Assembly: GCA_013822685.1 (NCBI GenBank)
Contig: PNKV01000011.1
Coordinates: 62,001 to 126,000, forward strand
Reading direction: 5' to 3'
Origin: Leptothrix sp. (in: b-proteobacteria)
GTDB lineage: Bacteria > Pseudomonadota > Gammaproteobacteria > Burkholderiales > Burkholderiaceae_C
DNA: 64,000 nt
The notes beneath the pieces were generated by a model. The model was given only the letters and a program-made list of their open reading frames with translations, ran no database searches and was not told the origin of the DNA. A program made the translations under genes and the position numbers. The number at the start of each line of letters is the position of its first letter. Position 1 is the stretch's first letter. This document shows positions 1 to 64,000 of this stretch, piece after piece.

Positions 1-1689
1 GCCGATGCCATCGTCCGACAACTCCAGCACCACACGGCCTTCTTCGACCCACCCTTCCACCACGACATGGCCACCGGGGCGGTTGTATTTGCACGCGTTG
101 GTCAGCAGGTTGATGAACACCTGCGCCAGGCGCTGGGGATCGGCGCTGGCCCACAGGGCTTGCGCTGGCAAGCGGTCGATGAAAGTCACCTGGTGGCGCT
201 CACGCACGCCTTCGATCATCGTCGCGGTAGAGCGCCACAGCGGTGCCAGCTCCACCGGCTGCAAGGCGATGGCGATCTCGCCGGCCTCCACCTTGGTCAG
301 GTCCAGCACGTCTTCGACCATGCCCAGCAGTTGCTGGCCCGCCTCCAGCATCATGTTGACGCGCTGCGCCTGCGCCGGGTTCAGGGCATTGGCGCGGTCC
401 AGCAAAAGCAGTTGCGCAAAGCCCAGGATGGCGTTCAAGGGCGTGCGCAGCTCATGGCTCAGGCGCGACAGAAAATCGCGCTGCGACTGGGCCACGCGCT
501 CGGCTGCATCCCGCTGCATGGCCCGCTCGGCCCGCATCCGCTCTTCGGTGACATCTCGCATCACGCCCACCAGGCGCCGCTGGCTGGGCGTCGCTCCTTC
601 GATCTGCTGGCCGGTCGACTCAAAATAGCGCACCACGCCATCAGGGCGGCGAAGCCGGTAGGTGGTCTTGAAAGGCACGCCCGAGCGCATGGCGGCGGCG
701 ATGTCCGCCTGCATGGCAGGCATGTCCTCGGGCAGGACCAGGTCGCGCAACACGGCGCGCGGCATGGCCATCGCGGTCGACCCCATGCCGTACAAAGCAG
801 CAGCTTTGGCATCCAGGGTGATCTGGTCCGAATCAACGACCATCTCGAACATGCCGAGCTCGGCCGCGAAGGCCGCCAGCACCCACGGCTCATTGGCCGA
901 CACCAGGGCGTGCCGGTGCGCAGCCTGGCGCCGCAGCGCATGCCGCACCAGCAGAAGGCTGCCCAATGCCAGCACCACGGCGGCCGCCAACGTGCTGCCG
1001 ATCAGGATCTTCTCGGTCAGGCGCGAGACTTCGGCCAGGCTGGCGCTGAAACGCTTTTCGGCCTGCACCAGTTCAGCGTTGAGCTCGCGCACCTCTTCAA
1101 GCGAGGCCAGCACCATCACGCCATCGGTGGGCGCATGCAGGTGGTGGCGCAGCCGCTGGCCCTCGACGCGCAGCTTGGCCAACAAGGCATCGCCCTGGGT
1201 CCAGGCGGCCAGCGCGTCCTGCAGTGCAGGCTGATCACCAAAGCGGCGGAACAGCGTGATCATGCCTTCGACGTCGTCCGGGTGGTTGCCCCCCGCGATC
1301 AGGCCCTGGCGCACCACGGCCAGGTCGGGGTTCTCGCGCAGCATTTCCTCACGCGCGGTCTGGTCGCCCCGGGGCAGCTGCAGCGCCTGCTCGAAAGCCG
1401 CAAAATCGGCCGGGTTGCGCTTGACCGCGAAATCACGCAGGTGCTGAACCGCGTCGCTGCGGGCCTTGGACCACAGGCTTTCGCCGCCCACATAGGCGCG
1501 CAAGGCGCCCAACACATTGACGCTGGTCACCGCCAGGGTGGCCAGCAGGCTGATCACCACCAGTGACAGCGCCACGAACGCAACGTAAGGCTGCCAGGAT
1601 TCGCGCCGATGCGGCGTCAGAAACTGGTGATGGCGGTTGGCAAGCTCCTCAACATTCGACTCGGAGACCTTCATCTGGTCGGTCCTCAT
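1..1689 (-). CDS. PAS-containing sensor histidine kinase, truncated at the left edge of the window
   Basis: Not in the ORF track because it has no stop inside the window. Reading the minus strand from ATG 1689 (alternative ATG 1674) gives MRTDQMKVSESNVEELANRHHQFL... with a TM helix, a PAS-like stretch, H-box SRLSHELRTPLNAILGFAQLL and N/G1-box NLLTNACKYN...DDGIG running off the edge. Plus-strand ORFs here are shadows. Confidence 0.85.
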   Translation of the reverse strand, partial: MRTDQMKVSESNVEELANRHHQFLTPHRRESWQPYVAFVALSLVVISLLATLAVTSVNVLGALRAYVGGESLWSKARSDAVQHLRDFAVKRNPADFAAFEQALQLPRGDQTAREEMLRENPDLAVVRQGLIAGGNHPDDVEGMITLFRRFGDQPALQDALAAWTQGDALLAKLRVEGQRLRHHLHAPTDGVMVLASLEEVRELNAELVQAEKRFSASLAEVSRLTEKILIGSTLAAAVVLALGSLLLVRHALRRQAAHRHALVSANEPWVLAAFAAELGMFEMVVDSDQITLDAKAAALYGMGSTAMAMPRAVLRDLVLPEDMPAMQADIAAAMRSGVPFKTTYRLRRPDGVVRYFESTGQQIEGATPSQRRLVGVMRDVTEERMRAERAMQRDAAERVAQSQRDFLSRLSHELRTPLNAILGFAQLLLLDRANALNPAQAQRVNMMLEAGQQLLGMVEDVLDLTKVEAGEIAIALQPVELAPLWRSTATMIEGVRERHQVTFIDRLPAQALWASADPQRLAQVFINLLTNACKYNRPGGHVVVEGWVEEGRVVLELSDDGIG

Positions 1690-1768
1690 CCGTTCGTTCG
1701 TTTTTGTGGGGCTATCGTAGGTGACATTGCGCCAGAGAAGCGCGAATTTTTACCGCATCAAGGTCTCT

Positions 1769-3208
1769 TCACGCCCCCGGGCCGCAGTCCAGGCAGCGGG
1801 CCACCGGGCGGGGGCCCATGCGCAGGTGCCGATTCAGTTCGCGCAAGGCGGTGCGCACGCCTTCCTCCACCACCGGGTGGTAGAACGGGCTGTCCAGCAT
1901 CTGCTGCACCGTCAACTGGTGCTGCACGGCCCAAGACAGCAGGTGCCCGATGTGCTCGGCGACCGGGCCCACCATCTCTGCACCCAGAAAACGGCCGGTG
2001 TGCCGCTCGCCATACACCCGCAGCAGGCCCCGGTTCTGCCCCATCACGCGGCTGCGGCCCTGGTCGTCAAAATTGACGGCGCCCACTTCAAACTCCTGGC
2101 CCGAGGCCGTCAAGGCTTTGAAACTGGCGCCAGCCAGCATCATTTGCGGATCGGTGAACACCACCCCGAGCGCGGCGCGGCGCGGGTGCACCCGCACGTC
2201 CGGAAAGCGCCCGGCATTGTCGCCCGCGATCTTGCCGTCGTCGGCGGCCTCGTGCAGCAGGGGGTGGGCATTGTTGGCGTCACCGGCGATGAACACGTGG
2301 CTGTCGCCGATCTGGCCGGTCTCCAAATCAAAAGCCGGCACCCCCTTGTCGTTGACGGCAATGCCCGCGGCGGTTAAGTCCAGGCCGGCCAGGTTGGGCT
2401 GCCGGCCTGCCGCCACCAGGACCTGCTCGAACACTTCCGTGTGCTCGGCCCCGTCAACGCGGTAAGTGAGCTGGGCCTGGTCGCCCTGTCGGCTGACGGT
2501 GAGCACCTCGGCGGGCGCCACCACCGCCATCTCGGCCGACAGGATGGTGAAGGCCTGGGCGCTGACCTCGGGATCGGTCAAAGGGCCCAGCTTGGCCCCC
2601 TTGCTGAACAGCTTGACGCGCACGCCCAGCCGCGACAGGGCCTGCGCCAGTTCCAGGCCGATCACGCCACCACCCACCACGGCCAAGGACTGGGGCAAGG
2701 TGGCCCAGTCGAACACTTCGTCGTTGGTGACCAGCCGGTCGCCCAGGGCTTCGCGCCAGCCCGGCGGAATCATCGGCGACGAGCCGGTGGCGATGACCAC
2801 GCGCTTCGCGGTGACGCGGGTGTGCTCGTCCACCATCAATTCGTGGGGCGACGTGAAACGGGCACGGCCCAGCACACGCTGCTCGGCGGGCCAGTCGTTG
2901 ACGGTGTCCAGCACGAAGCCCACGAAGCGGTCGCGCTCCGAGCGCACCCGCTGCATCACCGCGGCGCCATCCACCTTCACGGGGCCCGCGTGCACGCCGA
3001 AAGTGGGTGCCTGCGCGATGGCATGGGCGCTGTCGGCCGCCGCGATCAGCAGTTTGCTCGGCATGCAGCCCACGCGCGCGCAGGTGGTGCCAAAGGGGCC
3101 GGCCTGGATGACCACGACGCGGTCGGTGTGGTCACGGGCGGCGCGGTACGCCCCCATGCCCGCCGTGCCAAAGCCAATGATCGCGACGTCTGCGTGGAGG
3201 TTTTTCAT
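1769..3208 (-). CDS. Dihydrolipoyl dehydrogenase-like pyridine nucleotide-disulfide oxidoreductase
   Basis: N-terminal FAD motif (DVAIIGFGTAGMGAYRAA), redox motif TTCARVGCMPSK, NAD motif VVGGGVIGLELAQALSRLG, C-terminal dimerisation domain with FYHPVVEEGVRTALREL. Confidence 0.9.
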   Translation of the reverse strand: MKNLHADVAIIGFGTAGMGAYRAARDHTDRVVVIQAGPFGTTCARVGCMPSKLLIAAADSAHAIAQAPTFGVHAGPVKVDGAAVMQRVRSERDRFVGFVLDTVNDWPAEQRVLGRARFTSPHELMVDEHTRVTAKRVVIATGSSPMIPPGWREALGDRLVTNDEVFDWATLPQSLAVVGGGVIGLELAQALSRLGVRVKLFSKGAKLGPLTDPEVSAQAFTILSAEMAVVAPAEVLTVSRQGDQAQLTYRVDGAEHTEVFEQVLVAAGRQPNLAGLDLTAAGIAVNDKGVPAFDLETGQIGDSHVFIAGDANNAHPLLHEAADDGKIAGDNAGRFPDVRVHPRRAALGVVFTDPQMMLAGASFKALTASGQEFEVGAVNFDDQGRSRVMGQNRGLLRVYGERHTGRFLGAEMVGPVAEHIGHLLSWAVQHQLTVQQMLDSPFYHPVVEEGVRTALRELNRHLRMGPRPVARCLDCGPGA

Positions 3209-3231
3209 GGGTGGAGGGCGCTAGGCCAAGG

Positions 3232-3972
3232 TCAGTAGTTGACGCCGTAACGGTAGCCTTTGTATTTCAGCACCGCCGACTTGAGCCTGATCTCTTGCAG
3301 CACCAGGTCCGGGGTGAGTTTGTCACCTTCGTGGAAGACCTGGCTGTTGATGATGAGCATGCGGTTGGCCGGGGTCTCCGAATACATCGCGCCCCCGATC
3401 ACCAGCTTGGGCAGATCGCGCTGGATGTTGGCGGGCAGCTCGCTGAAGGCGTAGAGGCGGTTGTCGGCTTCAGGGGCGGCGGGCGCTGTCACCGGGGGGG
3501 CTGTGGTGACCCGCGCGGTGGGGGCAGGCCGCGGGGGCACGGACAGGATGGGCGCGGCGGCCTGGTTTTGCGCTTGGACCTGGGGCGGTGGCGAAGGCGG
3601 CGCCGCCACCTGCGGCCGAGGTGTCACCGGCGCGGGGGATGGCATTGGCACGGCCTGCACGGGCGGTGGTTCAGCTTGCGGTGCGGGTTGCGGCTCGGGC
3701 TGTGGCTCCGGCGACTGCGCCACCACAGCAGCAGGCTCGGTCACCGCCACCGGGGCCGGCGCTTTGCCACTCATCAGGTGCCAGGCCAGCAGACCCGCCA
3801 GGGCCAGCAGCAGGACGACGATGACGGCCACCAGCACCTGAGACTGGCCGCCACCAGGCCGCGGCTTGGGATCGTCAACCACCGGGGGCACCGGCGGTGA
3901 ATGGATGCTCGGCACGGTGCCGCGTTCGCGCTCCGAATCGGCGCGCCTGAGGGCGTCAAGTATGTAAGACAT
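3232..3972 (-). CDS. gspB: General secretion pathway protein GspB
   Basis: Characteristic N-terminus MSYILDALRRADSERERG, single TM, Pro/Ala-rich linker and C-terminal domain ending VLKYKGYRYGVNY; directly follows the GspA/ExeA gene. Confidence 0.85.
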   Translation of the reverse strand: MSYILDALRRADSERERGTVPSIHSPPVPPVVDDPKPRPGGGQSQVLVAVIVVLLLALAGLLAWHLMSGKAPAPVAVTEPAAVVAQSPEPQPEPQPAPQAEPPPVQAVPMPSPAPVTPRPQVAAPPSPPPQVQAQNQAAAPILSVPPRPAPTARVTTAPPVTAPAAPEADNRLYAFSELPANIQRDLPKLVIGGAMYSETPANRMLIINSQVFHEGDKLTPDLVLQEIRLKSAVLKYKGYRYGVNY

Positions 3973-3975
3973 CGC

Positions 3976-5685
3976 TTATCCCCCCGCCCGCAGGCGTGGC
4001 TCATCCACACCCGTGACGCGATTGAGCTGCATGAAAGTGGTGGGCCCTGCCACGCCGTCGGGCCTCAAGCCCTGGGCCTGCTGGAAAGCGGCCACCTTGG
4101 CCTTGAGGGCCGCGTCGTAGGTGCGTTTGTCGGCGGTCACGGGCTCGCCTTGCGCCATGGCCAGCCGCGTGGCCAGGTTGTCCACCAGCGGGCCCGCATT
4201 GCCATCCACGATGGATTGCAGATAGCCCGGAGGCGCGCGCCAGAAGGTCGCGAAATCACCGCGCCACACCTTCAGCAAAACACTGACCGGCACGGTCTTG
4301 GACACACCGGCCATGCTCAAGGTCGCGCTGTCGTTGTTCAGTGCGGTCAGCAAGGCATAGGTGGCGCGGCCGCTCTCGTCGTTCAGCGTGAGGATGCCGG
4401 GGCGGTCCAGCTGGCGGATCAGCCCCAGCCCGCGGCTGCTGCGAAAGCAATGCACCTGGGCCTGCTGGGCCTGGGCGCACGGGTCGCCCTCGGCCAGGGG
4501 CAGCTTCCACAATGCCGCCAACTCCAGCCAGGCTTTTCGCTCGTTGAACTGTTTGCTGCTGAACAGCGAGGCGATCTCTGAGCTGGCCTTCAGCACCGGC
4601 GCCGCCACCACGATGGGCGCAGAAGGCGCCACGGTGGGGGCCGCCTGGCTGGCAGCCGCCACCGTGGTGGCCGCCGCGCGAGACGCCGCCGCTGGCGCCG
4701 ATGCAGCCTGGGCCACCACCGGCTCCGCGTCGGGATGGGCGCGGTGCTGCCACCAGGCCACGCCGCCCATGCCCGCCAAGCCCAGCGCCGTCGTGCTGGC
4801 CACCAGGCCCCATCCCCAGGCCGGCATGCGCCCTGCCGCGGCGTGGGTGGGCGCCAGCACCCGGGTGATGTCGAACACTTCGCTGGCGGCCTTGTCCACG
4901 ATCTCGCGGTCAACGCGGCTTTTGCCCTCGGCATAGGCACCCAGCAAGGCGCGGTCGCACAGCAGGTTGATGCGCCGCGGGATGCCGCGCGACAACTGGT
5001 GCACGCGCTCCACGGCCTGGCTGTCGAACAGCTTGCCACGGGCCAAGCCGGCCACCGCCAAGCGGTGCCGGATGTACTGCGCCGTTTCGGCTTCCGACAA
5101 AGCATCCAGGTGGAAGCGCGCGATCACGCGTTGCGCCAGTTGCTCCAGCTCGGGCTGGGCCAGCATCGTGCGCAACTCGGGCTGGCCGATCAGGATGATC
5201 TGCAGCAACTTGCGCTCGCTGGTCTCCAGGTTGGTCAGCAGGCGCAATTGCTCCAGCACGTCGGGCGACAGGTTCTGTGCCTCGTCGATGATGAGCACGT
5301 TGTTCTGGCCAACCGCGTGGGTCTTGAGCAAAAATTCGTTGAGCGGGTCGAGGTAGTCCTTGACCGTTTCCACCCCCGGGCCCTGGTGCTGGTAAGGAAT
5401 GCGGAACTCGTCGCACACCGACTTGAGCAGCTCCTGCACCGTCAACTTGGGGTTGAAGATGTAGGCCACGTTGCAACGCCGGGGAATCTGCTCCAGGAAG
5501 CAGCGGCACACGGTGGTCTTGCCCGCGCCGATTTCACCCGTCAGCAGCACGAAACCGCCCCCACCGCCCACGCCATACAGCAGGTGGGCCAGCGCCTCGC
5601 GGTGCCGGTCGCTCATGAACAGGTAGCGCGGGTCAGGGGCGATCGAGAAGGGCTCGTGCTTCAGTCCGAAGAATTTGGCGTACAT
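3976..5685 (-). CDS. gspA: GspA/ExeA-type AAA ATPase with C-terminal peptidoglycan-binding domain
   Basis: MYAKFFGLKHEPFSIAPDPRYLFMSDRHREAL N-terminus, Walker A GEIGAGKTT, Walker B NVLIIDEAQNL, TM, C-terminal PG-binding-like repeat (FQQAQGLRPDGVAGPTTFMQLN). Confidence 0.9.
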   Translation of the reverse strand: MYAKFFGLKHEPFSIAPDPRYLFMSDRHREALAHLLYGVGGGGGFVLLTGEIGAGKTTVCRCFLEQIPRRCNVAYIFNPKLTVQELLKSVCDEFRIPYQHQGPGVETVKDYLDPLNEFLLKTHAVGQNNVLIIDEAQNLSPDVLEQLRLLTNLETSERKLLQIILIGQPELRTMLAQPELEQLAQRVIARFHLDALSEAETAQYIRHRLAVAGLARGKLFDSQAVERVHQLSRGIPRRINLLCDRALLGAYAEGKSRVDREIVDKAASEVFDITRVLAPTHAAAGRMPAWGWGLVASTTALGLAGMGGVAWWQHRAHPDAEPVVAQAASAPAAASRAAATTVAAASQAAPTVAPSAPIVVAAPVLKASSEIASLFSSKQFNERKAWLELAALWKLPLAEGDPCAQAQQAQVHCFRSSRGLGLIRQLDRPGILTLNDESGRATYALLTALNNDSATLSMAGVSKTVPVSVLLKVWRGDFATFWRAPPGYLQSIVDGNAGPLVDNLATRLAMAQGEPVTADKRTYDAALKAKVAAFQQAQGLRPDGVAGPTTFMQLNRVTGVDEPRLRAGG

Positions 5686-5739
5686 GCCCTAGAGAATACC
5701 TGCTGCGGGCAGGCCCGGGCGCCCACCCGGAACGAGCCC

Positions 5740-8700
5740 TCAGGCGGCGCTGCGCAACAGCCCGTCGATGGTGTTCAGCAACAGGTCTTCCGAGTAGGGT
5801 TTGGTCAGGAAGGCATTGACGCCCGCGTCACTGGCCAACTGGCGGTGCTTGTCGGTGAAACGCGAGGTGATCATCACCACCGGAGTGGCCTTGGTGGCGC
5901 TGCGGTTGCGCAGGGCATTGGTCAGCTCCAAGCCATTCATGCGGGGCATTTCCAGGTCAACCAGCACGATGTCCGGCGCGCGCAGTTGCACGGCGCCCAG
6001 GGCATCGACCCCATCGCGCGCGGTGACCACTTCGTAACCTGAGTCCTGCATCAGTTGCTCCATGGTGCGGCGCACGCTGACCGAATCGTCCACCACCAGG
6101 CACAGCGGCAGCTTGTGGCGCGAGGGCACCACCGCGTCGTCCACGCCCGGCATCTGGCCGGCGGTGAAATCGCGCAGCAGATCGGGCAGGTCGACCACCG
6201 TGGCCACCGACCCATCGCCCAGCACCGTGGCGCCGTCGATGCCCAGGGCGTGCGGCATCATGGGGTTGAAGGGTTTGACGACCACCGTGCGCGCGTCGCT
6301 CAACTCGGGCACGATGATGGCCAGGCGTTGGCGGAACTCGTCGCGCACGATCATGGCCACTTCCATCACCCCGGCTTGCTTGAGCGCCTCGTGCGGCAGG
6401 CCCATCAATTTTTCCAGGCGGATGGCGTTCAGTTGTTCGCCTTGCAGGGCATAGGTCAGGCCGCCCTGGGCATCGGTGCTCACTTCTTCGCGGGCGGGCA
6501 GGATCTGTTCAACACCGCGCACCGAGATGCCCAGCAGGTGGTGCTCGGAGCGGCTGAGCATGACCTGGATGGTGCTCATGCGCACCGGGAAGTGCAGGTT
6601 GAAGCGCGAGCCTTGGCCAGATTGCGAATCCATGTCGAGCGTGCCGCGCAGGTCCACCACGGCGCGCTGCACCACGTCCATGCCAATGCCTCGGCCCGAC
6701 AGCTGCGTGGTCTGCTCGCGGGTCGAGAAGCCGGGCAGCACGATCAGGCGCATCACCTGGGCATCAGACAGCGCCGCGTCTGGCGCGATCAAGCCGCGCG
6801 ACAGGGCACGGTGCCGGATGGCGCCCAGGTCCAGGCCACAACCATCGTCTTCGCAGCGCACGGCCACGTTGTTGCCTTCGGTGCTGAAGCTCAAGGTGAT
6901 GGTGCCGGTGGCGGGCTTGCCCAGCGTCTCGCGCACTTCGGGCGATTCGATGCCGTGGTCGACGGCGTTGCGCAGCAGGTGCATCAGCGGATCGATGATG
7001 CGGTCGAGCAACTGGGTGTCGACCATGGTGGCCTCGCCCTGGATGCGCAGGTCCACCGAGCGGTTGAGCACGCGGGCGGCCTGGCGCACCGTGCGTTGCA
7101 GGCGTGGCGAGATCGAGGCCACTTCGACCATGCGGGTGCGCTGGATGCTGCGCTGGATCTCCAGCTGCAGGCGTTCCTTCTCGGCCATCAGGTCGCGCAG
7201 GCCGGTCAGCTCACGCTCGAACGAGCGCGAGAACTCGCGGCTGTCGGCGCCCGACTCCACGATGCGGCGCGACAGCATGTGCAGTTCGTTGTACTGGTCC
7301 ATCTCCAGCGCGTCCAGCTCGCCAGTGTTGCCGCCCAGCATGGCCAGGCCGCGCACGTCTACCAGCTGCTCCAGCTCGGCCGAGAGCTGGCCGAACTGGC
7401 GTGAACCTGTGCGCAGCGCGTTGATGTTGTCGCTCAGGCGCGTGACGCGGTCCTGGATCTGCGAGGTGACGATGCTGTTCTCGCCGGCCAGCTTGAGCAG
7501 GGAATCGATGAGGGACGCGGGCACGCGCAGGTAGGTTTCGGCTTGCGTGTCGTCATCTGCAGAGGGTGTGCTGCCGGCAGCGGGCGCATCGAGCACGGTG
7601 GGCATCGGTGCCGTAATGGCCAGTGGCGTTGCAACACTGCTCAGAGAATCAGCGCTGTCGCCAAGGTCCTCCTGCTCCGAGGGCAAGCCATCGCGGTCGA
7701 TGCGGTTGGCCCAGTCCAAAACCTTCTGGTGGACTGCCAGACTTTCAGGCGGGGTGCCGGCATTGGCCACCAGCGCTTCGCTCATGGCCTCCAGGCAGTC
7801 GGACGCCTCCAGCAGCATGTCCACCAGTTCGCGCGTGGGCAGGCGCTCTTCGCGGCCAAAGGCCACCAGGATGTCTTCCAGCGCGTGGGTGAGGTGGGCG
7901 ACGCCCTTGATGCCCACGGTGTTGGCCGCGCCCTTGAGGGTGTGGGCCACACGGCGGGCCTGGTCCATGTCGTCCAGCGTGCCGCCTTGCGACAGGCGCT
8001 GCACCAGGGCCGAGAACTCTTGCGCATGCGGTGGCAGCTCGACCAGCAGGCTGTCCAGCACCTTGCGGTCGATGTCGGCCGGCACGCTCAGGTCCATGTG
8101 CTCGGGCAAGGCCTTGGCGGGGCGGTCTTGCGAAGGCCGCGCGCGCACCAGGCTCACCGAGGTCATCGCGCTGATCCACTCGGGCAAGCTGTCCGTGTCG
8201 GCCGGGTAAGGCCAGTCGGCGCCGGCCACGCACTCGGCCAAGGCTTGCGCGGCCACCGGCTCGCTGGGGTCTTGCAGGTGCGCCATGGCCAGGGTTGGCC
8301 AGGCTTGCAGCACCGCGCGGTGCTGGTCACTCAGCCCATCAGGTTCGGCTTGCAAGGCGGCGGTGTTGATCAGGATCACTTCCAGCACTTGCTGGAAGCC
8401 GGCCAGGCCCAACAGGTTGGCCGCGTTGACCAGGTTGTGCAATTGCTCCAGGTGGTTCTCGAACAGGCCATCGCGCTCGGCCGGCGCCAGGTCCGGGGCC
8501 ACCATGGTGGCCACATCGGCTTGCAGGGCAACCAGGGCATCGCTGAGCATGGCCAGCTCTTCCGCGGTCACGGCCGGGGCGGTTGCGGCTTGGGCTTCAC
8601 CAATGCCGATGTCGAAGATCGTGTCGGAGTCGACCTCGGCGCCCAGGTCATCGTCGTCTTCCAGCTCCGCCTCTTCCGCCATGAGCATGTCGGGTTCGGC

Positions 8701-9213
8701 GTCTTGCTCAGCCTCGGGCTGAGCTTCTGGCTCAGGCTCGGCCGCCAGTTCCGCCTCGGTGTGCGCGGGCTCTTCATCGGCTTGCGCCAGCTTGCCCGCA
8801 TCCTCGGCCAGGCGCCGCTCAATCAAAGCCACATTGGCCGCCGAGATCGCAGGGAACCAAGGCTGGCTGCGCAAGGCATGCAGCACGGCCCATGGGGCAG
8901 CGGCCTCGTCCACCGCCGGGCTCATCAACTCGCCCAGCACCAGTGCCGGCCACGCGGCCAATGCGTCGCACTCCTCGGGCGCCACCGGGCGGTCCAGGGT
9001 GATCAGTTTGGTCAAGCCGCTTTCCACCAGCATGCCCACATAGCTCAGGCCCAGCAACTGGTGCTGCTTGGCCGCCAGTTGCAAGGCCGTCACCCGTTGC
9101 AGGTAAGCCCGCAGGCAAGGCTCGGAGCCTTGGTCCTGCAACTGGGCCGCCTGGTCGAACAGCTCGAACAAGAGCGGCTCCAGGGCTTCACGCAAGTGGG
9201 TGGCGGTCATCAA
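5740..9213 (-). CDS. ChpA/PilL-like CheA hybrid histidine kinase (Hpt, HATPase, CheW-like, REC)
   Basis: Hpt motif ARRVAHTLKGAANTVG, kinase motifs LRNAVDHGIE / CEDDGCGLD / GRGIGMDVV, CheW-like region, C-terminal receiver (LVVDDSVSVRR...VLVDLEMPRMNG...TKPYSEDLL). Confidence 0.93.
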   Translation of the reverse strand: MMTATHLREALEPLLFELFDQAAQLQDQGSEPCLRAYLQRVTALQLAAKQHQLLGLSYVGMLVESGLTKLITLDRPVAPEECDALAAWPALVLGELMSPAVDEAAAPWAVLHALRSQPWFPAISAANVALIERRLAEDAGKLAQADEEPAHTEAELAAEPEPEAQPEAEQDAEPDMLMAEEAELEDDDDLGAEVDSDTIFDIGIGEAQAATAPAVTAEELAMLSDALVALQADVATMVAPDLAPAERDGLFENHLEQLHNLVNAANLLGLAGFQQVLEVILINTAALQAEPDGLSDQHRAVLQAWPTLAMAHLQDPSEPVAAQALAECVAGADWPYPADTDSLPEWISAMTSVSLVRARPSQDRPAKALPEHMDLSVPADIDRKVLDSLLVELPPHAQEFSALVQRLSQGGTLDDMDQARRVAHTLKGAANTVGIKGVAHLTHALEDILVAFGREERLPTRELVDMLLEASDCLEAMSEALVANAGTPPESLAVHQKVLDWANRIDRDGLPSEQEDLGDSADSLSSVATPLAITAPMPTVLDAPAAGSTPSADDDTQAETYLRVPASLIDSLLKLAGENSIVTSQIQDRVTRLSDNINALRTGSRQFGQLSAELEQLVDVRGLAMLGGNTGELDALEMDQYNELHMLSRRIVESGADSREFSRSFERELTGLRDLMAEKERLQLEIQRSIQRTRMVEVASISPRLQRTVRQAARVLNRSVDLRIQGEATMVDTQLLDRIIDPLMHLLRNAVDHGIESPEVRETLGKPATGTITLSFSTEGNNVAVRCEDDGCGLDLGAIRHRALSRGLIAPDAALSDAQVMRLIVLPGFSTREQTTQLSGRGIGMDVVQRAVVDLRGTLDMDSQSGQGSRFNLHFPVRMSTIQVMLSRSEHHLLGISVRGVEQILPAREEVSTDAQGGLTYALQGEQLNAIRLEKLMGLPHEALKQAGVMEVAMIVRDEFRQRLAIIVPELSDARTVVVKPFNPMMPHALGIDGATVLGDGSVATVVDLPDLLRDFTAGQMPGVDDAVVPSRHKLPLCLVVDDSVSVRRTMEQLMQDSGYEVVTARDGVDALGAVQLRAPDIVLVDLEMPRMNGLELTNALRNRSATKATPVVMITSRFTDKHRQLASDAGVNAFLTKPYSEDLLLNTIDGLLRSAA

Positions 9214-9250
9214 GGGGGTGCTCCGGCGAAGGGACTGGGGGCTGCGTGGA

Positions 9251-11065
9251 TCAGGACTGCTCGGCGGCCGCCAGGCGGCGCGGCAGCTTGAACACCGCCA
9301 CCTCGCGCACCAGGGCCTGGGCGTAACCCACCAGCTTGTTGGTCACCTCGTTTTGCTGCGTGAGCTGTTTGGTCGTGTCTCGGCTGGTCTGCTGGATGGT
9401 CAGCGCGCGCGCTTGCAGCGTCTGGCCCGAGCGCGCCTGCTCGATCGACGCGGCCGCGATGCCACGCACGCTGAAGGCCAGCGCATCGGTGGCCTGCTGC
9501 GTGCCCTTCATCTCCGAGCCGGCCTGGTCGGCCAGGCGGGACACGTCCACCACGCGGGTGATGGCGTTGTTCATGGCCAGCACCGTTTCAGACGTTTCCG
9601 ATTGGATGGACAGCACCAGCGTCGAGATCTCACGCGTGGCTTCACGCGCATTCTCGGACATGCGCTTCACTTCATCCGCCACAATGGCGAAACCGCGCCC
9701 TGCATCACCGGCGGCCGTGGCCTGCATCGAGGCGTTCAAGGCCAGGATGCCGGTGCGCTCGGCGATCGAGTTGATCAGGCCCACCACCTGTGTGATCTCT
9801 TGCGAACGCTCACCCAGGCGCTTGATACGCTTTTCCGTTTCGCGGATCAGGTCGCGCGATTCGTTGATGCCCACCACGGTCTTGTCCACCGTGGCCAGGG
9901 CCTGGCGCGTGGTGCGCACGGCGGCTTCGGCCGATTCGTTGGCCTTGGTGGCCATCTGGGCCATGTCGGTCAGGGTCAAGGCGGCTTGCGACAACTCGCG
10001 GGCGGCCGATTCGACCTCGCTCTGGCCTTGCGCGGCCGAGGCCATCGCGGTGTCCGTGCTTTGCTTGACGGCCATGGTGGCGCGCGACACGTATTGCGAC
10101 ACATCGCTCACATTGCCCAGCACCTTGGCGGTTTCGCTGGTCAGCATGTTCATGGCATCTCCAATGGCGCCGGTCACGTCCTCGGTCACGGGCACCTGGA
10201 TCGACAGGTCCTTGGTGGTGGCCACCTGGCCCATGGCCTGCATGATCTCCACCACGGAGTTGCTGATCTGCTCGCTCTCCTTGGCCTGTTGGCTCAGGCC
10301 TTCCAGGCGCTCGTCCAGCAGGCGGTCAAGGGCGGAGCCCAGGCGGCCCAGCTCGTCCTTGCTCTTCAGGTCGGCACGTGCGGTGTAGTCGCCGGCAGTC
10401 AGCCTGGCCAGCGCGCCCAGCAGCTTGTTGATTGGCAGCATCAGCGAGCGCACCACGAAGAAGGCGGCGAACAAGCCCACCAGCGCGGCGGCACCGGCGA
10501 TGCCCGCCATCCACTGCTTGGCCACGGCGATTTCCTGGAACTGCATTTCGCGTTTGACGGCGTCGTTCTTCACCGTGGTTTCCAGCAACTTGCCGAAGGC
10601 CTTGATGGTGGCCGCGCCCGTGGGCGTGGTGTACTTCTTGCGCCAGGCGGCGGCTTCTTCAAACTGGTTGTTCACGACCAGCTTGAACCACTCGGTGCGG
10701 TGCACCTTGTAAGCGGGGAAGCTGCCCACCAGGGCCTTGTGCTGGGCACGTTCTTCGCCAGACAAGCCCTGGCTTTCGCCATAACTCTTGAGGTTGTCCT
10801 CCACCACCTTCCACAGCCCGGTCTGCTCGTCGATGATCTTCTGGCGCGCGGCCTGGTCTTCCAACGCCAGGTACTGCGGCAAGCTGTAACGCAAGCTCCA
10901 CAGCGCCGAATTGGCGCGGCCCAACAGCGCTTCCTTGCCCTGCGTCATCCGGATGGTTTCTTCCAGCTGATTGAGCTGCACGATGGCATAACCACCCACC
11001 GCGAACAGGGCGGACAGCAGCAGCGCGAAGCCGAGCAACAGCTTCTGACGGATGTTGAGTTTCAT
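9251..11065 (-). CDS. Methyl-accepting chemotaxis protein (PilJ-like)
   Basis: N-terminal TM, HAMP-like region, MCP hairpin tip region RIKRLGERSQEITQVVGLINSIAERTGILALNASMQATAAGDAGRGFAIVADEVKRMSENA. Confidence 0.93.
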   Translation of the reverse strand: MKLNIRQKLLLGFALLLSALFAVGGYAIVQLNQLEETIRMTQGKEALLGRANSALWSLRYSLPQYLALEDQAARQKIIDEQTGLWKVVEDNLKSYGESQGLSGEERAQHKALVGSFPAYKVHRTEWFKLVVNNQFEEAAAWRKKYTTPTGAATIKAFGKLLETTVKNDAVKREMQFQEIAVAKQWMAGIAGAAALVGLFAAFFVVRSLMLPINKLLGALARLTAGDYTARADLKSKDELGRLGSALDRLLDERLEGLSQQAKESEQISNSVVEIMQAMGQVATTKDLSIQVPVTEDVTGAIGDAMNMLTSETAKVLGNVSDVSQYVSRATMAVKQSTDTAMASAAQGQSEVESAARELSQAALTLTDMAQMATKANESAEAAVRTTRQALATVDKTVVGINESRDLIRETEKRIKRLGERSQEITQVVGLINSIAERTGILALNASMQATAAGDAGRGFAIVADEVKRMSENAREATREISTLVLSIQSETSETVLAMNNAITRVVDVSRLADQAGSEMKGTQQATDALAFSVRGIAAASIEQARSGQTLQARALTIQQTSRDTTKQLTQQNEVTNKLVGYAQALVREVAVFKLPRRLAAAEQS

Positions 11066-11571
11066 GAAAGTACCTCTTCTTGGATGGATGCGGGTTGGGC
11101 GCCGCGCGCCAGGGATTCAAAAGCGGCCCGGTGGTTGAACTCCCACCAGATCTGGTCGGGCTGGTCGGCTTGCGCCCAGGCCCGCACCAGGTAGGCGCCG
11201 AGCTTGCTGGCAGGACGCTGGAGGCCTTCGGGGGCGGGCACCAGGCTGAGCAGTTCGGGGGCGGCGTCGAGCAACAGGCCCACGCGTTGCTCTTCACGGT
11301 CGAACACCAGCACGCGGTGCTGAAAGGGCCGGATGTCCGGGCTGCCACGGCGAAACTCACGGCGGTCCAGCAAGGGCACGATGGTGCCGCGCAGGTTGGT
11401 CACACCCGCCAGCGCCGAGGCCGATTTGGGCACTGGGAAGATCTTCGCTTCGGCGATCATCTCGGTCAGCACGCGCGCCGCGGGCACCAGTTGCAAACCC
11501 GCGACCCGAAAGCCGTAGCGCAACTCGCCAGCGGCAGGGGCCACACCACGCGCCAGGGCAGCGATGTCCAT
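11062..11571 (-). CDS. CheW-like scaffold protein (PilI-like)
   Basis: CheW fold signature VTNLRGTIVPLLDRREFR...VLVFDREEQRVGLLLD; start overlaps the preceding CDS in the same-strand operon. Confidence 0.85.
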   Translation of the reverse strand: MDIAALARGVAPAAGELRYGFRVAGLQLVPAARVLTEMIAEAKIFPVPKSASALAGVTNLRGTIVPLLDRREFRRGSPDIRPFQHRVLVFDREEQRVGLLLDAAPELLSLVPAPEGLQRPASKLGAYLVRAWAQADQPDQIWWEFNHRAAFESLARGAQPASIQEEVLS

Positions 11572-11584
11572 GGTGCTGCTGCGC

Positions 11585-11950
11585 TCAGGCCGCGAACTTC
11601 AGCGCGTCGACGATCTGGTCGGCGCTGAAGGGTTTGCCAATCAACATCTTGCCGCCCTGGGCCTTGGCCCAGACCTGGTCGGCGCGCGTGTTCTTGGTCG
11701 ACACGAAGACCACGGGGATGCCTTTGGTGGCCGGGTCATCGGCCAGCGCGCGGCTGGTGCCGTAGCCGTCCAGCTGCGGCATCACGATGTCCAGGAAGAT
11801 GATGCTGGGACGGTCGTTTTTGGCGCGCTCCAGGGCCTGCATGCCATTGCTGGCGGTGTTCACCAACCAGCCCGCGTCCTGCAGGATGGTTTTCAAATTT
11901 GACAGGTCAGTCGACGAGTCATCAACGACAAGGGCTTTGTTGGCGGTCAT
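11585..11950 (-). CDS. Single-domain response regulator (PilH-like)
   Basis: MTANKALVVDDSSTDLSNLK...IIFLDIVMPQLDGYG...VFVSTKN...LIGKPFSADQIVDALKFAA. The track's 323-aa ORF extends N-terminally without REC homology; ATG at 11950 preferred. Confidence 0.88.
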   Translation of the reverse strand: MTANKALVVDDSSTDLSNLKTILQDAGWLVNTASNGMQALERAKNDRPSIIFLDIVMPQLDGYGTSRALADDPATKGIPVVFVSTKNTRADQVWAKAQGGKMLIGKPFSADQIVDALKFAA

Positions 11951-11982
11951 GCCAGATCTCCGGGTGAATGATGGGGATGGAC

Positions 11983-12816
11983 TCAGGCGTGCGCCCGGGC
12001 CTTGGCCTGCGTCGGATCGGTGATCCAGCCGCTCAGGTCGTCCACGGCCATGGACTTGCGCAGGGCCTTGGTGGTGGCCGCGTAGAACTGCTTCAGGCCC
12101 ACCGGCTTGGTGAGGAAGATGTCGCAGCCGGCCAGGGCACCACGTGCCCGGTCGAAAGGCGAGGACTGGCTGGTCAGGATGATCACGGGCGCCTTGTTGC
12201 TGCGGTCGCGCTTGATCTCGCGGGTCAGCGTGTAGCCGTCCATGTCCGGCATCATCACGTCCACATAGATCAGGTCGTATTGGCGGTTGGCCAGTTGGGC
12301 CAGCGCGGCCTTGGCACCATCGGCGATGTCGCAGGCCATGCCAATGTTGGACATGACATTGGCCAGTTGCGTGCGCACGGTCTGGCTGTCGTCGACCACC
12401 AGAGCCCGCAGGCGGTTGCGCGTGGGCGGCAGCGTCGTCACCGTGCTGGTGGGCGAGGCGGCTGGTGCGGCGGGCGGCTGGTTGGCCAGGCTGTGCAGCA
12501 AACGCTCCAGGGTGGGCAGCAGCTGCATCATCAGTTGGTTGGACAAGAGCTCGCACTGGGCACCGGCCTGGCCCAGCTCGGACACCAGGTGCACCACCGG
12601 CAGACCCGGTTTGCTCGCCAACGCCATCGCCAGGCGCTTGCGCATCTCGGGGTCGCTGTCATCCACCAGCGCCACATCCACCACGGCCGAAGGCGTGCGG
12701 TCGGCCACGCTGAACGTGTACTTGGCGCTTTTGAGGTGGGTGAGCACGATGCCAATCACCCGCATGTCGCGCTGCTGTGACGTGAACACCGCCACTTTCA
12801 GTTCCTGCTTTTTCAT
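11983..12816 (-). CDS. Two-domain response regulator (unusual N-terminal domain + canonical REC)
   Basis: C-terminal REC: RALVVDDSQTVRTQL...LIYVDVMMPDMDGYT...VIILTSQ...FLTKPVG. Start MKKQELKVAVFTS at 12816 preferred over the 12969 extension. Confidence 0.82.
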   Translation of the reverse strand: MKKQELKVAVFTSQQRDMRVIGIVLTHLKSAKYTFSVADRTPSAVVDVALVDDSDPEMRKRLAMALASKPGLPVVHLVSELGQAGAQCELLSNQLMMQLLPTLERLLHSLANQPPAAPAASPTSTVTTLPPTRNRLRALVVDDSQTVRTQLANVMSNIGMACDIADGAKAALAQLANRQYDLIYVDVMMPDMDGYTLTREIKRDRSNKAPVIILTSQSSPFDRARGALAGCDIFLTKPVGLKQFYAATTKALRKSMAVDDLSGWITDPTQAKARAHA

Positions 12817-13036
12817 AAACCCCTTCGGCGCTCGATGACTGCTCGGCAATTGGCCAAATCTGGCCCTGATGGCCGTGGATCCGAGTTTGCGTGATTCAAA
12901 CCAGGCGTGGTCATCGACGGAAGGCATGAAATCACACAGCTCACTGGTGTTGCACAAATCAACATTCACTTACATGAGTAATAAACCTGCGCACCTTTTT
13001 GGACCTGGCTAGACTTTTTTCAACCAAGGAGTTGTT

Positions 13037-14068
13037 GTGAAAGCAGTATTGAATAACCTGTGCAAAATCACCGCTTTGACGTGGGCATTGGGGTTTTACG
13101 GGCTGAATGCCCAAGCCGCCGAGATACCCACGCCATTGCACATTGAAAAATCCGTTGAAAAACTCACAAAACAGCTGAAACAACTGTGCCCCCTGGCCGA
13201 TCCCGCCAGCCAGAGCGCCTTTGACCAATGCCGGCAGGCCTTGTTCACCGATTCGCTGCTCAAGCAAGCGATGGTCAAACCCGTGGTTTCTTGGGGGCGC
13301 CAGAAAGACGCCGAATTGCGGCTCAAAGATACTCACCTCACGCAATTCTCGCCCGATATCCTGACAGGCCTTTATATCCCCCTCTTCATGTTTGACGGCA
13401 AGTACAAAATCACTTACGTGGCGCGTGAAAAGTTATTCCTGGCCACCCTGGGCGTGGGTTTCAGAAACCGTTTGCAACCCGGCCAGTTTCCATATCCATT
13501 CTGGCACGATGCCAATAAGTGGGAGATGTATGAAAATGCCCGATCGCTGTATTTGTGGCTGGACCCAATCACCGGCTTGATCCGTTTCGCCCAGTTCTCA
13601 AACCGGGGTAATCCGGCCGAAGGGCACGTGGTGACCAAAACCACGCCGCCAGCCTTTGACGGCCAGTGGTTGTGGACCGATGCCCAAGGCAAAACGCAGC
13701 CCGCCGTCACCTTGTTCGATGGCCTGTACCGCGAGGACAACCCCTACAAACCGCAACTCGACAAGTCCTACCGCGAGTTCGCACTCTCGCTGCGCGATTC
13801 GCAGTGCCTGAACTGCCACGTGCCCAACAACCCGGACAAGATGAAGCGCCTGGTGCTGCTGCAGTCGCCCGCCCACGCCTCGGGCGAGATCCACCGGGTT
13901 CTGAAATCGGTGCGCGAACGCAAGATGCCGCTCGATGAGCAAGGCATCGAAAAAGCGCTCGATCCGGCAATGGAAAAAACGTTGCTGGAAAAAGGCGGGG
14001 CCTTCGAGAAGTTCGTCGATGCCGCCGTCGAATGGGAGCGCAGCCAGGCGCCCCGCCACCCCCAGTAA
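13037..14068 (+). CDS. Exported c-type cytochrome-like protein with a single CxxCH
   Basis: GTG start after AAGGAG, signal peptide (TALTWALGFYGLNAQAAE), one heme motif SQCLNCHVPNN. Confidence 0.7.
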   Translation: MKAVLNNLCKITALTWALGFYGLNAQAAEIPTPLHIEKSVEKLTKQLKQLCPLADPASQSAFDQCRQALFTDSLLKQAMVKPVVSWGRQKDAELRLKDTHLTQFSPDILTGLYIPLFMFDGKYKITYVAREKLFLATLGVGFRNRLQPGQFPYPFWHDANKWEMYENARSLYLWLDPITGLIRFAQFSNRGNPAEGHVVTKTTPPAFDGQWLWTDAQGKTQPAVTLFDGLYREDNPYKPQLDKSYREFALSLRDSQCLNCHVPNNPDKMKRLVLLQSPAHASGEIHRVLKSVRERKMPLDEQGIEKALDPAMEKTLLEKGGAFEKFVDAAVEWERSQAPRHPQ

Positions 14069-14083
14069 TCAGAGGCGTCCACC

Positions 14084-14536
14084 ATGCGTTCATCCCTGCC
14101 CACCTTGTTGATGACTGTGCTGCTGGCCCTGCCCTGGTCGGCCCAAGCCCAGTTCGCGCGCCTGAACGATGCGGTGAAATACCGGCAAGCCGGCTTCCAT
14201 GTGCTGAGCACGCATGTGCAGCGTGCCGGTGCCATGGCCAAGGGCGACGTGGCTTTCGACAAGGCCGCCGCCGAGGCCAACGCTGCCCTCATCGAGTTGC
14301 TGTCCCGGCAACTGGCCGGCGCTTTCCCGCCTGGGTCGGACATGGCCCCGTCTAAAGCCAAGCCAGAAGTCTGGCAGGACGCTGCCCAGTTCAGGACCCA
14401 CAGCGACCAGTGGCAAGGCGCGGCGGCCAAGCTCTCCAGCGCCGCCCGATCGGGCGATGCCAACGCGTTCAAGACCGCCTTCAATGCCCTGGCCCAGACC
14501 TGCAAGTCCTGCCACGACGGCTACCGCAACCGCTGA
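14084..14536 (+). CDS. Cytochrome c' (class II c-type cytochrome)
   Basis: Signal peptide; helical protein with C-terminal CKSCHDGYRNR heme motif typical of cytochrome c'. Confidence 0.88.
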   Translation: MRSSLPTLLMTVLLALPWSAQAQFARLNDAVKYRQAGFHVLSTHVQRAGAMAKGDVAFDKAAAEANAALIELLSRQLAGAFPPGSDMAPSKAKPEVWQDAAQFRTHSDQWQGAAAKLSSAARSGDANAFKTAFNALAQTCKSCHDGYRNR

Positions 14537-14546
14537 GGAGACCGCC

Positions 14547-15203
14547 ATGAAAACGATCAGGGTGTGGGACCTGCCCACGCGTGTCTTCCACTGGGCCCTG
14601 GTGGTCATCATCGCCGGCGCCTTCATCACCCAGTACATGGGCGGCGCGGCGATGGACTGGCACTTCCGCTTTGGCTACGCGGCCTTGGCACTGGTGCTGT
14701 TCCGCGTGCTGTGGGGCCTGATGGGGCCGCGGTATGCGCGCTTTGCCAGCTTCCTGCGCTCGCCGGCCACCATCGTGGCCTACCTGCGTGGCCGCGCAGG
14801 CACGCACAGCAGCTCTGGCCACAATCCCTTGGGCGGGCTGTCGGTGCTGGCCATGCTGGCGGTGATCCTGCTGCAGGCCGGCTCGGGCCTGTTCACCAAC
14901 GACGACATCGCCAGCGAAGGCCCGCTGGCCCACTTCATCGACAAGGACTTGTCAGACCAGGTCAGCTGGTTGCACGCCCAGGTCACCAGCAAGCTCATCT
15001 ATGGCTTGGTCGGGTTGCACCTGGTGGCCATCGTCTTCCACCGCGTGCTCAAGAAGCGCGACCTGGTCACGCCCATGATCACCGGCGACCAGTCCGTTGA
15101 AGGCGATGCCCTGCCCGCCAATGATGGCGCGCCCGTGCGCACCGCCGCCTTGGTGCTCATGAGCGTGTGCGCCATGGGCGTCTATGGGGTGGTGCACTGG
15201 TGA
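14547..15203 (+). CDS. Cytochrome b561-domain membrane protein
   Basis: MKTIRVWDLPTRVFHWALVVIIAGAFITQY N-terminus with conserved His, multiple TM helices, LVGLHLVAIVFHRVLKKRDLVTPMITG. Starts just after the cytochrome c' stop. Confidence 0.9.
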   Translation: MKTIRVWDLPTRVFHWALVVIIAGAFITQYMGGAAMDWHFRFGYAALALVLFRVLWGLMGPRYARFASFLRSPATIVAYLRGRAGTHSSSGHNPLGGLSVLAMLAVILLQAGSGLFTNDDIASEGPLAHFIDKDLSDQVSWLHAQVTSKLIYGLVGLHLVAIVFHRVLKKRDLVTPMITGDQSVEGDALPANDGAPVRTAALVLMSVCAMGVYGVVHW

Positions 15204-15218
15204 CCACCCCTCGTCAAC

Positions 15219-15998
15219 TCACAGCTTCGAGAAATCAGGCCGGCGCTTTTCCATCACGGCACTGATCGCTTCCTTGGCGGCCGGCCCACGCAACAGCTCG
15301 CCAAAGTGGCGGAACTCTTGTTGCATCACGGCCGGCAAGCTGGGGTGCGCCTGCTTCATCAAGGCCTTGGTGACGCGCAATGATTCAGCCGGCTTGGCCG
15401 CCAGCTTCGAGGCCTGGGCCTGGGCATAGACCGCCACTTCGTGCGGCGGCAGGATGCGGTTGACCAGGCCCATGTCCACGGCCTCTTCGGCATAGAAGGC
15501 CTCGCCGAGCATCAGCTTTTCCGCGGCGCGCAGGTAACCCACCTGCGCGGGCAGCAGCAGGCTGGCGCCAGCTTCGGGGCACAGGCCCAGGTTCACGAAC
15601 GGCAGGCTGAAGGCCGCGTTGTCGCCCGCGTAGACCAGGTCGCAATGCAGCAGCAAGGTCGTGCCAATGCCCACGGCCGGGCCGCTGACGGCCGCCACCA
15701 CGGGCTTGGGGAAAGTGCGCAGGGCTTCCAGGAAACGGAACACAGGCACGGGCTTGTCCGCATCGGTCGATGGCGGGTTGTTCTTGAAATCGGCCAGGTC
15801 ATTGCCGGCGGTGAAGATCTGCTCGTGGCCCTGGATCACCACCACGCGCACGGCTGCATCGGCGGCCGCCTCGACCAGCGCATCGGCCAGCGCCGTGTAC
15901 ATCGCCGTGGTGATGGCGTTCTTCTTGTCGAGGCGGTTGAAGGTCAGCGTCAGCACGCCGCCTTCGACGTGCGCCAGGATGGCTTGGGCTTCGGACAT
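15219..15998 (-). CDS. Enoyl-CoA hydratase/isomerase family protein
   Basis: Crotonase fold motifs FTAGNDLADF, AAVSGPAVGIGTTLLLHCDLVYAGDNAAFSLPFVNLGLCPEAG. Confidence 0.92.
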   Translation of the reverse strand: MSEAQAILAHVEGGVLTLTFNRLDKKNAITTAMYTALADALVEAAADAAVRVVVIQGHEQIFTAGNDLADFKNNPPSTDADKPVPVFRFLEALRTFPKPVVAAVSGPAVGIGTTLLLHCDLVYAGDNAAFSLPFVNLGLCPEAGASLLLPAQVGYLRAAEKLMLGEAFYAEEAVDMGLVNRILPPHEVAVYAQAQASKLAAKPAESLRVTKALMKQAHPSLPAVMQQEFRHFGELLRGPAAKEAISAVMEKRRPDFSKL

Positions 15999-16028
15999 GG
16001 TGGTCTCCTAGGGTGAGAGGGGCAAGGG

Positions 16029-16877
16029 TCAGTCGGCGATCCACGTCAGGGCCAAAGGCCACAGCGCGGTCGCCGCCTGGGGTTTGAAGAAACCGAAATG
16101 GCCCAGGCGCTTGAGGCCATGGGCATGCGGCTGCAAGGATTCAAAGCGCGTGGGCGCATTGGGGTACAAGCGGTAGAGACGGCGAACGCCCTCGGGGCTG
16201 ATCAGCTCGTCGTCCTCCATCAGGGCGGCGGTGATGGGCGTGCGCACCTGCGCATAACGGGCACGCAACTCATTGCCCTCGGCCGCGATGTAATCTGGGT
16301 GCAGGCACCAGCGGCGCCATTGCCACATCGCCTGTTTGGGGATGGTGCCCAGCACACCCAGGCGCTCGCCCGGGAAGTGCCCGAACAGGGTCAAGGCCAG
16401 GGGCGCCAGGAACCACCACAGCAGGTGCACCGAATAGCGCAGCTGCGGCGCGTTGTAGCGCCAGTAGCCGCTGCCACTGGCCACGGTCACCATGCGGTCG
16501 AAATGCTCGTGGCCCTCCAGCCAACCAAAGATCTGTCCACCCAAGCTGTGGCCCAGGTAGGTGCGCGGCACGCCCGGCCAGCGGCGCAGCAGCTCGGCCA
16601 GGGCAGCAGGGTGATCCTGCTTGACCCAGTCGGTGATGCTGGCCACGTAGCCCCGCCAAGACGCGGGCGCGGACTCGCCCATGCCCCGGCAATCAAAGGT
16701 CAGGACCGCGATGCCCTGCTGGGCCAGCCAGGTGGCAAACGGCCGGTAAAAAGATTGCGGCACCCCCATCGCCGACGACAGGAGCACGGCGCGCCGCACC
16801 GGGCCTTCGGGCTGGTAAGCCCGTGCCACCAGGGTGCGGCCATCCTGGGTGACCAGGCGCAGCGCTTCTTCGGCCAT
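16029..16877 (-). CDS. Alpha/beta hydrolase (tandem paralogue 2)
   Basis: GHSLGG nucleophile-elbow motif; FDCRGMGES; start ATG 16877 overlaps the upstream gene's TGA (TGATG). Confidence 0.85.
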   Translation of the reverse strand: MAEEALRLVTQDGRTLVARAYQPEGPVRRAVLLSSAMGVPQSFYRPFATWLAQQGIAVLTFDCRGMGESAPASWRGYVASITDWVKQDHPAALAELLRRWPGVPRTYLGHSLGGQIFGWLEGHEHFDRMVTVASGSGYWRYNAPQLRYSVHLLWWFLAPLALTLFGHFPGERLGVLGTIPKQAMWQWRRWCLHPDYIAAEGNELRARYAQVRTPITAALMEDDELISPEGVRRLYRLYPNAPTRFESLQPHAHGLKRLGHFGFFKPQAATALWPLALTWIAD

Positions 16878-17746
16878 CAGTGGGCTCCCGCCCACGCGTC
16901 GGCCAGGCCCAGCCACTCACGGCTCAAGGCCCAGACCTTGGCCCCCGTGCGGGCATGGAAGAAATTGAAATGGCCGATGGCCCGCACACCATGGTCCTGC
17001 GGCTTGAGCAGCACATGCGTGACCGGCGCGTTGCGGTAATGCGCATGCTGCGCCCGCACGCCTTCGTGGCTGGCGAACACATCGTCGTCGATCATGACCG
17101 CGGTGATGGGCTGCGTCACGTGCGCATAAGCCTGGCGCGCATGCTCGCCATCGCTCAACACAAAGTCGGGGTGCTGGCTCCAGCGCCTCCACTGCGCCAC
17201 CACGCCGCGCGGCACATCGCCCACGGCCTTCATGCGGCGGCCCGCGAAGTAGCCATGGCGCGCCACGCTCAGCGGCACCATCACGTGCCAGAACACGCTG
17301 ATGACATACCGCAATGGCCGCGCCAGGTGCGCGCCGTAACCACTGCCACTGGCCAAGGTGGTCACGTGGTCGATGCGCGGGTGCTGCGGCATCAGGCCAT
17401 ACAGGATGCCGCCCATGCTGTGGCCGAACCAGCTGATGGGCAGATCGGGATGGCGCTGGGCCACGGTGTTCATCACGGCGGGGGCATCGTGCAGGGCCCA
17501 GTCGCTCAACTTGGCGCGGTAGCCCCGCAGGCTGGCCGGCGCCGACCGGTACATGCCACGCCAATCAAAGGTGTAGACCACACAACCCTGCTGCACCAGC
17601 CAGAGCGCATAGCGTTGGTAAAAGGATTGAGGCACCCCCAGCGCCGTCGCGATGATCACGGCACGGCGCGCCGGCACGCCCTGCGGCCGGTAATGCTGTG
17701 CGGCCAAGGTCTGGCCGTCATCGGTGGTGATGCTCAAGGATTCCAC
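16877..17746 (-). CDS. Alpha/beta hydrolase (tandem paralogue 1)
   Basis: GHSMGG motif; FDWRGMYRS. Start revised from the track's 17821 to GTG 17746 because GGAGAC lies just upstream and a terminator hairpin occupies 17763-17790. Confidence 0.83.
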   Translation of the reverse strand: MESLSITTDDGQTLAAQHYRPQGVPARRAVIIATALGVPQSFYQRYALWLVQQGCVVYTFDWRGMYRSAPASLRGYRAKLSDWALHDAPAVMNTVAQRHPDLPISWFGHSMGGILYGLMPQHPRIDHVTTLASGSGYGAHLARPLRYVISVFWHVMVPLSVARHGYFAGRRMKAVGDVPRGVVAQWRRWSQHPDFVLSDGEHARQAYAHVTQPITAVMIDDDVFASHEGVRAQHAHYRNAPVTHVLLKPQDHGVRAIGHFNFFHARTGAKVWALSREWLGLADAWAGAH

Positions 17747-17762
17747 GAACTCAGTCTCCAAG

Positions 17763-17790
17763 AAAAAGCCCGCACGGTGGCGGGCTTTTT
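17763..17790. terminator. Rho-independent terminator (bidirectional T/A tracts) after the thiolase gene
   Basis: AAAAAGCCCGC-ACGGTG-GCGGGCTTTTT perfect stem with A and T tracts. Confidence 0.85.
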
Positions 17791-17824
17791 CAACAGCGTC
17801 AAACGACGGTGAACCAGGCAAGGA

Positions 17825-19036
17825 TCACAGGCGTTCGATGATGCCGGCAGCACCTTGGCCAGTGCCGATGCACATCGTCACCATGCCGTACTTGCCGCCC
17901 GTGCGTTGCAGGCCGTGAACCACGGTCGCAGCGCGGATGGCACCGGTGGCGCCCAGCGGGTGGCCCAAGGCGATCGCGCCGCCCATGGGGTTGACCTTGG
18001 CGCGGTCGAGCACGTGGCCCTTGGCGTCCAGGTCCTTCAGCACGGCCAGCGATTGCGCGGCGAAGGCTTCGTTCAGCTCGATCCAGTCCAGATCGGAAGC
18101 CTTCAAACCAGCGTACTTCAAGGCCAGAGGGATGGCTTCGATCGGGCCGATGCCCATGATCTCAGGCGGCACGCCCTTGACGGCGAAGCTCACGAAACGG
18201 GCCAAAGGCTTCAAGCCGTACTTCTCGCAGGCTTCCTTCGAAGCCAGGATCAGGCAGCCAGCGCCGTCAGACGTTTGCGAGCTGTTGCCGGCCGTGACGC
18301 TGCCCTTGGCAGCGAACACGGGGCGCAGCTTGGCCAGGCCTTCAGGCGACGTGTCAGGACGAGCGCCCTCGTCTTGCGTGATCGTCTTCTTGGTGATCGT
18401 CACTTCGCCTGTTTCCAGGTTGGGTGTGCGCACTTCGATTTCGATCGGCGTGGTCTCGGCCTTGAAGAAGCCAGCTTGTTGGGCGGCCACGGCACGGCGG
18501 TGGGATTCGACGGCGAAGGCGTCCTGCTCTTCGCGGGTCACCTTCCACTGCTCGGCCACCTTCTCGGCGGTCATGCCCATGCCGTAGGCGATGCCCACGT
18601 TCTCGTCGTTGTTGACGATCTCGGGGTTGAAGGACGGCTTGTTGCCGCCCATCGGCACCATCGACATCGATTCGACACCACCGGCGATCATGACCTCGGC
18701 CTCACCCACGCGGATGCGGTCGGCGGCCATGGACACGGCGGTGATGCCGGCGGCGCAGAAGCGGTTGACGGTGGCACCGGCCACGGTCTTGGGCAAGCCC
18801 GACAGCAGCACGGCGATCTTGGCCACGTTCATGCCTTGCTCGGCCTCGGGCATCGCGCAGCCAATGATGGCGTCTTCGATGGCAGCGGGGTCGAGCGTGG
18901 GCACTTGCGACAGCGCGCTCTTGATCACGGCCACCAGCAGGTCGTCCGGACGGGTGTTCTTGAACACGCCACGACCAGACTTGCCGATCGGGGTGCGGGT
19001 GGCGGCGACGATGTAGGCGTCACGAAGTTGAGTCAT
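17825..19036 (-). CDS. fadA: Acetyl-CoA C-acyltransferase (thiolase)
   Basis: VNRFCAAGITAV active-site Cys region, NPMGGAIALGHPLGATGAI, MCIGTGQGAAGI thiolase signatures. Confidence 0.93.
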   Translation of the reverse strand: MTQLRDAYIVAATRTPIGKSGRGVFKNTRPDDLLVAVIKSALSQVPTLDPAAIEDAIIGCAMPEAEQGMNVAKIAVLLSGLPKTVAGATVNRFCAAGITAVSMAADRIRVGEAEVMIAGGVESMSMVPMGGNKPSFNPEIVNNDENVGIAYGMGMTAEKVAEQWKVTREEQDAFAVESHRRAVAAQQAGFFKAETTPIEIEVRTPNLETGEVTITKKTITQDEGARPDTSPEGLAKLRPVFAAKGSVTAGNSSQTSDGAGCLILASKEACEKYGLKPLARFVSFAVKGVPPEIMGIGPIEAIPLALKYAGLKASDLDWIELNEAFAAQSLAVLKDLDAKGHVLDRAKVNPMGGAIALGHPLGATGAIRAATVVHGLQRTGGKYGMVTMCIGTGQGAAGIIERL

Positions 19037-19053
19037 TTGGATGCTCCGATCGA

Positions 19054-21453
19054 TCAGTTGCGGACGGGCTTGCCGGTGGACAGCATGCCCATGATGCGCT
19101 CTTGCGTCTTGGGGTTGTCCAGCAGCGAGCAGAAGTGCTTGCGCTCCAGGGCGTGCAGGTATTCCTCGGTCACCAGGGTGCCGTAATCGACGTCGCCGCC
19201 GGTCAGGACATCGGCGATGGCCGAGCTGATCAGGTAGTCGTGGGCGCTGATGAAGCCACCGTCACGCATGTTGATCAGCGAGGATTGCAGCGTGGCCTTG
19301 ACGTTGCGGCCGGCGACCGGGAAGGTGCGCTTGGCCGGGGCACGGTAGCCCGATTCGTACATGGCCTTGACCTGGGCGATCGCCACGTAGAGCAGCTCGT
19401 CCTTGTTGGGGACGATCACGTCGCCGTCGATCAGGTAGCCGTACTTCTTGGCTTCGATCGCAGAGGTCGCCACCTTGGCCATCGCGGCTGCCTGGAAGGC
19501 TTCCTTGATGAAACCGATCAGGTCGCCACCAATCTGGCCGGACACGCCCTTCGACGGCTCCAGGAGTTCAGCAGCGCGGCGGGCCAGGTAAGCCAGGCCA
19601 CCGCCGCCGGGGATCAAACCCACGCCGACTTCAACCAGACCCACATAGCTTTCCATGGCGGCAACGCGCTTGGAAGCGTGCACGGCCAGCTCGCAACCAC
19701 CACCCAGGGCCAGGCCGTGAACGGCGGCCACGGACGGCACGTTGCTGTAGCGCAGGCTCAGCATGAAGTCCTGCAGTTGCTTCTCGAAGGGGGCAATGGC
19801 TTTGCCGCCACCCGACATGAAGGCGGGCATCATCGATTGCAGGTCGGCGCCAGCCGAGAACGGGCCATCTTGCGACCAGATCACCAGGCCCTTGTAGCCT
19901 TCTTCGGCCAGTTGCAGGCCCTTGGCCAGACCGCCGGTGACTTCGGCCGAGATGGTGTGCATCTTCGACTTGATCGAGGCGATGACCACTTCGTCATCCA
20001 GCGTCCAGAGGCGGATCGCGGCGTCTTCATGCAGCGTCTTGCCGGCGGTGTCGGCCGACTTGGTGCCCGAACCCAGCACGTCTTCGCGGAAGAACTGGCG
20101 GTCGTACACGGGCAGCTTGCGTTGCGGCACGTAGGTCTTCTTGGCAGGGCTCCACGAACCTTCGGGCGTGTGCACGCCGTCGCGGCCGTCGAACACCCAG
20201 GCGGGCAGCGGCGTCTTGTTGATGGCCTTGCCAGCGTCGATGTCGGCCTTGACCCACTCGGCCACTTGCTTCCAGCCAGCTTCTTGCCAGATCTCGAAGG
20301 GGCCTTGCTTCATGCCATAGCCCCAGCGCAGGGCCAGGTCCACGTCGCGGCAGGTGTCGGCGATGCTCTCACCGGTCACGGCGGCGTAGTGGAAGCCGTT
20401 GCGCAGCATCGCCCACAGGAACTGGGCTTGCGGGTTGCTCGACTCGCGCAGGGCCTTCAGGCGCTCGGCGGCGGGCTTGCGCAGGATGTCGGTGACTTCC
20501 TTGTCGGCCTTGTTGCCAGCGGGCACGTACTCGCCGGTCTTCACGTCGAATTGCGTGATGACCTTGCCTTCTTTCTTGAAGAAACCGGCCTTGGTCTTCT
20601 GGCCAAAGTTGCCCTTGTCCAGCAGCGCTTGCACATCGGCAGGCGTGGCGAAAGCGGCGGCGAAGGGATCGCTGGCGCAGCCGTTTTGCAGCGTCTTGAT
20701 CACGTGCGCCATCGTGTCGATGCCGACCACGTCGCAGGTGCGGTAGGTGCCCGAAGAGGCACGGCCCATGCGCTTGCCGGTCAGGTCGTCGACGATGTCG
20801 TAGCCCAGGCCGAAGTTCTTCACTTCGATCATGGTGAACAACAGGCCGGCCACGCCCACGCGGTTGGCGATGAAGTTGGGGCTGTCTTCGCAGCGCACGA
20901 CGCCCTTGCCCACCGCCGTGGTCACGAAGGCTTCGAGCTGGTCAACGATGACGGCATCGGTGTACTTGGTGGGGATCAGTTCCACCAGGTACATGTAGCG
21001 CGGGGGGTTGAAGAAGTGGATGCCCAGGAAGCGCGAACGCAGCTGTTCGGGCAGCACGTCAGCCATGGCCGTGATCGACAGGCCCGACGTGTTGGTGGCC
21101 AGGATCGCGTGGTCATTGACGAAAGGCGCGATCTTCTTGTACAGATCTTCCTTCCAGTCCAGGCGCTCAGCGATGGCTTCGATGATCAGGTCGCAACCGC
21201 GCAGCTCTTCAAGGTGCTCTTCGTAGTTGGCTTGCTGGATCAGGACGGCGTCGTCGGTCACGCCCAGGGGCGAGGGCTTCAGCTTCTTCAGGCCTTCGAC
21301 GGCCTTGGTGACGACCCCGTTCTTGGGGCCTTCCTTGGCGGGCAGGTCGAACAGCACGACCGGCACCTTGCAGTTGACCAGATGGGCGGCGATCTGCGCG
21401 CCCATCACGCCGGCGCCGAGCACGGCGACCTTGCGGACATTGAATCGACTCAT
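19054..21453 (-). CDS. 3-hydroxyacyl-CoA dehydrogenase/enoyl-CoA hydratase fusion
   Basis: N-terminal VAVLGAGVMGAQIAAHLVN Rossmann motif, HFFNPPRYMYLVELI, C-terminal crotonase region (AAVHGLALGGGCELAVHASKRVAAMESYVGLVEVGVGLIPGGGG). Confidence 0.93.
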   Translation of the reverse strand: MSRFNVRKVAVLGAGVMGAQIAAHLVNCKVPVVLFDLPAKEGPKNGVVTKAVEGLKKLKPSPLGVTDDAVLIQQANYEEHLEELRGCDLIIEAIAERLDWKEDLYKKIAPFVNDHAILATNTSGLSITAMADVLPEQLRSRFLGIHFFNPPRYMYLVELIPTKYTDAVIVDQLEAFVTTAVGKGVVRCEDSPNFIANRVGVAGLLFTMIEVKNFGLGYDIVDDLTGKRMGRASSGTYRTCDVVGIDTMAHVIKTLQNGCASDPFAAAFATPADVQALLDKGNFGQKTKAGFFKKEGKVITQFDVKTGEYVPAGNKADKEVTDILRKPAAERLKALRESSNPQAQFLWAMLRNGFHYAAVTGESIADTCRDVDLALRWGYGMKQGPFEIWQEAGWKQVAEWVKADIDAGKAINKTPLPAWVFDGRDGVHTPEGSWSPAKKTYVPQRKLPVYDRQFFREDVLGSGTKSADTAGKTLHEDAAIRLWTLDDEVVIASIKSKMHTISAEVTGGLAKGLQLAEEGYKGLVIWSQDGPFSAGADLQSMMPAFMSGGGKAIAPFEKQLQDFMLSLRYSNVPSVAAVHGLALGGGCELAVHASKRVAAMESYVGLVEVGVGLIPGGGGLAYLARRAAELLEPSKGVSGQIGGDLIGFIKEAFQAAAMAKVATSAIEAKKYGYLIDGDVIVPNKDELLYVAIAQVKAMYESGYRAPAKRTFPVAGRNVKATLQSSLINMRDGGFISAHDYLISSAIADVLTGGDVDYGTLVTEEYLHALERKHFCSLLDNPKTQERIMGMLSTGKPVRN

Positions 21454-21543
21454 TGTTCTCTCCTAGCGGAACACTCTGTGGATGTGGAGATGGTGAAAGA
21501 GGAAGCGGCTTCAAAAGCGCCGCTTCCCCGCAAAGCCCGTTGA

Positions 21544-23334
21544 TTAGAACAGGGCTTCGTCCATTTCCGTCAGGGGCTTCAGACCGGCCTTGGCCGTGAT
21601 CATCAGGGTTTCGACTTCAGGCATCAGCTTGGCGAAATAGAAGCGGGCCGTGGCCAGCTTGGCGATGTAGAACTTGTCGCCCGAGCTTTGCTTTTCCAAC
21701 GCGATCTTGGCCATGCGGGCAAAGAAGTACGAGTAGACCAAGTGGCCAACCACGCGCAGGTAATCCACGGCAGCAGCGCCGACTTCATCAGGGTTCTGCA
21801 TGCCCTTCATGCCGATTTCCATGGTGAAGGCTTGCACCTTCTTGCCCAACTCGCCCAAAGGCACGGTGAACTCTTGCATGGCTTCGTTGTCGGCGTTTTC
21901 CTTGACGAAGGAAGACACCAGCTTGCCGAACTTGGTCAGCTTGGCACCCGCATCGCCCAGCACCTTGCGGCCCAGCAAGTCCAGCGATTGCACGGTGTTC
22001 GTGCCTTCGTAGATCATGTTGATGCGGGCGTCGCGCACGAACTGCTCCATGCCCCACTCGTGGATGAAGCCGTGGCCGCCATACACCTGTTGGCAATGCA
22101 CGGTTGCTTCAAAAGCGTTGTCGGTGATGAAGGCTTTGACGATCGGGGTCAGCAGGGCCACGATGTCGTCCGATTCCTTGCGGACGGCTTCATCGGGGTG
22201 GTTGTGCGACTTGTCCAGCTCGATGGCGGTGTAGTACACCAGGGCGCGGGCGCCTTCAGCGTAAGCACGCGCGGTCAGCAACATCTTGCGCACGTCGGGG
22301 TGCACGATGATCGGGTCGGCAGGCAGGTCGGGGCGCTTGGGGCCCGACAGGGCACGCATCTGCACGCGGTCCTTGGCGTACACCACGGCGTTTTCATAAG
22401 CCACTTGGGTCAGGCCCAGCGACTGGTTGCCCACGCCCAGGCGGGCGCCGTTCATCATCACGAACATGGCGGGCAGGCCGCGGTGGGGCTTGCCCACCAG
22501 GGTGCCGACGGCGTTTTCCAGAACGATCTGGGCCGTGGCGTTGCCATGGATGCCCATCTTGTGTTCCAGACCGGCGCAGAAGATGCCGTTGCGCGAACCG
22601 ATCGAGCCATCGGCGTTCACATTGAACTTGGGCACCACGAACAGCGAGATGCCCTTCGAGCCTTCAGGCGCATCAGGCAGGCGGGCCAGCACCAGGTGGA
22701 CGATGTTGTCGGCCATGTCGTGTTCACCGGCCGAGATGAAGATCTTGGAGCCCGTGATCTTGTAGGTGCCGTCAGCTTGGGGCTCGGCCTTGGTGCGCAG
22801 CAGGCCCAGGTCGGTGCCGCAATGGGGTTCGGTCAGGCACATTGTGCCGGTCCACTCGCCGCTGGTCAGCTTGGGCAGGTAGGTCTTCTTTTGCTCGTCG
22901 GTGCCGTGGGCTTCCAGGGCAGCGTGCGCGCCGTGGCTCAGGCCGGGGTACATGGTCCAGGCCTGGTTGGCCGAGTTCATCATTTCGTACACAGCCTGGT
23001 TCACCAGCTGTGGCATGCCTTGGCCGCCCCACTCTGGATCAGCGCTCAGGCCAGACCAGCCGTTTTCGGTGTAGGTCTTGTAGGCTTCCTTGAAGCCGTC
23101 GGCGGTCTTGACTTCGTGCGTGGCCTTGTCCAGCACGCAGCCTTGCACGTCGCCCACCAGGTTCAGCGGAGCCAGCACCTTGGAGGCGAACTTGCCGCCT
23201 TCTTCCAGCACGGCATTGACCGTGTCGGCGTCCAGATCGGCGTAAGCGGGGATGGTCTTCAATTCATCAACCGCGCCCAGCAGCTCATGAATCACGAACT
23301 GCATGTCGCGCAGTGGGGGGTTGTAAGTAGGCAT
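21544..23334 (-). CDS. Acyl-CoA dehydrogenase (large, ~600 aa class)
   Basis: MCLTEPHCGTDLG, FVVPKFNVNADG, VYGGHGFIHEWGMEQFVRDARINMIYEGTNTVQSLDLLGRK. Confidence 0.93.
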   Translation of the reverse strand: MPTYNPPLRDMQFVIHELLGAVDELKTIPAYADLDADTVNAVLEEGGKFASKVLAPLNLVGDVQGCVLDKATHEVKTADGFKEAYKTYTENGWSGLSADPEWGGQGMPQLVNQAVYEMMNSANQAWTMYPGLSHGAHAALEAHGTDEQKKTYLPKLTSGEWTGTMCLTEPHCGTDLGLLRTKAEPQADGTYKITGSKIFISAGEHDMADNIVHLVLARLPDAPEGSKGISLFVVPKFNVNADGSIGSRNGIFCAGLEHKMGIHGNATAQIVLENAVGTLVGKPHRGLPAMFVMMNGARLGVGNQSLGLTQVAYENAVVYAKDRVQMRALSGPKRPDLPADPIIVHPDVRKMLLTARAYAEGARALVYYTAIELDKSHNHPDEAVRKESDDIVALLTPIVKAFITDNAFEATVHCQQVYGGHGFIHEWGMEQFVRDARINMIYEGTNTVQSLDLLGRKVLGDAGAKLTKFGKLVSSFVKENADNEAMQEFTVPLGELGKKVQAFTMEIGMKGMQNPDEVGAAAVDYLRVVGHLVYSYFFARMAKIALEKQSSGDKFYIAKLATARFYFAKLMPEVETLMITAKAGLKPLTEMDEALF

Positions 23335-23417
23335 CGTGGAGCTCCTCGGTCACAAAAACACGGTTAATGAGAAAGACCTGATCACACTTTTAAGTGGGTG
23401 ATTTCAGGGTGGGCGGG

Positions 23418-24161
23418 TCAAACGGCTGCCAGGGGTGCCGAAGCAAACCCGGCTTTGGCAGCGTCAGACGCCACCATTCCAGACGGTGTCGATGGCGCGC
23501 CCAGTGCATAAAACTGGACGACGCGCTCGAACGCCGCGCGGGCCCGATCCTCTGCCCCCTTCGAGCGCAAAAAACGCGCATCGTGGTGGAGCGACAGGAT
23601 CAGACCATGGATTTCGAACAACATTTGCATCGGGTCGGTGTCTTCGCGCAGGTGGCCCATGTCCATGGCCATGCGGATCGCCTTGTCGAGCGCGCCGTGC
23701 CAGGTCAGCACCATGCCGGCCAGGGCGTCGCGCACCGGGCCGGGGCGATCGTCGAATTCAACCGCACCGCTGATGTAGATGCAACCCGAATCGATTTCAG
23801 TGGCGACCATGGCCACCCAGCGCTCGAACATGGCGCGCAGTCGTGGCAGGCCGCGCTCTTCGCGGATGGCGGGCAGGAAGACTTCGGCGGAAAAGCGCTC
23901 GTGGTATTCGCGGATGACGGAAATCTGCAGTTCTTCGCGCGAGCCGAAGTGAGCGAACACGCCCGACTTGCTCATCCCGGTGACTTCGGCGAGCGCGCCG
24001 ATCGACAGGCCCTCAATGCCCATCTGGGAGGCCAGGTTGAGCGCCGCCTCCAGAATGGTGGCCCGCGTTTGCTGGCCCTTGGCCACACCTTGGCTGCCGC
24101 GCCCACGCTCGCGCGCCGCGTCGGCGGTCTGCTTGGCGTCGAGGTGCAGGGATTCAGACAA
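23418..24161 (-). CDS. TetR/AcrR family transcriptional regulator
   Basis: HTH region RATILEAALNLASQMGIEGLSIGALAEVTGMSKSGVFAHFGSREELQISVI. Start uncertain (TTG 24161 chosen; track extends to 24296). Confidence 0.85.
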   Translation of the reverse strand: MSESLHLDAKQTADAARERGRGSQGVAKGQQTRATILEAALNLASQMGIEGLSIGALAEVTGMSKSGVFAHFGSREELQISVIREYHERFSAEVFLPAIREERGLPRLRAMFERWVAMVATEIDSGCIYISGAVEFDDRPGPVRDALAGMVLTWHGALDKAIRMAMDMGHLREDTDPMQMLFEIHGLILSLHHDARFLRSKGAEDRARAAFERVVQFYALGAPSTPSGMVASDAAKAGFASAPLAAV

Positions 24162-24391
24162 GGAGGCTCCCGGGAATAAAACGAACGATCGTGCTATTTT
24201 GCAGAAAACAAAGCGGTATGTGTGCGTTCCATTCAACTTTTTTTGAGGATTTTTAGACAATCGCGTTGTGCAGATTGGGTCAACCCTTGGTTTCAACCCG
24301 CTTGGGGCCCGGTTCTGTCGCCAAAGTGTCGCGATCTTTGCGCTATCCTGTAGGCGGCAATCCCCCTTTGGAGACTTTGTGGAGAGGCTGT

Positions 24392-24955
24392 ATGGACGTG
24401 CTGCAACTTGACGTGTCAGGCCGTCCGCAGGCTTGGCTGTCGGCCAAGGAAGCGGCGGTTTTGTATGCCAGTGACGGTGTCGCCTGGACGCTGGGCGAGC
24501 CTTGCATGGTGTTGCGCGGCGGCGTGCAACGGCGCACCGGCCTGCAATCCAGGCTGGAGTTGCACCCCATCATCGCGGTGCATGGCAGTGTTCCCAGCCG
24601 CGCCTGGCGCCACGAGCCCGCCCTGTCCAACCCCAAATTGTTCGCGCGTGACCGGCAGGTCTGCGCTTATTGCGGCCACCGCTTCCAGCTCGACGACCTC
24701 ACCCGCGAGCACATCGTGCCCACCTCACGCGGGGGCATCGATTCCTGGAAGAACTGCATCACCGCCTGCCGCAACTGCAATGGCCGCAAGGGCAACCGCA
24801 CGCTCAATGAGCTGGGCTGGCAACTCTATTACCTGCCCTACGTGCCCAGCCTGCACGAAGACATGATCTTGCGCGGGCGCCGCATCCTGGCCGACCAGAT
24901 GGAATTTTTGCTGGCCAGCGTGCCGGCGCACAGCCGGCTGCGGGCCCTGACTTAA
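24392..24955 (+). CDS. HNH endonuclease family protein
   Basis: CAYCGHRFQLDDLTREHIVPTSRGGIDSWKNCITACRNCNGRKGNRT zinc-associated HNH core. Confidence 0.9.
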   Translation: MDVLQLDVSGRPQAWLSAKEAAVLYASDGVAWTLGEPCMVLRGGVQRRTGLQSRLELHPIIAVHGSVPSRAWRHEPALSNPKLFARDRQVCAYCGHRFQLDDLTREHIVPTSRGGIDSWKNCITACRNCNGRKGNRTLNELGWQLYYLPYVPSLHEDMILRGRRILADQMEFLLASVPAHSRLRALT

Positions 24956-25689
24956 ACCAGGGGCCGCTGCGGCGGCCGCCCGTCGCCGGACAAATCAGCG
25001 AGCCGCGCCAGGGCCTTCACATCGCGCATGTGCAGCCGCCCGTCGGCAATGCGGTGCAGGCCGCGGCGCTCCAGCTTGCGCAAGGTTTTGTTGGTGTGCA
25101 CCAGCGACAGGCCCAGCCCGTCGGCAATGTGCTGTTGCGTCAAGGGAAAACGCACACCCTCGGCGCCCCCATCGGCTTGAAGGGCCGCCGCCCGCTTGAA
25201 CAGCAGGATCAACAGCATCGCGATGCGCTCCTCGGCGCTGCGCCGGCCCACCGACAGCAAGGTGTCGTCGACCAATGATTCTTCATGCGCCGTCAACCAG
25301 GTGATGTTGAAACCCATGGAAGGTGAGCGGCGGTGCAGCTCCCACAATGCGTCGCGCTGAAAGACACAGAACACGGCATCGGTCAGGGTGTCGACACCAT
25401 GGGCTGCCGCGTCGGCCATCTTCTGCTGCACCCCGATGAAATCACCCGGCAGCAAGAAGGTGAGTATCTGGCGCCGGCCATCGCTCAATGTCTTGTAGCG
25501 AAAGGCCCAACCTTGCAGCAAGGTGAACAGGGGGGCGTCGGTCTGCCCTTCGTGAATCAGCGTTTCGTCCGCCTTCAAAACCAGCTCGCGCTTTTTGAGG
25601 GACTGCACCAGCGCGTGCTCCTCGGACGTCTGCTCAAGGAACAGCGGCAAAGGTTTCAGCGGACAAGTCGCGCACGGTACTTCAAGCAT
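24952..25689 (-). CDS. Crp/Fnr family transcriptional regulator
   Basis: N-terminal CATCPLK, cyclic-nucleotide-binding-like beta roll, C-terminal HTH LTQQHIADGLGLSLVHTNKTLRKLERRGL. Confidence 0.9.
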   Translation of the reverse strand: MLEVPCATCPLKPLPLFLEQTSEEHALVQSLKKRELVLKADETLIHEGQTDAPLFTLLQGWAFRYKTLSDGRRQILTFLLPGDFIGVQQKMADAAAHGVDTLTDAVFCVFQRDALWELHRRSPSMGFNITWLTAHEESLVDDTLLSVGRRSAEERIAMLLILLFKRAAALQADGGAEGVRFPLTQQHIADGLGLSLVHTNKTLRKLERRGLHRIADGRLHMRDVKALARLADLSGDGRPPQRPLV

Positions 25690-25709
25690 GTGATTTCATC
25701 CAGTTGCGG

Positions 25710-25725
25710 TGTGTCAAATGACACA
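25710..25725. promoter_or_regulatory. Candidate Crp/Fnr-type operator in divergent promoter
   Basis: Perfect palindrome TGTGTCA-AA-TGACACA located 20 bp upstream of the Crp/Fnr start and between the two divergent genes. Confidence 0.6.
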
Positions 25726-25767
25726 TGGACCAAGCTGCACTCTGCCTACATTGTCGCGAATGTTTCA

Positions 25768-26544
25768 ATGGATTTATTCCCGGAGCGGGCCCCGATGATC
25801 CCTATTTCGCCCGAGACCTTGTTGAACGCCCACGGTGACCGTGTCGAGGCGGACGATTGGGACATCCTGTTTCGCGCTGTGCAGGCCAGGTTGAAGAAAA
25901 CCATCGACAGCCTGACCGACCGGCTGCCGCTTCAAGACAACCTGCTCGAATGCCTGGAGGCGTTCGAGCAATTGCGCGCCACGGCCCTGCGTGAATGGTA
26001 CCGGCCGGCCCAAGCGGTCAGCCCGCCCAGCCCTGAGCGCCTCGCCCGCCACGCCACCTTGCATGACGGGCTGACCTCGCTGCCCAACCGCGGCTTCTTC
26101 CGCAATCTGCTGGACCAGGCCTTGCTCCACGTCCACGCCGAACAAAGCACGCTGGCCGTGCTGCACCTGGATCTGGATGGCTTCAAGGCGATCAATGATG
26201 CCCACGGATTGGGCACGGGCGACGAAGTGCTCCGCTTGGTGGGCGCGCGCCTGAGCCGGACGGTGCGCGCGGGCGACATGGTGAGCCGCCTGGGCGACGA
26301 CGACTTCGCCTGCCTGCCCTCCAGCCCGATGGACGCCGCCCAGTTGGGCCGACTGGCCCGCAAGCTGCTGGACGTGGTGTCAGTGCCTTTCAGAGTTGGC
26401 ACGCAGGAGATCAGCGTGCGGCCCAGCATCGGCATCGCCATCAGCCCAGCCCATGGCATCACCACCCAGGTGATGCTGGAGCGGGCGGAAGACGCGATGT
26501 ACCGGGCCAAGGAGAGCAAATCGGGGTTTGCTTTTTTTGATTGA
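25768..26544 (+). CDS. GGDEF-domain protein with degenerate active-site motif
   Basis: HDGLTSLPNRGFFRNLLDQAL...VLHLDLDGFKAIND...VSRLGDDDFACL; signature is GDDDF rather than GGDEF. Start may be 25768 or 25795. Confidence 0.85.
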   Translation: MDLFPERAPMIPISPETLLNAHGDRVEADDWDILFRAVQARLKKTIDSLTDRLPLQDNLLECLEAFEQLRATALREWYRPAQAVSPPSPERLARHATLHDGLTSLPNRGFFRNLLDQALLHVHAEQSTLAVLHLDLDGFKAINDAHGLGTGDEVLRLVGARLSRTVRAGDMVSRLGDDDFACLPSSPMDAAQLGRLARKLLDVVSVPFRVGTQEISVRPSIGIAISPAHGITTQVMLERAEDAMYRAKESKSGFAFFD

Positions 26545-26555
26545 AGCTGGGCCGA

Positions 26556-27461
26556 TCAAGCCCCAAACAACGCCTCTCTGGCCGATTGGGTGATGGCCAC
26601 CACGCAGGGATGCGTGATCCGCCGCTCGACCGAGATGGCGTAGAACTCCTCCACCAACTCGGACGTGCGGCCCAGCACCTGCACCCCGTGCTGCGTGCAG
26701 GTTTCGTCCTCCAGCACGGTGGGGGCCATGAACACGCCCCGCCCTTCGCCGCCAAACGCCTTCATCAATGCCGCGTCGTCGAACTCGCCGATGGCGCGGG
26801 GGTGCAGCTGGTGCTCGGCCAGCCACACGTCCAGGCGCTGCCGCATGGCGGAGGCCGCGCCCTGAAGCAACATCGGGGCGCCATCCAGACACTGCGGAAA
26901 ACCGCGCCCACCCGACTCCAGCTTGGCCTTCAGCACCGGGGTGGCAAAAAAACTCATGGCCGTGGTGCCCAGGGCATGGCTGAAAGCCTTGACGCTGACC
27001 TGCTGGCCCATGGGTTCGTCGGCAATCACCAGGTCCAGGCGGTGCACTGCGATCTGCCCCAGCAGGTTGTGAAAATCGCCCTCGTGGCAGATCAGGCGCA
27101 CCGGCTCGGCCAAACCCAAGGCCGGCTCCAGCAATCGGTAAGCGATGGCTTTGGGCACCGAATCGGCAATGCCCACGCGAAAATCGAGCACCGTCTGGCC
27201 GCTGCGGGCGCGTCCCACCGCCGCCTCCAGCTCGGCACCCAAGGCAAAGATCTGTTCCGCGTAGCCCAGGGCCACGCGCCCCTCGGTGGTCAGCTCCAGC
27301 CGGCGCCCCACCTTGTGGAACAAGGCACACCCCAGCTGCGATTCCAGCAACTTGATCTGGCCGGACAAGGTTTGCGGCGTGGTGTGCAACTGCTCACCCG
27401 CTTTCATGACACCGCCGGACTTGGCCGTCGCCCAGAAGTAATAAAGGTGCTTGAAGTTCAT
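26556..27461 (-). CDS. nhaR: LysR-family regulator, NhaR-like
   Basis: MNFKHLYYFWATAKSGGVMKAGEQLHTTPQTLSGQIKLLESQLGCALFHKVGRRLELTTEG. Confidence 0.85.
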   Translation of the reverse strand: MNFKHLYYFWATAKSGGVMKAGEQLHTTPQTLSGQIKLLESQLGCALFHKVGRRLELTTEGRVALGYAEQIFALGAELEAAVGRARSGQTVLDFRVGIADSVPKAIAYRLLEPALGLAEPVRLICHEGDFHNLLGQIAVHRLDLVIADEPMGQQVSVKAFSHALGTTAMSFFATPVLKAKLESGGRGFPQCLDGAPMLLQGAASAMRQRLDVWLAEHQLHPRAIGEFDDAALMKAFGGEGRGVFMAPTVLEDETCTQHGVQVLGRTSELVEEFYAISVERRITHPCVVAITQSAREALFGA

Positions 27462-27558
27462 AACCTGCGGCTTTTTCGAAGCAACGCTTCAGAAAATTCG
27501 ACTTTACGCGAAGTATCGGCCCGGGTAAATTCAAGGCTCGCTCAACTTTGACCAAATC

Positions 27559-28320
27559 GTGGAATTCCTTCTCGACCCCAACATCTGGATCGCTTTTGCG
27601 ATGCTCACCGCCCTGGAAATCGTCCTGGGTGTGGACAACATCATCTTCATTTCGATCCTGGTCGGGCGCTTGCCCCCGGAACAACGTGACCAGGCGCGCC
27701 GCCTTGGACTGGGTTTCGCGATGGTCTCGCGCCTGGCCCTGCTGTTCTCGCTGAGCTGGGTGATGGGCCTGACGGCCGAAGTCATCAACGTGGCGGGCAA
27801 CAGCATCAGCGGACGCGACATCGTCCTGCTGCTGGGTGGCCTGTTCCTGTTGTACAAGGCATCGCACGAGATTTTTGTCGAGGTGGAAGCCCGCGAACAA
27901 GATGGCCCACCCGAGACGGATGCTGTCGCCCTGAAAGCGGCCGGTAAAAAGATGATGTGGTCCATCATCGGCCAGATCGCGGTCATCGACATCGTGTTCT
28001 CGCTGGACTCGGTCATCACCGCCGTCGGCATGGTCGACGAGATCGGTGTGATGGTGGCGGCTGTGATCTGCGCTGTCGGCGTGATGATGGTCGCGGCCAA
28101 GCCCATCGGCGATTTCGTTGACCGCCACCCGTCGGTCAAGGTGCTGGCCCTGGCTTTCCTGGTGATGGTGGGCATGGCCCTCACCGCCGAAGCTTTCGAT
28201 GTCCATGTGCCCAAGGGTTACCTGTATGCCGCGATGGCCTTCTCGCTCGGGGTTGAAGCCCTGAACATCCGTGCCCGCAACAAGCGCCAGCTGGCCAGAT
28301 TGGCCAAGCCGGCTGCCTGA
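27559..28320 (+). CDS. TerC family integral membrane protein
   Basis: MEFLLDPNIWIAFAMLTALEIVLGVDNIIFISILVGRLPPEQR ... IAVIDIVFSLDSVITAVGM. Confidence 0.95.
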   Translation: MEFLLDPNIWIAFAMLTALEIVLGVDNIIFISILVGRLPPEQRDQARRLGLGFAMVSRLALLFSLSWVMGLTAEVINVAGNSISGRDIVLLLGGLFLLYKASHEIFVEVEAREQDGPPETDAVALKAAGKKMMWSIIGQIAVIDIVFSLDSVITAVGMVDEIGVMVAAVICAVGVMMVAAKPIGDFVDRHPSVKVLALAFLVMVGMALTAEAFDVHVPKGYLYAAMAFSLGVEALNIRARNKRQLARLAKPAA

Positions 28321-28359
28321 TCCCTGCCAACCTTTTATTTTTCCACCGGAGGATTCACC

Positions 28360-29058
28360 ATGAATCAATCTTTGCAAACCAACCAAGACGGCTTCAGTGC
28401 ATTTGGCACCACCGTCGCCCAGCGCAACCGCGTGTTGCGCAACACCTATGCCCTGCTGGCCTTGTCGATGATCCCGACGGTGCTGGGCGCCTGGCTGGGC
28501 GTGGCCTCGGGCATCGCCAGCATGATGACGCCGGGCGTGGGCGCCATCGTGTTCCTGGCCGGCGCTTTCGGCTTCATGTTCGCGATCGAGAAGACCAAGA
28601 ACTCCTCAGCCGGCGTGCCCGTGCTGCTTGCCTTCACCTTCTTCATGGGCCTGATGCTGGCCCGTCTGATCGGCACCGTGCTGGGCCTGGCCAATGGCGC
28701 CAGCCTGGTGATGACGGCTTTTGCCGGCACCGGCGCGATCTTCCTGGGCATGGCCTCGCTGTCCACCGTCATCAAGCGTGACCTGACGTCGATGGGCAAG
28801 TTCCTGTTCATCGGCATGATCATGCTGCTGGTGGCGGGCATCGCCAACATCTTCATCCAGTCGAGCGCCCTGATGATCACGCTGTCGGTGATCTCGATCG
28901 GCATCTTCTCGGCCTTCATCCTGCATGACCTCAAGCGCGTGCAAGACGGGTATGAAACCAACTACATCACCGCCACGCTGGGCGTGTACCTGAGCATCTA
29001 CAACGTGTTCCAGTCGCTGCTGGCACTGTTGGGCATCTTTGGTGGCCGCGACGAATAA
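28360..29058 (+). CDS. Bax inhibitor-1/YccA family membrane protein
   Basis: NRVLRNTYALLALSMIPTVLGAWLG; multi-TM; LSIYNVFQSLLALLGIFGGRDE C-terminus. Confidence 0.93.
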   Translation: MNQSLQTNQDGFSAFGTTVAQRNRVLRNTYALLALSMIPTVLGAWLGVASGIASMMTPGVGAIVFLAGAFGFMFAIEKTKNSSAGVPVLLAFTFFMGLMLARLIGTVLGLANGASLVMTAFAGTGAIFLGMASLSTVIKRDLTSMGKFLFIGMIMLLVAGIANIFIQSSALMITLSVISIGIFSAFILHDLKRVQDGYETNYITATLGVYLSIYNVFQSLLALLGIFGGRDE

Positions 29059-29086
29059 GCTGACCGTCGTCAGGCGTTGAAGCACA

Positions 29087-29112
29087 AGCCGGGGCCTGCC
29101 CCGGCTTTTTTC
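29087..29112. terminator. Rho-independent terminator
   Basis: AGCCGGGGC-CT-GCCCCGGCTTTTTT just downstream of the Bax-inhibitor gene. Confidence 0.85.
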
Positions 29113-29728
29113 ATGGCCGCTTGGCCAGGCCTGAAAAGCAGCTCTCGATCAACCACGCGATGATTTGTTCATGCGCATGGCCGCCCGCCTTGAGCACGCC
29201 CAGCACCGGGTCGCAGGCGCGGGCAAACAGCGTGTACAGGATCACCTCGGGCGGCAGGCTCTGGCTGAGCTGGCCATCGGTCTGCCCTTGCACGATCCAT
29301 TCGCCCAGCTTTTCGCTCACGGCCATCAGCAGGTTCATGTAGTCGGCATCGGCCATCAGCTCGGCGCGCAAGGTGGAGTTCTGCGCGGGCAAGGAGGGCA
29401 TCTCGCCGGCCAGTTGTACTTCCATGGTCCAGCGCGCCACGGCCTTCAGGCGCTCGACCGGGTCGGTGAGGCCCGGCTGCTGCTCAAGCTCGGTCAGGTA
29501 ATCCATCGACCGGCGCAGGATGCGGTTCATCGCAGCCGCGGCCAGGGCTTCCTTGGAGGCGAAGTGCTTGTACAGGCTGGCCTTGGCGATGCCCACATCG
29601 GCGGCCACCTCGTCCATGGTCATCAGGTCGAAGCCTTTGTCGGCCAGAAAGCGGTTGACCGAAGCCACGATGGCTTCTTCGCGCGCCTTGAGCACCTGCT
29701 GCTTGAACGAAACTTTGGGGTTGGCCAT
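29111..29728 (-). CDS. TetR/AcrR family transcriptional regulator
   Basis: REEAIVASVNRFLADKGFDLMTMDEVAADVGIAKASLYKHFASKEALAAAAMNRIL. Confidence 0.9.
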   Translation of the reverse strand: MANPKVSFKQQVLKAREEAIVASVNRFLADKGFDLMTMDEVAADVGIAKASLYKHFASKEALAAAAMNRILRRSMDYLTELEQQPGLTDPVERLKAVARWTMEVQLAGEMPSLPAQNSTLRAELMADADYMNLLMAVSEKLGEWIVQGQTDGQLSQSLPPEVILYTLFARACDPVLGVLKAGGHAHEQIIAWLIESCFSGLAKRP

Positions 29729-29748
29729 GCCGCTGATTGTAGGCAGGC

Positions 29749-31341
29749 TCAGACTTTGCGTGGCCCGGGCACACCCCGGTCAATCACATAACGGGCTTGG
29801 GTGTGCAGGCGTGAGTCGGCGCGCACGGGGTGGGGCGTGGCCAGGAAGTCGCACGACACCTGCTGCGGCGTCACGTCCAGCAGCACAAAACCGCGCTCGT
29901 CGCTGCGCAGGTGCAGCAGATCGGGGTTGACGGCTTTCATCCACTGCGAGATGAACTCGCTCAGGCCCGGGCTGGTGATCGACGAGGTGACGATTTCACT
30001 GGCGACGATGGGCGATTGCAGGTCGGACGGCTGCAAGCGCAGGTTGGCGGCCACGTGGCGGTGCACATCGCCGCTCAGGCAGACCACATCGGGCACGCGG
30101 GGTTGGGCGATGGCGGCCATGAGGCGTTCGCGCGCGGCGGGGAAGGCATCCCAGCCATCGCCATACAGGAGCTTGCCAAAGCGCCCGGTCAGGCCCGAGG
30201 GGCTGACTTGGGTGCTTTGCACGATGAACTTCCAGGCGCGCGTGCTGGTGGCCAAGCCATCGGCCAACCAGAGCTCCTGGTCCTGGCCCAGCATGCTGCG
30301 TTCGGGCTTCAATGCCGCCGGGCAACGCCACAGCATGCGGCCGTTGCGCGGCCCGCGCCAGGTGCTGCACACGTGCTCGCTGCGGAACTGGCGCGTGTCC
30401 AAGGTCCACAACTCGGCCAGTTGGCCCCACTCGTAGCGGTCATGCATGCGCATGCTGGCGTCCACCGGTGCGCGCTTGGGCGAGATCGGCAGGTGCTCGA
30501 AATACGCCTGGTAAGCGGCCGTGCGCAGTTGGACGAACTGCGCTTGCTTCAGGTCATCGTCGGGTTCAGTCAGGCCGGCGTAGTCGTTGAGCACATCATG
30601 GTCGTCCCACACCATCAGCCAGGGGTGGGCAGCGTGGCAGGCGCGCAGGTCGGCCTCTTGCCGGTAGGCGGCGTGGTGCTGGCGGTAGTGCCCCAGCGTG
30701 AACTTGGTCTTGTCGCGCGGAAACTGGTGCGTGTGCTGGCGCACGCGCAGGTAGCCGGGCAACTGGTTCTCGTAGAAGTAATCGCCCACGAACAGCACCA
30801 GGTCCACATCGCTGGCGGCAATGTCGCGGTGCACGCCGAAATACCCCGCCTCGAAGTGTTGGCACGAGGCCAGCGCCATGCGCAAGCGCGGGGTGGCCTC
30901 CTTGGGGTCAGGCGCGGTGCGTGTGCGGCCAATCGTGCTGACCTGGCCTGCCACCTGGAAACGGTAGAAGTATTCGCGGCCAGGCAGCAAACCCGACACC
31001 TCAACGTGGACGCTGTGCGCGCGGGCGGCCTCGGCCAGTTCAGCGCCCTGGCGAACGACCTGGTCGAAGCGCGAGTCGCTGGCCACCTGCCATTGCACCG
31101 CCACGCTTTGCGGGGGCATGCCGCCGTCGGCCCGTTCGGGCTTGGGGGCCAAGCGGGTCCACAGCACCACCGAGGTCGGCCGGGGCTCGCCGCTGGCCAC
31201 ACCCAAGGTGAAGACTTCGTCGCTTTCGCGCCAGTTGTCCAGCGTGGGGGCCTGCGCCCTCGCCAACGGCGAGAACATCTGCTGCCACGCCAGTGCAGCG
31301 GCGGTTCGACTGAGGTGGCGTAGGAGTTCTCGGCGTTGCAT
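29749..31341 (-). CDS. phoD: Alkaline phosphatase D family (PhoD-like) metallophosphatase
   Basis: FTLGVASGEPRPTSVVLWTRLAP, LASCQHFEAGYFGVHRDIAASDVDLVLFVGDYFYE, VWDDHDVLNDYAG, LSGDVHRH. MQRRELLRHLSRTAAALAW suggests a Tat-type leader; start set at 31341. Confidence 0.92.
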   Translation of the reverse strand: MQRRELLRHLSRTAAALAWQQMFSPLARAQAPTLDNWRESDEVFTLGVASGEPRPTSVVLWTRLAPKPERADGGMPPQSVAVQWQVASDSRFDQVVRQGAELAEAARAHSVHVEVSGLLPGREYFYRFQVAGQVSTIGRTRTAPDPKEATPRLRMALASCQHFEAGYFGVHRDIAASDVDLVLFVGDYFYENQLPGYLRVRQHTHQFPRDKTKFTLGHYRQHHAAYRQEADLRACHAAHPWLMVWDDHDVLNDYAGLTEPDDDLKQAQFVQLRTAAYQAYFEHLPISPKRAPVDASMRMHDRYEWGQLAELWTLDTRQFRSEHVCSTWRGPRNGRMLWRCPAALKPERSMLGQDQELWLADGLATSTRAWKFIVQSTQVSPSGLTGRFGKLLYGDGWDAFPAARERLMAAIAQPRVPDVVCLSGDVHRHVAANLRLQPSDLQSPIVASEIVTSSITSPGLSEFISQWMKAVNPDLLHLRSDERGFVLLDVTPQQVSCDFLATPHPVRADSRLHTQARYVIDRGVPGPRKV

Positions 31342-31407
31342 GAAGCTCGTGATTATGCGGTGGCTTGAAGGCACAATGGACTGCCGACCGCTTCAGGAGA
31401 CCTGCCC

Positions 31408-32148
31408 ATGCCCACCCGCCCTACCAGTCCCGATCCCAGCAACGCATCCGGTGGTGATGCCTCGTCGGCGTTTGGCGGGCTGGGCGCCGGCATGGCCTTC
31501 TTCCAGGACTGGATGAAAGCCGCTGGCAGCGCGCTGCCCAACCTGCAAGCCGCCCAAGGCATGGGTGGCAAAAGCGCCACACCCTGGAGCCTGCCCACGC
31601 TGGATCCCGAAGAGTTGGACAAGCGCATCCAGGATTTGAAGACCGTGCAGTTCTGGCTCGAACAGAACTCGCGCCTGATCGGCATGACCATACAGGGCCT
31701 GGAAGTGCAACGCATGACCTTGTCCACGCTGCGTGGCATGAACGTGTCGATGGACGCGGTGCGCGAATCCCTCAAGGCGCGTGCTGCCGCCACCCCCACC
31801 GAAGCGCCTGCCACGCCACCTGAAGCCGCCGCACCGCCCGCGGCCGACACCACCAACGAGTCCGCAGAGCAGCCCGCCGTGAACCCGCTGCGTTGGTGGG
31901 ACACCCTGACCCAGCAGTTCAGCAACCTCGCCAGCCAGGCCGTGCAGGTGGCCCAGGCCAGCGCCCAGGGCATGGAGGCCGCGGAGAGCGCACCCACAAC
32001 TGCCGCCAAGGAGCCTGCCGAGCCGCCTCCGGCCAGCAAGCCCACGCGCACCACCAAGGTGGCGGTCAAGACCACCTCACGGCCGACTCGCAAGACCTCG
32101 GCCGCCAATGTTCGCTCCCGCTCCACCGACGGTGGCTCGTCCGACTGA
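31408..32148 (+). CDS. phaM: PhaM-family polyhydroxyalkanoate granule regulatory protein
   Basis: WSLPTLDPEELDKRIQDLKTVQFWLEQNSRLIGMTIQGLEVQRMTLSTLRGMNV core; Lys/Arg/Thr-rich DNA-binding-like C-terminal tail. Confidence 0.85.
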   Translation: MPTRPTSPDPSNASGGDASSAFGGLGAGMAFFQDWMKAAGSALPNLQAAQGMGGKSATPWSLPTLDPEELDKRIQDLKTVQFWLEQNSRLIGMTIQGLEVQRMTLSTLRGMNVSMDAVRESLKARAAATPTEAPATPPEAAAPPAADTTNESAEQPAVNPLRWWDTLTQQFSNLASQAVQVAQASAQGMEAAESAPTTAAKEPAEPPPASKPTRTTKVAVKTTSRPTRKTSAANVRSRSTDGGSSD

Positions 32149-32157
32149 TCGGCCCTC

Positions 32158-33420
32158 ATGCCTGCTGCTTCCACCCTGACCATGGCGCCGCGCTTCTTGC
32201 ACGCGCACGCCACGCACCCGCAGGCTGACCTGGCACTGTCGCTGGTGTGGGCCCAGCTGGAGTCGCAGGGCGCCACCACCATGGGCGCCACCTTGGGCTG
32301 GTGCTACCTGACCGAATCGTTGGCGCCCCACGCCGAAGTGATCCTGCACGGCTTGCGTGAGCGCTTGCCCGGCGTGGCGTGGGTGGGTGGCGTGGGCGTG
32401 GGCGTGCTGGCCAGCGGCGTCGAATACATCGACGAGCCGGCCTTGGCGGTGATGGTGTCCACCTTGCCCAGCGAAGACTTCCGGGTGTACTCGGGCCAGC
32501 AACCCTTGCCCGCCCTGCCCCGTGTGGGCCTGACGGCCTTGTCGATCTCCTCGCACGTGGGCTTCGTGCCGCACGTGGCGCAGGTGCACGCCGATGCCCA
32601 CACTCCAGACCTGCAAGAGCTGATCACGGAGCTGGCGGCCCGAACCCGCACGGGTTACCTGTTCGGCGGCCTGAGCACCGGGCGCACGCGCAGTGTTCAC
32701 CTGGCGCTGGACCCGCTGGCCGAGCACGGCGAGCAAGCCCAGGGCGTGTGGTCGGGCGGCGTCTCGGGCGTGGCGTTTTCAGAGCGTGTGCACTTGGTGT
32801 CGCGCGTGACGCAGGGCTGCCAGCCCATTGGCCAGGCCCGCCAGATCACCGCCGCCGAGCGCAACGTGGTCTACGAACTCGATGGCGAGCCCGCCTTGAA
32901 CTGCCTGCTGAGCGACCTGAACCTGACCGCTTCGGTGACCGCCAACGGCCTGCCGCGCGAGGCCCTGCCCAAGGTGCGGGCCACGCTGGCGGGCTTGACC
33001 GATGCCGCCAGCGACCTGCTGGAACACCGGCACACCTTTGGGGCCGACACCCGCGTGCGCCACTTGGTGGGCCTGGACCCGCAGCGCCAGGGCGTGGCCG
33101 TGAGCGACCTGGTCGAGGTCGGCATGCAGCTGGCGTTTTGCCAGCGCAATGTCACCGCCGCCCGGCGCGATCTGGTGCGCGCCTGCGCCGAAATCCGTGA
33201 AGAGTTCGACCCGCAAGACGGCCCCAGCCGCACGCCCGCCGGCGCCATCTACATCAGTTGCGCTGGCCGGGGCGGACCGCATTTTGGCGGCCCGAACGCC
33301 GAGATGCAGATCATCCAGCACGCGCTGGGCGACATCCCCCTGGTGGGCATGTTCGCGGGTGGCGAGATTGCCCGCCACCACCTGTATGGCTACACGGGCG
33401 TCCTGACGGTCTGGGCCTGA
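32158..33420 (+). CDS. FIST N- and C-domain protein
   Basis: VAWVGGVGVGVLASG..., GYLFGGLSTGR..., VYISCAGRG-type C-terminus (AIYISCAGRGGPHFGGPNAEMQIIQHALGDIPLVGMFAGGEIARHHLYGYTGVLTVW). Confidence 0.88.
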   Translation: MPAASTLTMAPRFLHAHATHPQADLALSLVWAQLESQGATTMGATLGWCYLTESLAPHAEVILHGLRERLPGVAWVGGVGVGVLASGVEYIDEPALAVMVSTLPSEDFRVYSGQQPLPALPRVGLTALSISSHVGFVPHVAQVHADAHTPDLQELITELAARTRTGYLFGGLSTGRTRSVHLALDPLAEHGEQAQGVWSGGVSGVAFSERVHLVSRVTQGCQPIGQARQITAAERNVVYELDGEPALNCLLSDLNLTASVTANGLPREALPKVRATLAGLTDAASDLLEHRHTFGADTRVRHLVGLDPQRQGVAVSDLVEVGMQLAFCQRNVTAARRDLVRACAEIREEFDPQDGPSRTPAGAIYISCAGRGGPHFGGPNAEMQIIQHALGDIPLVGMFAGGEIARHHLYGYTGVLTVWA

Positions 33421-33531
33421 TCAGGCACCCCCTTTTGGGTTCCCCACCCAAGGGGATAGGCACCACAAGACCACCCGAGCACACTGCCGCCTGTCGGCCG
33501 CGTTGGGCCATTCACCGCAAAGGATGTCGCC

Positions 33532-33957
33532 ATGATTGCTCGCGTTTACACCAAGACCCAACCCATCCCCTTCAACACCAAGTCCCTGTCGGACGACGCC
33601 GAGCCCGAGCAGCGCGCGGCCGTGCCCCTGTCAACGGTGTCGTGGGCCCGCCCTGCCCTGGGCACGCACAAGATCACCACCACCGTGCGGCGCACGGCCT
33701 TGAGCAGCGGCCACGCCGCCGAGCCCGCCGCGCGCGCCACCCCCGTCAGCCACGCCACGGCCGGCCACAGCGCACCGGCGCCCACCGCGCGCCGCACCAC
33801 GCAACTCAGCGCCAAGTACCTGGGCGGCGGCAACCTCAGCGTGCGTTCGTCGGTCACCGGCCGCCACTACCGCTTTGAAGGCCACGGCGCCACCTTGCCC
33901 ATCGACAGCCGCGACCAACTCATGTTGGGCCGCATCCCCGAGCTCCTGATCGCCTGA
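33532..33957 (+). CDS. Hypothetical protein, Ala/Thr/Arg-rich
   Basis: ATG-initiated ORF with upstream AAGGA; no family recognised. Confidence 0.55.
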   Translation: MIARVYTKTQPIPFNTKSLSDDAEPEQRAAVPLSTVSWARPALGTHKITTTVRRTALSSGHAAEPAARATPVSHATAGHSAPAPTARRTTQLSAKYLGGGNLSVRSSVTGRHYRFEGHGATLPIDSRDQLMLGRIPELLIA

Positions 33958-33975
33958 GTGCCTTACAGTGGGGCG

Positions 33976-35454
33976 ATGGACACCACCCAACGCACCCAAC
34001 GCCAGCGCGACGTGGTCGCTGCCCTGCACCGCGTGCTGCCCGCGCGCAGCGTGCTCTGGCACGACGAAGCCGTCGCCCCTTTTGAATGCGATGGCCTGAG
34101 CGCCTACCGACAACGCCCCCTGGCCGTGGCCCTGCCCGAGACTCACGAGGAAGTGGGTGCGGTGTTGAAAGCCTGCCATGCCCTGAAAGTGCCCGTGGTG
34201 GCGCGCGGCGCGGGCACCGGCCTGTCGGGTGGCGCCTTGCCCGATGACCTGGGCGTGACGCTGTCGCTGGCCCGCCTGACCAGCATCGTTCACGTTGACC
34301 CCCTGGCCCGCACGGCCATCGTCCAATGTGGCGTGCGCAACCTGGCGATAAGTGAAGCAGCCGCACCGCACGGCCTGTATTACGCACCCGACCCGAGCAG
34401 CCAGATCGCCTGCACCATCGGTGGCAACGTGGCCGAGAACGCGGGCGGCGTGCACTGCCTGAAATACGGCCTGACGGTGCACAACGTATTGCGCGTGCGC
34501 GGCTTCACGGTGGAAGGCGAGTTGCTGGAACTGGGCAGCGAAGCGCTGGACTGCGCCGGCCTGGACCTGCTGGCCGCTTTCATCGGCAGCGAAGGCCTGC
34601 TGGGCGTGGCCACCGAGGTGACCGTGCGCCTGCTGCCCAAACCGCAGGTGGCCTGCTGCCTCCTGGCCAGCTTTGACGAAGTCGGTAAGGCCGGTGACGC
34701 CGTGGCCGCCATCATCGGGGCCGGCTTGATCCCCGCAGGGCTGGAGATGATGGACGGCCCCATGACGGTGGCCGTGGAAGACTTCGTACGCGCAGGCTAC
34801 GACTTGAGCGCCGCGGCCATCTTGCTGGTTGAAAGCGATGGCACCCAGGAAGAAGTTGACGAAGAGATCGCGCGCCTGACCGCTGTGCTGCAATACGCGG
34901 GCGCCACGCGCATTGATTGCAGCCAGAACGAAGCGCAGCGCCTGCGCTTCTGGAGCGGCCGCAAGAACGCCTTCCCAGCCACCGGCCGCATCAGCCCCGA
35001 CTACCTGTGCATGGACGCCTCGATCCCGCGCCGCTGCCTGGCCGAGATGCTGCACGCGATCAGCGCGATGGCCGTCACGCACGGCCTGCGCTGCGTCAAC
35101 GTCTTCCACGCGGGCGATGGCAACCTGCACCCCTTGATCCTGTTCGATGCCAATGACCCGGACCAGTTGAAACGCGCCGAAGCCTTTGGCAACGACATCC
35201 TGTGCACGGCCGTGAAGCTGGGCGGCACCATCACGGGCGAACACGGCGTGGGCGTTGAAAAGCTGGGCGCCATGTGCGTGCAGTTCAGCGATGCAGAGCG
35301 CGCGCAGATGCTGGCCTTCAAGGCGGCCTTTGATCCGCAGGGCTTGCTGAACCCCGGCAAGGCGATCCCCATGCTGGCGCGGTGCGGCGAGCTGCGCGGC
35401 GTGGTCAAGTCCAGCGCCCTGACCACCGCCCTGCGCGACCTGCCCCGCTTGTAA
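33976..35454 (+). CDS. FAD-binding oxidase, glycolate oxidase GlcD-like
   Basis: FAD-binding PCMH region (VVARGAGTGLSGGALPDDLGVTLSLARL), ENAGGVHCLKYGLT, GEHGVGVEKLGAM, LLNPGKAIP. Confidence 0.92.
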   Translation: MDTTQRTQRQRDVVAALHRVLPARSVLWHDEAVAPFECDGLSAYRQRPLAVALPETHEEVGAVLKACHALKVPVVARGAGTGLSGGALPDDLGVTLSLARLTSIVHVDPLARTAIVQCGVRNLAISEAAAPHGLYYAPDPSSQIACTIGGNVAENAGGVHCLKYGLTVHNVLRVRGFTVEGELLELGSEALDCAGLDLLAAFIGSEGLLGVATEVTVRLLPKPQVACCLLASFDEVGKAGDAVAAIIGAGLIPAGLEMMDGPMTVAVEDFVRAGYDLSAAAILLVESDGTQEEVDEEIARLTAVLQYAGATRIDCSQNEAQRLRFWSGRKNAFPATGRISPDYLCMDASIPRRCLAEMLHAISAMAVTHGLRCVNVFHAGDGNLHPLILFDANDPDQLKRAEAFGNDILCTAVKLGGTITGEHGVGVEKLGAMCVQFSDAERAQMLAFKAAFDPQGLLNPGKAIPMLARCGELRGVVKSSALTTALRDLPRL

Positions 35455-35457
35455 AAC

Positions 35458-36150
35458 TCAGCCGCGGCGGGCCTGGTAGAGCATGTCCAGCGTGATGTGC
35501 CGCACCTCCAGCTTGCTTTGCTCGATGTGCGCGCGCAGCAGCCTTTGCGCTTCATCGGTGCGCCGTTGCGTGATCGCGCGGATGATGCGCGCATGCTCCT
35601 GGTAAGTGGCTTCCACGCGCGCGGGCTTGGTGAAATCCAGCCGGCGGATGATGCGGATGCGCTCGGTGATGTCGTCATGCACGCGGGCCATCTCGGCATT
35701 GCCAGTGGCGCGCACCAGCGATGCGTGAAAAGCCTCGTCCAGCATGTCGACCATGCTGGTGACCGGGTGGCGTTCATCCACCTTGACCAACCAGGCGTCG
35801 GCCAACGTCTTGAGGATGGGGCGGTCTTCGGCCTCGCACAGCTTGGCCACGGCATGGGTTTCCAGCAGCACCCGGAAATCGTAGAGCTGGTCGAACACCT
35901 CGAAGTTGAGCGGCTCGACCTGCCAACCGCTTTTGGGGAACACCTGCAGGAAGCCTTCGCTCTGCAAGCGCTGCAAAGCCTGGCGCAAAGGTGTGCGGCT
36001 GACTTGCACGCGGCCGGCCATGTCGCTTTCCGAGAACCGGTCGCCGGGCAGCAGCACGAAGTCGAAGATGAGTTGCTTGATCTGCGCGTAGGCCCGCTCG
36101 GCCAACGTGGCTGGCGACGAGGTGTTGAAGGGCGGCGCGATCATGCTCAC
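35458..36150 (-). CDS. GntR-family (FCD subfamily) transcriptional regulator
   Basis: wHTH LAERAYAQIKQLIFDFVLLPGDRFSESDMAGRVQVSRTPLRQALQRLQSEGFLQVFPKSGWQV followed by helical FCD domain. Confidence 0.92.
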   Translation of the reverse strand: MSMIAPPFNTSSPATLAERAYAQIKQLIFDFVLLPGDRFSESDMAGRVQVSRTPLRQALQRLQSEGFLQVFPKSGWQVEPLNFEVFDQLYDFRVLLETHAVAKLCEAEDRPILKTLADAWLVKVDERHPVTSMVDMLDEAFHASLVRATGNAEMARVHDDITERIRIIRRLDFTKPARVEATYQEHARIIRAITQRRTDEAQRLLRAHIEQSKLEVRHITLDMLYQARRG

Positions 36151-36154
36151 GGTG

Positions 36155-36556
36155 TCATCCAGGGCTGAAGGGGATCATGCTGACATGGGCCGAGACGATT
36201 TTCCAACCATCCGAAAAGCGCACCCAGGTCTGGGTCTGGAAGCCGCGCAAAGTGGTGTCGCTGCGGGTGAACTCGGTCATGGCCACGGCCATGTCAGCGC
36301 CGAAAGCGGTGATGCGCACGTCGTGCAACTGCCGCGTGTAGTCGGGCGCGGAGACCGTCTTGCGGTAGGCCACCAGGGCCTCGTGGCCCACCTGCTTGTC
36401 GGCGATGCCGTAGCGTGTGGTGCAAGGGCTGGCCCAGAAGTAGGCGTTGAGGCCGTCCACATCGTTGGCCATGAGCGCATCTTCATACCGCAGGAAGACG
36501 GTGGTCACCTCTTGCAGCACCTCGGGGTGGTTGAGCTGGCTGGTGGACAGTGTCAT
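36155..36556 (-). CDS. AtzH/HpxZ-like (DUF3225, SnoaL-like) protein
   Basis: LNHPEVLQEVTTVFLRYEDALMANDVDGLNAYFWASPCTTRYGIADKQVGHEALVAYRK; coupled to the allophanate hydrolase gene. Confidence 0.85.
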   Translation of the reverse strand: MTLSTSQLNHPEVLQEVTTVFLRYEDALMANDVDGLNAYFWASPCTTRYGIADKQVGHEALVAYRKTVSAPDYTRQLHDVRITAFGADMAVAMTEFTRSDTTLRGFQTQTWVRFSDGWKIVSAHVSMIPFSPG

Positions 36557-38412
36557 TTCACAGCCCTGCCCATGTAAGCGCGCCAGCCGCCGTATTGGCT
36601 GATGTCGTCGGCGCCGAGCAAGCCGCAGGGCTCGCAGATGAACCCTTTGACCCAGCTGCCGTCTTCCAGCTCGACCGAGCCCAGGCCCAATGGGGGCGGG
36701 ATCATGGCCAGGAAAGAGCCGATGCTGGATTGCGGCATGGCGTACACCTCGACCGCGATGGCGTGGCCTTCAGCGGGTGGCGCATCGACCGAGACGCGGA
36801 CCAGGCCCGGCTTGGGCGGCACGGTGCCTGGCAAAGCGAACAGGCGGTAGCGCGGGGACGTGCGTGTGCTGGACACCAGGCGCGCGTGGCGCTCGGTGAG
36901 TTGCTTGTGCAGCGGCATGCCGCTCAAGTGCGCACCCACCACGGACACCATCAGGCTGGGCGCGGCCAGGGCTTGCACGCCGCAAGGCCAGGTCAGCTCG
37001 GCATCGGTGGGGGTGTTCAGCGCGTGGCCCAAAGGCGTGGTGGTGCCGCGGGCCAAAGCTTGTTGCCACAAGGCGCCCAGATCGAGCAAGGCTGCATCGC
37101 TGCCACCGGGCGCAACCAGGGTGATGCCGAACGGCAGGCCCGTGGCCGTGAAGCCACTGGGCAAGCCCAAGGCCGCCAGGCCCAGCAGGTTGACGAAGTT
37201 GGTGTAGGTGCCCAGCTGGCTGTTGCGGGCCACCGGGTCGGCCTGCACGCTGGCCAGCGTGGGCATGGTGGGCGCTGTGGGCACCACCAACACATCGATG
37301 TGCTGCCACGTGGGCAAGGTGGCTTGGGCCAGCTCACGCAAGCGGTACTGGCCCTTGAAGGCCGACACCGCATCGTGCTGGCGGGCCCCTTCGATGATGC
37401 CGCGCACCACGGGGTTGATGTCCTCGGCGTGCGATTCGATGAAACCGCTGATGGCCGCATAGCGCTCGGCCACCCAGGGGCCTTCGTACAACAGGCGGGC
37501 CACGGCCATGAAGGGGCTGAGGTCCACCGGCACCAGCTCCACCGGCCAGGGCTGGCCATCCACATCGCGCAAGCCTGCCCATTGCGCCTGGGCCCGGTCG
37601 AAGGCCCCCGCGTACTCGGCATCGCCAAAGAACTCGGGCGCCATGGGCACCCCTACGCGCAGTTTGGCGGGCAAGCGCGGTGCCTGCAAGCTCACCTGGT
37701 TGAAAACGGGCTCGCCCGGCTGCGGGCCTTCCACCACGGCCAGCACGCGCGCGGCATCGGACGCGGTGAGCGCGAAGATGGAGACGCAATCGAGCGACTT
37801 GCACGCCGGCACGACGCCACCCGTTGGCACCAGCCCCGGCGTGGGTTTGACGCCGACCAGGTTGTTGAAACCTGCCGGCACACGGCCCGAGCCGGCGGTA
37901 TCCGTGCCCAAGGCAAAGGCCACCTCACCCCGCGCCACCACCACGGCCGAGCCCGAGCTGGAGCCACCACTGACATGCTGATCGCTGAAAGTCGAGGTGG
38001 GGATGCCGTAAGGCGAGCGCGCGCCGACCAGGCCGGTGGCGAACTGGTCGAGGTTGGTCTTGCCGACCACGATGGCGCCTGCCGCCATCAAGCGCTGCAC
38101 CACGGTGGCTGATTGCTGCGGTGTGTAGGCAAAGGCCGGGCAGGCGGCGGTGGTGGGCAGGCCGGCCACGTCGATGTTGTCCTTGACGCCAAAAGGAATG
38201 CCGAACAAGGGCAAGGTCGCGGGGCTTTGGCCTTCGAGCGCATCCAGCTGCGCCTGGACGAAGGCAGCGGGCGCGCGGTGAATCCAGGCCGGGTCCTCCG
38301 GGATCGTGGGGCCGACGGTGAGGAAGCTGGCGAAGACCTGCGCGGGCGTCAGCGCGCCCTCGCGGTAGGCGGTCAACAAGCCCGAGATGGTGTGGGGAAT
38401 GGACATGGTCAA
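36553..38412 (-). CDS. atzF: Allophanate hydrolase
   Basis: Amidase signature GIPFGVKDNIDVAGLPTTAACPAFAYTP ... VSGGSSSGSAVVVARG plus C-terminal AtzF domain (ALPGTVPPKPGLVRV... IPPPLGLGSVELEDGSWVKGFICEPCG). Confidence 0.93.
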   Translation of the reverse strand: MTMSIPHTISGLLTAYREGALTPAQVFASFLTVGPTIPEDPAWIHRAPAAFVQAQLDALEGQSPATLPLFGIPFGVKDNIDVAGLPTTAACPAFAYTPQQSATVVQRLMAAGAIVVGKTNLDQFATGLVGARSPYGIPTSTFSDQHVSGGSSSGSAVVVARGEVAFALGTDTAGSGRVPAGFNNLVGVKPTPGLVPTGGVVPACKSLDCVSIFALTASDAARVLAVVEGPQPGEPVFNQVSLQAPRLPAKLRVGVPMAPEFFGDAEYAGAFDRAQAQWAGLRDVDGQPWPVELVPVDLSPFMAVARLLYEGPWVAERYAAISGFIESHAEDINPVVRGIIEGARQHDAVSAFKGQYRLRELAQATLPTWQHIDVLVVPTAPTMPTLASVQADPVARNSQLGTYTNFVNLLGLAALGLPSGFTATGLPFGITLVAPGGSDAALLDLGALWQQALARGTTTPLGHALNTPTDAELTWPCGVQALAAPSLMVSVVGAHLSGMPLHKQLTERHARLVSSTRTSPRYRLFALPGTVPPKPGLVRVSVDAPPAEGHAIAVEVYAMPQSSIGSFLAMIPPPLGLGSVELEDGSWVKGFICEPCGLLGADDISQYGGWRAYMGRAVK

Positions 38413-38421
38413 CAGGATTGA

Positions 38422-39105
38422 TCAGGTGGGCAAGACTGCCAACAGGGATGCGCTGGGTGCCGTCCAACCCACGATGGCGCCTTGCGCGCGGATCATGGCC
38501 AGAGCGGCTTCCTTGAACGCCGGGAAATAACTTTCGGTGCCGTCTTCGACCAGCAGGCAGTCGTACCCGCGGTCATTGGCCTCGCGCAGGGTGGTCTGCA
38601 CGCAGACCTCGGTGGTCACGCCCATGACGATGAGGTGGGTGATGCCGCGCGCTTCAAGCACCTCGCCCAGGCCGGTGCCGTAAAAGGCGCCTTTGCCCGG
38701 CTTGTCGATCACGACCTCGCCATCGGTGGGCGCCAGCTCGGGGATGATGGCGTGGCCGGGCTCGCCCTGGATCAGGATGCGGCCCATCGGGCCTTCGTCG
38801 CCAATGCGCAGCTTGGGCTCGCCGCGCAGGCGTTTGGCGGGCGGGCAATCGGACAGATCTGGTGCGTGGCCTTCGCGGGTGTGGATGACGCAGCCGCCGC
38901 TGGCGCGCCACGCGGCCAGCACTCGCTGGACGGTGGGCACGATCGCGGCCAACAGCGACACGTCATTGCCCAGCGTTTCACCAAAGCCGCCCGGCTCGAT
39001 GAAATCACGTTGCATGTCGATGATGACCAGCGCCGTGTGCGCCAGGCTGAAGCGGTACTCGAAAGGCTGCGCGGGCACTGTCAACAAAACGGGTTCGGCG
39101 CTCAT
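38422..39105 (-). CDS. Isochorismatase-like cysteine hydrolase (BiuH paralogue; candidate triuret hydrolase TrtA)
   Basis: [74 protein letters not shown]. Start at 39105 overlaps the upstream stop (ATGA). Confidence 0.85.
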
Positions 39106-40754
39106 GCGGCTTGCTCCAAAGGGGTGGGGGCTTCGTGGTGGCCGCCGCCCATGAAGGCGCCCAGCACACGGCGGTCGGCATCCAGGGCCTGGCATTCGTG
39201 GACGATGCGGCCCTCGCTCATCACCACGATGCGGTCGGCCAGTTTCAGCAACTCATCGAGGTCTTCACTGACCAGCAACACGGCACCGCCTTTGTTGCGC
39301 ACGCCCATGATGCGCGAATGGATCTCGGCCACGGCCGCGAAGTCCAGGCCGAACACGGGGTTGGACACCAGCAGCACATCGACCTGGCCATCCAGCTCAC
39401 GGGCCAGCACGGCGCGCTGCACATTGCCGCCCGACAGCGATTTGATCGGCGCGTTCTCGCCTTGCGTTTTGACGCGGTATTCGGCGATCAACTGACGAGC
39501 CTGGTCGCGCAACACGCCACCGCGGATCCAGCCACTGCGCGCCGCCGGCGCCTGGTCAAAGCGGCGCAGGCCAATGTTCAAGGCCACGCTCAGGTCACCC
39601 ACACAGGCATTGCGCAAGGGCTCTTCAGGCAGGCTGCGCACGTTCAGGCGCTGATTCTGCTCACGCCTGGCCGCATAGGCTTCGTTGGCGATCTGCACCG
39701 TGCCCGATTCGCGATCGCGCTGCCCTACGAGCGATTCCATCAGCTCGCGCTGGCCATTGCCCGACACCCCGGCGATGCCCAGGATCTCACCAGCCCGTAC
39801 CTGCAGGCTCAGGTCATGCACTGCGCGCTCACCCCGGTCGCCCCGCACATTCAGCTTGTTGACCCGAAGGCGCCAAGGCGCCGCGGGGTTGACCAGCACA
39901 CGGTGCAAAGGCGCGGTGGACACCACCTCTTCCAGCACGGCCTCGGGCACCAGCTCGATCACATCATCGGCAGCCTTGCTGGGGGCCTTGCGCGCATGGC
40001 TTTCACCGACCATGTCGGCGCCCAGCAAGGCGGGGTTGGTGTCCGCCACGCGGTGGCTGCCGACCAGGCGGCCCCGGTGCAGCACGCTCACGTCGTCGGC
40101 AATCTCCATCACCTCGCGGAACTTGTGCGTGATCATGATGATGGAAACCTCGCCCGCGTGCGCACGGTCACGCAGCAGGCCCAGCACCTCGTCGGCCTCT
40201 TGCGGCGTGAGCACGGAGGTGGGCTCGTCCAGGATCAGCAGGCGCGGCTTGAGGTAAAGCTGCTTGAGGATCTCGAGCTTTTGCTTCTCGCCGGCCGACA
40301 GGTCCATGGGCCGCGCGTCGAGGTCGAGCTTGAAGGGCGTGGTGTCCAGGAAGGCCTTGAGCTCCTGGCGCACCTTGTGCCACGGGATGATGGTGGGCAG
40401 CGTGCCCCGCGCCAGCAGCAGGTTCTCGGCGACCGTCATGCCGGGCACCACGGTGAAGTGCTGGTAGACCATGCCGATGCCCAGGTCGCGGGCCACCACC
40501 GGCGAGGTGATGGCGTGCTCGCGGCCATCGATCAACACGGCGCCTTCTTCGGGCTGGTGGTAACCGACCACGGCCTTGACCAAGGTGCTCTTGCCCGCGC
40601 CGTTCTCGCCCAGCAGCGCATGCACGGTGCCGGGGCGCACGTCGATGGACACGCCGTCCATGGCGGTGAAGCTGCCGAAGCGCTTGGTCAGCTTGTAGGT
40701 GGACAGGGCCAGGGCGCCGGTCTTGGGTGGGACAGGATCGAGGGGTGCGGTCAT
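39102..40754 (-). CDS. ABC transporter ATP-binding protein (two ABC domains; nucleoside/BMP type)
   Basis: First Walker [36 protein letters not shown] signature, second domain [18 protein letters not shown] and [15 protein letters not shown]. Confidence 0.93.
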
Positions 40755-40792
40755 GGCTGGCGATCCTGGAGGTGGTGGGGGTGGTGCGCGGC

Positions 40793-40900
40793 CGGACAGG
40801 GCAAGCGGGGCGCAGGACTGCGCTCGTGTCCCCCGAAATGGGCGTAGCCCATTTCTCCTCCTTTACCTCGCTGCGCCCTGCGCCCCGCTTGCCCCGTCCG
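40793..40900. repeat. Imperfect palindrome A of composite intergenic element, with inner hairpin 40835-40855
   Basis: Left arm CGGACAGGGCAAGCGGGGCGCAGGACTGCGCTCG pairs with right arm CTCGCTGCGCCCTGCGCCCCGCTTGCCCCGTCCG; inner GAAATGGGC-GTA-GCCCATTTC. Confidence 0.9.
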
Positions 40901-40918
40901 CCGAGCGGTGCGGTTGGG

Positions 40919-40956
40919 GTGGAGTTGATTGCGGCCAAGGCCGCAATCAACTCCAC
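40919..40956. repeat. Perfect palindrome B (18-bp arms, 2-nt spacer)
   Basis: GTGGAGTTGATTGCGGCC-AA-GGCCGCAATCAACTCCAC. Confidence 0.95.
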
Positions 40957-40990
40957 TTGGCGGCCCGCCACCATCATCGCCGCCAGCGAA

Positions 40991-41080
40991 GTGGGGTGGG
41001 TGGCCAGCGTAGCGAGGTAAAGGGGAAGGTCGGGCGCAGCCCGGCCGGGGGACACGAGCGAAGCTGGCCACCCACCCCAC
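40991..41080. repeat. Palindrome C (perfect 18-bp outer arms) with inner hairpin 41028-41046
   Basis: GTGGGGTGGGTGGCCAGC ... GCTGGCCACCCACCCCAC, inner GGTCGGGC-GCA-GCCCGGCC. Confidence 0.93.
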
Positions 41081-41121
41081 GTAGCCACCCACAGGCGATC
41101 CGGCATGCCACCATTGCCTTC

Positions 41122-41817
41122 TCATAGGGTCTCCAGTGCTTTGATGACGGATAGGGAGTCCGACACCGTGCCAAACACACCGCCCTGCATCAACACCATG
41201 TTGAACGCCGCTGCATGGTTCGCAGGATCAGTCGCACCCGTGCAGTCCGTCATGATCACGCACTCGAAGCCACGGTCATTGGCCTCGCGCATGGTGGTGT
41301 GCACGCACACGTCGGTGGTGATGCCGGTGAGGATGATGTTCTTGATGCCCTGGGTGTGCAGCAGCATCTCCAGGTCGGTGGCGCAGAAGCAGCCCTTGCC
41401 TGGCTTGTCGATGATGGGCTCGCCTTCGATCGGGTACAGCTCGGGGATGATGTCCCAGCCCGGCTCGCCGCGCACCAGAATGCGGCCACACGGCCCCACG
41501 TCGCCAATGCCCACGCCATTCGTGCCAATCTGCCTTGAGCGCCAGCGCTTGTTGGCCGGCAGGTCGGTCAGGTCGGGCCGGTGGCCTTCACGTGTGTGGA
41601 TCACCAGGATGCCGGCCTTGCGCGAAGCGTCCAGCAGCTTCTTGATCGGCTCGATCGGCGCGCGCGTCATCGACAGGTCGTAGCCCATCTTGTCCACATA
41701 ACCACCCACGCCGCAGAAGTCGGTCTGCATGTCGATGATGATGAGCGCGGTGTTCGAAGCCTGCAGGTCGCCATCAAAGGGCCACGCATAGGGTTTGGAT
41801 TCGATGGTCAAGCTCAT
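41122..41817 (-). CDS. biuH: Biuret amidohydrolase (isochorismatase-like cysteine hydrolase)
   Basis: [109 protein letters not shown] match what I recall of BiuH. Confidence 0.85.
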
Positions 41818-42863
41818 GCGGCCTCCTTGAACAAAGACGCTTGTGTGCTGGTGTCCAGCAGATTGGGCTCGTTGCCCTGGAACTCGCGCGTGGGCGCAGC
41901 GATGCCGCACGAGGTGCCGTCGGTGACCACGACCTCGCTGTCCCACGGCAACGCGTATTGGCCCGACACCATGTCCTGCATGAAGGTGTAGGGGCAGTCC
42001 TGCGCCCCGCCCTTCACGGCCGCATAGCCACGGCGGTAGAGCTGGTAGATGTTGTTCTCGACGCCCCAGTTCAGGCGGGCCTCGCGGATCAGGTCGGGGC
42101 GGATCTCGGCGCAGACGATCTCGTCGGGGCGGCCACCGCCTTGCGCGGCCACGGTGCCATCGAAGTTGCACACCATGGCCTCACCCATGGAATCAAAGGT
42201 GCCATCGCTGCCGCACAGGCACACGCTGGCCGTCATCATCAGGTTCTGGAAGGCGTTGGCCTGGTTGGTGATGCTCCAGGCGTGGCGCACCGGCGCGGTG
42301 TAGCCCGCCGTGCGGATCATCAGCTCGGCACCCTTGTAGGCGCACTCGCGCGCCATCTCGGGGAACATGCCGTCGTGGCAGATGATCAGCGAAAGCTTGA
42401 GGCCTTTGGGGCCCTCGATGACGGGGATGCCCATGTTGCCGGGCTCCCAGGGCTCCACCGGCACCCAGGGGTGGAACTTGCGGTAATACAGCTTGAGCGC
42501 GCCCTGGTCGTCAAAGATCAAGCCCGTGTTGTAGGGCATGCCGTGCGGGTTGTGCTCCATGATCGAGAAGCAACCCCAGATCTTGTGCGCGATGCACGCG
42601 GCGCGCAGGGCCGCCACCTCGGGGCCATCCAGCGTCACCATCAATTCCGGCGCCGTGCTCATCGACAGGCCGTGCAGCGAGTATTCCGGGAACACCACCA
42701 GGTCCATGCCCGGGTAGCTGCGCCGCGCCTTGCCCACCATGTCGACCACGCGCTGCGTTTGCGCGGCCAGCTGCGCCGGGGTCTCGACCACCGGCAACTG
42801 CAATTGCACCAGGCCCACGACCACACCATTGGGCGATTTGTTGAGTCCACTGAGTCCGCTCAT
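41814..42863 (-). CDS. amiF: Formamidase (aliphatic amidase family, nitrilase superfamily)
   Basis: [107 protein letters not shown]. Confidence 0.92.
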
Positions 42864-42884
42864 GCCGTGCTCCTTGTTCAGCTG

Positions 42885-43808
42885 TCAACGTGACACGTTC
42901 AATTCCATCGGGGCGCCTTGCAGAGACCGCTTGGGCGAGCAGGTCCAGATCAGGATCAGCAAGGTCAGCGCATAGGGCATGGCGTTGAAGAGGTGGTAGC
43001 CCGCACTGATCCCCACCGATTGCAAGGCTGGGCCCAAGGCCCCTGCGCCACCGAACAGCAAAGCCGCCCACAAGCACTTGATCGGTTGCCAGCCCGCGTA
43101 GATCACCAGCGCCACCGCGATCAGGCCTTGCCCGCTGGACAAGCCTTCGTTCCAGCTGCCCGGGTAATACAGCGACAGTGAAGCGCCGCCCATGCCCGCG
43201 ATGAAGCCACCGGCCATCGTGGCCAGCACGCGCACCGTGTTGACCGAGTAACCCAGCGCCCTTGAGGCATCGCTGCTGTCACCCGCCATGCGCACGATCA
43301 AGCCCCAGCGCGTGTTGGCCATGGCCCAGGCCATCAAGGCCGCCAGTGCCACACCAAGGGGGAACAAGGCATTGATGCGCAAGGCCGCCTGCACCTGCTG
43401 CGAATCGCTCCACCCGCCCAGATCAATCGAGGGGATCTGCGCGGCCTGCGGTTGGATCAAGCCCTTGCCCAGGTAGAAGGCCAGGCCCGCGCCCAGCAGC
43501 ATCAAGGCGATGCCGGTGGCGATGTCGTTGACGCCTTTGAGCGAGCACAGCAAGCCGTGCAACAAGGCCAGCAAGGCGCCCGCACAACCCGCGGCCAGCA
43601 CGCCCAACCACGGCGAGCCCGTGAGGTAACTGCCGCCAAAGCCCGCCATGGCCGACAGCACCAGCACGCCTTCCAGGCCCAGGTTGATGCGGCCGGATTT
43701 TTCAGTCAGGCACTCGCCCAGGCTCACGAACAGGAAAGGCGTGCCCACGCGGATCGCGCCGCCCAGCACGGCAATGATCACATCGACCCAGATCGAGGAT
43801 TCACTCAT
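42885..43808 (-). CDS. ABC transporter permease (BMP/nucleoside type)
   Basis: VGTPFLFVSLGECLTEKSGRINLGLEGVLVLSAMAGFGGSYLTGS, multi-TM. Confidence 0.92.
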   Translation of the reverse strand: MSESSIWVDVIIAVLGGAIRVGTPFLFVSLGECLTEKSGRINLGLEGVLVLSAMAGFGGSYLTGSPWLGVLAAGCAGALLALLHGLLCSLKGVNDIATGIALMLLGAGLAFYLGKGLIQPQAAQIPSIDLGGWSDSQQVQAALRINALFPLGVALAALMAWAMANTRWGLIVRMAGDSSDASRALGYSVNTVRVLATMAGGFIAGMGGASLSLYYPGSWNEGLSSGQGLIAVALVIYAGWQPIKCLWAALLFGGAGALGPALQSVGISAGYHLFNAMPYALTLLILIWTCSPKRSLQGAPMELNVSR

Positions 43809-44896
43809 GCGGGCACCTGCGACAGGTTGTTGGCCGGGATGCCAGGGCGGCGGGCCAGCAGCTCACCCAGGCGGCCCCGCAAGGCCTCGCTGGCCAAGAT
43901 CATGACGAAGGCAAAGCCTTGCAGCACCAGCACCGAGGCATCGGGCAAATCAAGGCGGCGTTGCAGCAAGCTGCCCGCCGATCCAAAGCCACCAAACAGG
44001 ATGGCCACGGGGATCACGGCCCAGGGGTTGTGGCGTGCCACGAAGGACACCAGGATGCCCGTGTAGCCCAGTCCGGCAATCAAAGAGGCATTGGCATTGG
44101 TGTGCACCGCCGCCACCTCGATGGCGCCCGCCAGGCCTGCACAAGCGCCCCCCAGGGCACAGGCCGTGATGACGAGGCGGTGGCTGGGCAAGCCCACCAG
44201 GCGCGCGGCCCGCGCATTGCCGCCCACCACCCGCGTGGCAAAGCCGTGCGTTGATCCATACAGCCAGAAGCCCGCGATCACGCAGCAGGCCACGCCCCAC
44301 ACCAGGCCCCAGTGCACGTCGTAGCCGGGAATCATGCCTAGCAAGATGGCCGGGTCCAGCGGCAAGGTCGAAGGCTTGTTCAAGCTGCTCGGATCACGCA
44401 TGGGCCCTTCCACAAAGTGCTTGAACAGCGCCACGGCCAGGTAACCCATCAACAGCGAACTGATGGTTTCATTGACACCGCGGTATTGCCGCAAAGCGCC
44501 CACGATGCCGATCCACGCGGCGCCCGCCACCGCGCCCGCCAGCAACACCATCACGGTGCCCACGGCCGAAGCTGGCGGCGCAATCAGGTAAGGCAAGCCG
44601 GCACAGGCCAGCCCACCCAGCACCAAGGCGCCCTCACCACCAATCACCATCAAGCCCGCGCGCTGCGGGATCGCCACGCACAAGGCGGTCAACATCAAAG
44701 GCGCCGAGCGCTGCAAGGTGTTCTGCCAAGAGAAGGCATCGCCAAACGCGCCCTTGAACAGCAGCACCCAGGTCTCGGTGGGCGAGGTGCCGCCCAGCCA
44801 CACAAAGCCACCGAACAGCAGCACCGCACCCGCCAGCGCCAGGATGGGCAAGGCAATGCTTTCCAAAGCCGACGCCGTTGATGAGGAACCGCTCAT
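43805..44896 (-). CDS. ABC transporter permease (BMP/nucleoside type)
   Basis: Multi-TM, IPQRAGLMVIGGEGALVLGGLACAGLPYLI, YRGVNETISSLLMGYLAVALFKHFVEGPMRDP. Confidence 0.92.
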   Translation of the reverse strand: MSGSSSTASALESIALPILALAGAVLLFGGFVWLGGTSPTETWVLLFKGAFGDAFSWQNTLQRSAPLMLTALCVAIPQRAGLMVIGGEGALVLGGLACAGLPYLIAPPASAVGTVMVLLAGAVAGAAWIGIVGALRQYRGVNETISSLLMGYLAVALFKHFVEGPMRDPSSLNKPSTLPLDPAILLGMIPGYDVHWGLVWGVACCVIAGFWLYGSTHGFATRVVGGNARAARLVGLPSHRLVITACALGGACAGLAGAIEVAAVHTNANASLIAGLGYTGILVSFVARHNPWAVIPVAILFGGFGSAGSLLQRRLDLPDASVLVLQGFAFVMILASEALRGRLGELLARRPGIPANNLSQVPA

Positions 44897-44908
44897 GTGA
44901 ACTCCCGC

Positions 44909-46027
44909 TCAGACCTTGCCGATGACGCCTTCGACCAGGTAGTTCATGCCTTCCAGCACCGGGTCGATCTGCTTGATGGTCGTGCCCTTGGCCACAACGA
45001 CCTTGCCGGTGTTGTCCTTGATCTCGCCCTTGAAGATCTCGAACTCGTCCTTCAGCATCAGGGCCTTGATGGCATCGGCGTTCTTGCGCGCGGCCTCGGA
45101 CACGGCGGGGCCGTAAGGCGAGGTCTTGACGAAGCCTTCCTTCAAACCACCGCGCAGGAAGTTGGGGTGCGGCTTGCCGGTGCGCGCGGCATCGACGATC
45201 TGCTTGTAGGGCGTGACCCAGTTCCACTCGGCGCCCGTGAGGTAGGCGTTGGGCACCAGCTTGGCTTGCGAGGCGTGATACCCGCACACGAACTTGCCGC
45301 GTTTGGCTGCTGTCTCAACGATGACCTTGGGGCCATCGACGTGCATGGTAAACACGTCCACGCCCTGGTCGGCCAAGCTGTTAGTGGCTTCGGCCTCTTT
45401 CACCGGCATCGACCAATCACCCGTGAAGATGACCGAGCAGGTGATGTCGGGGTGCACCGAGCGAGCACCCAGCGTGAAGGCGTTGATGTTGCGCAGCACT
45501 TGCGGAATCGGCTTGGCCGCCACGAAGCCAATCTTCTTGGACTTGGTGGCGTGGCCGGCGATCACGCCGTTCAGGTATTGGGCTTCATCGATGTAGCCGA
45601 AGAAGCTGCCCACGTTCTTGGGGTGCTTGGCCGCGTCCCACATGCCGCCGCAATGGGCGAAGCGCACATCGGGGTTCTTCTTGGCAACGTCCAGGATATG
45701 CGGGTTGAAGTAACCGAAGGAGGTGGGGAACAGCAGCGTGGCGCCGTCTTGCGAGATCATGCCCTGCATGGTCTTTTGCACGGCCTGGGTCTCGGGCACG
45801 TTCTCTTCGCCCACGATCTTGATGCCGGGCATCTTCTTGATCTCGGAGGCCGCTTCATAGTGCGACTGGTTGTAGCCAAAGTCGTCCTTGGGGCCCACGT
45901 AGATCATGCCGATGGTGATGGGCTTCTGCGCCAGCACCAGGTCAGACCAACCTGCCATGGCCACGCCGGCCCCGGTGGCGCCCACCGTTTTGAGCCAGGA
46001 ACGACGATTCCAATGATCCAGCGACAT
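44909..46027 (-). CDS. BMP-family ABC transporter substrate-binding protein
   Basis: NRRSWLKTVGATGAGVAMAG possible Tat leader; TIGMIYVGPKDDFGYNQSHYEAASEIKK, GEENVPET, VIAGHATKSKKIGFVAAKPIPQVLRNINAFTLGAR. Start set at 46027. Confidence 0.92.
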   Translation of the reverse strand: MSLDHWNRRSWLKTVGATGAGVAMAGWSDLVLAQKPITIGMIYVGPKDDFGYNQSHYEAASEIKKMPGIKIVGEENVPETQAVQKTMQGMISQDGATLLFPTSFGYFNPHILDVAKKNPDVRFAHCGGMWDAAKHPKNVGSFFGYIDEAQYLNGVIAGHATKSKKIGFVAAKPIPQVLRNINAFTLGARSVHPDITCSVIFTGDWSMPVKEAEATNSLADQGVDVFTMHVDGPKVIVETAAKRGKFVCGYHASQAKLVPNAYLTGAEWNWVTPYKQIVDAARTGKPHPNFLRGGLKEGFVKTSPYGPAVSEAARKNADAIKALMLKDEFEIFKGEIKDNTGKVVVAKGTTIKQIDPVLEGMNYLVEGVIGKV

Positions 46028-46065
46028 GCGTTTTCTCCTTGCACCGGCTTGATGCACCGTTGATG

Positions 46066-46083
46066 TACCAACTGGTATACCAG
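46066..46083. promoter_or_regulatory. Candidate GntR(FCD)-type operator upstream of the ABC/catabolic operon
   Basis: TACCA-AC-TGGTA-TACCAG: perfect 12-bp palindrome CTGGTATACCAG at 46072-46083 with a third overlapping half-site, about 45 bp upstream of the substrate-binding-protein gene. Confidence 0.6.
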
Positions 46084-46121
46084 CAACATGTGTGCCACCC
46101 CAAGGGGGTGCGGCGCGCCGA

Positions 46122-47195
46122 TCAGGGCTGGGGAAAATGCAGCGTCTGCGTGGGGAAAGCGATCTCGGCACCGTGCTGCGCCACGATCTTCCCGATCTGC
46201 AACAGCACGTCTTGCTTGACTTCCTGGTAGGCCACCCAGACCACGGTTTTGGTGAAGGCATAGACCATCACATCCAGCGAAGACGGCCCGAACTGGGTGA
46301 AATTGACGATCAAGGTCTGCGTGGCATCGATGTCGGGGTGCGCCACCAGCATGGCGCGGATGTCGGCCACGATGGGCGCCACCAGGTCGATGTCGTCATA
46401 GCGCAGGCCGATGGTCTCCTTGATGCGCCGGTGGCTCATGCGCGAGGGGTTCTCCACCACGATGTTGGTGAACACCGAGTTGGGCACGTAGATCGGGTTC
46501 TTGTTGAAAGCGCGCACGCGCGTGTGGCGCCAGCTGATGTACTCCACCGTGCCTTCGATGCTTTTGTCGGGCGAGCGGATCCAGTCGCCCACGCTGAAGG
46601 GGCGGTCCAGGTAGATGGTGAGGCCGCCGAAGAAGTTGGCCAGGATGTCTTTGGCCGCAAAGCCCACCGCGATGCCGCCCACACCACCCAGGGCCAACAG
46701 CCCGGTGATGTGGAAGCCCAGCGTTTGCGCCACCATGAGCACGGCCACCACCAAGGTGAGCAGGCGCGCCAGCTTGCCCAGGGCATCGATGGTGGTGCCA
46801 TCCACCTCTTCGCCACGCGCCAGGCGGGCGGCCACGACATGGCGGCTGGCCTTGCCAATGAAGCGCAACAGGAACCACACCACGCAGGCAATCAACGCCA
46901 CATCGCGCAAGGCCTGCACCTCGACCATGAAAGGCTCTTCCACATGCCGCTGCAGCACGCGCGCCATGAAGCTCAAGCCCACCACCCACATGGCCACCAG
47001 GATGGGCCGGCGGGCGGTGGAGACCACGGCTTCATCCCACGTGGTGGCCGTGCTCGCCGTCCACCGCGCGGCCTGGCGCAGCAGCACTTGCGCCACCTGG
47101 TTCAGCACCAGGGTCAGAATGGCGATGGCGATCAAGGAAGCCACCCAGGCATCGATGCCCACGTGGCGGCTCAACCAATCACTGATGGTGTTCAT
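46122..47195 (-). CDS. MscS-family mechanosensitive ion channel
   Basis: GVGGIAVGFAAKDILANFFGGLTIYLDRPFSVGDWIRSPDKSIEGTVEYISWRHTRVRAFNKNPIYVPNSVF. Confidence 0.93.
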   Translation of the reverse strand: MNTISDWLSRHVGIDAWVASLIAIAILTLVLNQVAQVLLRQAARWTASTATTWDEAVVSTARRPILVAMWVVGLSFMARVLQRHVEEPFMVEVQALRDVALIACVVWFLLRFIGKASRHVVAARLARGEEVDGTTIDALGKLARLLTLVVAVLMVAQTLGFHITGLLALGGVGGIAVGFAAKDILANFFGGLTIYLDRPFSVGDWIRSPDKSIEGTVEYISWRHTRVRAFNKNPIYVPNSVFTNIVVENPSRMSHRRIKETIGLRYDDIDLVAPIVADIRAMLVAHPDIDATQTLIVNFTQFGPSSLDVMVYAFTKTVVWVAYQEVKQDVLLQIGKIVAQHGAEIAFPTQTLHFPQP

Positions 47196-47235
47196 GCCGC
47201 CACTTTAACAACGGCCCGGTGCCACGGAGGAAACC

Positions 47236-48234
47236 ATGGAATTCAAACCCACGCTGATCAGGACGGCCCTTTGTTTGATCACCATGGCGGCGGCCAGCAC
47301 TGCCTTCGCGGGGGGCACCTTCACCTACCGGGGCCTGTGCGATGCATCGGCCGCCGTGGCGCTGGGTGCCGAGCACTTTGTGGTGGCCGACGATGAGCGC
47401 AACACCCTGATGGTCTACCGGCGTGGGCAGGCCGATGCGGTGGATTCGCTGGATGTCTCAAGCTTCTTGGGCACCAAGCCGGGCAAGGAGTCGGACATCG
47501 AAGGCGCGGCGTCCATCGGCCAGCGCACTTACTGGGTGTCATCGCATGGGCGCAACAGCGAGGGCAAGCGGCAGGCGCGGCGCCTGCGCTTCTTTGCCAC
47601 CGAGGTGGTTGTTGGCCGCCGCGCCGCGCAATCGGCAAAGCAGCCGCCGTTCAAGCTGGCCACGGTGGGCAAGGCGTATTCGGGCTTGTTGGATGACTTG
47701 CTGGCGGCGCCGTCATTGGCGGGTTTCAAGCTGGCTGATGCGGCCGCCAAAGCGCCCGAGGCGGAGGATGGGCTGAACATCGAAGGCCTGGCCGCCACGC
47801 CGGATGGGCGCTTGCTCATCGGGTTCAGGAACCCCGTGCCCCAGCAGCGCGCTTTGCTGGTGCCGCTGGAGAACCCGGGCGAGGTGATTGAACACGGCGC
47901 GCGTGCTCGCTTGGGTCAGGCGATTCAGCTGGACTTGGGCGGGCGGGGGATTCGCAGCATGGATTGGGTCGGGTCGGCTTACGTGATCGTGGCGGGGCCC
48001 ACGGCGGACACGGGGACGTTTGCGCTGTATCGGTGGTCAGGCGAGGCTGGCCAATCGCCGGTGCTGGTGAAGGGTGTTGACTTGAAGGGCTTGCACCCGG
48101 AGGCGGTGTTTGCGGTGCCGGGCGCGCAGGGGGTTCAGGTGTTGAGTGACGATGGGCAGCGCAAGCATCGGGGGCTTGCGTGCAAGGTGTTGCCGCGTGG
48201 CTGGCAAGGGTTTCGGAGTTGGGGGCCGGGGTGA
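47236..48234 (+). CDS. DUF3616-like exported protein
   Basis: Signal peptide MEFKPTLIRTALCLITMAAASTAFAG; GKESDIEGAASIGQRTYWVSSHGRNSEGKRQARRLRFFATEV. Confidence 0.78.
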   Translation: MEFKPTLIRTALCLITMAAASTAFAGGTFTYRGLCDASAAVALGAEHFVVADDERNTLMVYRRGQADAVDSLDVSSFLGTKPGKESDIEGAASIGQRTYWVSSHGRNSEGKRQARRLRFFATEVVVGRRAAQSAKQPPFKLATVGKAYSGLLDDLLAAPSLAGFKLADAAAKAPEAEDGLNIEGLAATPDGRLLIGFRNPVPQQRALLVPLENPGEVIEHGARARLGQAIQLDLGGRGIRSMDWVGSAYVIVAGPTADTGTFALYRWSGEAGQSPVLVKGVDLKGLHPEAVFAVPGAQGVQVLSDDGQRKHRGLACKVLPRGWQGFRSWGPG

Positions 48235-48243
48235 GAGGGCGGA

Positions 48244-48330
48244 GCGCAAGGCTTTTTGGCTTGCGCGCGGGGTTCAAGAGCTCGGTGCGCAAGGCTGTTG
48301 AACTCCGGCTGCGCCCCTTTGAGGGGCGTG
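48244..48330. repeat. Intergenic direct repeat, copy 1 (87 bp)
   Basis: GCGCAAGGCTTTTTGGCTTGCGCGCGGGGTTCAAGAGCTCGGTGCGCAAGGCTGTTGAACTC...GCGCCCCTTTGAGGGGCGTG. Confidence 0.9.
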
Positions 48331-48394
48331 GTGCAAGGCTTGGAGCTCGGCACGCAAGGCTGAAGTGCTTGGGACGTGCCCATGAAAGCTTTGC

Positions 48395-48481
48395 GCGCAA
48401 GGCTTTTTGGCTTGCGCACGGGGTTCAAGAGCTCGGTGTGCAAGGCTGTTGAACTCGGTGGGCGCCCCTTTCAGGGGCGTG
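48395..48481. repeat. Intergenic direct repeat, copy 2 (87 bp, offset 151 bp)
   Basis: GCGCAAGGCTTTTTGGCTTGCGCACGGGGTTCAAGAGCTCGGTGTGCAAGGCTGTTGAACTC...GCGCCCCTTTCAGGGGCGTG; same length as copy 1 with few substitutions. Confidence 0.9.
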
Positions 48482-48701
48482 TGTGACGTTTGGAGCCCGG
48501 CGGGCCGGTAGAAAGCGCTGGTGGCCGGGCATCGGGGACCGGCTCTGGTGGGGCCGGACGTGATGAACGAAGGTGGTGAACTAGGTCCTTCGACCAACGT
48601 CGGTCACTCGTGGCGCTAGGCCGAATGACCGCTTCGCGTCGATTGCTGCCGACCGCGGACTAAGTTTCACCGTCAGCTATCGGGTCCGAATAGAACACCT
48701 G

Positions 48702-50141
48702 CTACCTCGCAGGCAACTGGCGCTCAGCGCCAATAATGGTTAGGGTCTTGGACCCACGGGTCATAGCTACATACAGATCCTTGGCGTCCAGGGTGTCCGC
48801 GTCAAGGATGACTGCATGGTCGTATTCCAGCCCCTTCACCAGCAGCGTTGTGCCGATGAGCTTGCGGTGGCTGATCGGCCGTCCCGTATGTCTCATGTCG
48901 CGCTGATACTTTTTCGCAGCCTCCGTCAGATTCGCCTCCACCCCATCGATGTGAATCTTCAGCACGTTGAGAAATCGATACAGAAGATCCCGACGATAAG
49001 GTGACGTCGCAGGATTGGCCTTCAACGCCAAGAAGAAGGCCTTAAGGTGAGCACTTGTTGGACTGTTCAGGTAGGCATTCGCAGCATGCAGGACCAAGGG
49101 GAAATGGGTCGCCTTAGTTTGCTTTGTTACTTCGCCCTTTTTAGTGCCAGCAGTCAGAGCCTTTGCAACACCAGTGAAACACTTCTTAGCGAACTCCACC
49201 GCCAGCAGGAACCCCGCCTTGGTTGTCTTGGCCGCACCGAGCTTCTTGACGAATGAATGAAGGGCCTTGCCTTCAACTTCTTCAATGGAGGAGAAACGTC
49301 CACCCAAGCGCAGTGCCAAATCGTGAGTCTTGTTCTTTGACTTTTGATCACCGCCATGCAGAGCAATCACGCTTTCGTTGTGCCCCAGCAAACCCATGAG
49401 AGAGTTGTACTGCTTGTGCGCGAGGAACTCCGGTGTTGTGTACGCTCGTTTCACGCACTTAGGCAAACCGTTCGAAAGATCGATCTTCTGACCCTGCTCC
49501 AGGGTCTCCCTTGCCTTCTTGAGCCAGGCTCCAAGGTTCGGGTCGCCGGCCATTTTCCAGCGCCACGGAGTTTCTAGCTGACCGAGGCAGATGAAGGTCG
49601 GATAAACACTTACAGCCCAATCAACGGGCTTGCCATCGTCACCACCAAAGTCAAAGATGGCCTGCATAGGATCGCCCAAAATTCGGCAGGGCAAAAACTC
49701 AGCGAAGGCGCAGACAAGGGTGTGCTGCAGATCGGAGCAGTCCTGGTACTCGTCCACATAGACGCCGGCATAGGTAGCAGCTACAACGCGGCGAACAAAC
49801 TGCTTCCCTAGCAACTCCGAACAGCACTCGTAGAGCTTGTTCCACTGTTTTTCGGTGGGGTGCTCCGACTTCCACCCCGAAGTCTTCGGGTAGGCCAGAC
49901 AGAGCCGAAGTGACCAGCTCGCAATCGTGTCAATCTGGTACTTGGAGGACGGCACACCAAGAGCAGTCATCTTGGTCTTAATGGAATTCACGCCCGCGAA
50001 GGTGTGGGTCAAGATCAGTTGCCGCTTGGTGGCCGCTTTCACTGCCATGGCGATAAGGTGCGTCTTGCCATAGCCGGCCGGCGCAATCACGTAACCCTTG
50101 GTAGTGAAGTCGTTGAGCTTGAGCGCAAGTTCCTCAGACAT
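48702..50141 (-). CDS. UvrD-like superfamily 1 helicase (GajB-like)
   Basis: Motif I VIAPAGYGKTHLIAM, motif II GVYVDEYQDCSDLQ, motif III CRILGDPMQAIFDF, motif VI DLYVAMTRGSKTLTII. Start ATG 50141 preferred, overlapping the upstream stop by 8 nt. Confidence 0.88.
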   Translation of the reverse strand: MSEELALKLNDFTTKGYVIAPAGYGKTHLIAMAVKAATKRQLILTHTFAGVNSIKTKMTALGVPSSKYQIDTIASWSLRLCLAYPKTSGWKSEHPTEKQWNKLYECCSELLGKQFVRRVVAATYAGVYVDEYQDCSDLQHTLVCAFAEFLPCRILGDPMQAIFDFGGDDGKPVDWAVSVYPTFICLGQLETPWRWKMAGDPNLGAWLKKARETLEQGQKIDLSNGLPKCVKRAYTTPEFLAHKQYNSLMGLLGHNESVIALHGGDQKSKNKTHDLALRLGGRFSSIEEVEGKALHSFVKKLGAAKTTKAGFLLAVEFAKKCFTGVAKALTAGTKKGEVTKQTKATHFPLVLHAANAYLNSPTSAHLKAFFLALKANPATSPYRRDLLYRFLNVLKIHIDGVEANLTEAAKKYQRDMRHTGRPISHRKLIGTTLLVKGLEYDHAVILDADTLDAKDLYVAMTRGSKTLTIIGAERQLPAR

Positions 50142-51840
50142 GCTCTGCCCAAGCCCAAAGCAGGGCAAGTTTCGTGGCTATGTCCTTCTTCAAAAAACCA
50201 GCATCATCGAAGGAAGCACTGATAGCCTGCACCCATAAGTCCCCCCGGCTGATATCCTTGAACCAGCCGCTGTCCATCGCCGCGTTTCCGATAGCCAGCC
50301 TCAGGTCAGGACTGTCTCCCCACTTGCCAACGTCTTCATCAAGTGGCTTCTGATATTTGGATCGCACGTTTTCGTAGACAGTCAGCCCAGGAGTGATTTG
50401 AGCAAGCTTCACACTTGCGATCACGCTGATCCACGGCAAATCCTGAAACGCTCTTCGCTCCAACGAGAGCTTGTCTGTCCATACGTGGACCGAAATACCC
50501 TTGCCTTTCAACTCCGTTTCATGCGCAGGAGAAAACTGCTTCTCTGCATCCCCATCAGCGACAACGCAGACGTCATAGCCGAGAAGCTTGAAGGCCTCCG
50601 CCAATGCTTTGATCTTGCTCGCTCCACCTGCATTCAGCAAGGACACGCCGTGATAAGCGAACGGATCTTTGCCCTTGCCAACCTGGTGGTCGTCATAGCC
50701 CCTCAAAAACCCTACTTCGGTGGCGCCTTCACAGACGACGACTTTCTTCGACAAAAACGCCTCTGCACTGGAGCGAATTCTCCCCTGTGCCTCATGGGCC
50801 ACCAGCCCTTCACAGTAAGCGGGAATGACCCGCACGGCTCCTGCCTTGCTGTGGACGATGTACAGATCATTGACAGTAAGTTCTCGTAGGACAGTGGGCG
50901 AGTGCGTGGTAAGGAAGTATTGGCCTCGCTTGTCCTCTCGGACATGCTTGATCAAACGGGTGATCCGGTGCGGCTCCAAGCCGAACTCCATCTCGTCAAA
51001 CAAGGTGATGTGGCCTTCTTCCAGACCCATCTTCTGAATGCCACACAGCAGCATTCGCCTCGACCCTAGGCCCAACTGACGAAGGGGAATGTCACCGTCG
51101 TGGAGGGCCAATCCACCCACTTTCAGGTTGATAGAAGCCAGATCGAGGTGAGCCTTGTAGGCGTCCGACACGGGCACCCCCAATCGCTTCGCAATGTCCT
51201 GCGACTTCTCAGCCGCAGCATCGAAATTCTTCAGGGAGACAGGCCGATCAGCGTCCAATGAAGCTCTGGCCGTTCTGGAGGCATTTGCCAGCAGCTCATT
51301 GAGGCTTTGCGCCTCGGTGAGCTTCGCCAACGCCGTACCTGTGGCCCACGAAAGCTGCTTCTCGCTGTAGGCGCCAATGAGGCCCACGCTGACCCTGTTT
51401 CTGTCGCCCTGTTTGAACGGAACGCCGTCAGGGTGGCGATCACAGAACACAACCCACTTGGGCTCAAGATCTTTGTCAACCGTAAGCCGCACGGTCAAGA
51501 CACTCTCATGGTGATCTTCAGGCTCGTCGGTGAGCTTGAGGGACGCCGCATCCCAGCCCCGGAGGTGACGGCCGTACTTGTCCAGCGAGCAGAAATCTTC
51601 GGTCAGTTCACCAATGGTGACTTCAATGACTATTGACTCTGCGACTTTGCACTGGTGAAAGTCAGAGTCGCTGAGGGTCAGATTCCACTGGGGATGGAAG
51701 GCATATCTGATGGCCTCCAAGATTGTGGACTTGGAAGAATCACCTTTGCCAATCAAGCAGAAGATGTCTGCTTTTGGAAGATTCCAGTCAAGCTCTTTCA
51801 CCCCACGAAAGTTATTGATCTTTATTTTTCTGATCTTCAC
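50134..51840 (-). CDS. OLD-family ATP-dependent endonuclease with TOPRIM domain (GajA-like)
   Basis: ABC-type N-terminus IKINNFRGVKELDW...CLIGKGDSSKSTILEAIRYAF, LGLGSRRMLL, ITLFDEMEFGLEPHRI, YFLTTHSPTVL, TOPRIM VVVCEGATEVGFLRG ... VVADGDAEKQF. GTG start 51840 follows GGAGGA at a proper distance; track start is 51864. Confidence 0.88.
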   Translation of the reverse strand: MKIRKIKINNFRGVKELDWNLPKADIFCLIGKGDSSKSTILEAIRYAFHPQWNLTLSDSDFHQCKVAESIVIEVTIGELTEDFCSLDKYGRHLRGWDAASLKLTDEPEDHHESVLTVRLTVDKDLEPKWVVFCDRHPDGVPFKQGDRNRVSVGLIGAYSEKQLSWATGTALAKLTEAQSLNELLANASRTARASLDADRPVSLKNFDAAAEKSQDIAKRLGVPVSDAYKAHLDLASINLKVGGLALHDGDIPLRQLGLGSRRMLLCGIQKMGLEEGHITLFDEMEFGLEPHRITRLIKHVREDKRGQYFLTTHSPTVLRELTVNDLYIVHSKAGAVRVIPAYCEGLVAHEAQGRIRSSAEAFLSKKVVVCEGATEVGFLRGYDDHQVGKGKDPFAYHGVSLLNAGGASKIKALAEAFKLLGYDVCVVADGDAEKQFSPAHETELKGKGISVHVWTDKLSLERRAFQDLPWISVIASVKLAQITPGLTVYENVRSKYQKPLDEDVGKWGDSPDLRLAIGNAAMDSGWFKDISRGDLWVQAISASFDDAGFLKKDIATKLALLWAWAEHV

Positions 51841-52145
51841 CGAGCTGAATCCTCCAGACTGCACCTATGAAAACGGGCGATTTTTGACTCAGTGTTCTAG
51901 CGCACTATCCCAAGTGCAGCGATTAACGTCTCCTCGCCTTCGACTCCTCATGATAGATACATCTGGTCAAGAAGCCGCCAAAAAAAGCGTCAAGCGAGGC
52001 TGAACGTCAGCCGGTCAATTAAGTTTGTGAGGTCGTCGCCCACATTCGATAGAAGCAGTCGCTCGCCGACGGACGCATGATCGTCAGCAACCAGCCTGGA
52101 GCGGACATTGAGGGGAACACGTGAACAACCGCCACTCGCCCACTT

Positions 52146-52178
52146 CCTGCCGTTCGATGCACCGAAACGAACGGCAGG
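52146..52178. repeat. Inverted repeat upstream of GreA/GreB-like gene
   Basis: CCTGCCGTTCG-ATGCACCGAAA-CGAACGGCAGG, perfect 11-bp arms. Confidence 0.85.
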
Positions 52179-52290
52179 ACGGTGCCCATGGCTAAAGTTA
52201 ACCCGCAGCCAACAGAAGCCTCGAAGGCAAGCGGAGCCCTTCATAATCAAGACCTGCTCCCCCGCTTGTTCGAGATAACCACCTTCCACC

Positions 52291-52773
52291 ATGGATAAAT
52301 TCTTGCTGCAGCAGCAGGTGCTGGAACGGCTCGCTGAAGACCTGCTGCAAGCCGAGCAGGCAGCGCGGGCGGCACATGAAACGGCGACTCACGAAGAGAA
52401 CATCGCCGAAAACAAATACGACACATTGGGGCTCGAAGCCGCCTACCTGGCCACCGGCCAAGCGCGTCGCGCGGATGCCATCCGCCAGGCGATGGCCCAT
52501 TGGGGCCAGTTCCGCCCGCGCCCCTACGACGCCAGCAAAGGCATCCAGCTCGGCGCACTGGTCTGCCTGGTCGATTCAGACGACAAGCAGCAACAGCTCT
52601 TTCTCGGCCCAGATGGGGGCAGCATGAAGTTGGGCAGCGGCGTTGAGCTCGCTCAGGTCATCAGCAGCGAAGCCCCTTTGAGCAGGGCCTTGCTGGGCAA
52701 ATGCGAGGGTGATGAAGTGTCGATACAGGTCGGTCCAATCCAACAGCAGTTTGAGGTGCTGCGGGTTCACTGA
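52291..52773 (+). CDS. GreA/GreB-like transcription elongation factor family protein
   Basis: N-terminal coiled coil (LEDLLQAEQAARAAHETATHEENIAENKYDTLGLEAAYLATGQARR) and C-terminal domain (LGPDGGSMKL...SPLSRALLGKCEGDEVSIQVG-like). Confidence 0.75.
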   Translation: MDKFLLQQQVLERLAEDLLQAEQAARAAHETATHEENIAENKYDTLGLEAAYLATGQARRADAIRQAMAHWGQFRPRPYDASKGIQLGALVCLVDSDDKQQQLFLGPDGGSMKLGSGVELAQVISSEAPLSRALLGKCEGDEVSIQVGPIQQQFEVLRVH

Positions 52774-53573
52774 GCCATCGGCACGCGCGATGTCACTGCG
52801 CCAACACGCGAGTAACCCTCCGTCGTGTCCAGCCGGCCATCTCCATCCGTGTCAATGTCCGCACTGATGGCAGCGCCCAGCCGCACATGCTCAAGCCGAG
52901 CCACTTTCTGCGTGATCGGGTCCACGTACTCCACCGTGTGCGCCACGCCATCGCGGTACAGCGTTCGCACATCGGTCACGCCATCACCATCCAGATCCAC
53001 CTCGCCCAACTCGGGGTTGTTTTTCTTGTAGTGGATGTGCGTGTCCATGACACCGTCAAAGTCCTCGTCTGAATCAGCGCGGACCAGCTGGCCATGGCCG
53101 TCGAAGGTGATGATTTCATCGATCCGCTGGTCAAAATTGCGGTCCGTCTCAGTCGACAGGTGCCGGCCCGAAGCCGAGAATCGCCAGTGTTCATCGAGCA
53201 TGCCGTCGCCGTTGTTGTCTTGGCCTTCGGATGAGGCGGGCACACGCATCAAGCCAAACGACAGGGCCACGCCCAAGGCCAAGCCGCCTAACGCGGGCAG
53301 CGCCCAACCCGAGCGGCCAGCGCTGCCGTTCGCTGTGGTGCCCACTGGCGTATCGGGCACCGGGCTGGCGGCTTCCCAGCGATCGATCGCCTCGCGGGCA
53401 CGCACGTGGTCTTCTTCATCCACCTCCAGCCGCACCAGGCCGGCGGCAGGCAACTCGCCCATGGCGCCTTGCAGGTGCGCGCCACGGATGTGGGCCGTGA
53501 TGCCCTCTTGCCGCAGCACATCCAGCAGCATCTGGGCTTCGAGCAGGTTGGCGGCGTTGTACACGGTCTTCAT
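52767..53573 (-). CDS. DUF2007-like protein with TM and DxDxDG repeats
   Basis: MKTVYNAANLLEAQMLLDVLRQEGITAHIRGAHLQGAMGELPAAGLVRLEVDEEDHVRAREAI; TM ALPALGGLALGVALSFGLM; DNNGDGMLDEH, DEDFDGVMDTH, DLDGDGVTDVR, DTDGDGRLDTTE. Confidence 0.8.
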   Translation of the reverse strand: MKTVYNAANLLEAQMLLDVLRQEGITAHIRGAHLQGAMGELPAAGLVRLEVDEEDHVRAREAIDRWEAASPVPDTPVGTTANGSAGRSGWALPALGGLALGVALSFGLMRVPASSEGQDNNGDGMLDEHWRFSASGRHLSTETDRNFDQRIDEIITFDGHGQLVRADSDEDFDGVMDTHIHYKKNNPELGEVDLDGDGVTDVRTLYRDGVAHTVEYVDPITQKVARLEHVRLGAAISADIDTDGDGRLDTTEGYSRVGAVTSRVPMAQ

Positions 53574-55006
53574 GGTCGGCTTGATCCTTTGTCCTTGTAA
53601 GTCAGCAACACCGTGCCCTTGGCCTCGTCGTAGGTCCAGATGTGGTTCACGCCGCGCCCTCCGAAATGCACCAGGGCGATCAGATGGCCGCGTGGCGCCA
53701 GGGTCAGCCGAGGTGGCGATCCATTGTTACCGTCATAGGTGGAGCCAAAGCCGACCAGCTGCTGACGCAGGCGCTTGCTGGCCAATGCCTTGCCCTGGTT
53801 TGAGATGAAGAGCAAGTCGCCGTCAGAGGTCCAGGCCACGTAGCGCTTGCCCACGGGGTCATACGCCAGGGAAGTGATGTCGACGTTGCTCAATGAGCGA
53901 TGGTCTAGCCACCGCTGGCGCTTGGCATCGTAGCGGTACAGATAGCCCTCGCCGCCCAAGCTCACCACCGTGACAATGTCCTGGTCCACGTCGTAGGCCA
54001 GATCGGTGGCCCATGAAAAACTGGGGAAACTGGTCGGCAGCGGCACGGTCACGCCTTGACGGGTACGCCGGTCCATCACCTGCAGGCCATCGCCGACCAG
54101 AACGTAGGCCTGCTGACCGGAAGGCGACAAGGCCACCTTGCCCTCGGTCAGCAAGGTTTGTCCAGGTGGAACCGGTGCCGCGGGGCCGGCATTGCTCCAG
54201 GCGACCTGACGCCAGTCGGCAGTCAGCAAATGGAAGCCGAATGGGACCGCAGGGGCCTGTGCTTGCACCCCGGCCATCGACAACTCGGCCCGCGGCGCAT
54301 CCAGGCTGCTGATCTCTACGGTGGATGGCAGGCTGTAGCTGCCTTTGTGAGCGTCCACCTTGTCCACGCCAAACCATGCGTTCAACCGCGCCAGTACTTG
54401 CCGGAACTGGATGTTGTCGGCTTGATAGGCATAAGGCAGCTTGACCAGATAGGCCCGCGTGTCCTGACTGGCGATGACCCCGCTGCGATCCTGGTACGAC
54501 GCCACCAGGATGGCCTTGATCACCGTGCCCGGCGAGGGCTCGACACGCCAGAGGATCTTTTCGTAGCTGCTCAGCACCAACAGCACCTGCTTGCCCGGAC
54601 GGTCAACCTTGACCTGTGTCGCGCCTGCCGAGGGCTCGTAACCCGATACCAGGATAACCTCGGCGCCCGTGGCCAGATCGGCCGGCGGCGCCTGCGTGAG
54701 CAGCGGCACTTGCGGGTCATTGATCGGTTTGACGGGCGCGCCGAACCGCACCGATCCTGAAGGCAAGGCGAGCTGCGCCGATGCGTTACCTTCTTGGATA
54801 CGCTGAGCGGTGGCTGGCATCGCTGAATGCGGCTTCGCGACAGTGGCTTGCGTAGTGAGGGCCTGTCCCGTGGCGCCATCTTTGCAAGGCTGCGAGCGGT
54901 ACTCGATTCGCCCATCAGCGGCCACGCATCGGTTGACCTGTGCCTGGGCGGGTAACCCCACCAATAACAGCGACCACAACCAGATGCAGGATCTTTCCAC
55001 AACCAT
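53570..55006 (-). CDS. Exported hypothetical protein: DUF4124-like N-terminus plus beta-propeller-like C-terminus
   Basis: Signal peptide; QVNRCVAADGRIEYRSQPCKDGATG; C-terminal WATDLAYDVDQDIVTVVSLGGEGYLYRYDAKRQRW / ITSLAYDPVGKRYVAWTSDGDLLFIS. Start set at 55006. Confidence 0.65.
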   Translation of the reverse strand: MVVERSCIWLWSLLLVGLPAQAQVNRCVAADGRIEYRSQPCKDGATGQALTTQATVAKPHSAMPATAQRIQEGNASAQLALPSGSVRFGAPVKPINDPQVPLLTQAPPADLATGAEVILVSGYEPSAGATQVKVDRPGKQVLLVLSSYEKILWRVEPSPGTVIKAILVASYQDRSGVIASQDTRAYLVKLPYAYQADNIQFRQVLARLNAWFGVDKVDAHKGSYSLPSTVEISSLDAPRAELSMAGVQAQAPAVPFGFHLLTADWRQVAWSNAGPAAPVPPGQTLLTEGKVALSPSGQQAYVLVGDGLQVMDRRTRQGVTVPLPTSFPSFSWATDLAYDVDQDIVTVVSLGGEGYLYRYDAKRQRWLDHRSLSNVDITSLAYDPVGKRYVAWTSDGDLLFISNQGKALASKRLRQQLVGFGSTYDGNNGSPPRLTLAPRGHLIALVHFGGRGVNHIWTYDEAKGTVLLTYKDKGSSRP

Positions 55007-55087
55007 GCCAACTCTCCCTCGTGATGATGTTGACACGATTGTGCCTTCAGCTGCGCCGGCCAAGCGTTCAAGCAAGAGAGGTAAATT

Positions 55088-57256
55088 TCAGCGCCCGGAA
55101 GCCTTCAACTCTGCCACCACCAATGCCCGCGCCACCTTGTCTTGCAGGGTGCAGGGATTGGCAAGCGCCAGCCAGTCCAGGTAGGGCCGCGCGGATGGCG
55201 GGATGTTCGATGCACCAGGCCGCAAGGCGGCCCAGGCGAGTTGCCACTTGGGCGCGGTGTCGGCGCGCTTCTTCACGGCCTTCAGCACCTTGCCCAGCTT
55301 CACTTCCTCATCCGTCAAATCAGTGCCGAATGGAAAGTCCGGGAACAACTGCTGTTGCTTGAAGCCCGCCAGTTGCCGCTCCAAGCGCTCGGGCAGGTTG
55401 TGGCGAAAGGCCTCGGGGATCTGGTAGCCAGGCTCCAGCTTGCCGGCGCGCTTGGCCGCGTCCATCAGCCCAGTTTGAAAGCGCGAATCCGCGATGTTGA
55501 GCAAGGCCTTGATCACCTCGGCATCGGTGCGCGAGCGCAGGTCGGCGATGCCATATTCGGTGATAACGATGTCGCGCAGGTGGCGCGGGATGGTGGTGTG
55601 GCCGTAGTTGAAAACGATGTTGCTGCTGAGCCCATCCTTGCCGCCCTTGTCACGCACCGCGCGCACCATCAGGATCGACCGGCCGGTGGGCAGCTCGTGC
55701 GCCATGGCCACGAAGTTGTACTGGCCGCCCACCCCCGACACCACGCGCAAATCCTCCAGCCCATCCGAGCACACCGCGCCCGACAAGGTGGCCAGGATGC
55801 CCGTGTTCATGAAGCGCGCATGCACGCGCTGCTGCCGGTACAGGCGCGGGTTGTGGTCCAGCTGGTTGATCTTGTTCACGCCCGTCATGCAGATCTCGCG
55901 GGCCTGGTCTTCGGGCATGCGGCGCAGGCCTTCGTAAAAATCCAGAGGGCCCAGAAAGAAGCCGCCATGCAGCACGATGCCGTTGCGCAGGCGCGAGCCC
56001 AGGCACTGATCGGCCATCACTTGCCGCGCATGCGGGTCGGCCACATTGGCGATGACGCGTGTGCCATCGGGCGCCACGATGCGGCCTTCGTCGTAACCCG
56101 TCTCATCATTGAACAGGCCGTGGTGTTGCAGCACCTTGAAGTCCGCGCCCCGGATCACGCGCACGCCCAGCGAGGCCAGGTCATCCAGCACCTGCGGCGT
56201 CAGGTGATCTGGATCGCAGCGCCCTTCATTCACCAATTGCTGCAAGGCCCAGAAGTCATGCACGCGCCGCTTGAGGATGCCCGACCGCATCAGGTGCAGG
56301 TAGCCATCGACGAACATCTCGGTGGCGCCATACAGGCCTTGCTCAAAGGGCGCGGTGCCGCCGATGTCCTTGATCAGCGTGCCTGAGTTTTCAAGGATGC
56401 CGCAGTCGGCCAGCACCCGCAGGTAGTCGGCGTTGTGCGCGTGGCGCAACTGCGCGGCATACACGATGGCATCGCCCAAGGCGCCGATGCCCAGTTGCAG
56501 CGTGCCGCCATCTTTGATGAGGGTGCTGGCATGCAGGCCGATCAGGTAGTCGGGCGTGGTCACGCCCAGCTTGGGGTTTGAGAACAGCGGCGTGTTGTAA
56601 CGCGCGTGGTCCACAACGATGTGAAAGGCCTCAGGCCCCACCTCGGCATCGTTGACCATGAAGGGCAGGTTCTGGTTGACCACGCCCACCACCACGTGAG
56701 GTCGGCCGCTGGCGCGCAGCATATCGACCAGCTCGGGCGGGGTGTCGGGGTTGCACGAGAGCGAGTAGCGCGTGCCTTCGGGCGTGTCGCGCTTGCAGAT
56801 CATTTGCGCAACGACGTTGCAGCCGTGGTTGAACACATCGCGCGCCACGTGCGTGTAGTTGCTGCTGATGTAGTGCTGCTGCGCGTGCGCGTTGTCCATG
56901 AAAGCGCCGGGCCGGAAGAAGAACTCGCAGACCTGCACATTGGCGGGCAGGCGGTTGGCCCGCAGGTCGGCGATTACGTCCAGCTCGGGCACGCCGCCAA
57001 ACACGCGCGCCACAAAAGGCTTGAGGAAGGCGCTTTCGATGGCGCTGCTGCCGGTGGGCTTTTCAAGTGACAGCGCGGTGAGGATCTTCAGTTGCAGGCT
57101 GCTGTCTTGCACGGCCCGCGCATAAAGCGCGTTGACCAGCTCGACCGGTTTGCCCAGGCCCAGCGGCAAGCCCACGACCAGGCTCTTGCCGGTGCGGGCA
57201 ATGATGTCGTCCACCGCCCGCGCCACGTCGTCCATCACCACCGCAGACCCCGTCAT
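55088..57256 (-). CDS. Acetyl-CoA hydrolase/transferase family protein
   Basis: Long C-terminal domain with GVGGQYNFVAMAHELPTGRSILMVRAVRDKGGKDGLSSNIVFNYGHTTIPRHLRDIVITEYGIADLRSRTD. Confidence 0.88.
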   Translation of the reverse strand: MTGSAVVMDDVARAVDDIIARTGKSLVVGLPLGLGKPVELVNALYARAVQDSSLQLKILTALSLEKPTGSSAIESAFLKPFVARVFGGVPELDVIADLRANRLPANVQVCEFFFRPGAFMDNAHAQQHYISSNYTHVARDVFNHGCNVVAQMICKRDTPEGTRYSLSCNPDTPPELVDMLRASGRPHVVVGVVNQNLPFMVNDAEVGPEAFHIVVDHARYNTPLFSNPKLGVTTPDYLIGLHASTLIKDGGTLQLGIGALGDAIVYAAQLRHAHNADYLRVLADCGILENSGTLIKDIGGTAPFEQGLYGATEMFVDGYLHLMRSGILKRRVHDFWALQQLVNEGRCDPDHLTPQVLDDLASLGVRVIRGADFKVLQHHGLFNDETGYDEGRIVAPDGTRVIANVADPHARQVMADQCLGSRLRNGIVLHGGFFLGPLDFYEGLRRMPEDQAREICMTGVNKINQLDHNPRLYRQQRVHARFMNTGILATLSGAVCSDGLEDLRVVSGVGGQYNFVAMAHELPTGRSILMVRAVRDKGGKDGLSSNIVFNYGHTTIPRHLRDIVITEYGIADLRSRTDAEVIKALLNIADSRFQTGLMDAAKRAGKLEPGYQIPEAFRHNLPERLERQLAGFKQQQLFPDFPFGTDLTDEEVKLGKVLKAVKKRADTAPKWQLAWAALRPGASNIPPSARPYLDWLALANPCTLQDKVARALVVAELKASGR

Positions 57257-57308
57257 GCACGTCTCCTGCCCGGGAGGGCCGGGCTTGCCGGACGAGCATA
57301 CCGCGCGC

Positions 57309-57935
57309 TCACTCGCGCTCGGGCACCGGCACGTTGAAGCCGTTGAGCGTGGTCGACACCAGGGCGTACAAGCCGACCAGGTAGATCAGTTCATTCGCGC
57401 CATGCTGTCCGAAAGTCTTCACCGCGAGGCTGTAGACCGGCTCGGGCAGGACGCCGCCCCGGCTCAGCGCATAGGCCACGTCGAAGGCCACGCTTTCTTC
57501 CTTGTTGAGGTCGTTGGGCTTGAGATCGGCCACCAGCGTGGACAACCGCTCGGGCGACATGCCCTCGCCTTCGGCCACCGCGATGTGCGCGTACAACTCG
57601 TAGGCCGCGTCGAACCGCGCACCCACCACCAGGATGGCGATCTGGCGCACCGGATCGGGCAACACGGCCTTGGCGGTCATCGCCAGGGTCAGGTCCCAGA
57701 TGGCTTTGCCGATGGTGGGCTCGTGCAACCACGGGTTCCACGGCCCCATCAGAGCGCCATCTTCGCGTTCGACCTTGAACGCGTTGAAGTTGCTGGCGAT
57801 GCCCTTGCGCATGTCGTCGTACAAGGGCTTTTGCTCGGGCGTGAGGTCTTGGGGCGGAATCAGGGGTAGGCGCACAGCAGATCCTTGGCTTTGGGTGTGA
57901 GGCCTTTGAGCATAGGGATGCCCGGCCACCGCCAT
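57309..57935 (-). CDS. Carboxymuconolactone decarboxylase (AhpD-like) family protein
   Basis: ALMGPWNPWLHEPTIGKAIWDLTLAMTAKAVLPDPVRQIAILVVGARFDAAYELYAHIAVAE; FGQHGANELIYLVGLYALVSTTLNGF. N-terminal start uncertain. Confidence 0.82.
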   Translation of the reverse strand: MAVAGHPYAQRPHTQSQGSAVRLPLIPPQDLTPEQKPLYDDMRKGIASNFNAFKVEREDGALMGPWNPWLHEPTIGKAIWDLTLAMTAKAVLPDPVRQIAILVVGARFDAAYELYAHIAVAEGEGMSPERLSTLVADLKPNDLNKEESVAFDVAYALSRGGVLPEPVYSLAVKTFGQHGANELIYLVGLYALVSTTLNGFNVPVPERE

Positions 57936-58035
57936 CGCGCCAGGGTTATCGGGTGGCCAGTCCCTTGAAGCGGGGGGACCACATGGCGCCCCGCTCAGCT
58001 AGACTGCGCGGGCAGTTTCAAGGGAGACGTGACAG

Positions 58036-58857
58036 ATGAGCATCGCACGCAAGTTCACATGGGCGCTGGCCGCCTGCCTCAGCATGGGTTCGGCCATTGC
58101 CGCCACAGCCACGGAATCCTTCGTATCCGGTACGGGCACGCTGGATTTCATGAGCAACGAGTTCCGCGCCCTGAGGCTGTTGGGCATCAGCACCACCTAT
58201 CAGCTCCCGGACGGGAACCCACTGCCGGTCAATGCGGCCCAGTACAGCCTCCTAACCAGGTCGGCCACGCTGACCTTTGATGGCGGGACCATTTCCGCCA
58301 TCGATGGCAAAGCATCGTTCAGCGCAGGGAATTCCCAGCTGGCGCTGCTGGCTGGGCGAGCTCAAGAAGACGAGTACGGCACGCCCGACTACGAATTGCC
58401 CCTGCTCATCAACCTGGTCGCGCTCCGGAACATCAGTTTCGATTTGAGCGATGCCTCCATCAGTGCCGACATCACCAGCTACACCGGTACAACCGATGCT
58501 CTCCACCTGGCGAGCAGCTTCGGCCGGCTTACGGTGTTCAAAGCCTTCACACCAATCACTGATGGCACACAGGGCCTGGTCATCGACGGACAGGTCAGCG
58601 GCAGCACCGCCAGTGGCCTGCGCTTGACCGACGAAGGAGCAGACATCGTGCTCACGGAGCTGTATGCGTGGTCTGGCCAGCCACTGGACAAGGAAGCGCC
58701 TTCTAGCTTGTACGTCTTGGGGAAGACGATGAGTTGGGGCGTCGCCAGCGCCACAGGAACGTTCAGCAGCTCTGTTGTGCCAGAAGCCTCCACCCTGTCG
58801 CTGATGCTGGTGGGCTTGTTGTCTATCACGGCCATCAGCCGCCGGTCATCCTGCTGA
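58036..58857 (+). CDS. PEP-CTERM sorting domain protein
   Basis: Signal peptide MSIARKFTWALAACLSMGSAIAATA; C-terminal [26 protein letters not shown]. Confidence 0.82.
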   Translation: MSIARKFTWALAACLSMGSAIAATATESFVSGTGTLDFMSNEFRALRLLGISTTYQLPDGNPLPVNAAQYSLLTRSATLTFDGGTISAIDGKASFSAGNSQLALLAGRAQEDEYGTPDYELPLLINLVALRNISFDLSDASISADITSYTGTTDALHLASSFGRLTVFKAFTPITDGTQGLVIDGQVSGSTASGLRLTDEGADIVLTELYAWSGQPLDKEAPSSLYVLGKTMSWGVASATGTFSSSVVPEASTLSLMLVGLLSITAISRRSSC

Positions 58858-59659
58858 GAAATCCCTCGTCAATCCAGCGGCGCAAGTAGCCACCGGCCAG
58901 GGCCGCGGCGTTCTCACCCTCGGGCAGCATCTCGGCCAGCAGGGCACAGGTCTCGGCGAAAGACTGGCCTTGCATCATGGCTTGCAAGGCCGCCACCTCG
59001 GTCGGCGGGGCGCTTCTGAAATGCGGCCGCTCTTCAAAGCGCCACACCAGCACCGCCATCGGTGAGGGCAAGGCATCCACCGGCGGCACCTCGAGCTCCT
59101 GGTCCAGCGCATGCCACAGGCTCAAGGTGTTGCAGCGTAGGCTGATCAGGGCCAAGGTGGGGTGCGGCTTGAACACCACCGTGGCCCAGTCTTCAGGCGC
59201 CATCGCCGCCACATCGGCCATGGCCAACACAGGCGCATCCGGGCCGTCAAAGGCGGCGCGCATGGTCCAGTCCAGGCGGGCGATCTCGGCCACCTCGGGG
59301 TGGTCACCCAGGTCGCTGTCCGCACTCAAGCGCTGTGCCAGCCAATCGGGGTAGGTGGCACCATACCAGCGCAAGTTGGCGGAGGCAGAAGGGTTCGCTT
59401 CGATGTACTCGGCCGACAAGGCATCGAACCATTCATCGCCCAAGTACAGCAAGGTGTGTCCAAAGCTGTCGCTCAAGGTCTCTTGCAAACGCGCTCGGTA
59501 GGCATGGTGGTAGATGCCCAGGCCTCGGGCACCGCTGCCCGGGATCACGCTGACCACATCGGCCAAAGCGGCTGCATCGCTCGCCAGCACATGGCCTTGC
59601 AAGCGCGACTGCAAGGCTTCCAGCGAAGATGCGGTTGATTCCACCGGCATCGTCATCAC
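58835..59659 (-). CDS. DUF2063 family protein, MNIO partner (BufC-like)
   Basis: [24 protein letters not shown]...[61 protein letters not shown]; coupled (ATGA) to the DUF692 gene. Confidence 0.88.
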
Positions 59660-60510
59660 GCAGCCTGCCTTTCGAGCACAGAGGCGGCCACGCGACGCGC
59701 CTGGTCCAGCTCGGCGATCAGCTCGTGCAAAGGCGGGATGTGGTCATCACGCTCGATCATCGTGGCGACGTGGCCGAATCGCTCGCAGGCATGTGCATAC
59801 AAGGCCCACACCGAGTCGGCCACCGGGTGGTCGTGCGTGTCGATGATGTGGTCGCCATGGTCGGTGTGGCCCGCCAGGTGGATCTGCTGCACGCGGCCGA
59901 CGGGGATGTGGTTGATGAAATCTTGGGCATCAAAGCCATGGTTCACGCTGCTGACGTGGATGTTGTTCACATCGAGCAGCAGCAGGCAATCGGCCTCGTC
60001 GCACAGGCGGGCGATGAAGTCCCACTCAGTCATGTGCGAGCTTTGGAATTGGACATAGCTGGACACGTTCTCCAGCACCAGGCGCCGGCCTAACGCGTCT
60101 TGCACGTGGCGCACATTGCGCACCACCAGGGCCAGTGCTTCGTCGGTGTAGGGCAAGGGCATGAGGTCGTGCAACTGGCGGCCATGCACGCCGGTCCAGC
60201 AAAGGTGGTCGGACACCCAGAGGGGATCGACACGTTGTACCAAGGCGGCCAGCTTCTTCAGGTAGCTTGCATCAGGGCCGGCCACCGAGCCGATGGACAG
60301 CGAGACGCCGTGCATGGCCATGGGGTAGCGCTCACGCAGAGAGTCGAGCATGCGCAGCGGCTTGCCGCCGGGCACCATGTAGTTCTCGGAAATGATCTCC
60401 AGCCAATCCACCGCTTGGGGCTGGGCCAGGAAGTCGGGGTAATGCACGGTGCGCAGCCCCAGCCCGAAACCGGGCGAGGGCCGCGTCAGCACGGCAGGCC
60501 GCGTGCTCAT
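59656..60510 (-). CDS. DUF692 multinuclear non-heme iron oxidase, MNIO (BufB-like)
   Basis: [104 protein letters not shown]. Start set at 60510. Confidence 0.93.
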
Positions 60511-60518
60511 GCGCCTGC

Positions 60519-60812
60519 TTACTTGGCGGCGCCCAAGTCGCCAATGGTGCCGCCCTTGCTCAGGCAGGCCTTGGCGTCCATGGCTTTGAAGCCGTGGCCC
60601 TTGCAGGCGTTCTGGCCCTTGCAAGCGCTTTCAGTGGTCTTGCAATCACTGTTGCCCTTGCACGAGTGCACGCCGTAGCAATGCACTTTGTCGCTGGCGG
60701 CCACGGCCGAGCCCATGCTGCCGGCGGGTGCTTCGGCGGCAAAGGCGGCGCCCGACATGGCGATCATGGCGGCGGCCAGGGCCAGGGAAGAAGAGTTCGT
60801 GCGTTGGGTCAT
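60519..60812 (-). CDS. bufA: Bufferin-like Cys-rich secreted precursor peptide (MNIO substrate)
   Basis: Sec signal [29 protein letters not shown] then [45 protein letters not shown] (6 Cys); ends 8 nt before the MNIO start. Confidence 0.88.
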
Positions 60813-60931
60813 GGTGGTTCTCCGATGGGGTCAAAAAATGGATTTGTGAACAAGGCCCGAATGCCGGTTTGCATTCGGGACAAGGGTGTAGTCGGGCACA
60901 CCCGCCACTTCTTACAGCCCCAACGCCAAAA

Positions 60932-61456
60932 TCAAGCTTGGCGCCTGCGCACCACCACGCCAGCCACACCTACACCGGCCAGGAGCAGCAAGACCGATTC
61001 GGGTTCGGGCACGGCGGGCGTGGCATAGATCGCCCCGTTGTAGCGGCCGGCCCCGCTCCCAAAAGGACTGCCCAACTGCAATCGGTAGTGCCCTGTTTCC
61101 AAACCTTTGAATTGGAAGTTGTACCCCGTCCCCGACCCCACGAGCTCGGTGAACGGTGGGAGGGGTTTGGCGCCCTCACCAACCGCGGCCGGGAATAACA
61201 CCGGCAAGGGCCCCAACCATTCAAGGGTGACGTACCGGAAAGTGGCCACCCCGTTCTCGAACTTCAATGCGCCAGTCAGGTCACTTCGCTGGGCCAGGAA
61301 GAAATCCCGGGCCTGAATCGTTTCCTGTGAGTCAACGGCAAATTGGGCCGGAAATTCGGTCAGGAGACCAAGGTGGCTCACTGACGGCTCAACCGCCTGA
61401 GCCAAGCCGCTGAGCGCCAGGGCTGCGGTGGCCAACAAAGTTTTGCTCGTGTTCAT
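60932..61456 (-). CDS. PEP-CTERM sorting domain protein
   Basis: Signal peptide MNTSKTLLATAALALSGLAQAVE; C-terminal VPEPESVLLLLAGVGVAGVVVRRRQA. Confidence 0.88.
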   Translation of the reverse strand: MNTSKTLLATAALALSGLAQAVEPSVSHLGLLTEFPAQFAVDSQETIQARDFFLAQRSDLTGALKFENGVATFRYVTLEWLGPLPVLFPAAVGEGAKPLPPFTELVGSGTGYNFQFKGLETGHYRLQLGSPFGSGAGRYNGAIYATPAVPEPESVLLLLAGVGVAGVVVRRRQA

Positions 61457-61677
61457 CTGAAATTCCTCCGTGATTTGAAAAAAGCGCCTTGAACGACAGC
61501 GCCCTTGAAATGTGATTTTTTTCCATTTGCAAATCAAACCCGAAATGCAAGCAAATGAACCCCGGCTTCAAGCTCCACCGAGGCAAGCCCGCCAAGCACG
61601 CTTTCGTTTTGTTGCAAAAATATGGGAAAAATTCACTTTTATAATCAAGTCACACCACAGCTGGACCTTGGGCCCCG

Positions 61678-62523
61678 ATGTCCGACGAAGCACTCGACCA
61701 CACCGACCTGCTGAACGCCTTCAGCGCCCTGCTCGCCCCGATGGCCCGTCTGGCGGTTTCGCAGGGCTTGCCGTTTCCCGCCGTGGAGGCCCTTTTGAAG
61801 CGTTCGTTCGTGGATGCCGCCCGCCAGGCTTTGGTAGAGGCCGGCCTGCCCGAGCACAGGCTGGTCAGCCGCATCAGCACCAGCACCGGCATCTACCGCC
61901 GCGAGGTCTCCAGGCTGACGCAGGCCAACCCCACGGAAGAAGCGGCCCGCCCGGCGTCCCGATCGCTCGCCTCCGAGGTTCTGGCGCAATGGCTCACTGA
62001 CCCCCAGTACAGGGCTGCCAGCGGTGGATTCAGCCCGTTGAGGCGCCAGGGGCCGGCGCCCAGCTTCGAATCGCTGGCCCGGTCGGTGACCCAGGATGTG
62101 CATCCCCGCAGCGTGCTCGAAGAGCTGTGCCGCCTCGGCATGGCCGAAGTCGATGGCGAAGAAGACAGCGTCCGTTTGCTGCGAGCCTCATTCGTGCCGC
62201 GCGGGGACCAGGCCCAGATGCTGTCCTTCCTCGCGGACAACCTGGGCGACCACCTCAGCGGCGCGGTGCACAACGTGATGGGGAACCAGGCGCCCCGCCA
62301 ACATTTCGACCAGGCCGTCTTTGCCGACGAGCTGTCCCAGGAATCCCTGGAAGTGGTCCGAACCTTCGTCTCGGGCCAGTGGCAGCGCTTGCTGAACGAG
62401 GCCGTGCCGCTGCTCGAACAACGCCTAGCCGATGACCAGGCCGCCGCGCGCCGACGGGACCGCCGTGTGCGCATCGGCTTGTACAGCTACGACGACCTCA
62501 TGCGAGAGCATCATGATGACTAA
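61678..62523 (+). CDS. DUF6502-like protein
   Basis: LLNAFSALLAPMARLAVSQGLPFPAVEALLKRSFVDAARQAL...STSTGIYRREVSRLTQ. Confidence 0.75.
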   Translation: MSDEALDHTDLLNAFSALLAPMARLAVSQGLPFPAVEALLKRSFVDAARQALVEAGLPEHRLVSRISTSTGIYRREVSRLTQANPTEEAARPASRSLASEVLAQWLTDPQYRAASGGFSPLRRQGPAPSFESLARSVTQDVHPRSVLEELCRLGMAEVDGEEDSVRLLRASFVPRGDQAQMLSFLADNLGDHLSGAVHNVMGNQAPRQHFDQAVFADELSQESLEVVRTFVSGQWQRLLNEAVPLLEQRLADDQAAARRRDRRVRIGLYSYDDLMREHHDD

Positions 62524-63490
62524 AACCTTCTGGCTCGGCACGTGCCTGGCGCTTGCCTTGTTGACGGGCTGTGGCGGCGGTGAAACCCAGGCCAACGGCG
62601 GCGTGGGCACGGGTGGCACCGGCTCGTACTCGGCAGGCACGATCACCAGCTTCGGCTCGATCGTGGTCAATGGCATCCACTACGACCCAGCCCAAGCGGC
62701 CATCCGCCATGTCGATGAACCTACCCAAGCACTGACGCCAGGCGCGCTCAAGCTCGGCATGGTGATCGAAGTCAATGGCTCGGCAGTGCAGACCCGGCAG
62801 GGGCTGCAGGTGGCTGAAGCGCAGACGATCAAGATCACCAGCCAACTGGTGGGACTCGTGGGACAGATCAGCGGCAGCCAGATCCGGATGCTGGGGCAGA
62901 CGGTGCAGGTGTCGTCCAGCACACACTATGACGACGCCTTGCCGCTGGGCTTGAACAGCCTCGGGCCAGGCCAGCAGGTGGAGGTGTACGGCTTTTTTGA
63001 TGCAGCCACCGACACCTACCGCGCCAGCCGGATCGATTTGAAGAACACGCCCTTGACCTATCACGTGGTGGAAGGTGTGGTGTCGGACCTGGACACCGCC
63101 AACCGCACCTGCCGCATCGGGGCGCAGTTCTACCAATTGCCCACCATCCCCGCAGGCGTGGTCGAGGGCAAGGTCGCCCGGGTGCAGATCCTCCCGGGCT
63201 ACAACGGCGCAAGCGGCATGAATCCCAACAATGCCGTGCCTGCCAGCGCGATCCAGGCCACCCCCCCCGAGGTGCAGGACGGCCGCAAGACCGCCTACAT
63301 CGATGGCCTGGTGACGCGCGTGGCCGACGGGACGGGCAGGCTGTTCAGCGTGGGCAACGTGGATGTGGACGCCAGGGGCATCGTGTGTCTCCTCTGCGCG
63401 AGCCTTCAGCCGGGCGACCACGTCCGGGTCAACGGTTCACTGAACGAGGCCACGGTGACCGCCGCGCAAGTGCTGGCTGGCACACCCTAA
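62513..63490 (+). CDS. DUF5666-like lipoprotein
   Basis: Lipobox LALLTGCGGGE; repeated GTITSFGSIVVNGIHYDP / VEGVVSDLDTANRTCRIGAQFYQLP / IDGLVTRVADGTGRLFSVGNVDVDA. Start at 62513 overlaps DUF6502 by 11 nt. Confidence 0.82.
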   Translation: MMTKTFWLGTCLALALLTGCGGGETQANGGVGTGGTGSYSAGTITSFGSIVVNGIHYDPAQAAIRHVDEPTQALTPGALKLGMVIEVNGSAVQTRQGLQVAEAQTIKITSQLVGLVGQISGSQIRMLGQTVQVSSSTHYDDALPLGLNSLGPGQQVEVYGFFDAATDTYRASRIDLKNTPLTYHVVEGVVSDLDTANRTCRIGAQFYQLPTIPAGVVEGKVARVQILPGYNGASGMNPNNAVPASAIQATPPEVQDGRKTAYIDGLVTRVADGTGRLFSVGNVDVDARGIVCLLCASLQPGDHVRVNGSLNEATVTAAQVLAGTP

Positions 63491-63537
63491 CCGAGGCGGT
63501 TCTGCCCATCGGCTAGGCGGCAAGGCAGCGCGGCGCC

Positions 63538-64000
63538 TCACACGCCCAGGGATTTTTTCAGCCATTGCCTGGGCGACATGCCCATCCTCTGGCCAAACAC
63601 GCGGGACAGCGCGGACGCATTGGCATAACCCAGCTCCGAGGCCAGCAGCTTGATGGCCTTGCCTTGGCGCAAGCCGGCCTGGGTCAGGCTCATGCGCCAG
63701 TTGGCCAGGTAATCGCCCGGGGTGGCGCCCACCACGTTTTTGAAGCGGGCCGCGAAGGCGGTGCGCGACATGCCGGCCTCTTTCGCCAGGGTGTCCAGAC
63801 TCCACGGTTGGCCGGGATGATCGTGCAAGGCGGCCAGCGCACGGGCCAGGCGCGGATCGGCCAGCCCGGTCAGCATGCCCACGGGCACGCCACCGTCCTC
63901 CGGGTGGTCCAGCAACCAGCGCAGCATTTGCAGCAAGACCACCTCGAACAGGCGATCGGCCAGCAGCCTTTGGCCACACTGCACGCGATCGGTCTCGGCG
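63538..64000 (-). CDS. AraC-family transcriptional regulator, truncated at right edge
   Basis: HTH: PWSLDTLAKEAGMSRTAFAARFKNVVGATPGDYLANWRMSLTQAGLRQGKAIKLLASELGYANASALSRVFGQRMGMSPRQW; frame stays open to the window end. Confidence 0.88.
   Translation of the reverse strand, partial: AETDRVQCGQRLLADRLFEVVLLQMLRWLLDHPEDGGVPVGMLTGLADPRLARALAALHDHPGQPWSLDTLAKEAGMSRTAFAARFKNVVGATPGDYLANWRMSLTQAGLRQGKAIKLLASELGYANASALSRVFGQRMGMSPRQWLKKSLGV

Follow-up and report, generated by a model that had tools for sequence, protein, structure and literature searches.

The window, the 64,000-nucleotide stretch of DNA analysed here, very probably comes from a betaproteobacterium resembling Aquabacterium and carries a bufferin operon of the BufA2 class, whose product would chelate copper and whose transcription would depend on an ECF sigma factor encoded in trans. 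The operon itself is one more BufA2 example; what is new is a conserved stress promoter common to bufA2BC, doxX and msrPQ. The same -35/-10 motif precedes the buf operon, doxX and msrP in a genome that also encodes a sigma/anti-sigma pair, and joint induction of bufA2BC, doxX and msrPQ by the trans-encoded ECF sigma factor is predicted on this basis.

Assignment of the locus as a BufA2 operon is virtually certain. The original prediction had described three packed same-strand genes, encoding a secreted six-Cys peptide of 97 aa, a DUF692 enzyme beginning 8 nt downstream and a DUF2063 protein overlapping the enzyme gene by ATGA, and nearly all of this was recovered (Table 1). The bufB ATG lies 8 nt past the bufA2 stop, and bufC does overlap bufB, although by a different sequence: the junction reads GTGATGA, giving an overlap of GTGA if bufC starts at the GTG (59659) or of one base if it starts at the ATG (59656). 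A 4-nt overlap occurs in many relatives. The neighbouring genes (one PEP-CTERM, one PEP-CTERM-like and one DUF6502) are unrelated to bufA2BC; PEP-CTERM-type secreted proteins are encoded on both sides of the operon.

Table 1. Positions of the operon, its upstream elements, its flanking genes and related features elsewhere in the genome (window coordinates unless a locus is named).
Feature	Position	Strand	Remarks
bufA2-bufB-bufC operon	58835-60812	-	all three genes on one strand
bufA2, precursor	60519..60812	-	97 aa, six Cys; matches BufA2 NCBIfam model
Predicted Sec signal peptide	60738..60812	-	residues 1-25, ending ...SGAAFA; read by eye; lipobox Cys absent
Six-Cys core, C45-C83	60564..60680	-	spacing of the six Cys kept in relatives
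bufB, MNIO (DUF692) maturase	59656..60510	-	ERDDHIP motif; PF05114 and NF050167
bufC, DUF2063 partner, PME type 1	58835..59659	-	PF09836
Predicted ECF-sigma promoter TGTAAG-N16-CGAC	60891..60916	-	starts 104 nt upstream of bufA2 start
Promoter -35 element	60911-60916	-	
Promoter -10, CGACTAC	60888-60894	-	
Nine-pair hairpin CCCGAATGC-N6-GCATTCGGG	60856..60879	-	predicted fold, near predicted 5' end of bufA2 transcript
PEP-CTERM protein	60932-61459	-	upstream flank of operon
PEP-CTERM-like protein	58036-58857	+	converges on operon from other side; no model cut-off passed
DUF6502 protein	61678-62523	+	near operon
doxX promoter motif	L130:8248-8273		doxX ATG at 8302
Separate Buf1 operon (DUF2282, MNIO, DUF2063)	L122:10239-12368		contig C12

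The original prediction had proposed profile searches against the BufA1/BufA2, DUF692 and DUF2063 families, and in these all three proteins scored above the BufA2, BufB and DUF2063 cut-offs. The precursor scored 104.8 bits against NF050166 (Cu_RiPP_BufA2; cut-off 60) and gave no match to PF10048 (DUF2282), which places it outside Buf1; it has no EGKCG repeats, which places it outside the HvfA/oxazolin group. The earlier guess of a BufA2-type rather than a plain DUF2282 peptide was thus correct, and the only DUF2282 precursor of the genome belongs to the separate Buf1 operon. The cysteines of the window precursor stand at residues 45, 51, 57, 64, 70 and 83 (HCYG, SCKG, DCKT, ACKG, ACKG and ACLS), and by eye the N-terminus shows a basic start, a hydrophobic stretch and an AFA cleavage site. 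The MNIO/DUF692 identity of the second gene product, on which the original prediction had staked its reading, was upheld at 375.9 bits against PF05114 and 386 bits against NF050167 (MNIO_BufB; cut-off 310), whereas the HvfB model reached 274.8 bits, under its cut-off of 360. BufB shares the motifs HG, SDH, EN, LDVNN, HxAGH, DTH and ERD with the solved DUF692 structure 3BWW. BufC scored 62.5 bits against PF09836 (DUF2063; cut-off 27.2) and 26.2 bits against the HvfC model NF050145, under the cut-off of 142; it matched no PDB sequence at 0.001. Its C-terminal half is presumed to be RRE-like, and this half matched no model in the profile search. The arrangement is not due to chance, given that BufA2 and BufB pass curated NCBIfam cut-offs, BufC passes the Pfam DUF2063 cut-off and most of the 80 related loci show the same gene order.

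Operons of this kind are common. BufA2 was found above the cut-off in 52 of 301 genomes sampled from the same family, and when 80 related BufB loci were taken from public genomes, a BufA2-like ORF was present in 76 and BufC in all, with gene order kept in most and the six-Cys core conserved across relatives. Aquabacterium supplies the closest BufB proteins, at 78-80% identity. A published survey counts thousands of Buf1 and Buf2 precursors, with Buf2 mostly six-Cys (PMC12452194, in excerpt). Because BufA2BC is widespread in the genome sample, the loci and the survey alike, the window operon is an ordinary member of the known bufferin family. It resembles the Buf2 clusters (Buf_6/12Cys; BufA2BC) of Antoine et al. 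(2025; PMC12452194, in excerpt) in its six-Cys precursor with a predicted Sec signal, in the order of MNIO and DUF2063 genes and in the absence of a sigma gene. It differs from them in the absence of DoxX, in the conserved promoter of ECF type and in the candidate sigma factor encoded in trans, for which the available portion of that survey contains no description.

Several variants were seen among the relatives. BufB and BufC are fused in a single ORF of ~540-615 aa in 12 of the 80 loci, from Acidovorax and others (L061, L064, L065, L075-L081, L095 and L111; for example L081:5968-7635, in which NGO1945_C was recognised). These fusions support a 1:1 complex of enzyme and partner; the available portions of the surveys make no mention of a natural MNIO-DUF2063 fusion. 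The gene 3' of bufC resembles a cysteine/cystathionine beta-synthase-type protein (NVLEMIGNTPLMA...) in L055, L056, L083, L084, L085 and L093, a neighbour that recurs in MAGs of Steroidobacteraceae and other Gammaproteobacteria. BufA2-like genes on the opposite strand from the MNIO operon occur in L112 (5482-5733) and in L086, with one on each side of the operon (5414-5821 and 7639-8034). Sphingomonads carry BufA2-like precursors with an eight-Cys core (L063:5638-5946, L068:5623-5931 and L074:3283-3591), which in L063 and L074 stand in tandem with a six-Cys precursor.

The chemistry of the peptide can be approached through its enzyme. MNIOs acting on Lys-Cys substrates have Phe at the position of FonB residue 250, whereas those acting on Cys-Lys substrates (BufA2/BufB2) have Asp (PMC13097082, in excerpt). 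The corresponding motif reads ERD-D-HIP in the window BufB and ERDD in most relatives, against EWD-T-DLP in the MNIO of the genome's own Buf1 operon; judged by the ERD motif, the window enzyme would carry the Asp signature at the site equivalent to FonB Phe250. The captophorins fontiphorin, oxazolin and gonophorin likewise depend on an MNIO with a PME1 partner, and their 5-thiooxazoles are associated with Cu; they differ in that their repeats are of the Lys-Cys type (EGKCG) and their specificity site holds Phe, where the window system has Cys-Lys and Asp (PMC13097082, in excerpt). By analogy with such systems, it is very likely that at least two cysteines of BufA2 become thiooxazoles. A product other than 5-thiooxazole (e.g., an oxazolone-thioamide), or modification of the central Cys alone with the outer ones in disulphides, is unlikely: the isomers are hard to distinguish, oxazolin having initially been assigned an oxazolone-thioamide, and Buf1 is modified on its central cysteines only (PMC13097082, PMC12452194; both in excerpt), but 5-thiooxazole is now broadly assigned to PME1-dependent MNIOs (PMC13097082, in excerpt).

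Copper buffering by BufA2 is likely on the same analogy. The peptide could bind mainly Zn, Cd, Au, Ag or Hg, or act through unmodified thiols as in metallothionein, and Buf/MerC fusions and gold-induced gig operons are known (PMC12452194, in excerpt), as is a response of Caulobacter SigF to Cr and Cd (PMC3511200). This is nonetheless very improbable, given that BufA2 is inherited together with the genes for BufB and BufC and that copper is bound by characterised bufferins and captophorins, which contain thiooxazoles derived from Cys (PMC12452194, PMC13097082; both in excerpt).

Alignment of the bufA2 upstream region with those of Aquabacterium relatives revealed a conserved block, TGTAAG-N16-CGACTAC, a longer form that occurs once in the genome. 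Across 112 BufA2 upstream regions of 480 nt each, TGTAAG-Nx-CGAC was present in 43, with x=16 in 33 and x=17 in 10; as these sequences are related by descent, the 43 are not independent events. Effects of base composition are controlled for by comparing one spacer length with another, and the same motif at each other spacer (x=8-15 and 18-27) was found in 0-2 of the 112 regions. Mononucleotide shuffles of the regions gave a mean of 0.07 regions with the motif. The bases between the -35 and -10 elements are near random across the motif-bearing regions, and over 2.1 Mb of loci the matches with spacers of 16 or 17 lie almost all before bufA2, on the bufA2 strand. From these patterns it is very likely that TGTAAG-N16-CGAC is a promoter of the ECF type. 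Control by the motif is not universal, since many more distant BufA2 operons (Gammaproteobacteria and Acidovorax-type fusions) have no strict match.

The leader downstream of this promoter contains a hairpin (Table 1) with a z of -4.7 in the window. Over 44 sequences the mean z was -1.4 and 20 were below -1.5, a weak tendency, and a conserved 5'-leader hairpin is therefore not claimed. A stem also stands at this leader position in L036 and L035, though its sequence differs, and Rfam gave no match near the operon.

The genome of 4.2 Mb has seven matches to TGTAAG-N16/17-CGAC and six to a reversed control pattern; the number of matches by itself therefore carries no significance, and the weight lies in where they fall. 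Three of the seven are intergenic and correctly oriented, before bufA2, doxX and msrP. The other four are inside genes and were taken as chance, which puts the short motif alone at about one chance hit per Mb; those on contigs C4, C21 and C22 lie within long ORFs. A match inside the ECF sigma gene (C9:75701) was considered as a site of autoregulation and rejected as it is within coding sequence; copies on the sigma strand recur at one place within the sigma gene in twelve related loci (L138-L149), and this match is probably a coding coincidence. The motif before msrP is separated from the msrP ATG by 37 nt, and the msrPQ genes were identified by profile search (MsrP 489.9 bits, MsrQ 162.5 bits).

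Directly upstream of the doxX motif on contig C9 are an ECF sigma gene, assigned to TIGR02943 at 238.5 bits (cut-off 162.2), and a gene for a 68-aa zf-HC2 anti-sigma factor (antisigmaE 64.6 bits, cut-off 50), which overlaps the sigma gene by ATGA. This sigma factor would probably act on the bufA2 promoter, as predicted from these arrangements. The original prediction had remarked that no DoxX-like gene adjoins the operon, which agrees with the finding that the single doxX of the genome is on C9, apart from both buf operons and under the same promoter motif. DoxX scored 56.8 bits against HvfX, of the Cu-binding-RiPP maturation family, below the cut-off of 80. By profile search the genome encodes a single BufA2 and a single DUF2282 (Buf1) precursor, together with two MNIOs, two proteins of the DUF2063 family and one DoxX. 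Its Buf1 operon on C12 has no adjoining DoxX or sigma gene, and the TGTAAG motif was absent upstream of it, a point against the proposed regulon.

Two characterised systems come close to this arrangement. The Buf1 operon gigPABT-rpoQ-rsqA of Cupriavidus metallidurans is alike in its precursor-MNIO-DUF2063 set, in DoxX and in the link to an ECF sigma/anti-sigma pair, and is copper induced; it differs in its four-Cys Buf1-type precursor, GigP, and in that the sigma gene adjoins the operon (PMC10304878, PMC7563307). In Caulobacter, the ECF sigma factor SigF, with NrsF, controls two MNIO/DUF2063 operons (one of them in trans), doxX and yedY/msrP, the same functional content as the predicted regulon (PMC3511200). 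Both Caulobacter operons are of the DUF2282 (Buf1) type, however, and the anti-sigma factor NrsF is a DUF1109 protein, against zf-HC2 in the window genome.

The same operon could be transcribed from a housekeeping promoter or under a copper two-component system, with TGTAAG-N16-CGAC used by another sigma factor or bound by some other factor. Control of the Cupriavidus gig operon by RpoQ is stated in one paper, but another finds no direct evidence that RpoQ initiates gig transcription (PMC10304878), which lends this alternative some weight. It is quite improbable all the same: the spacer is fixed at 16/17 with variable sequence, the -35/-10 geometry is that of the SigF consensus GTAACC-N16-CGAA with different letters, the motif before doxX lies directly behind the sigma/anti-sigma genes, and a sigma-70 promoter scan of the bufA2 upstream region found no site.

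Comparison with other genomes is consistent with control by the ECF sigma factor. In one congener (G160) the motif precedes bufA2, doxX and msrP. In a second (G034) it precedes bufA2 and msrP; counting against the proposal, bufA2 and the sigma/anti-sigma pair are present there with no motif-linked doxX beside the pair. A third (G242) has no BufA2 and a sigma factor of just 41% identity, and the motif precedes none of bufA2, doxX and msrP. In twelve relatives (L138-L149) the gene that best matches the sigma factor is paired with an anti-sigma gene, and the pair is divergent from a Buf1 operon whose bufA1 is preceded by the same motif; eleven of these genomes also have it before bufA2. Hence the sigma switch known from beside Buf1 seems to act in trans on Buf2 operons as well, and in the genus of the window it seems to be located with doxX. 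According to the survey, sigma/anti-sigma genes occur in Buf1 but not Buf2 clusters (PMC12452194, in excerpt), and a sigma factor encoded in trans reconciles these sigma-free clusters with the present findings. It is reasonably probable that in many betaproteobacteria Buf2 is controlled in trans by an ECF sigma factor and its zf-HC2 anti-sigma factor, a pair resembling RpoQ/SigF, and that in Aquabacterium the pair is found with doxX rather than Buf1 and brings the bufferin, DoxX and the repair of periplasmic methionine sulfoxide by MsrPQ into one regulon.

In the proposed mechanism, BufA2 would be synthesised with a Sec signal peptide, and BufB (MNIO) with BufC (DUF2063) would oxidise some cysteines in CKG/CKT contexts to 5-thiooxazoles in the cytoplasm. 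The modified peptide would then be exported by Sec and chelate excess periplasmic copper. Transcription of bufA2BC would start from the TGTAAG-N16-CGAC promoter by means of the sigma factor encoded elsewhere, beside doxX and with its zf-HC2 anti-sigma factor, which would also drive doxX and msrPQ. Periplasmic or thiol stress may free this sigma factor from the anti-sigma factor and so turn on bufA2BC, doxX and msrPQ together, as a small periplasmic copper/oxidative-stress regulon. We infer modification, export and copper chelation from characterised relatives (PMC12452194, PMC13097082; both in excerpt), and the sigma dependence and inducer of bufA2BC from the sequences compared here. The predicted promoter would define exactly the -35/-10 elements through which betaproteobacteria induce bufferins, and it suggests that bufferin expression answers periplasmic thiol/methionine oxidation besides copper load. 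It would also explain how a Buf2 operon with neither DoxX nor sigma gene of its own is co-expressed with doxX and the sigma factor.
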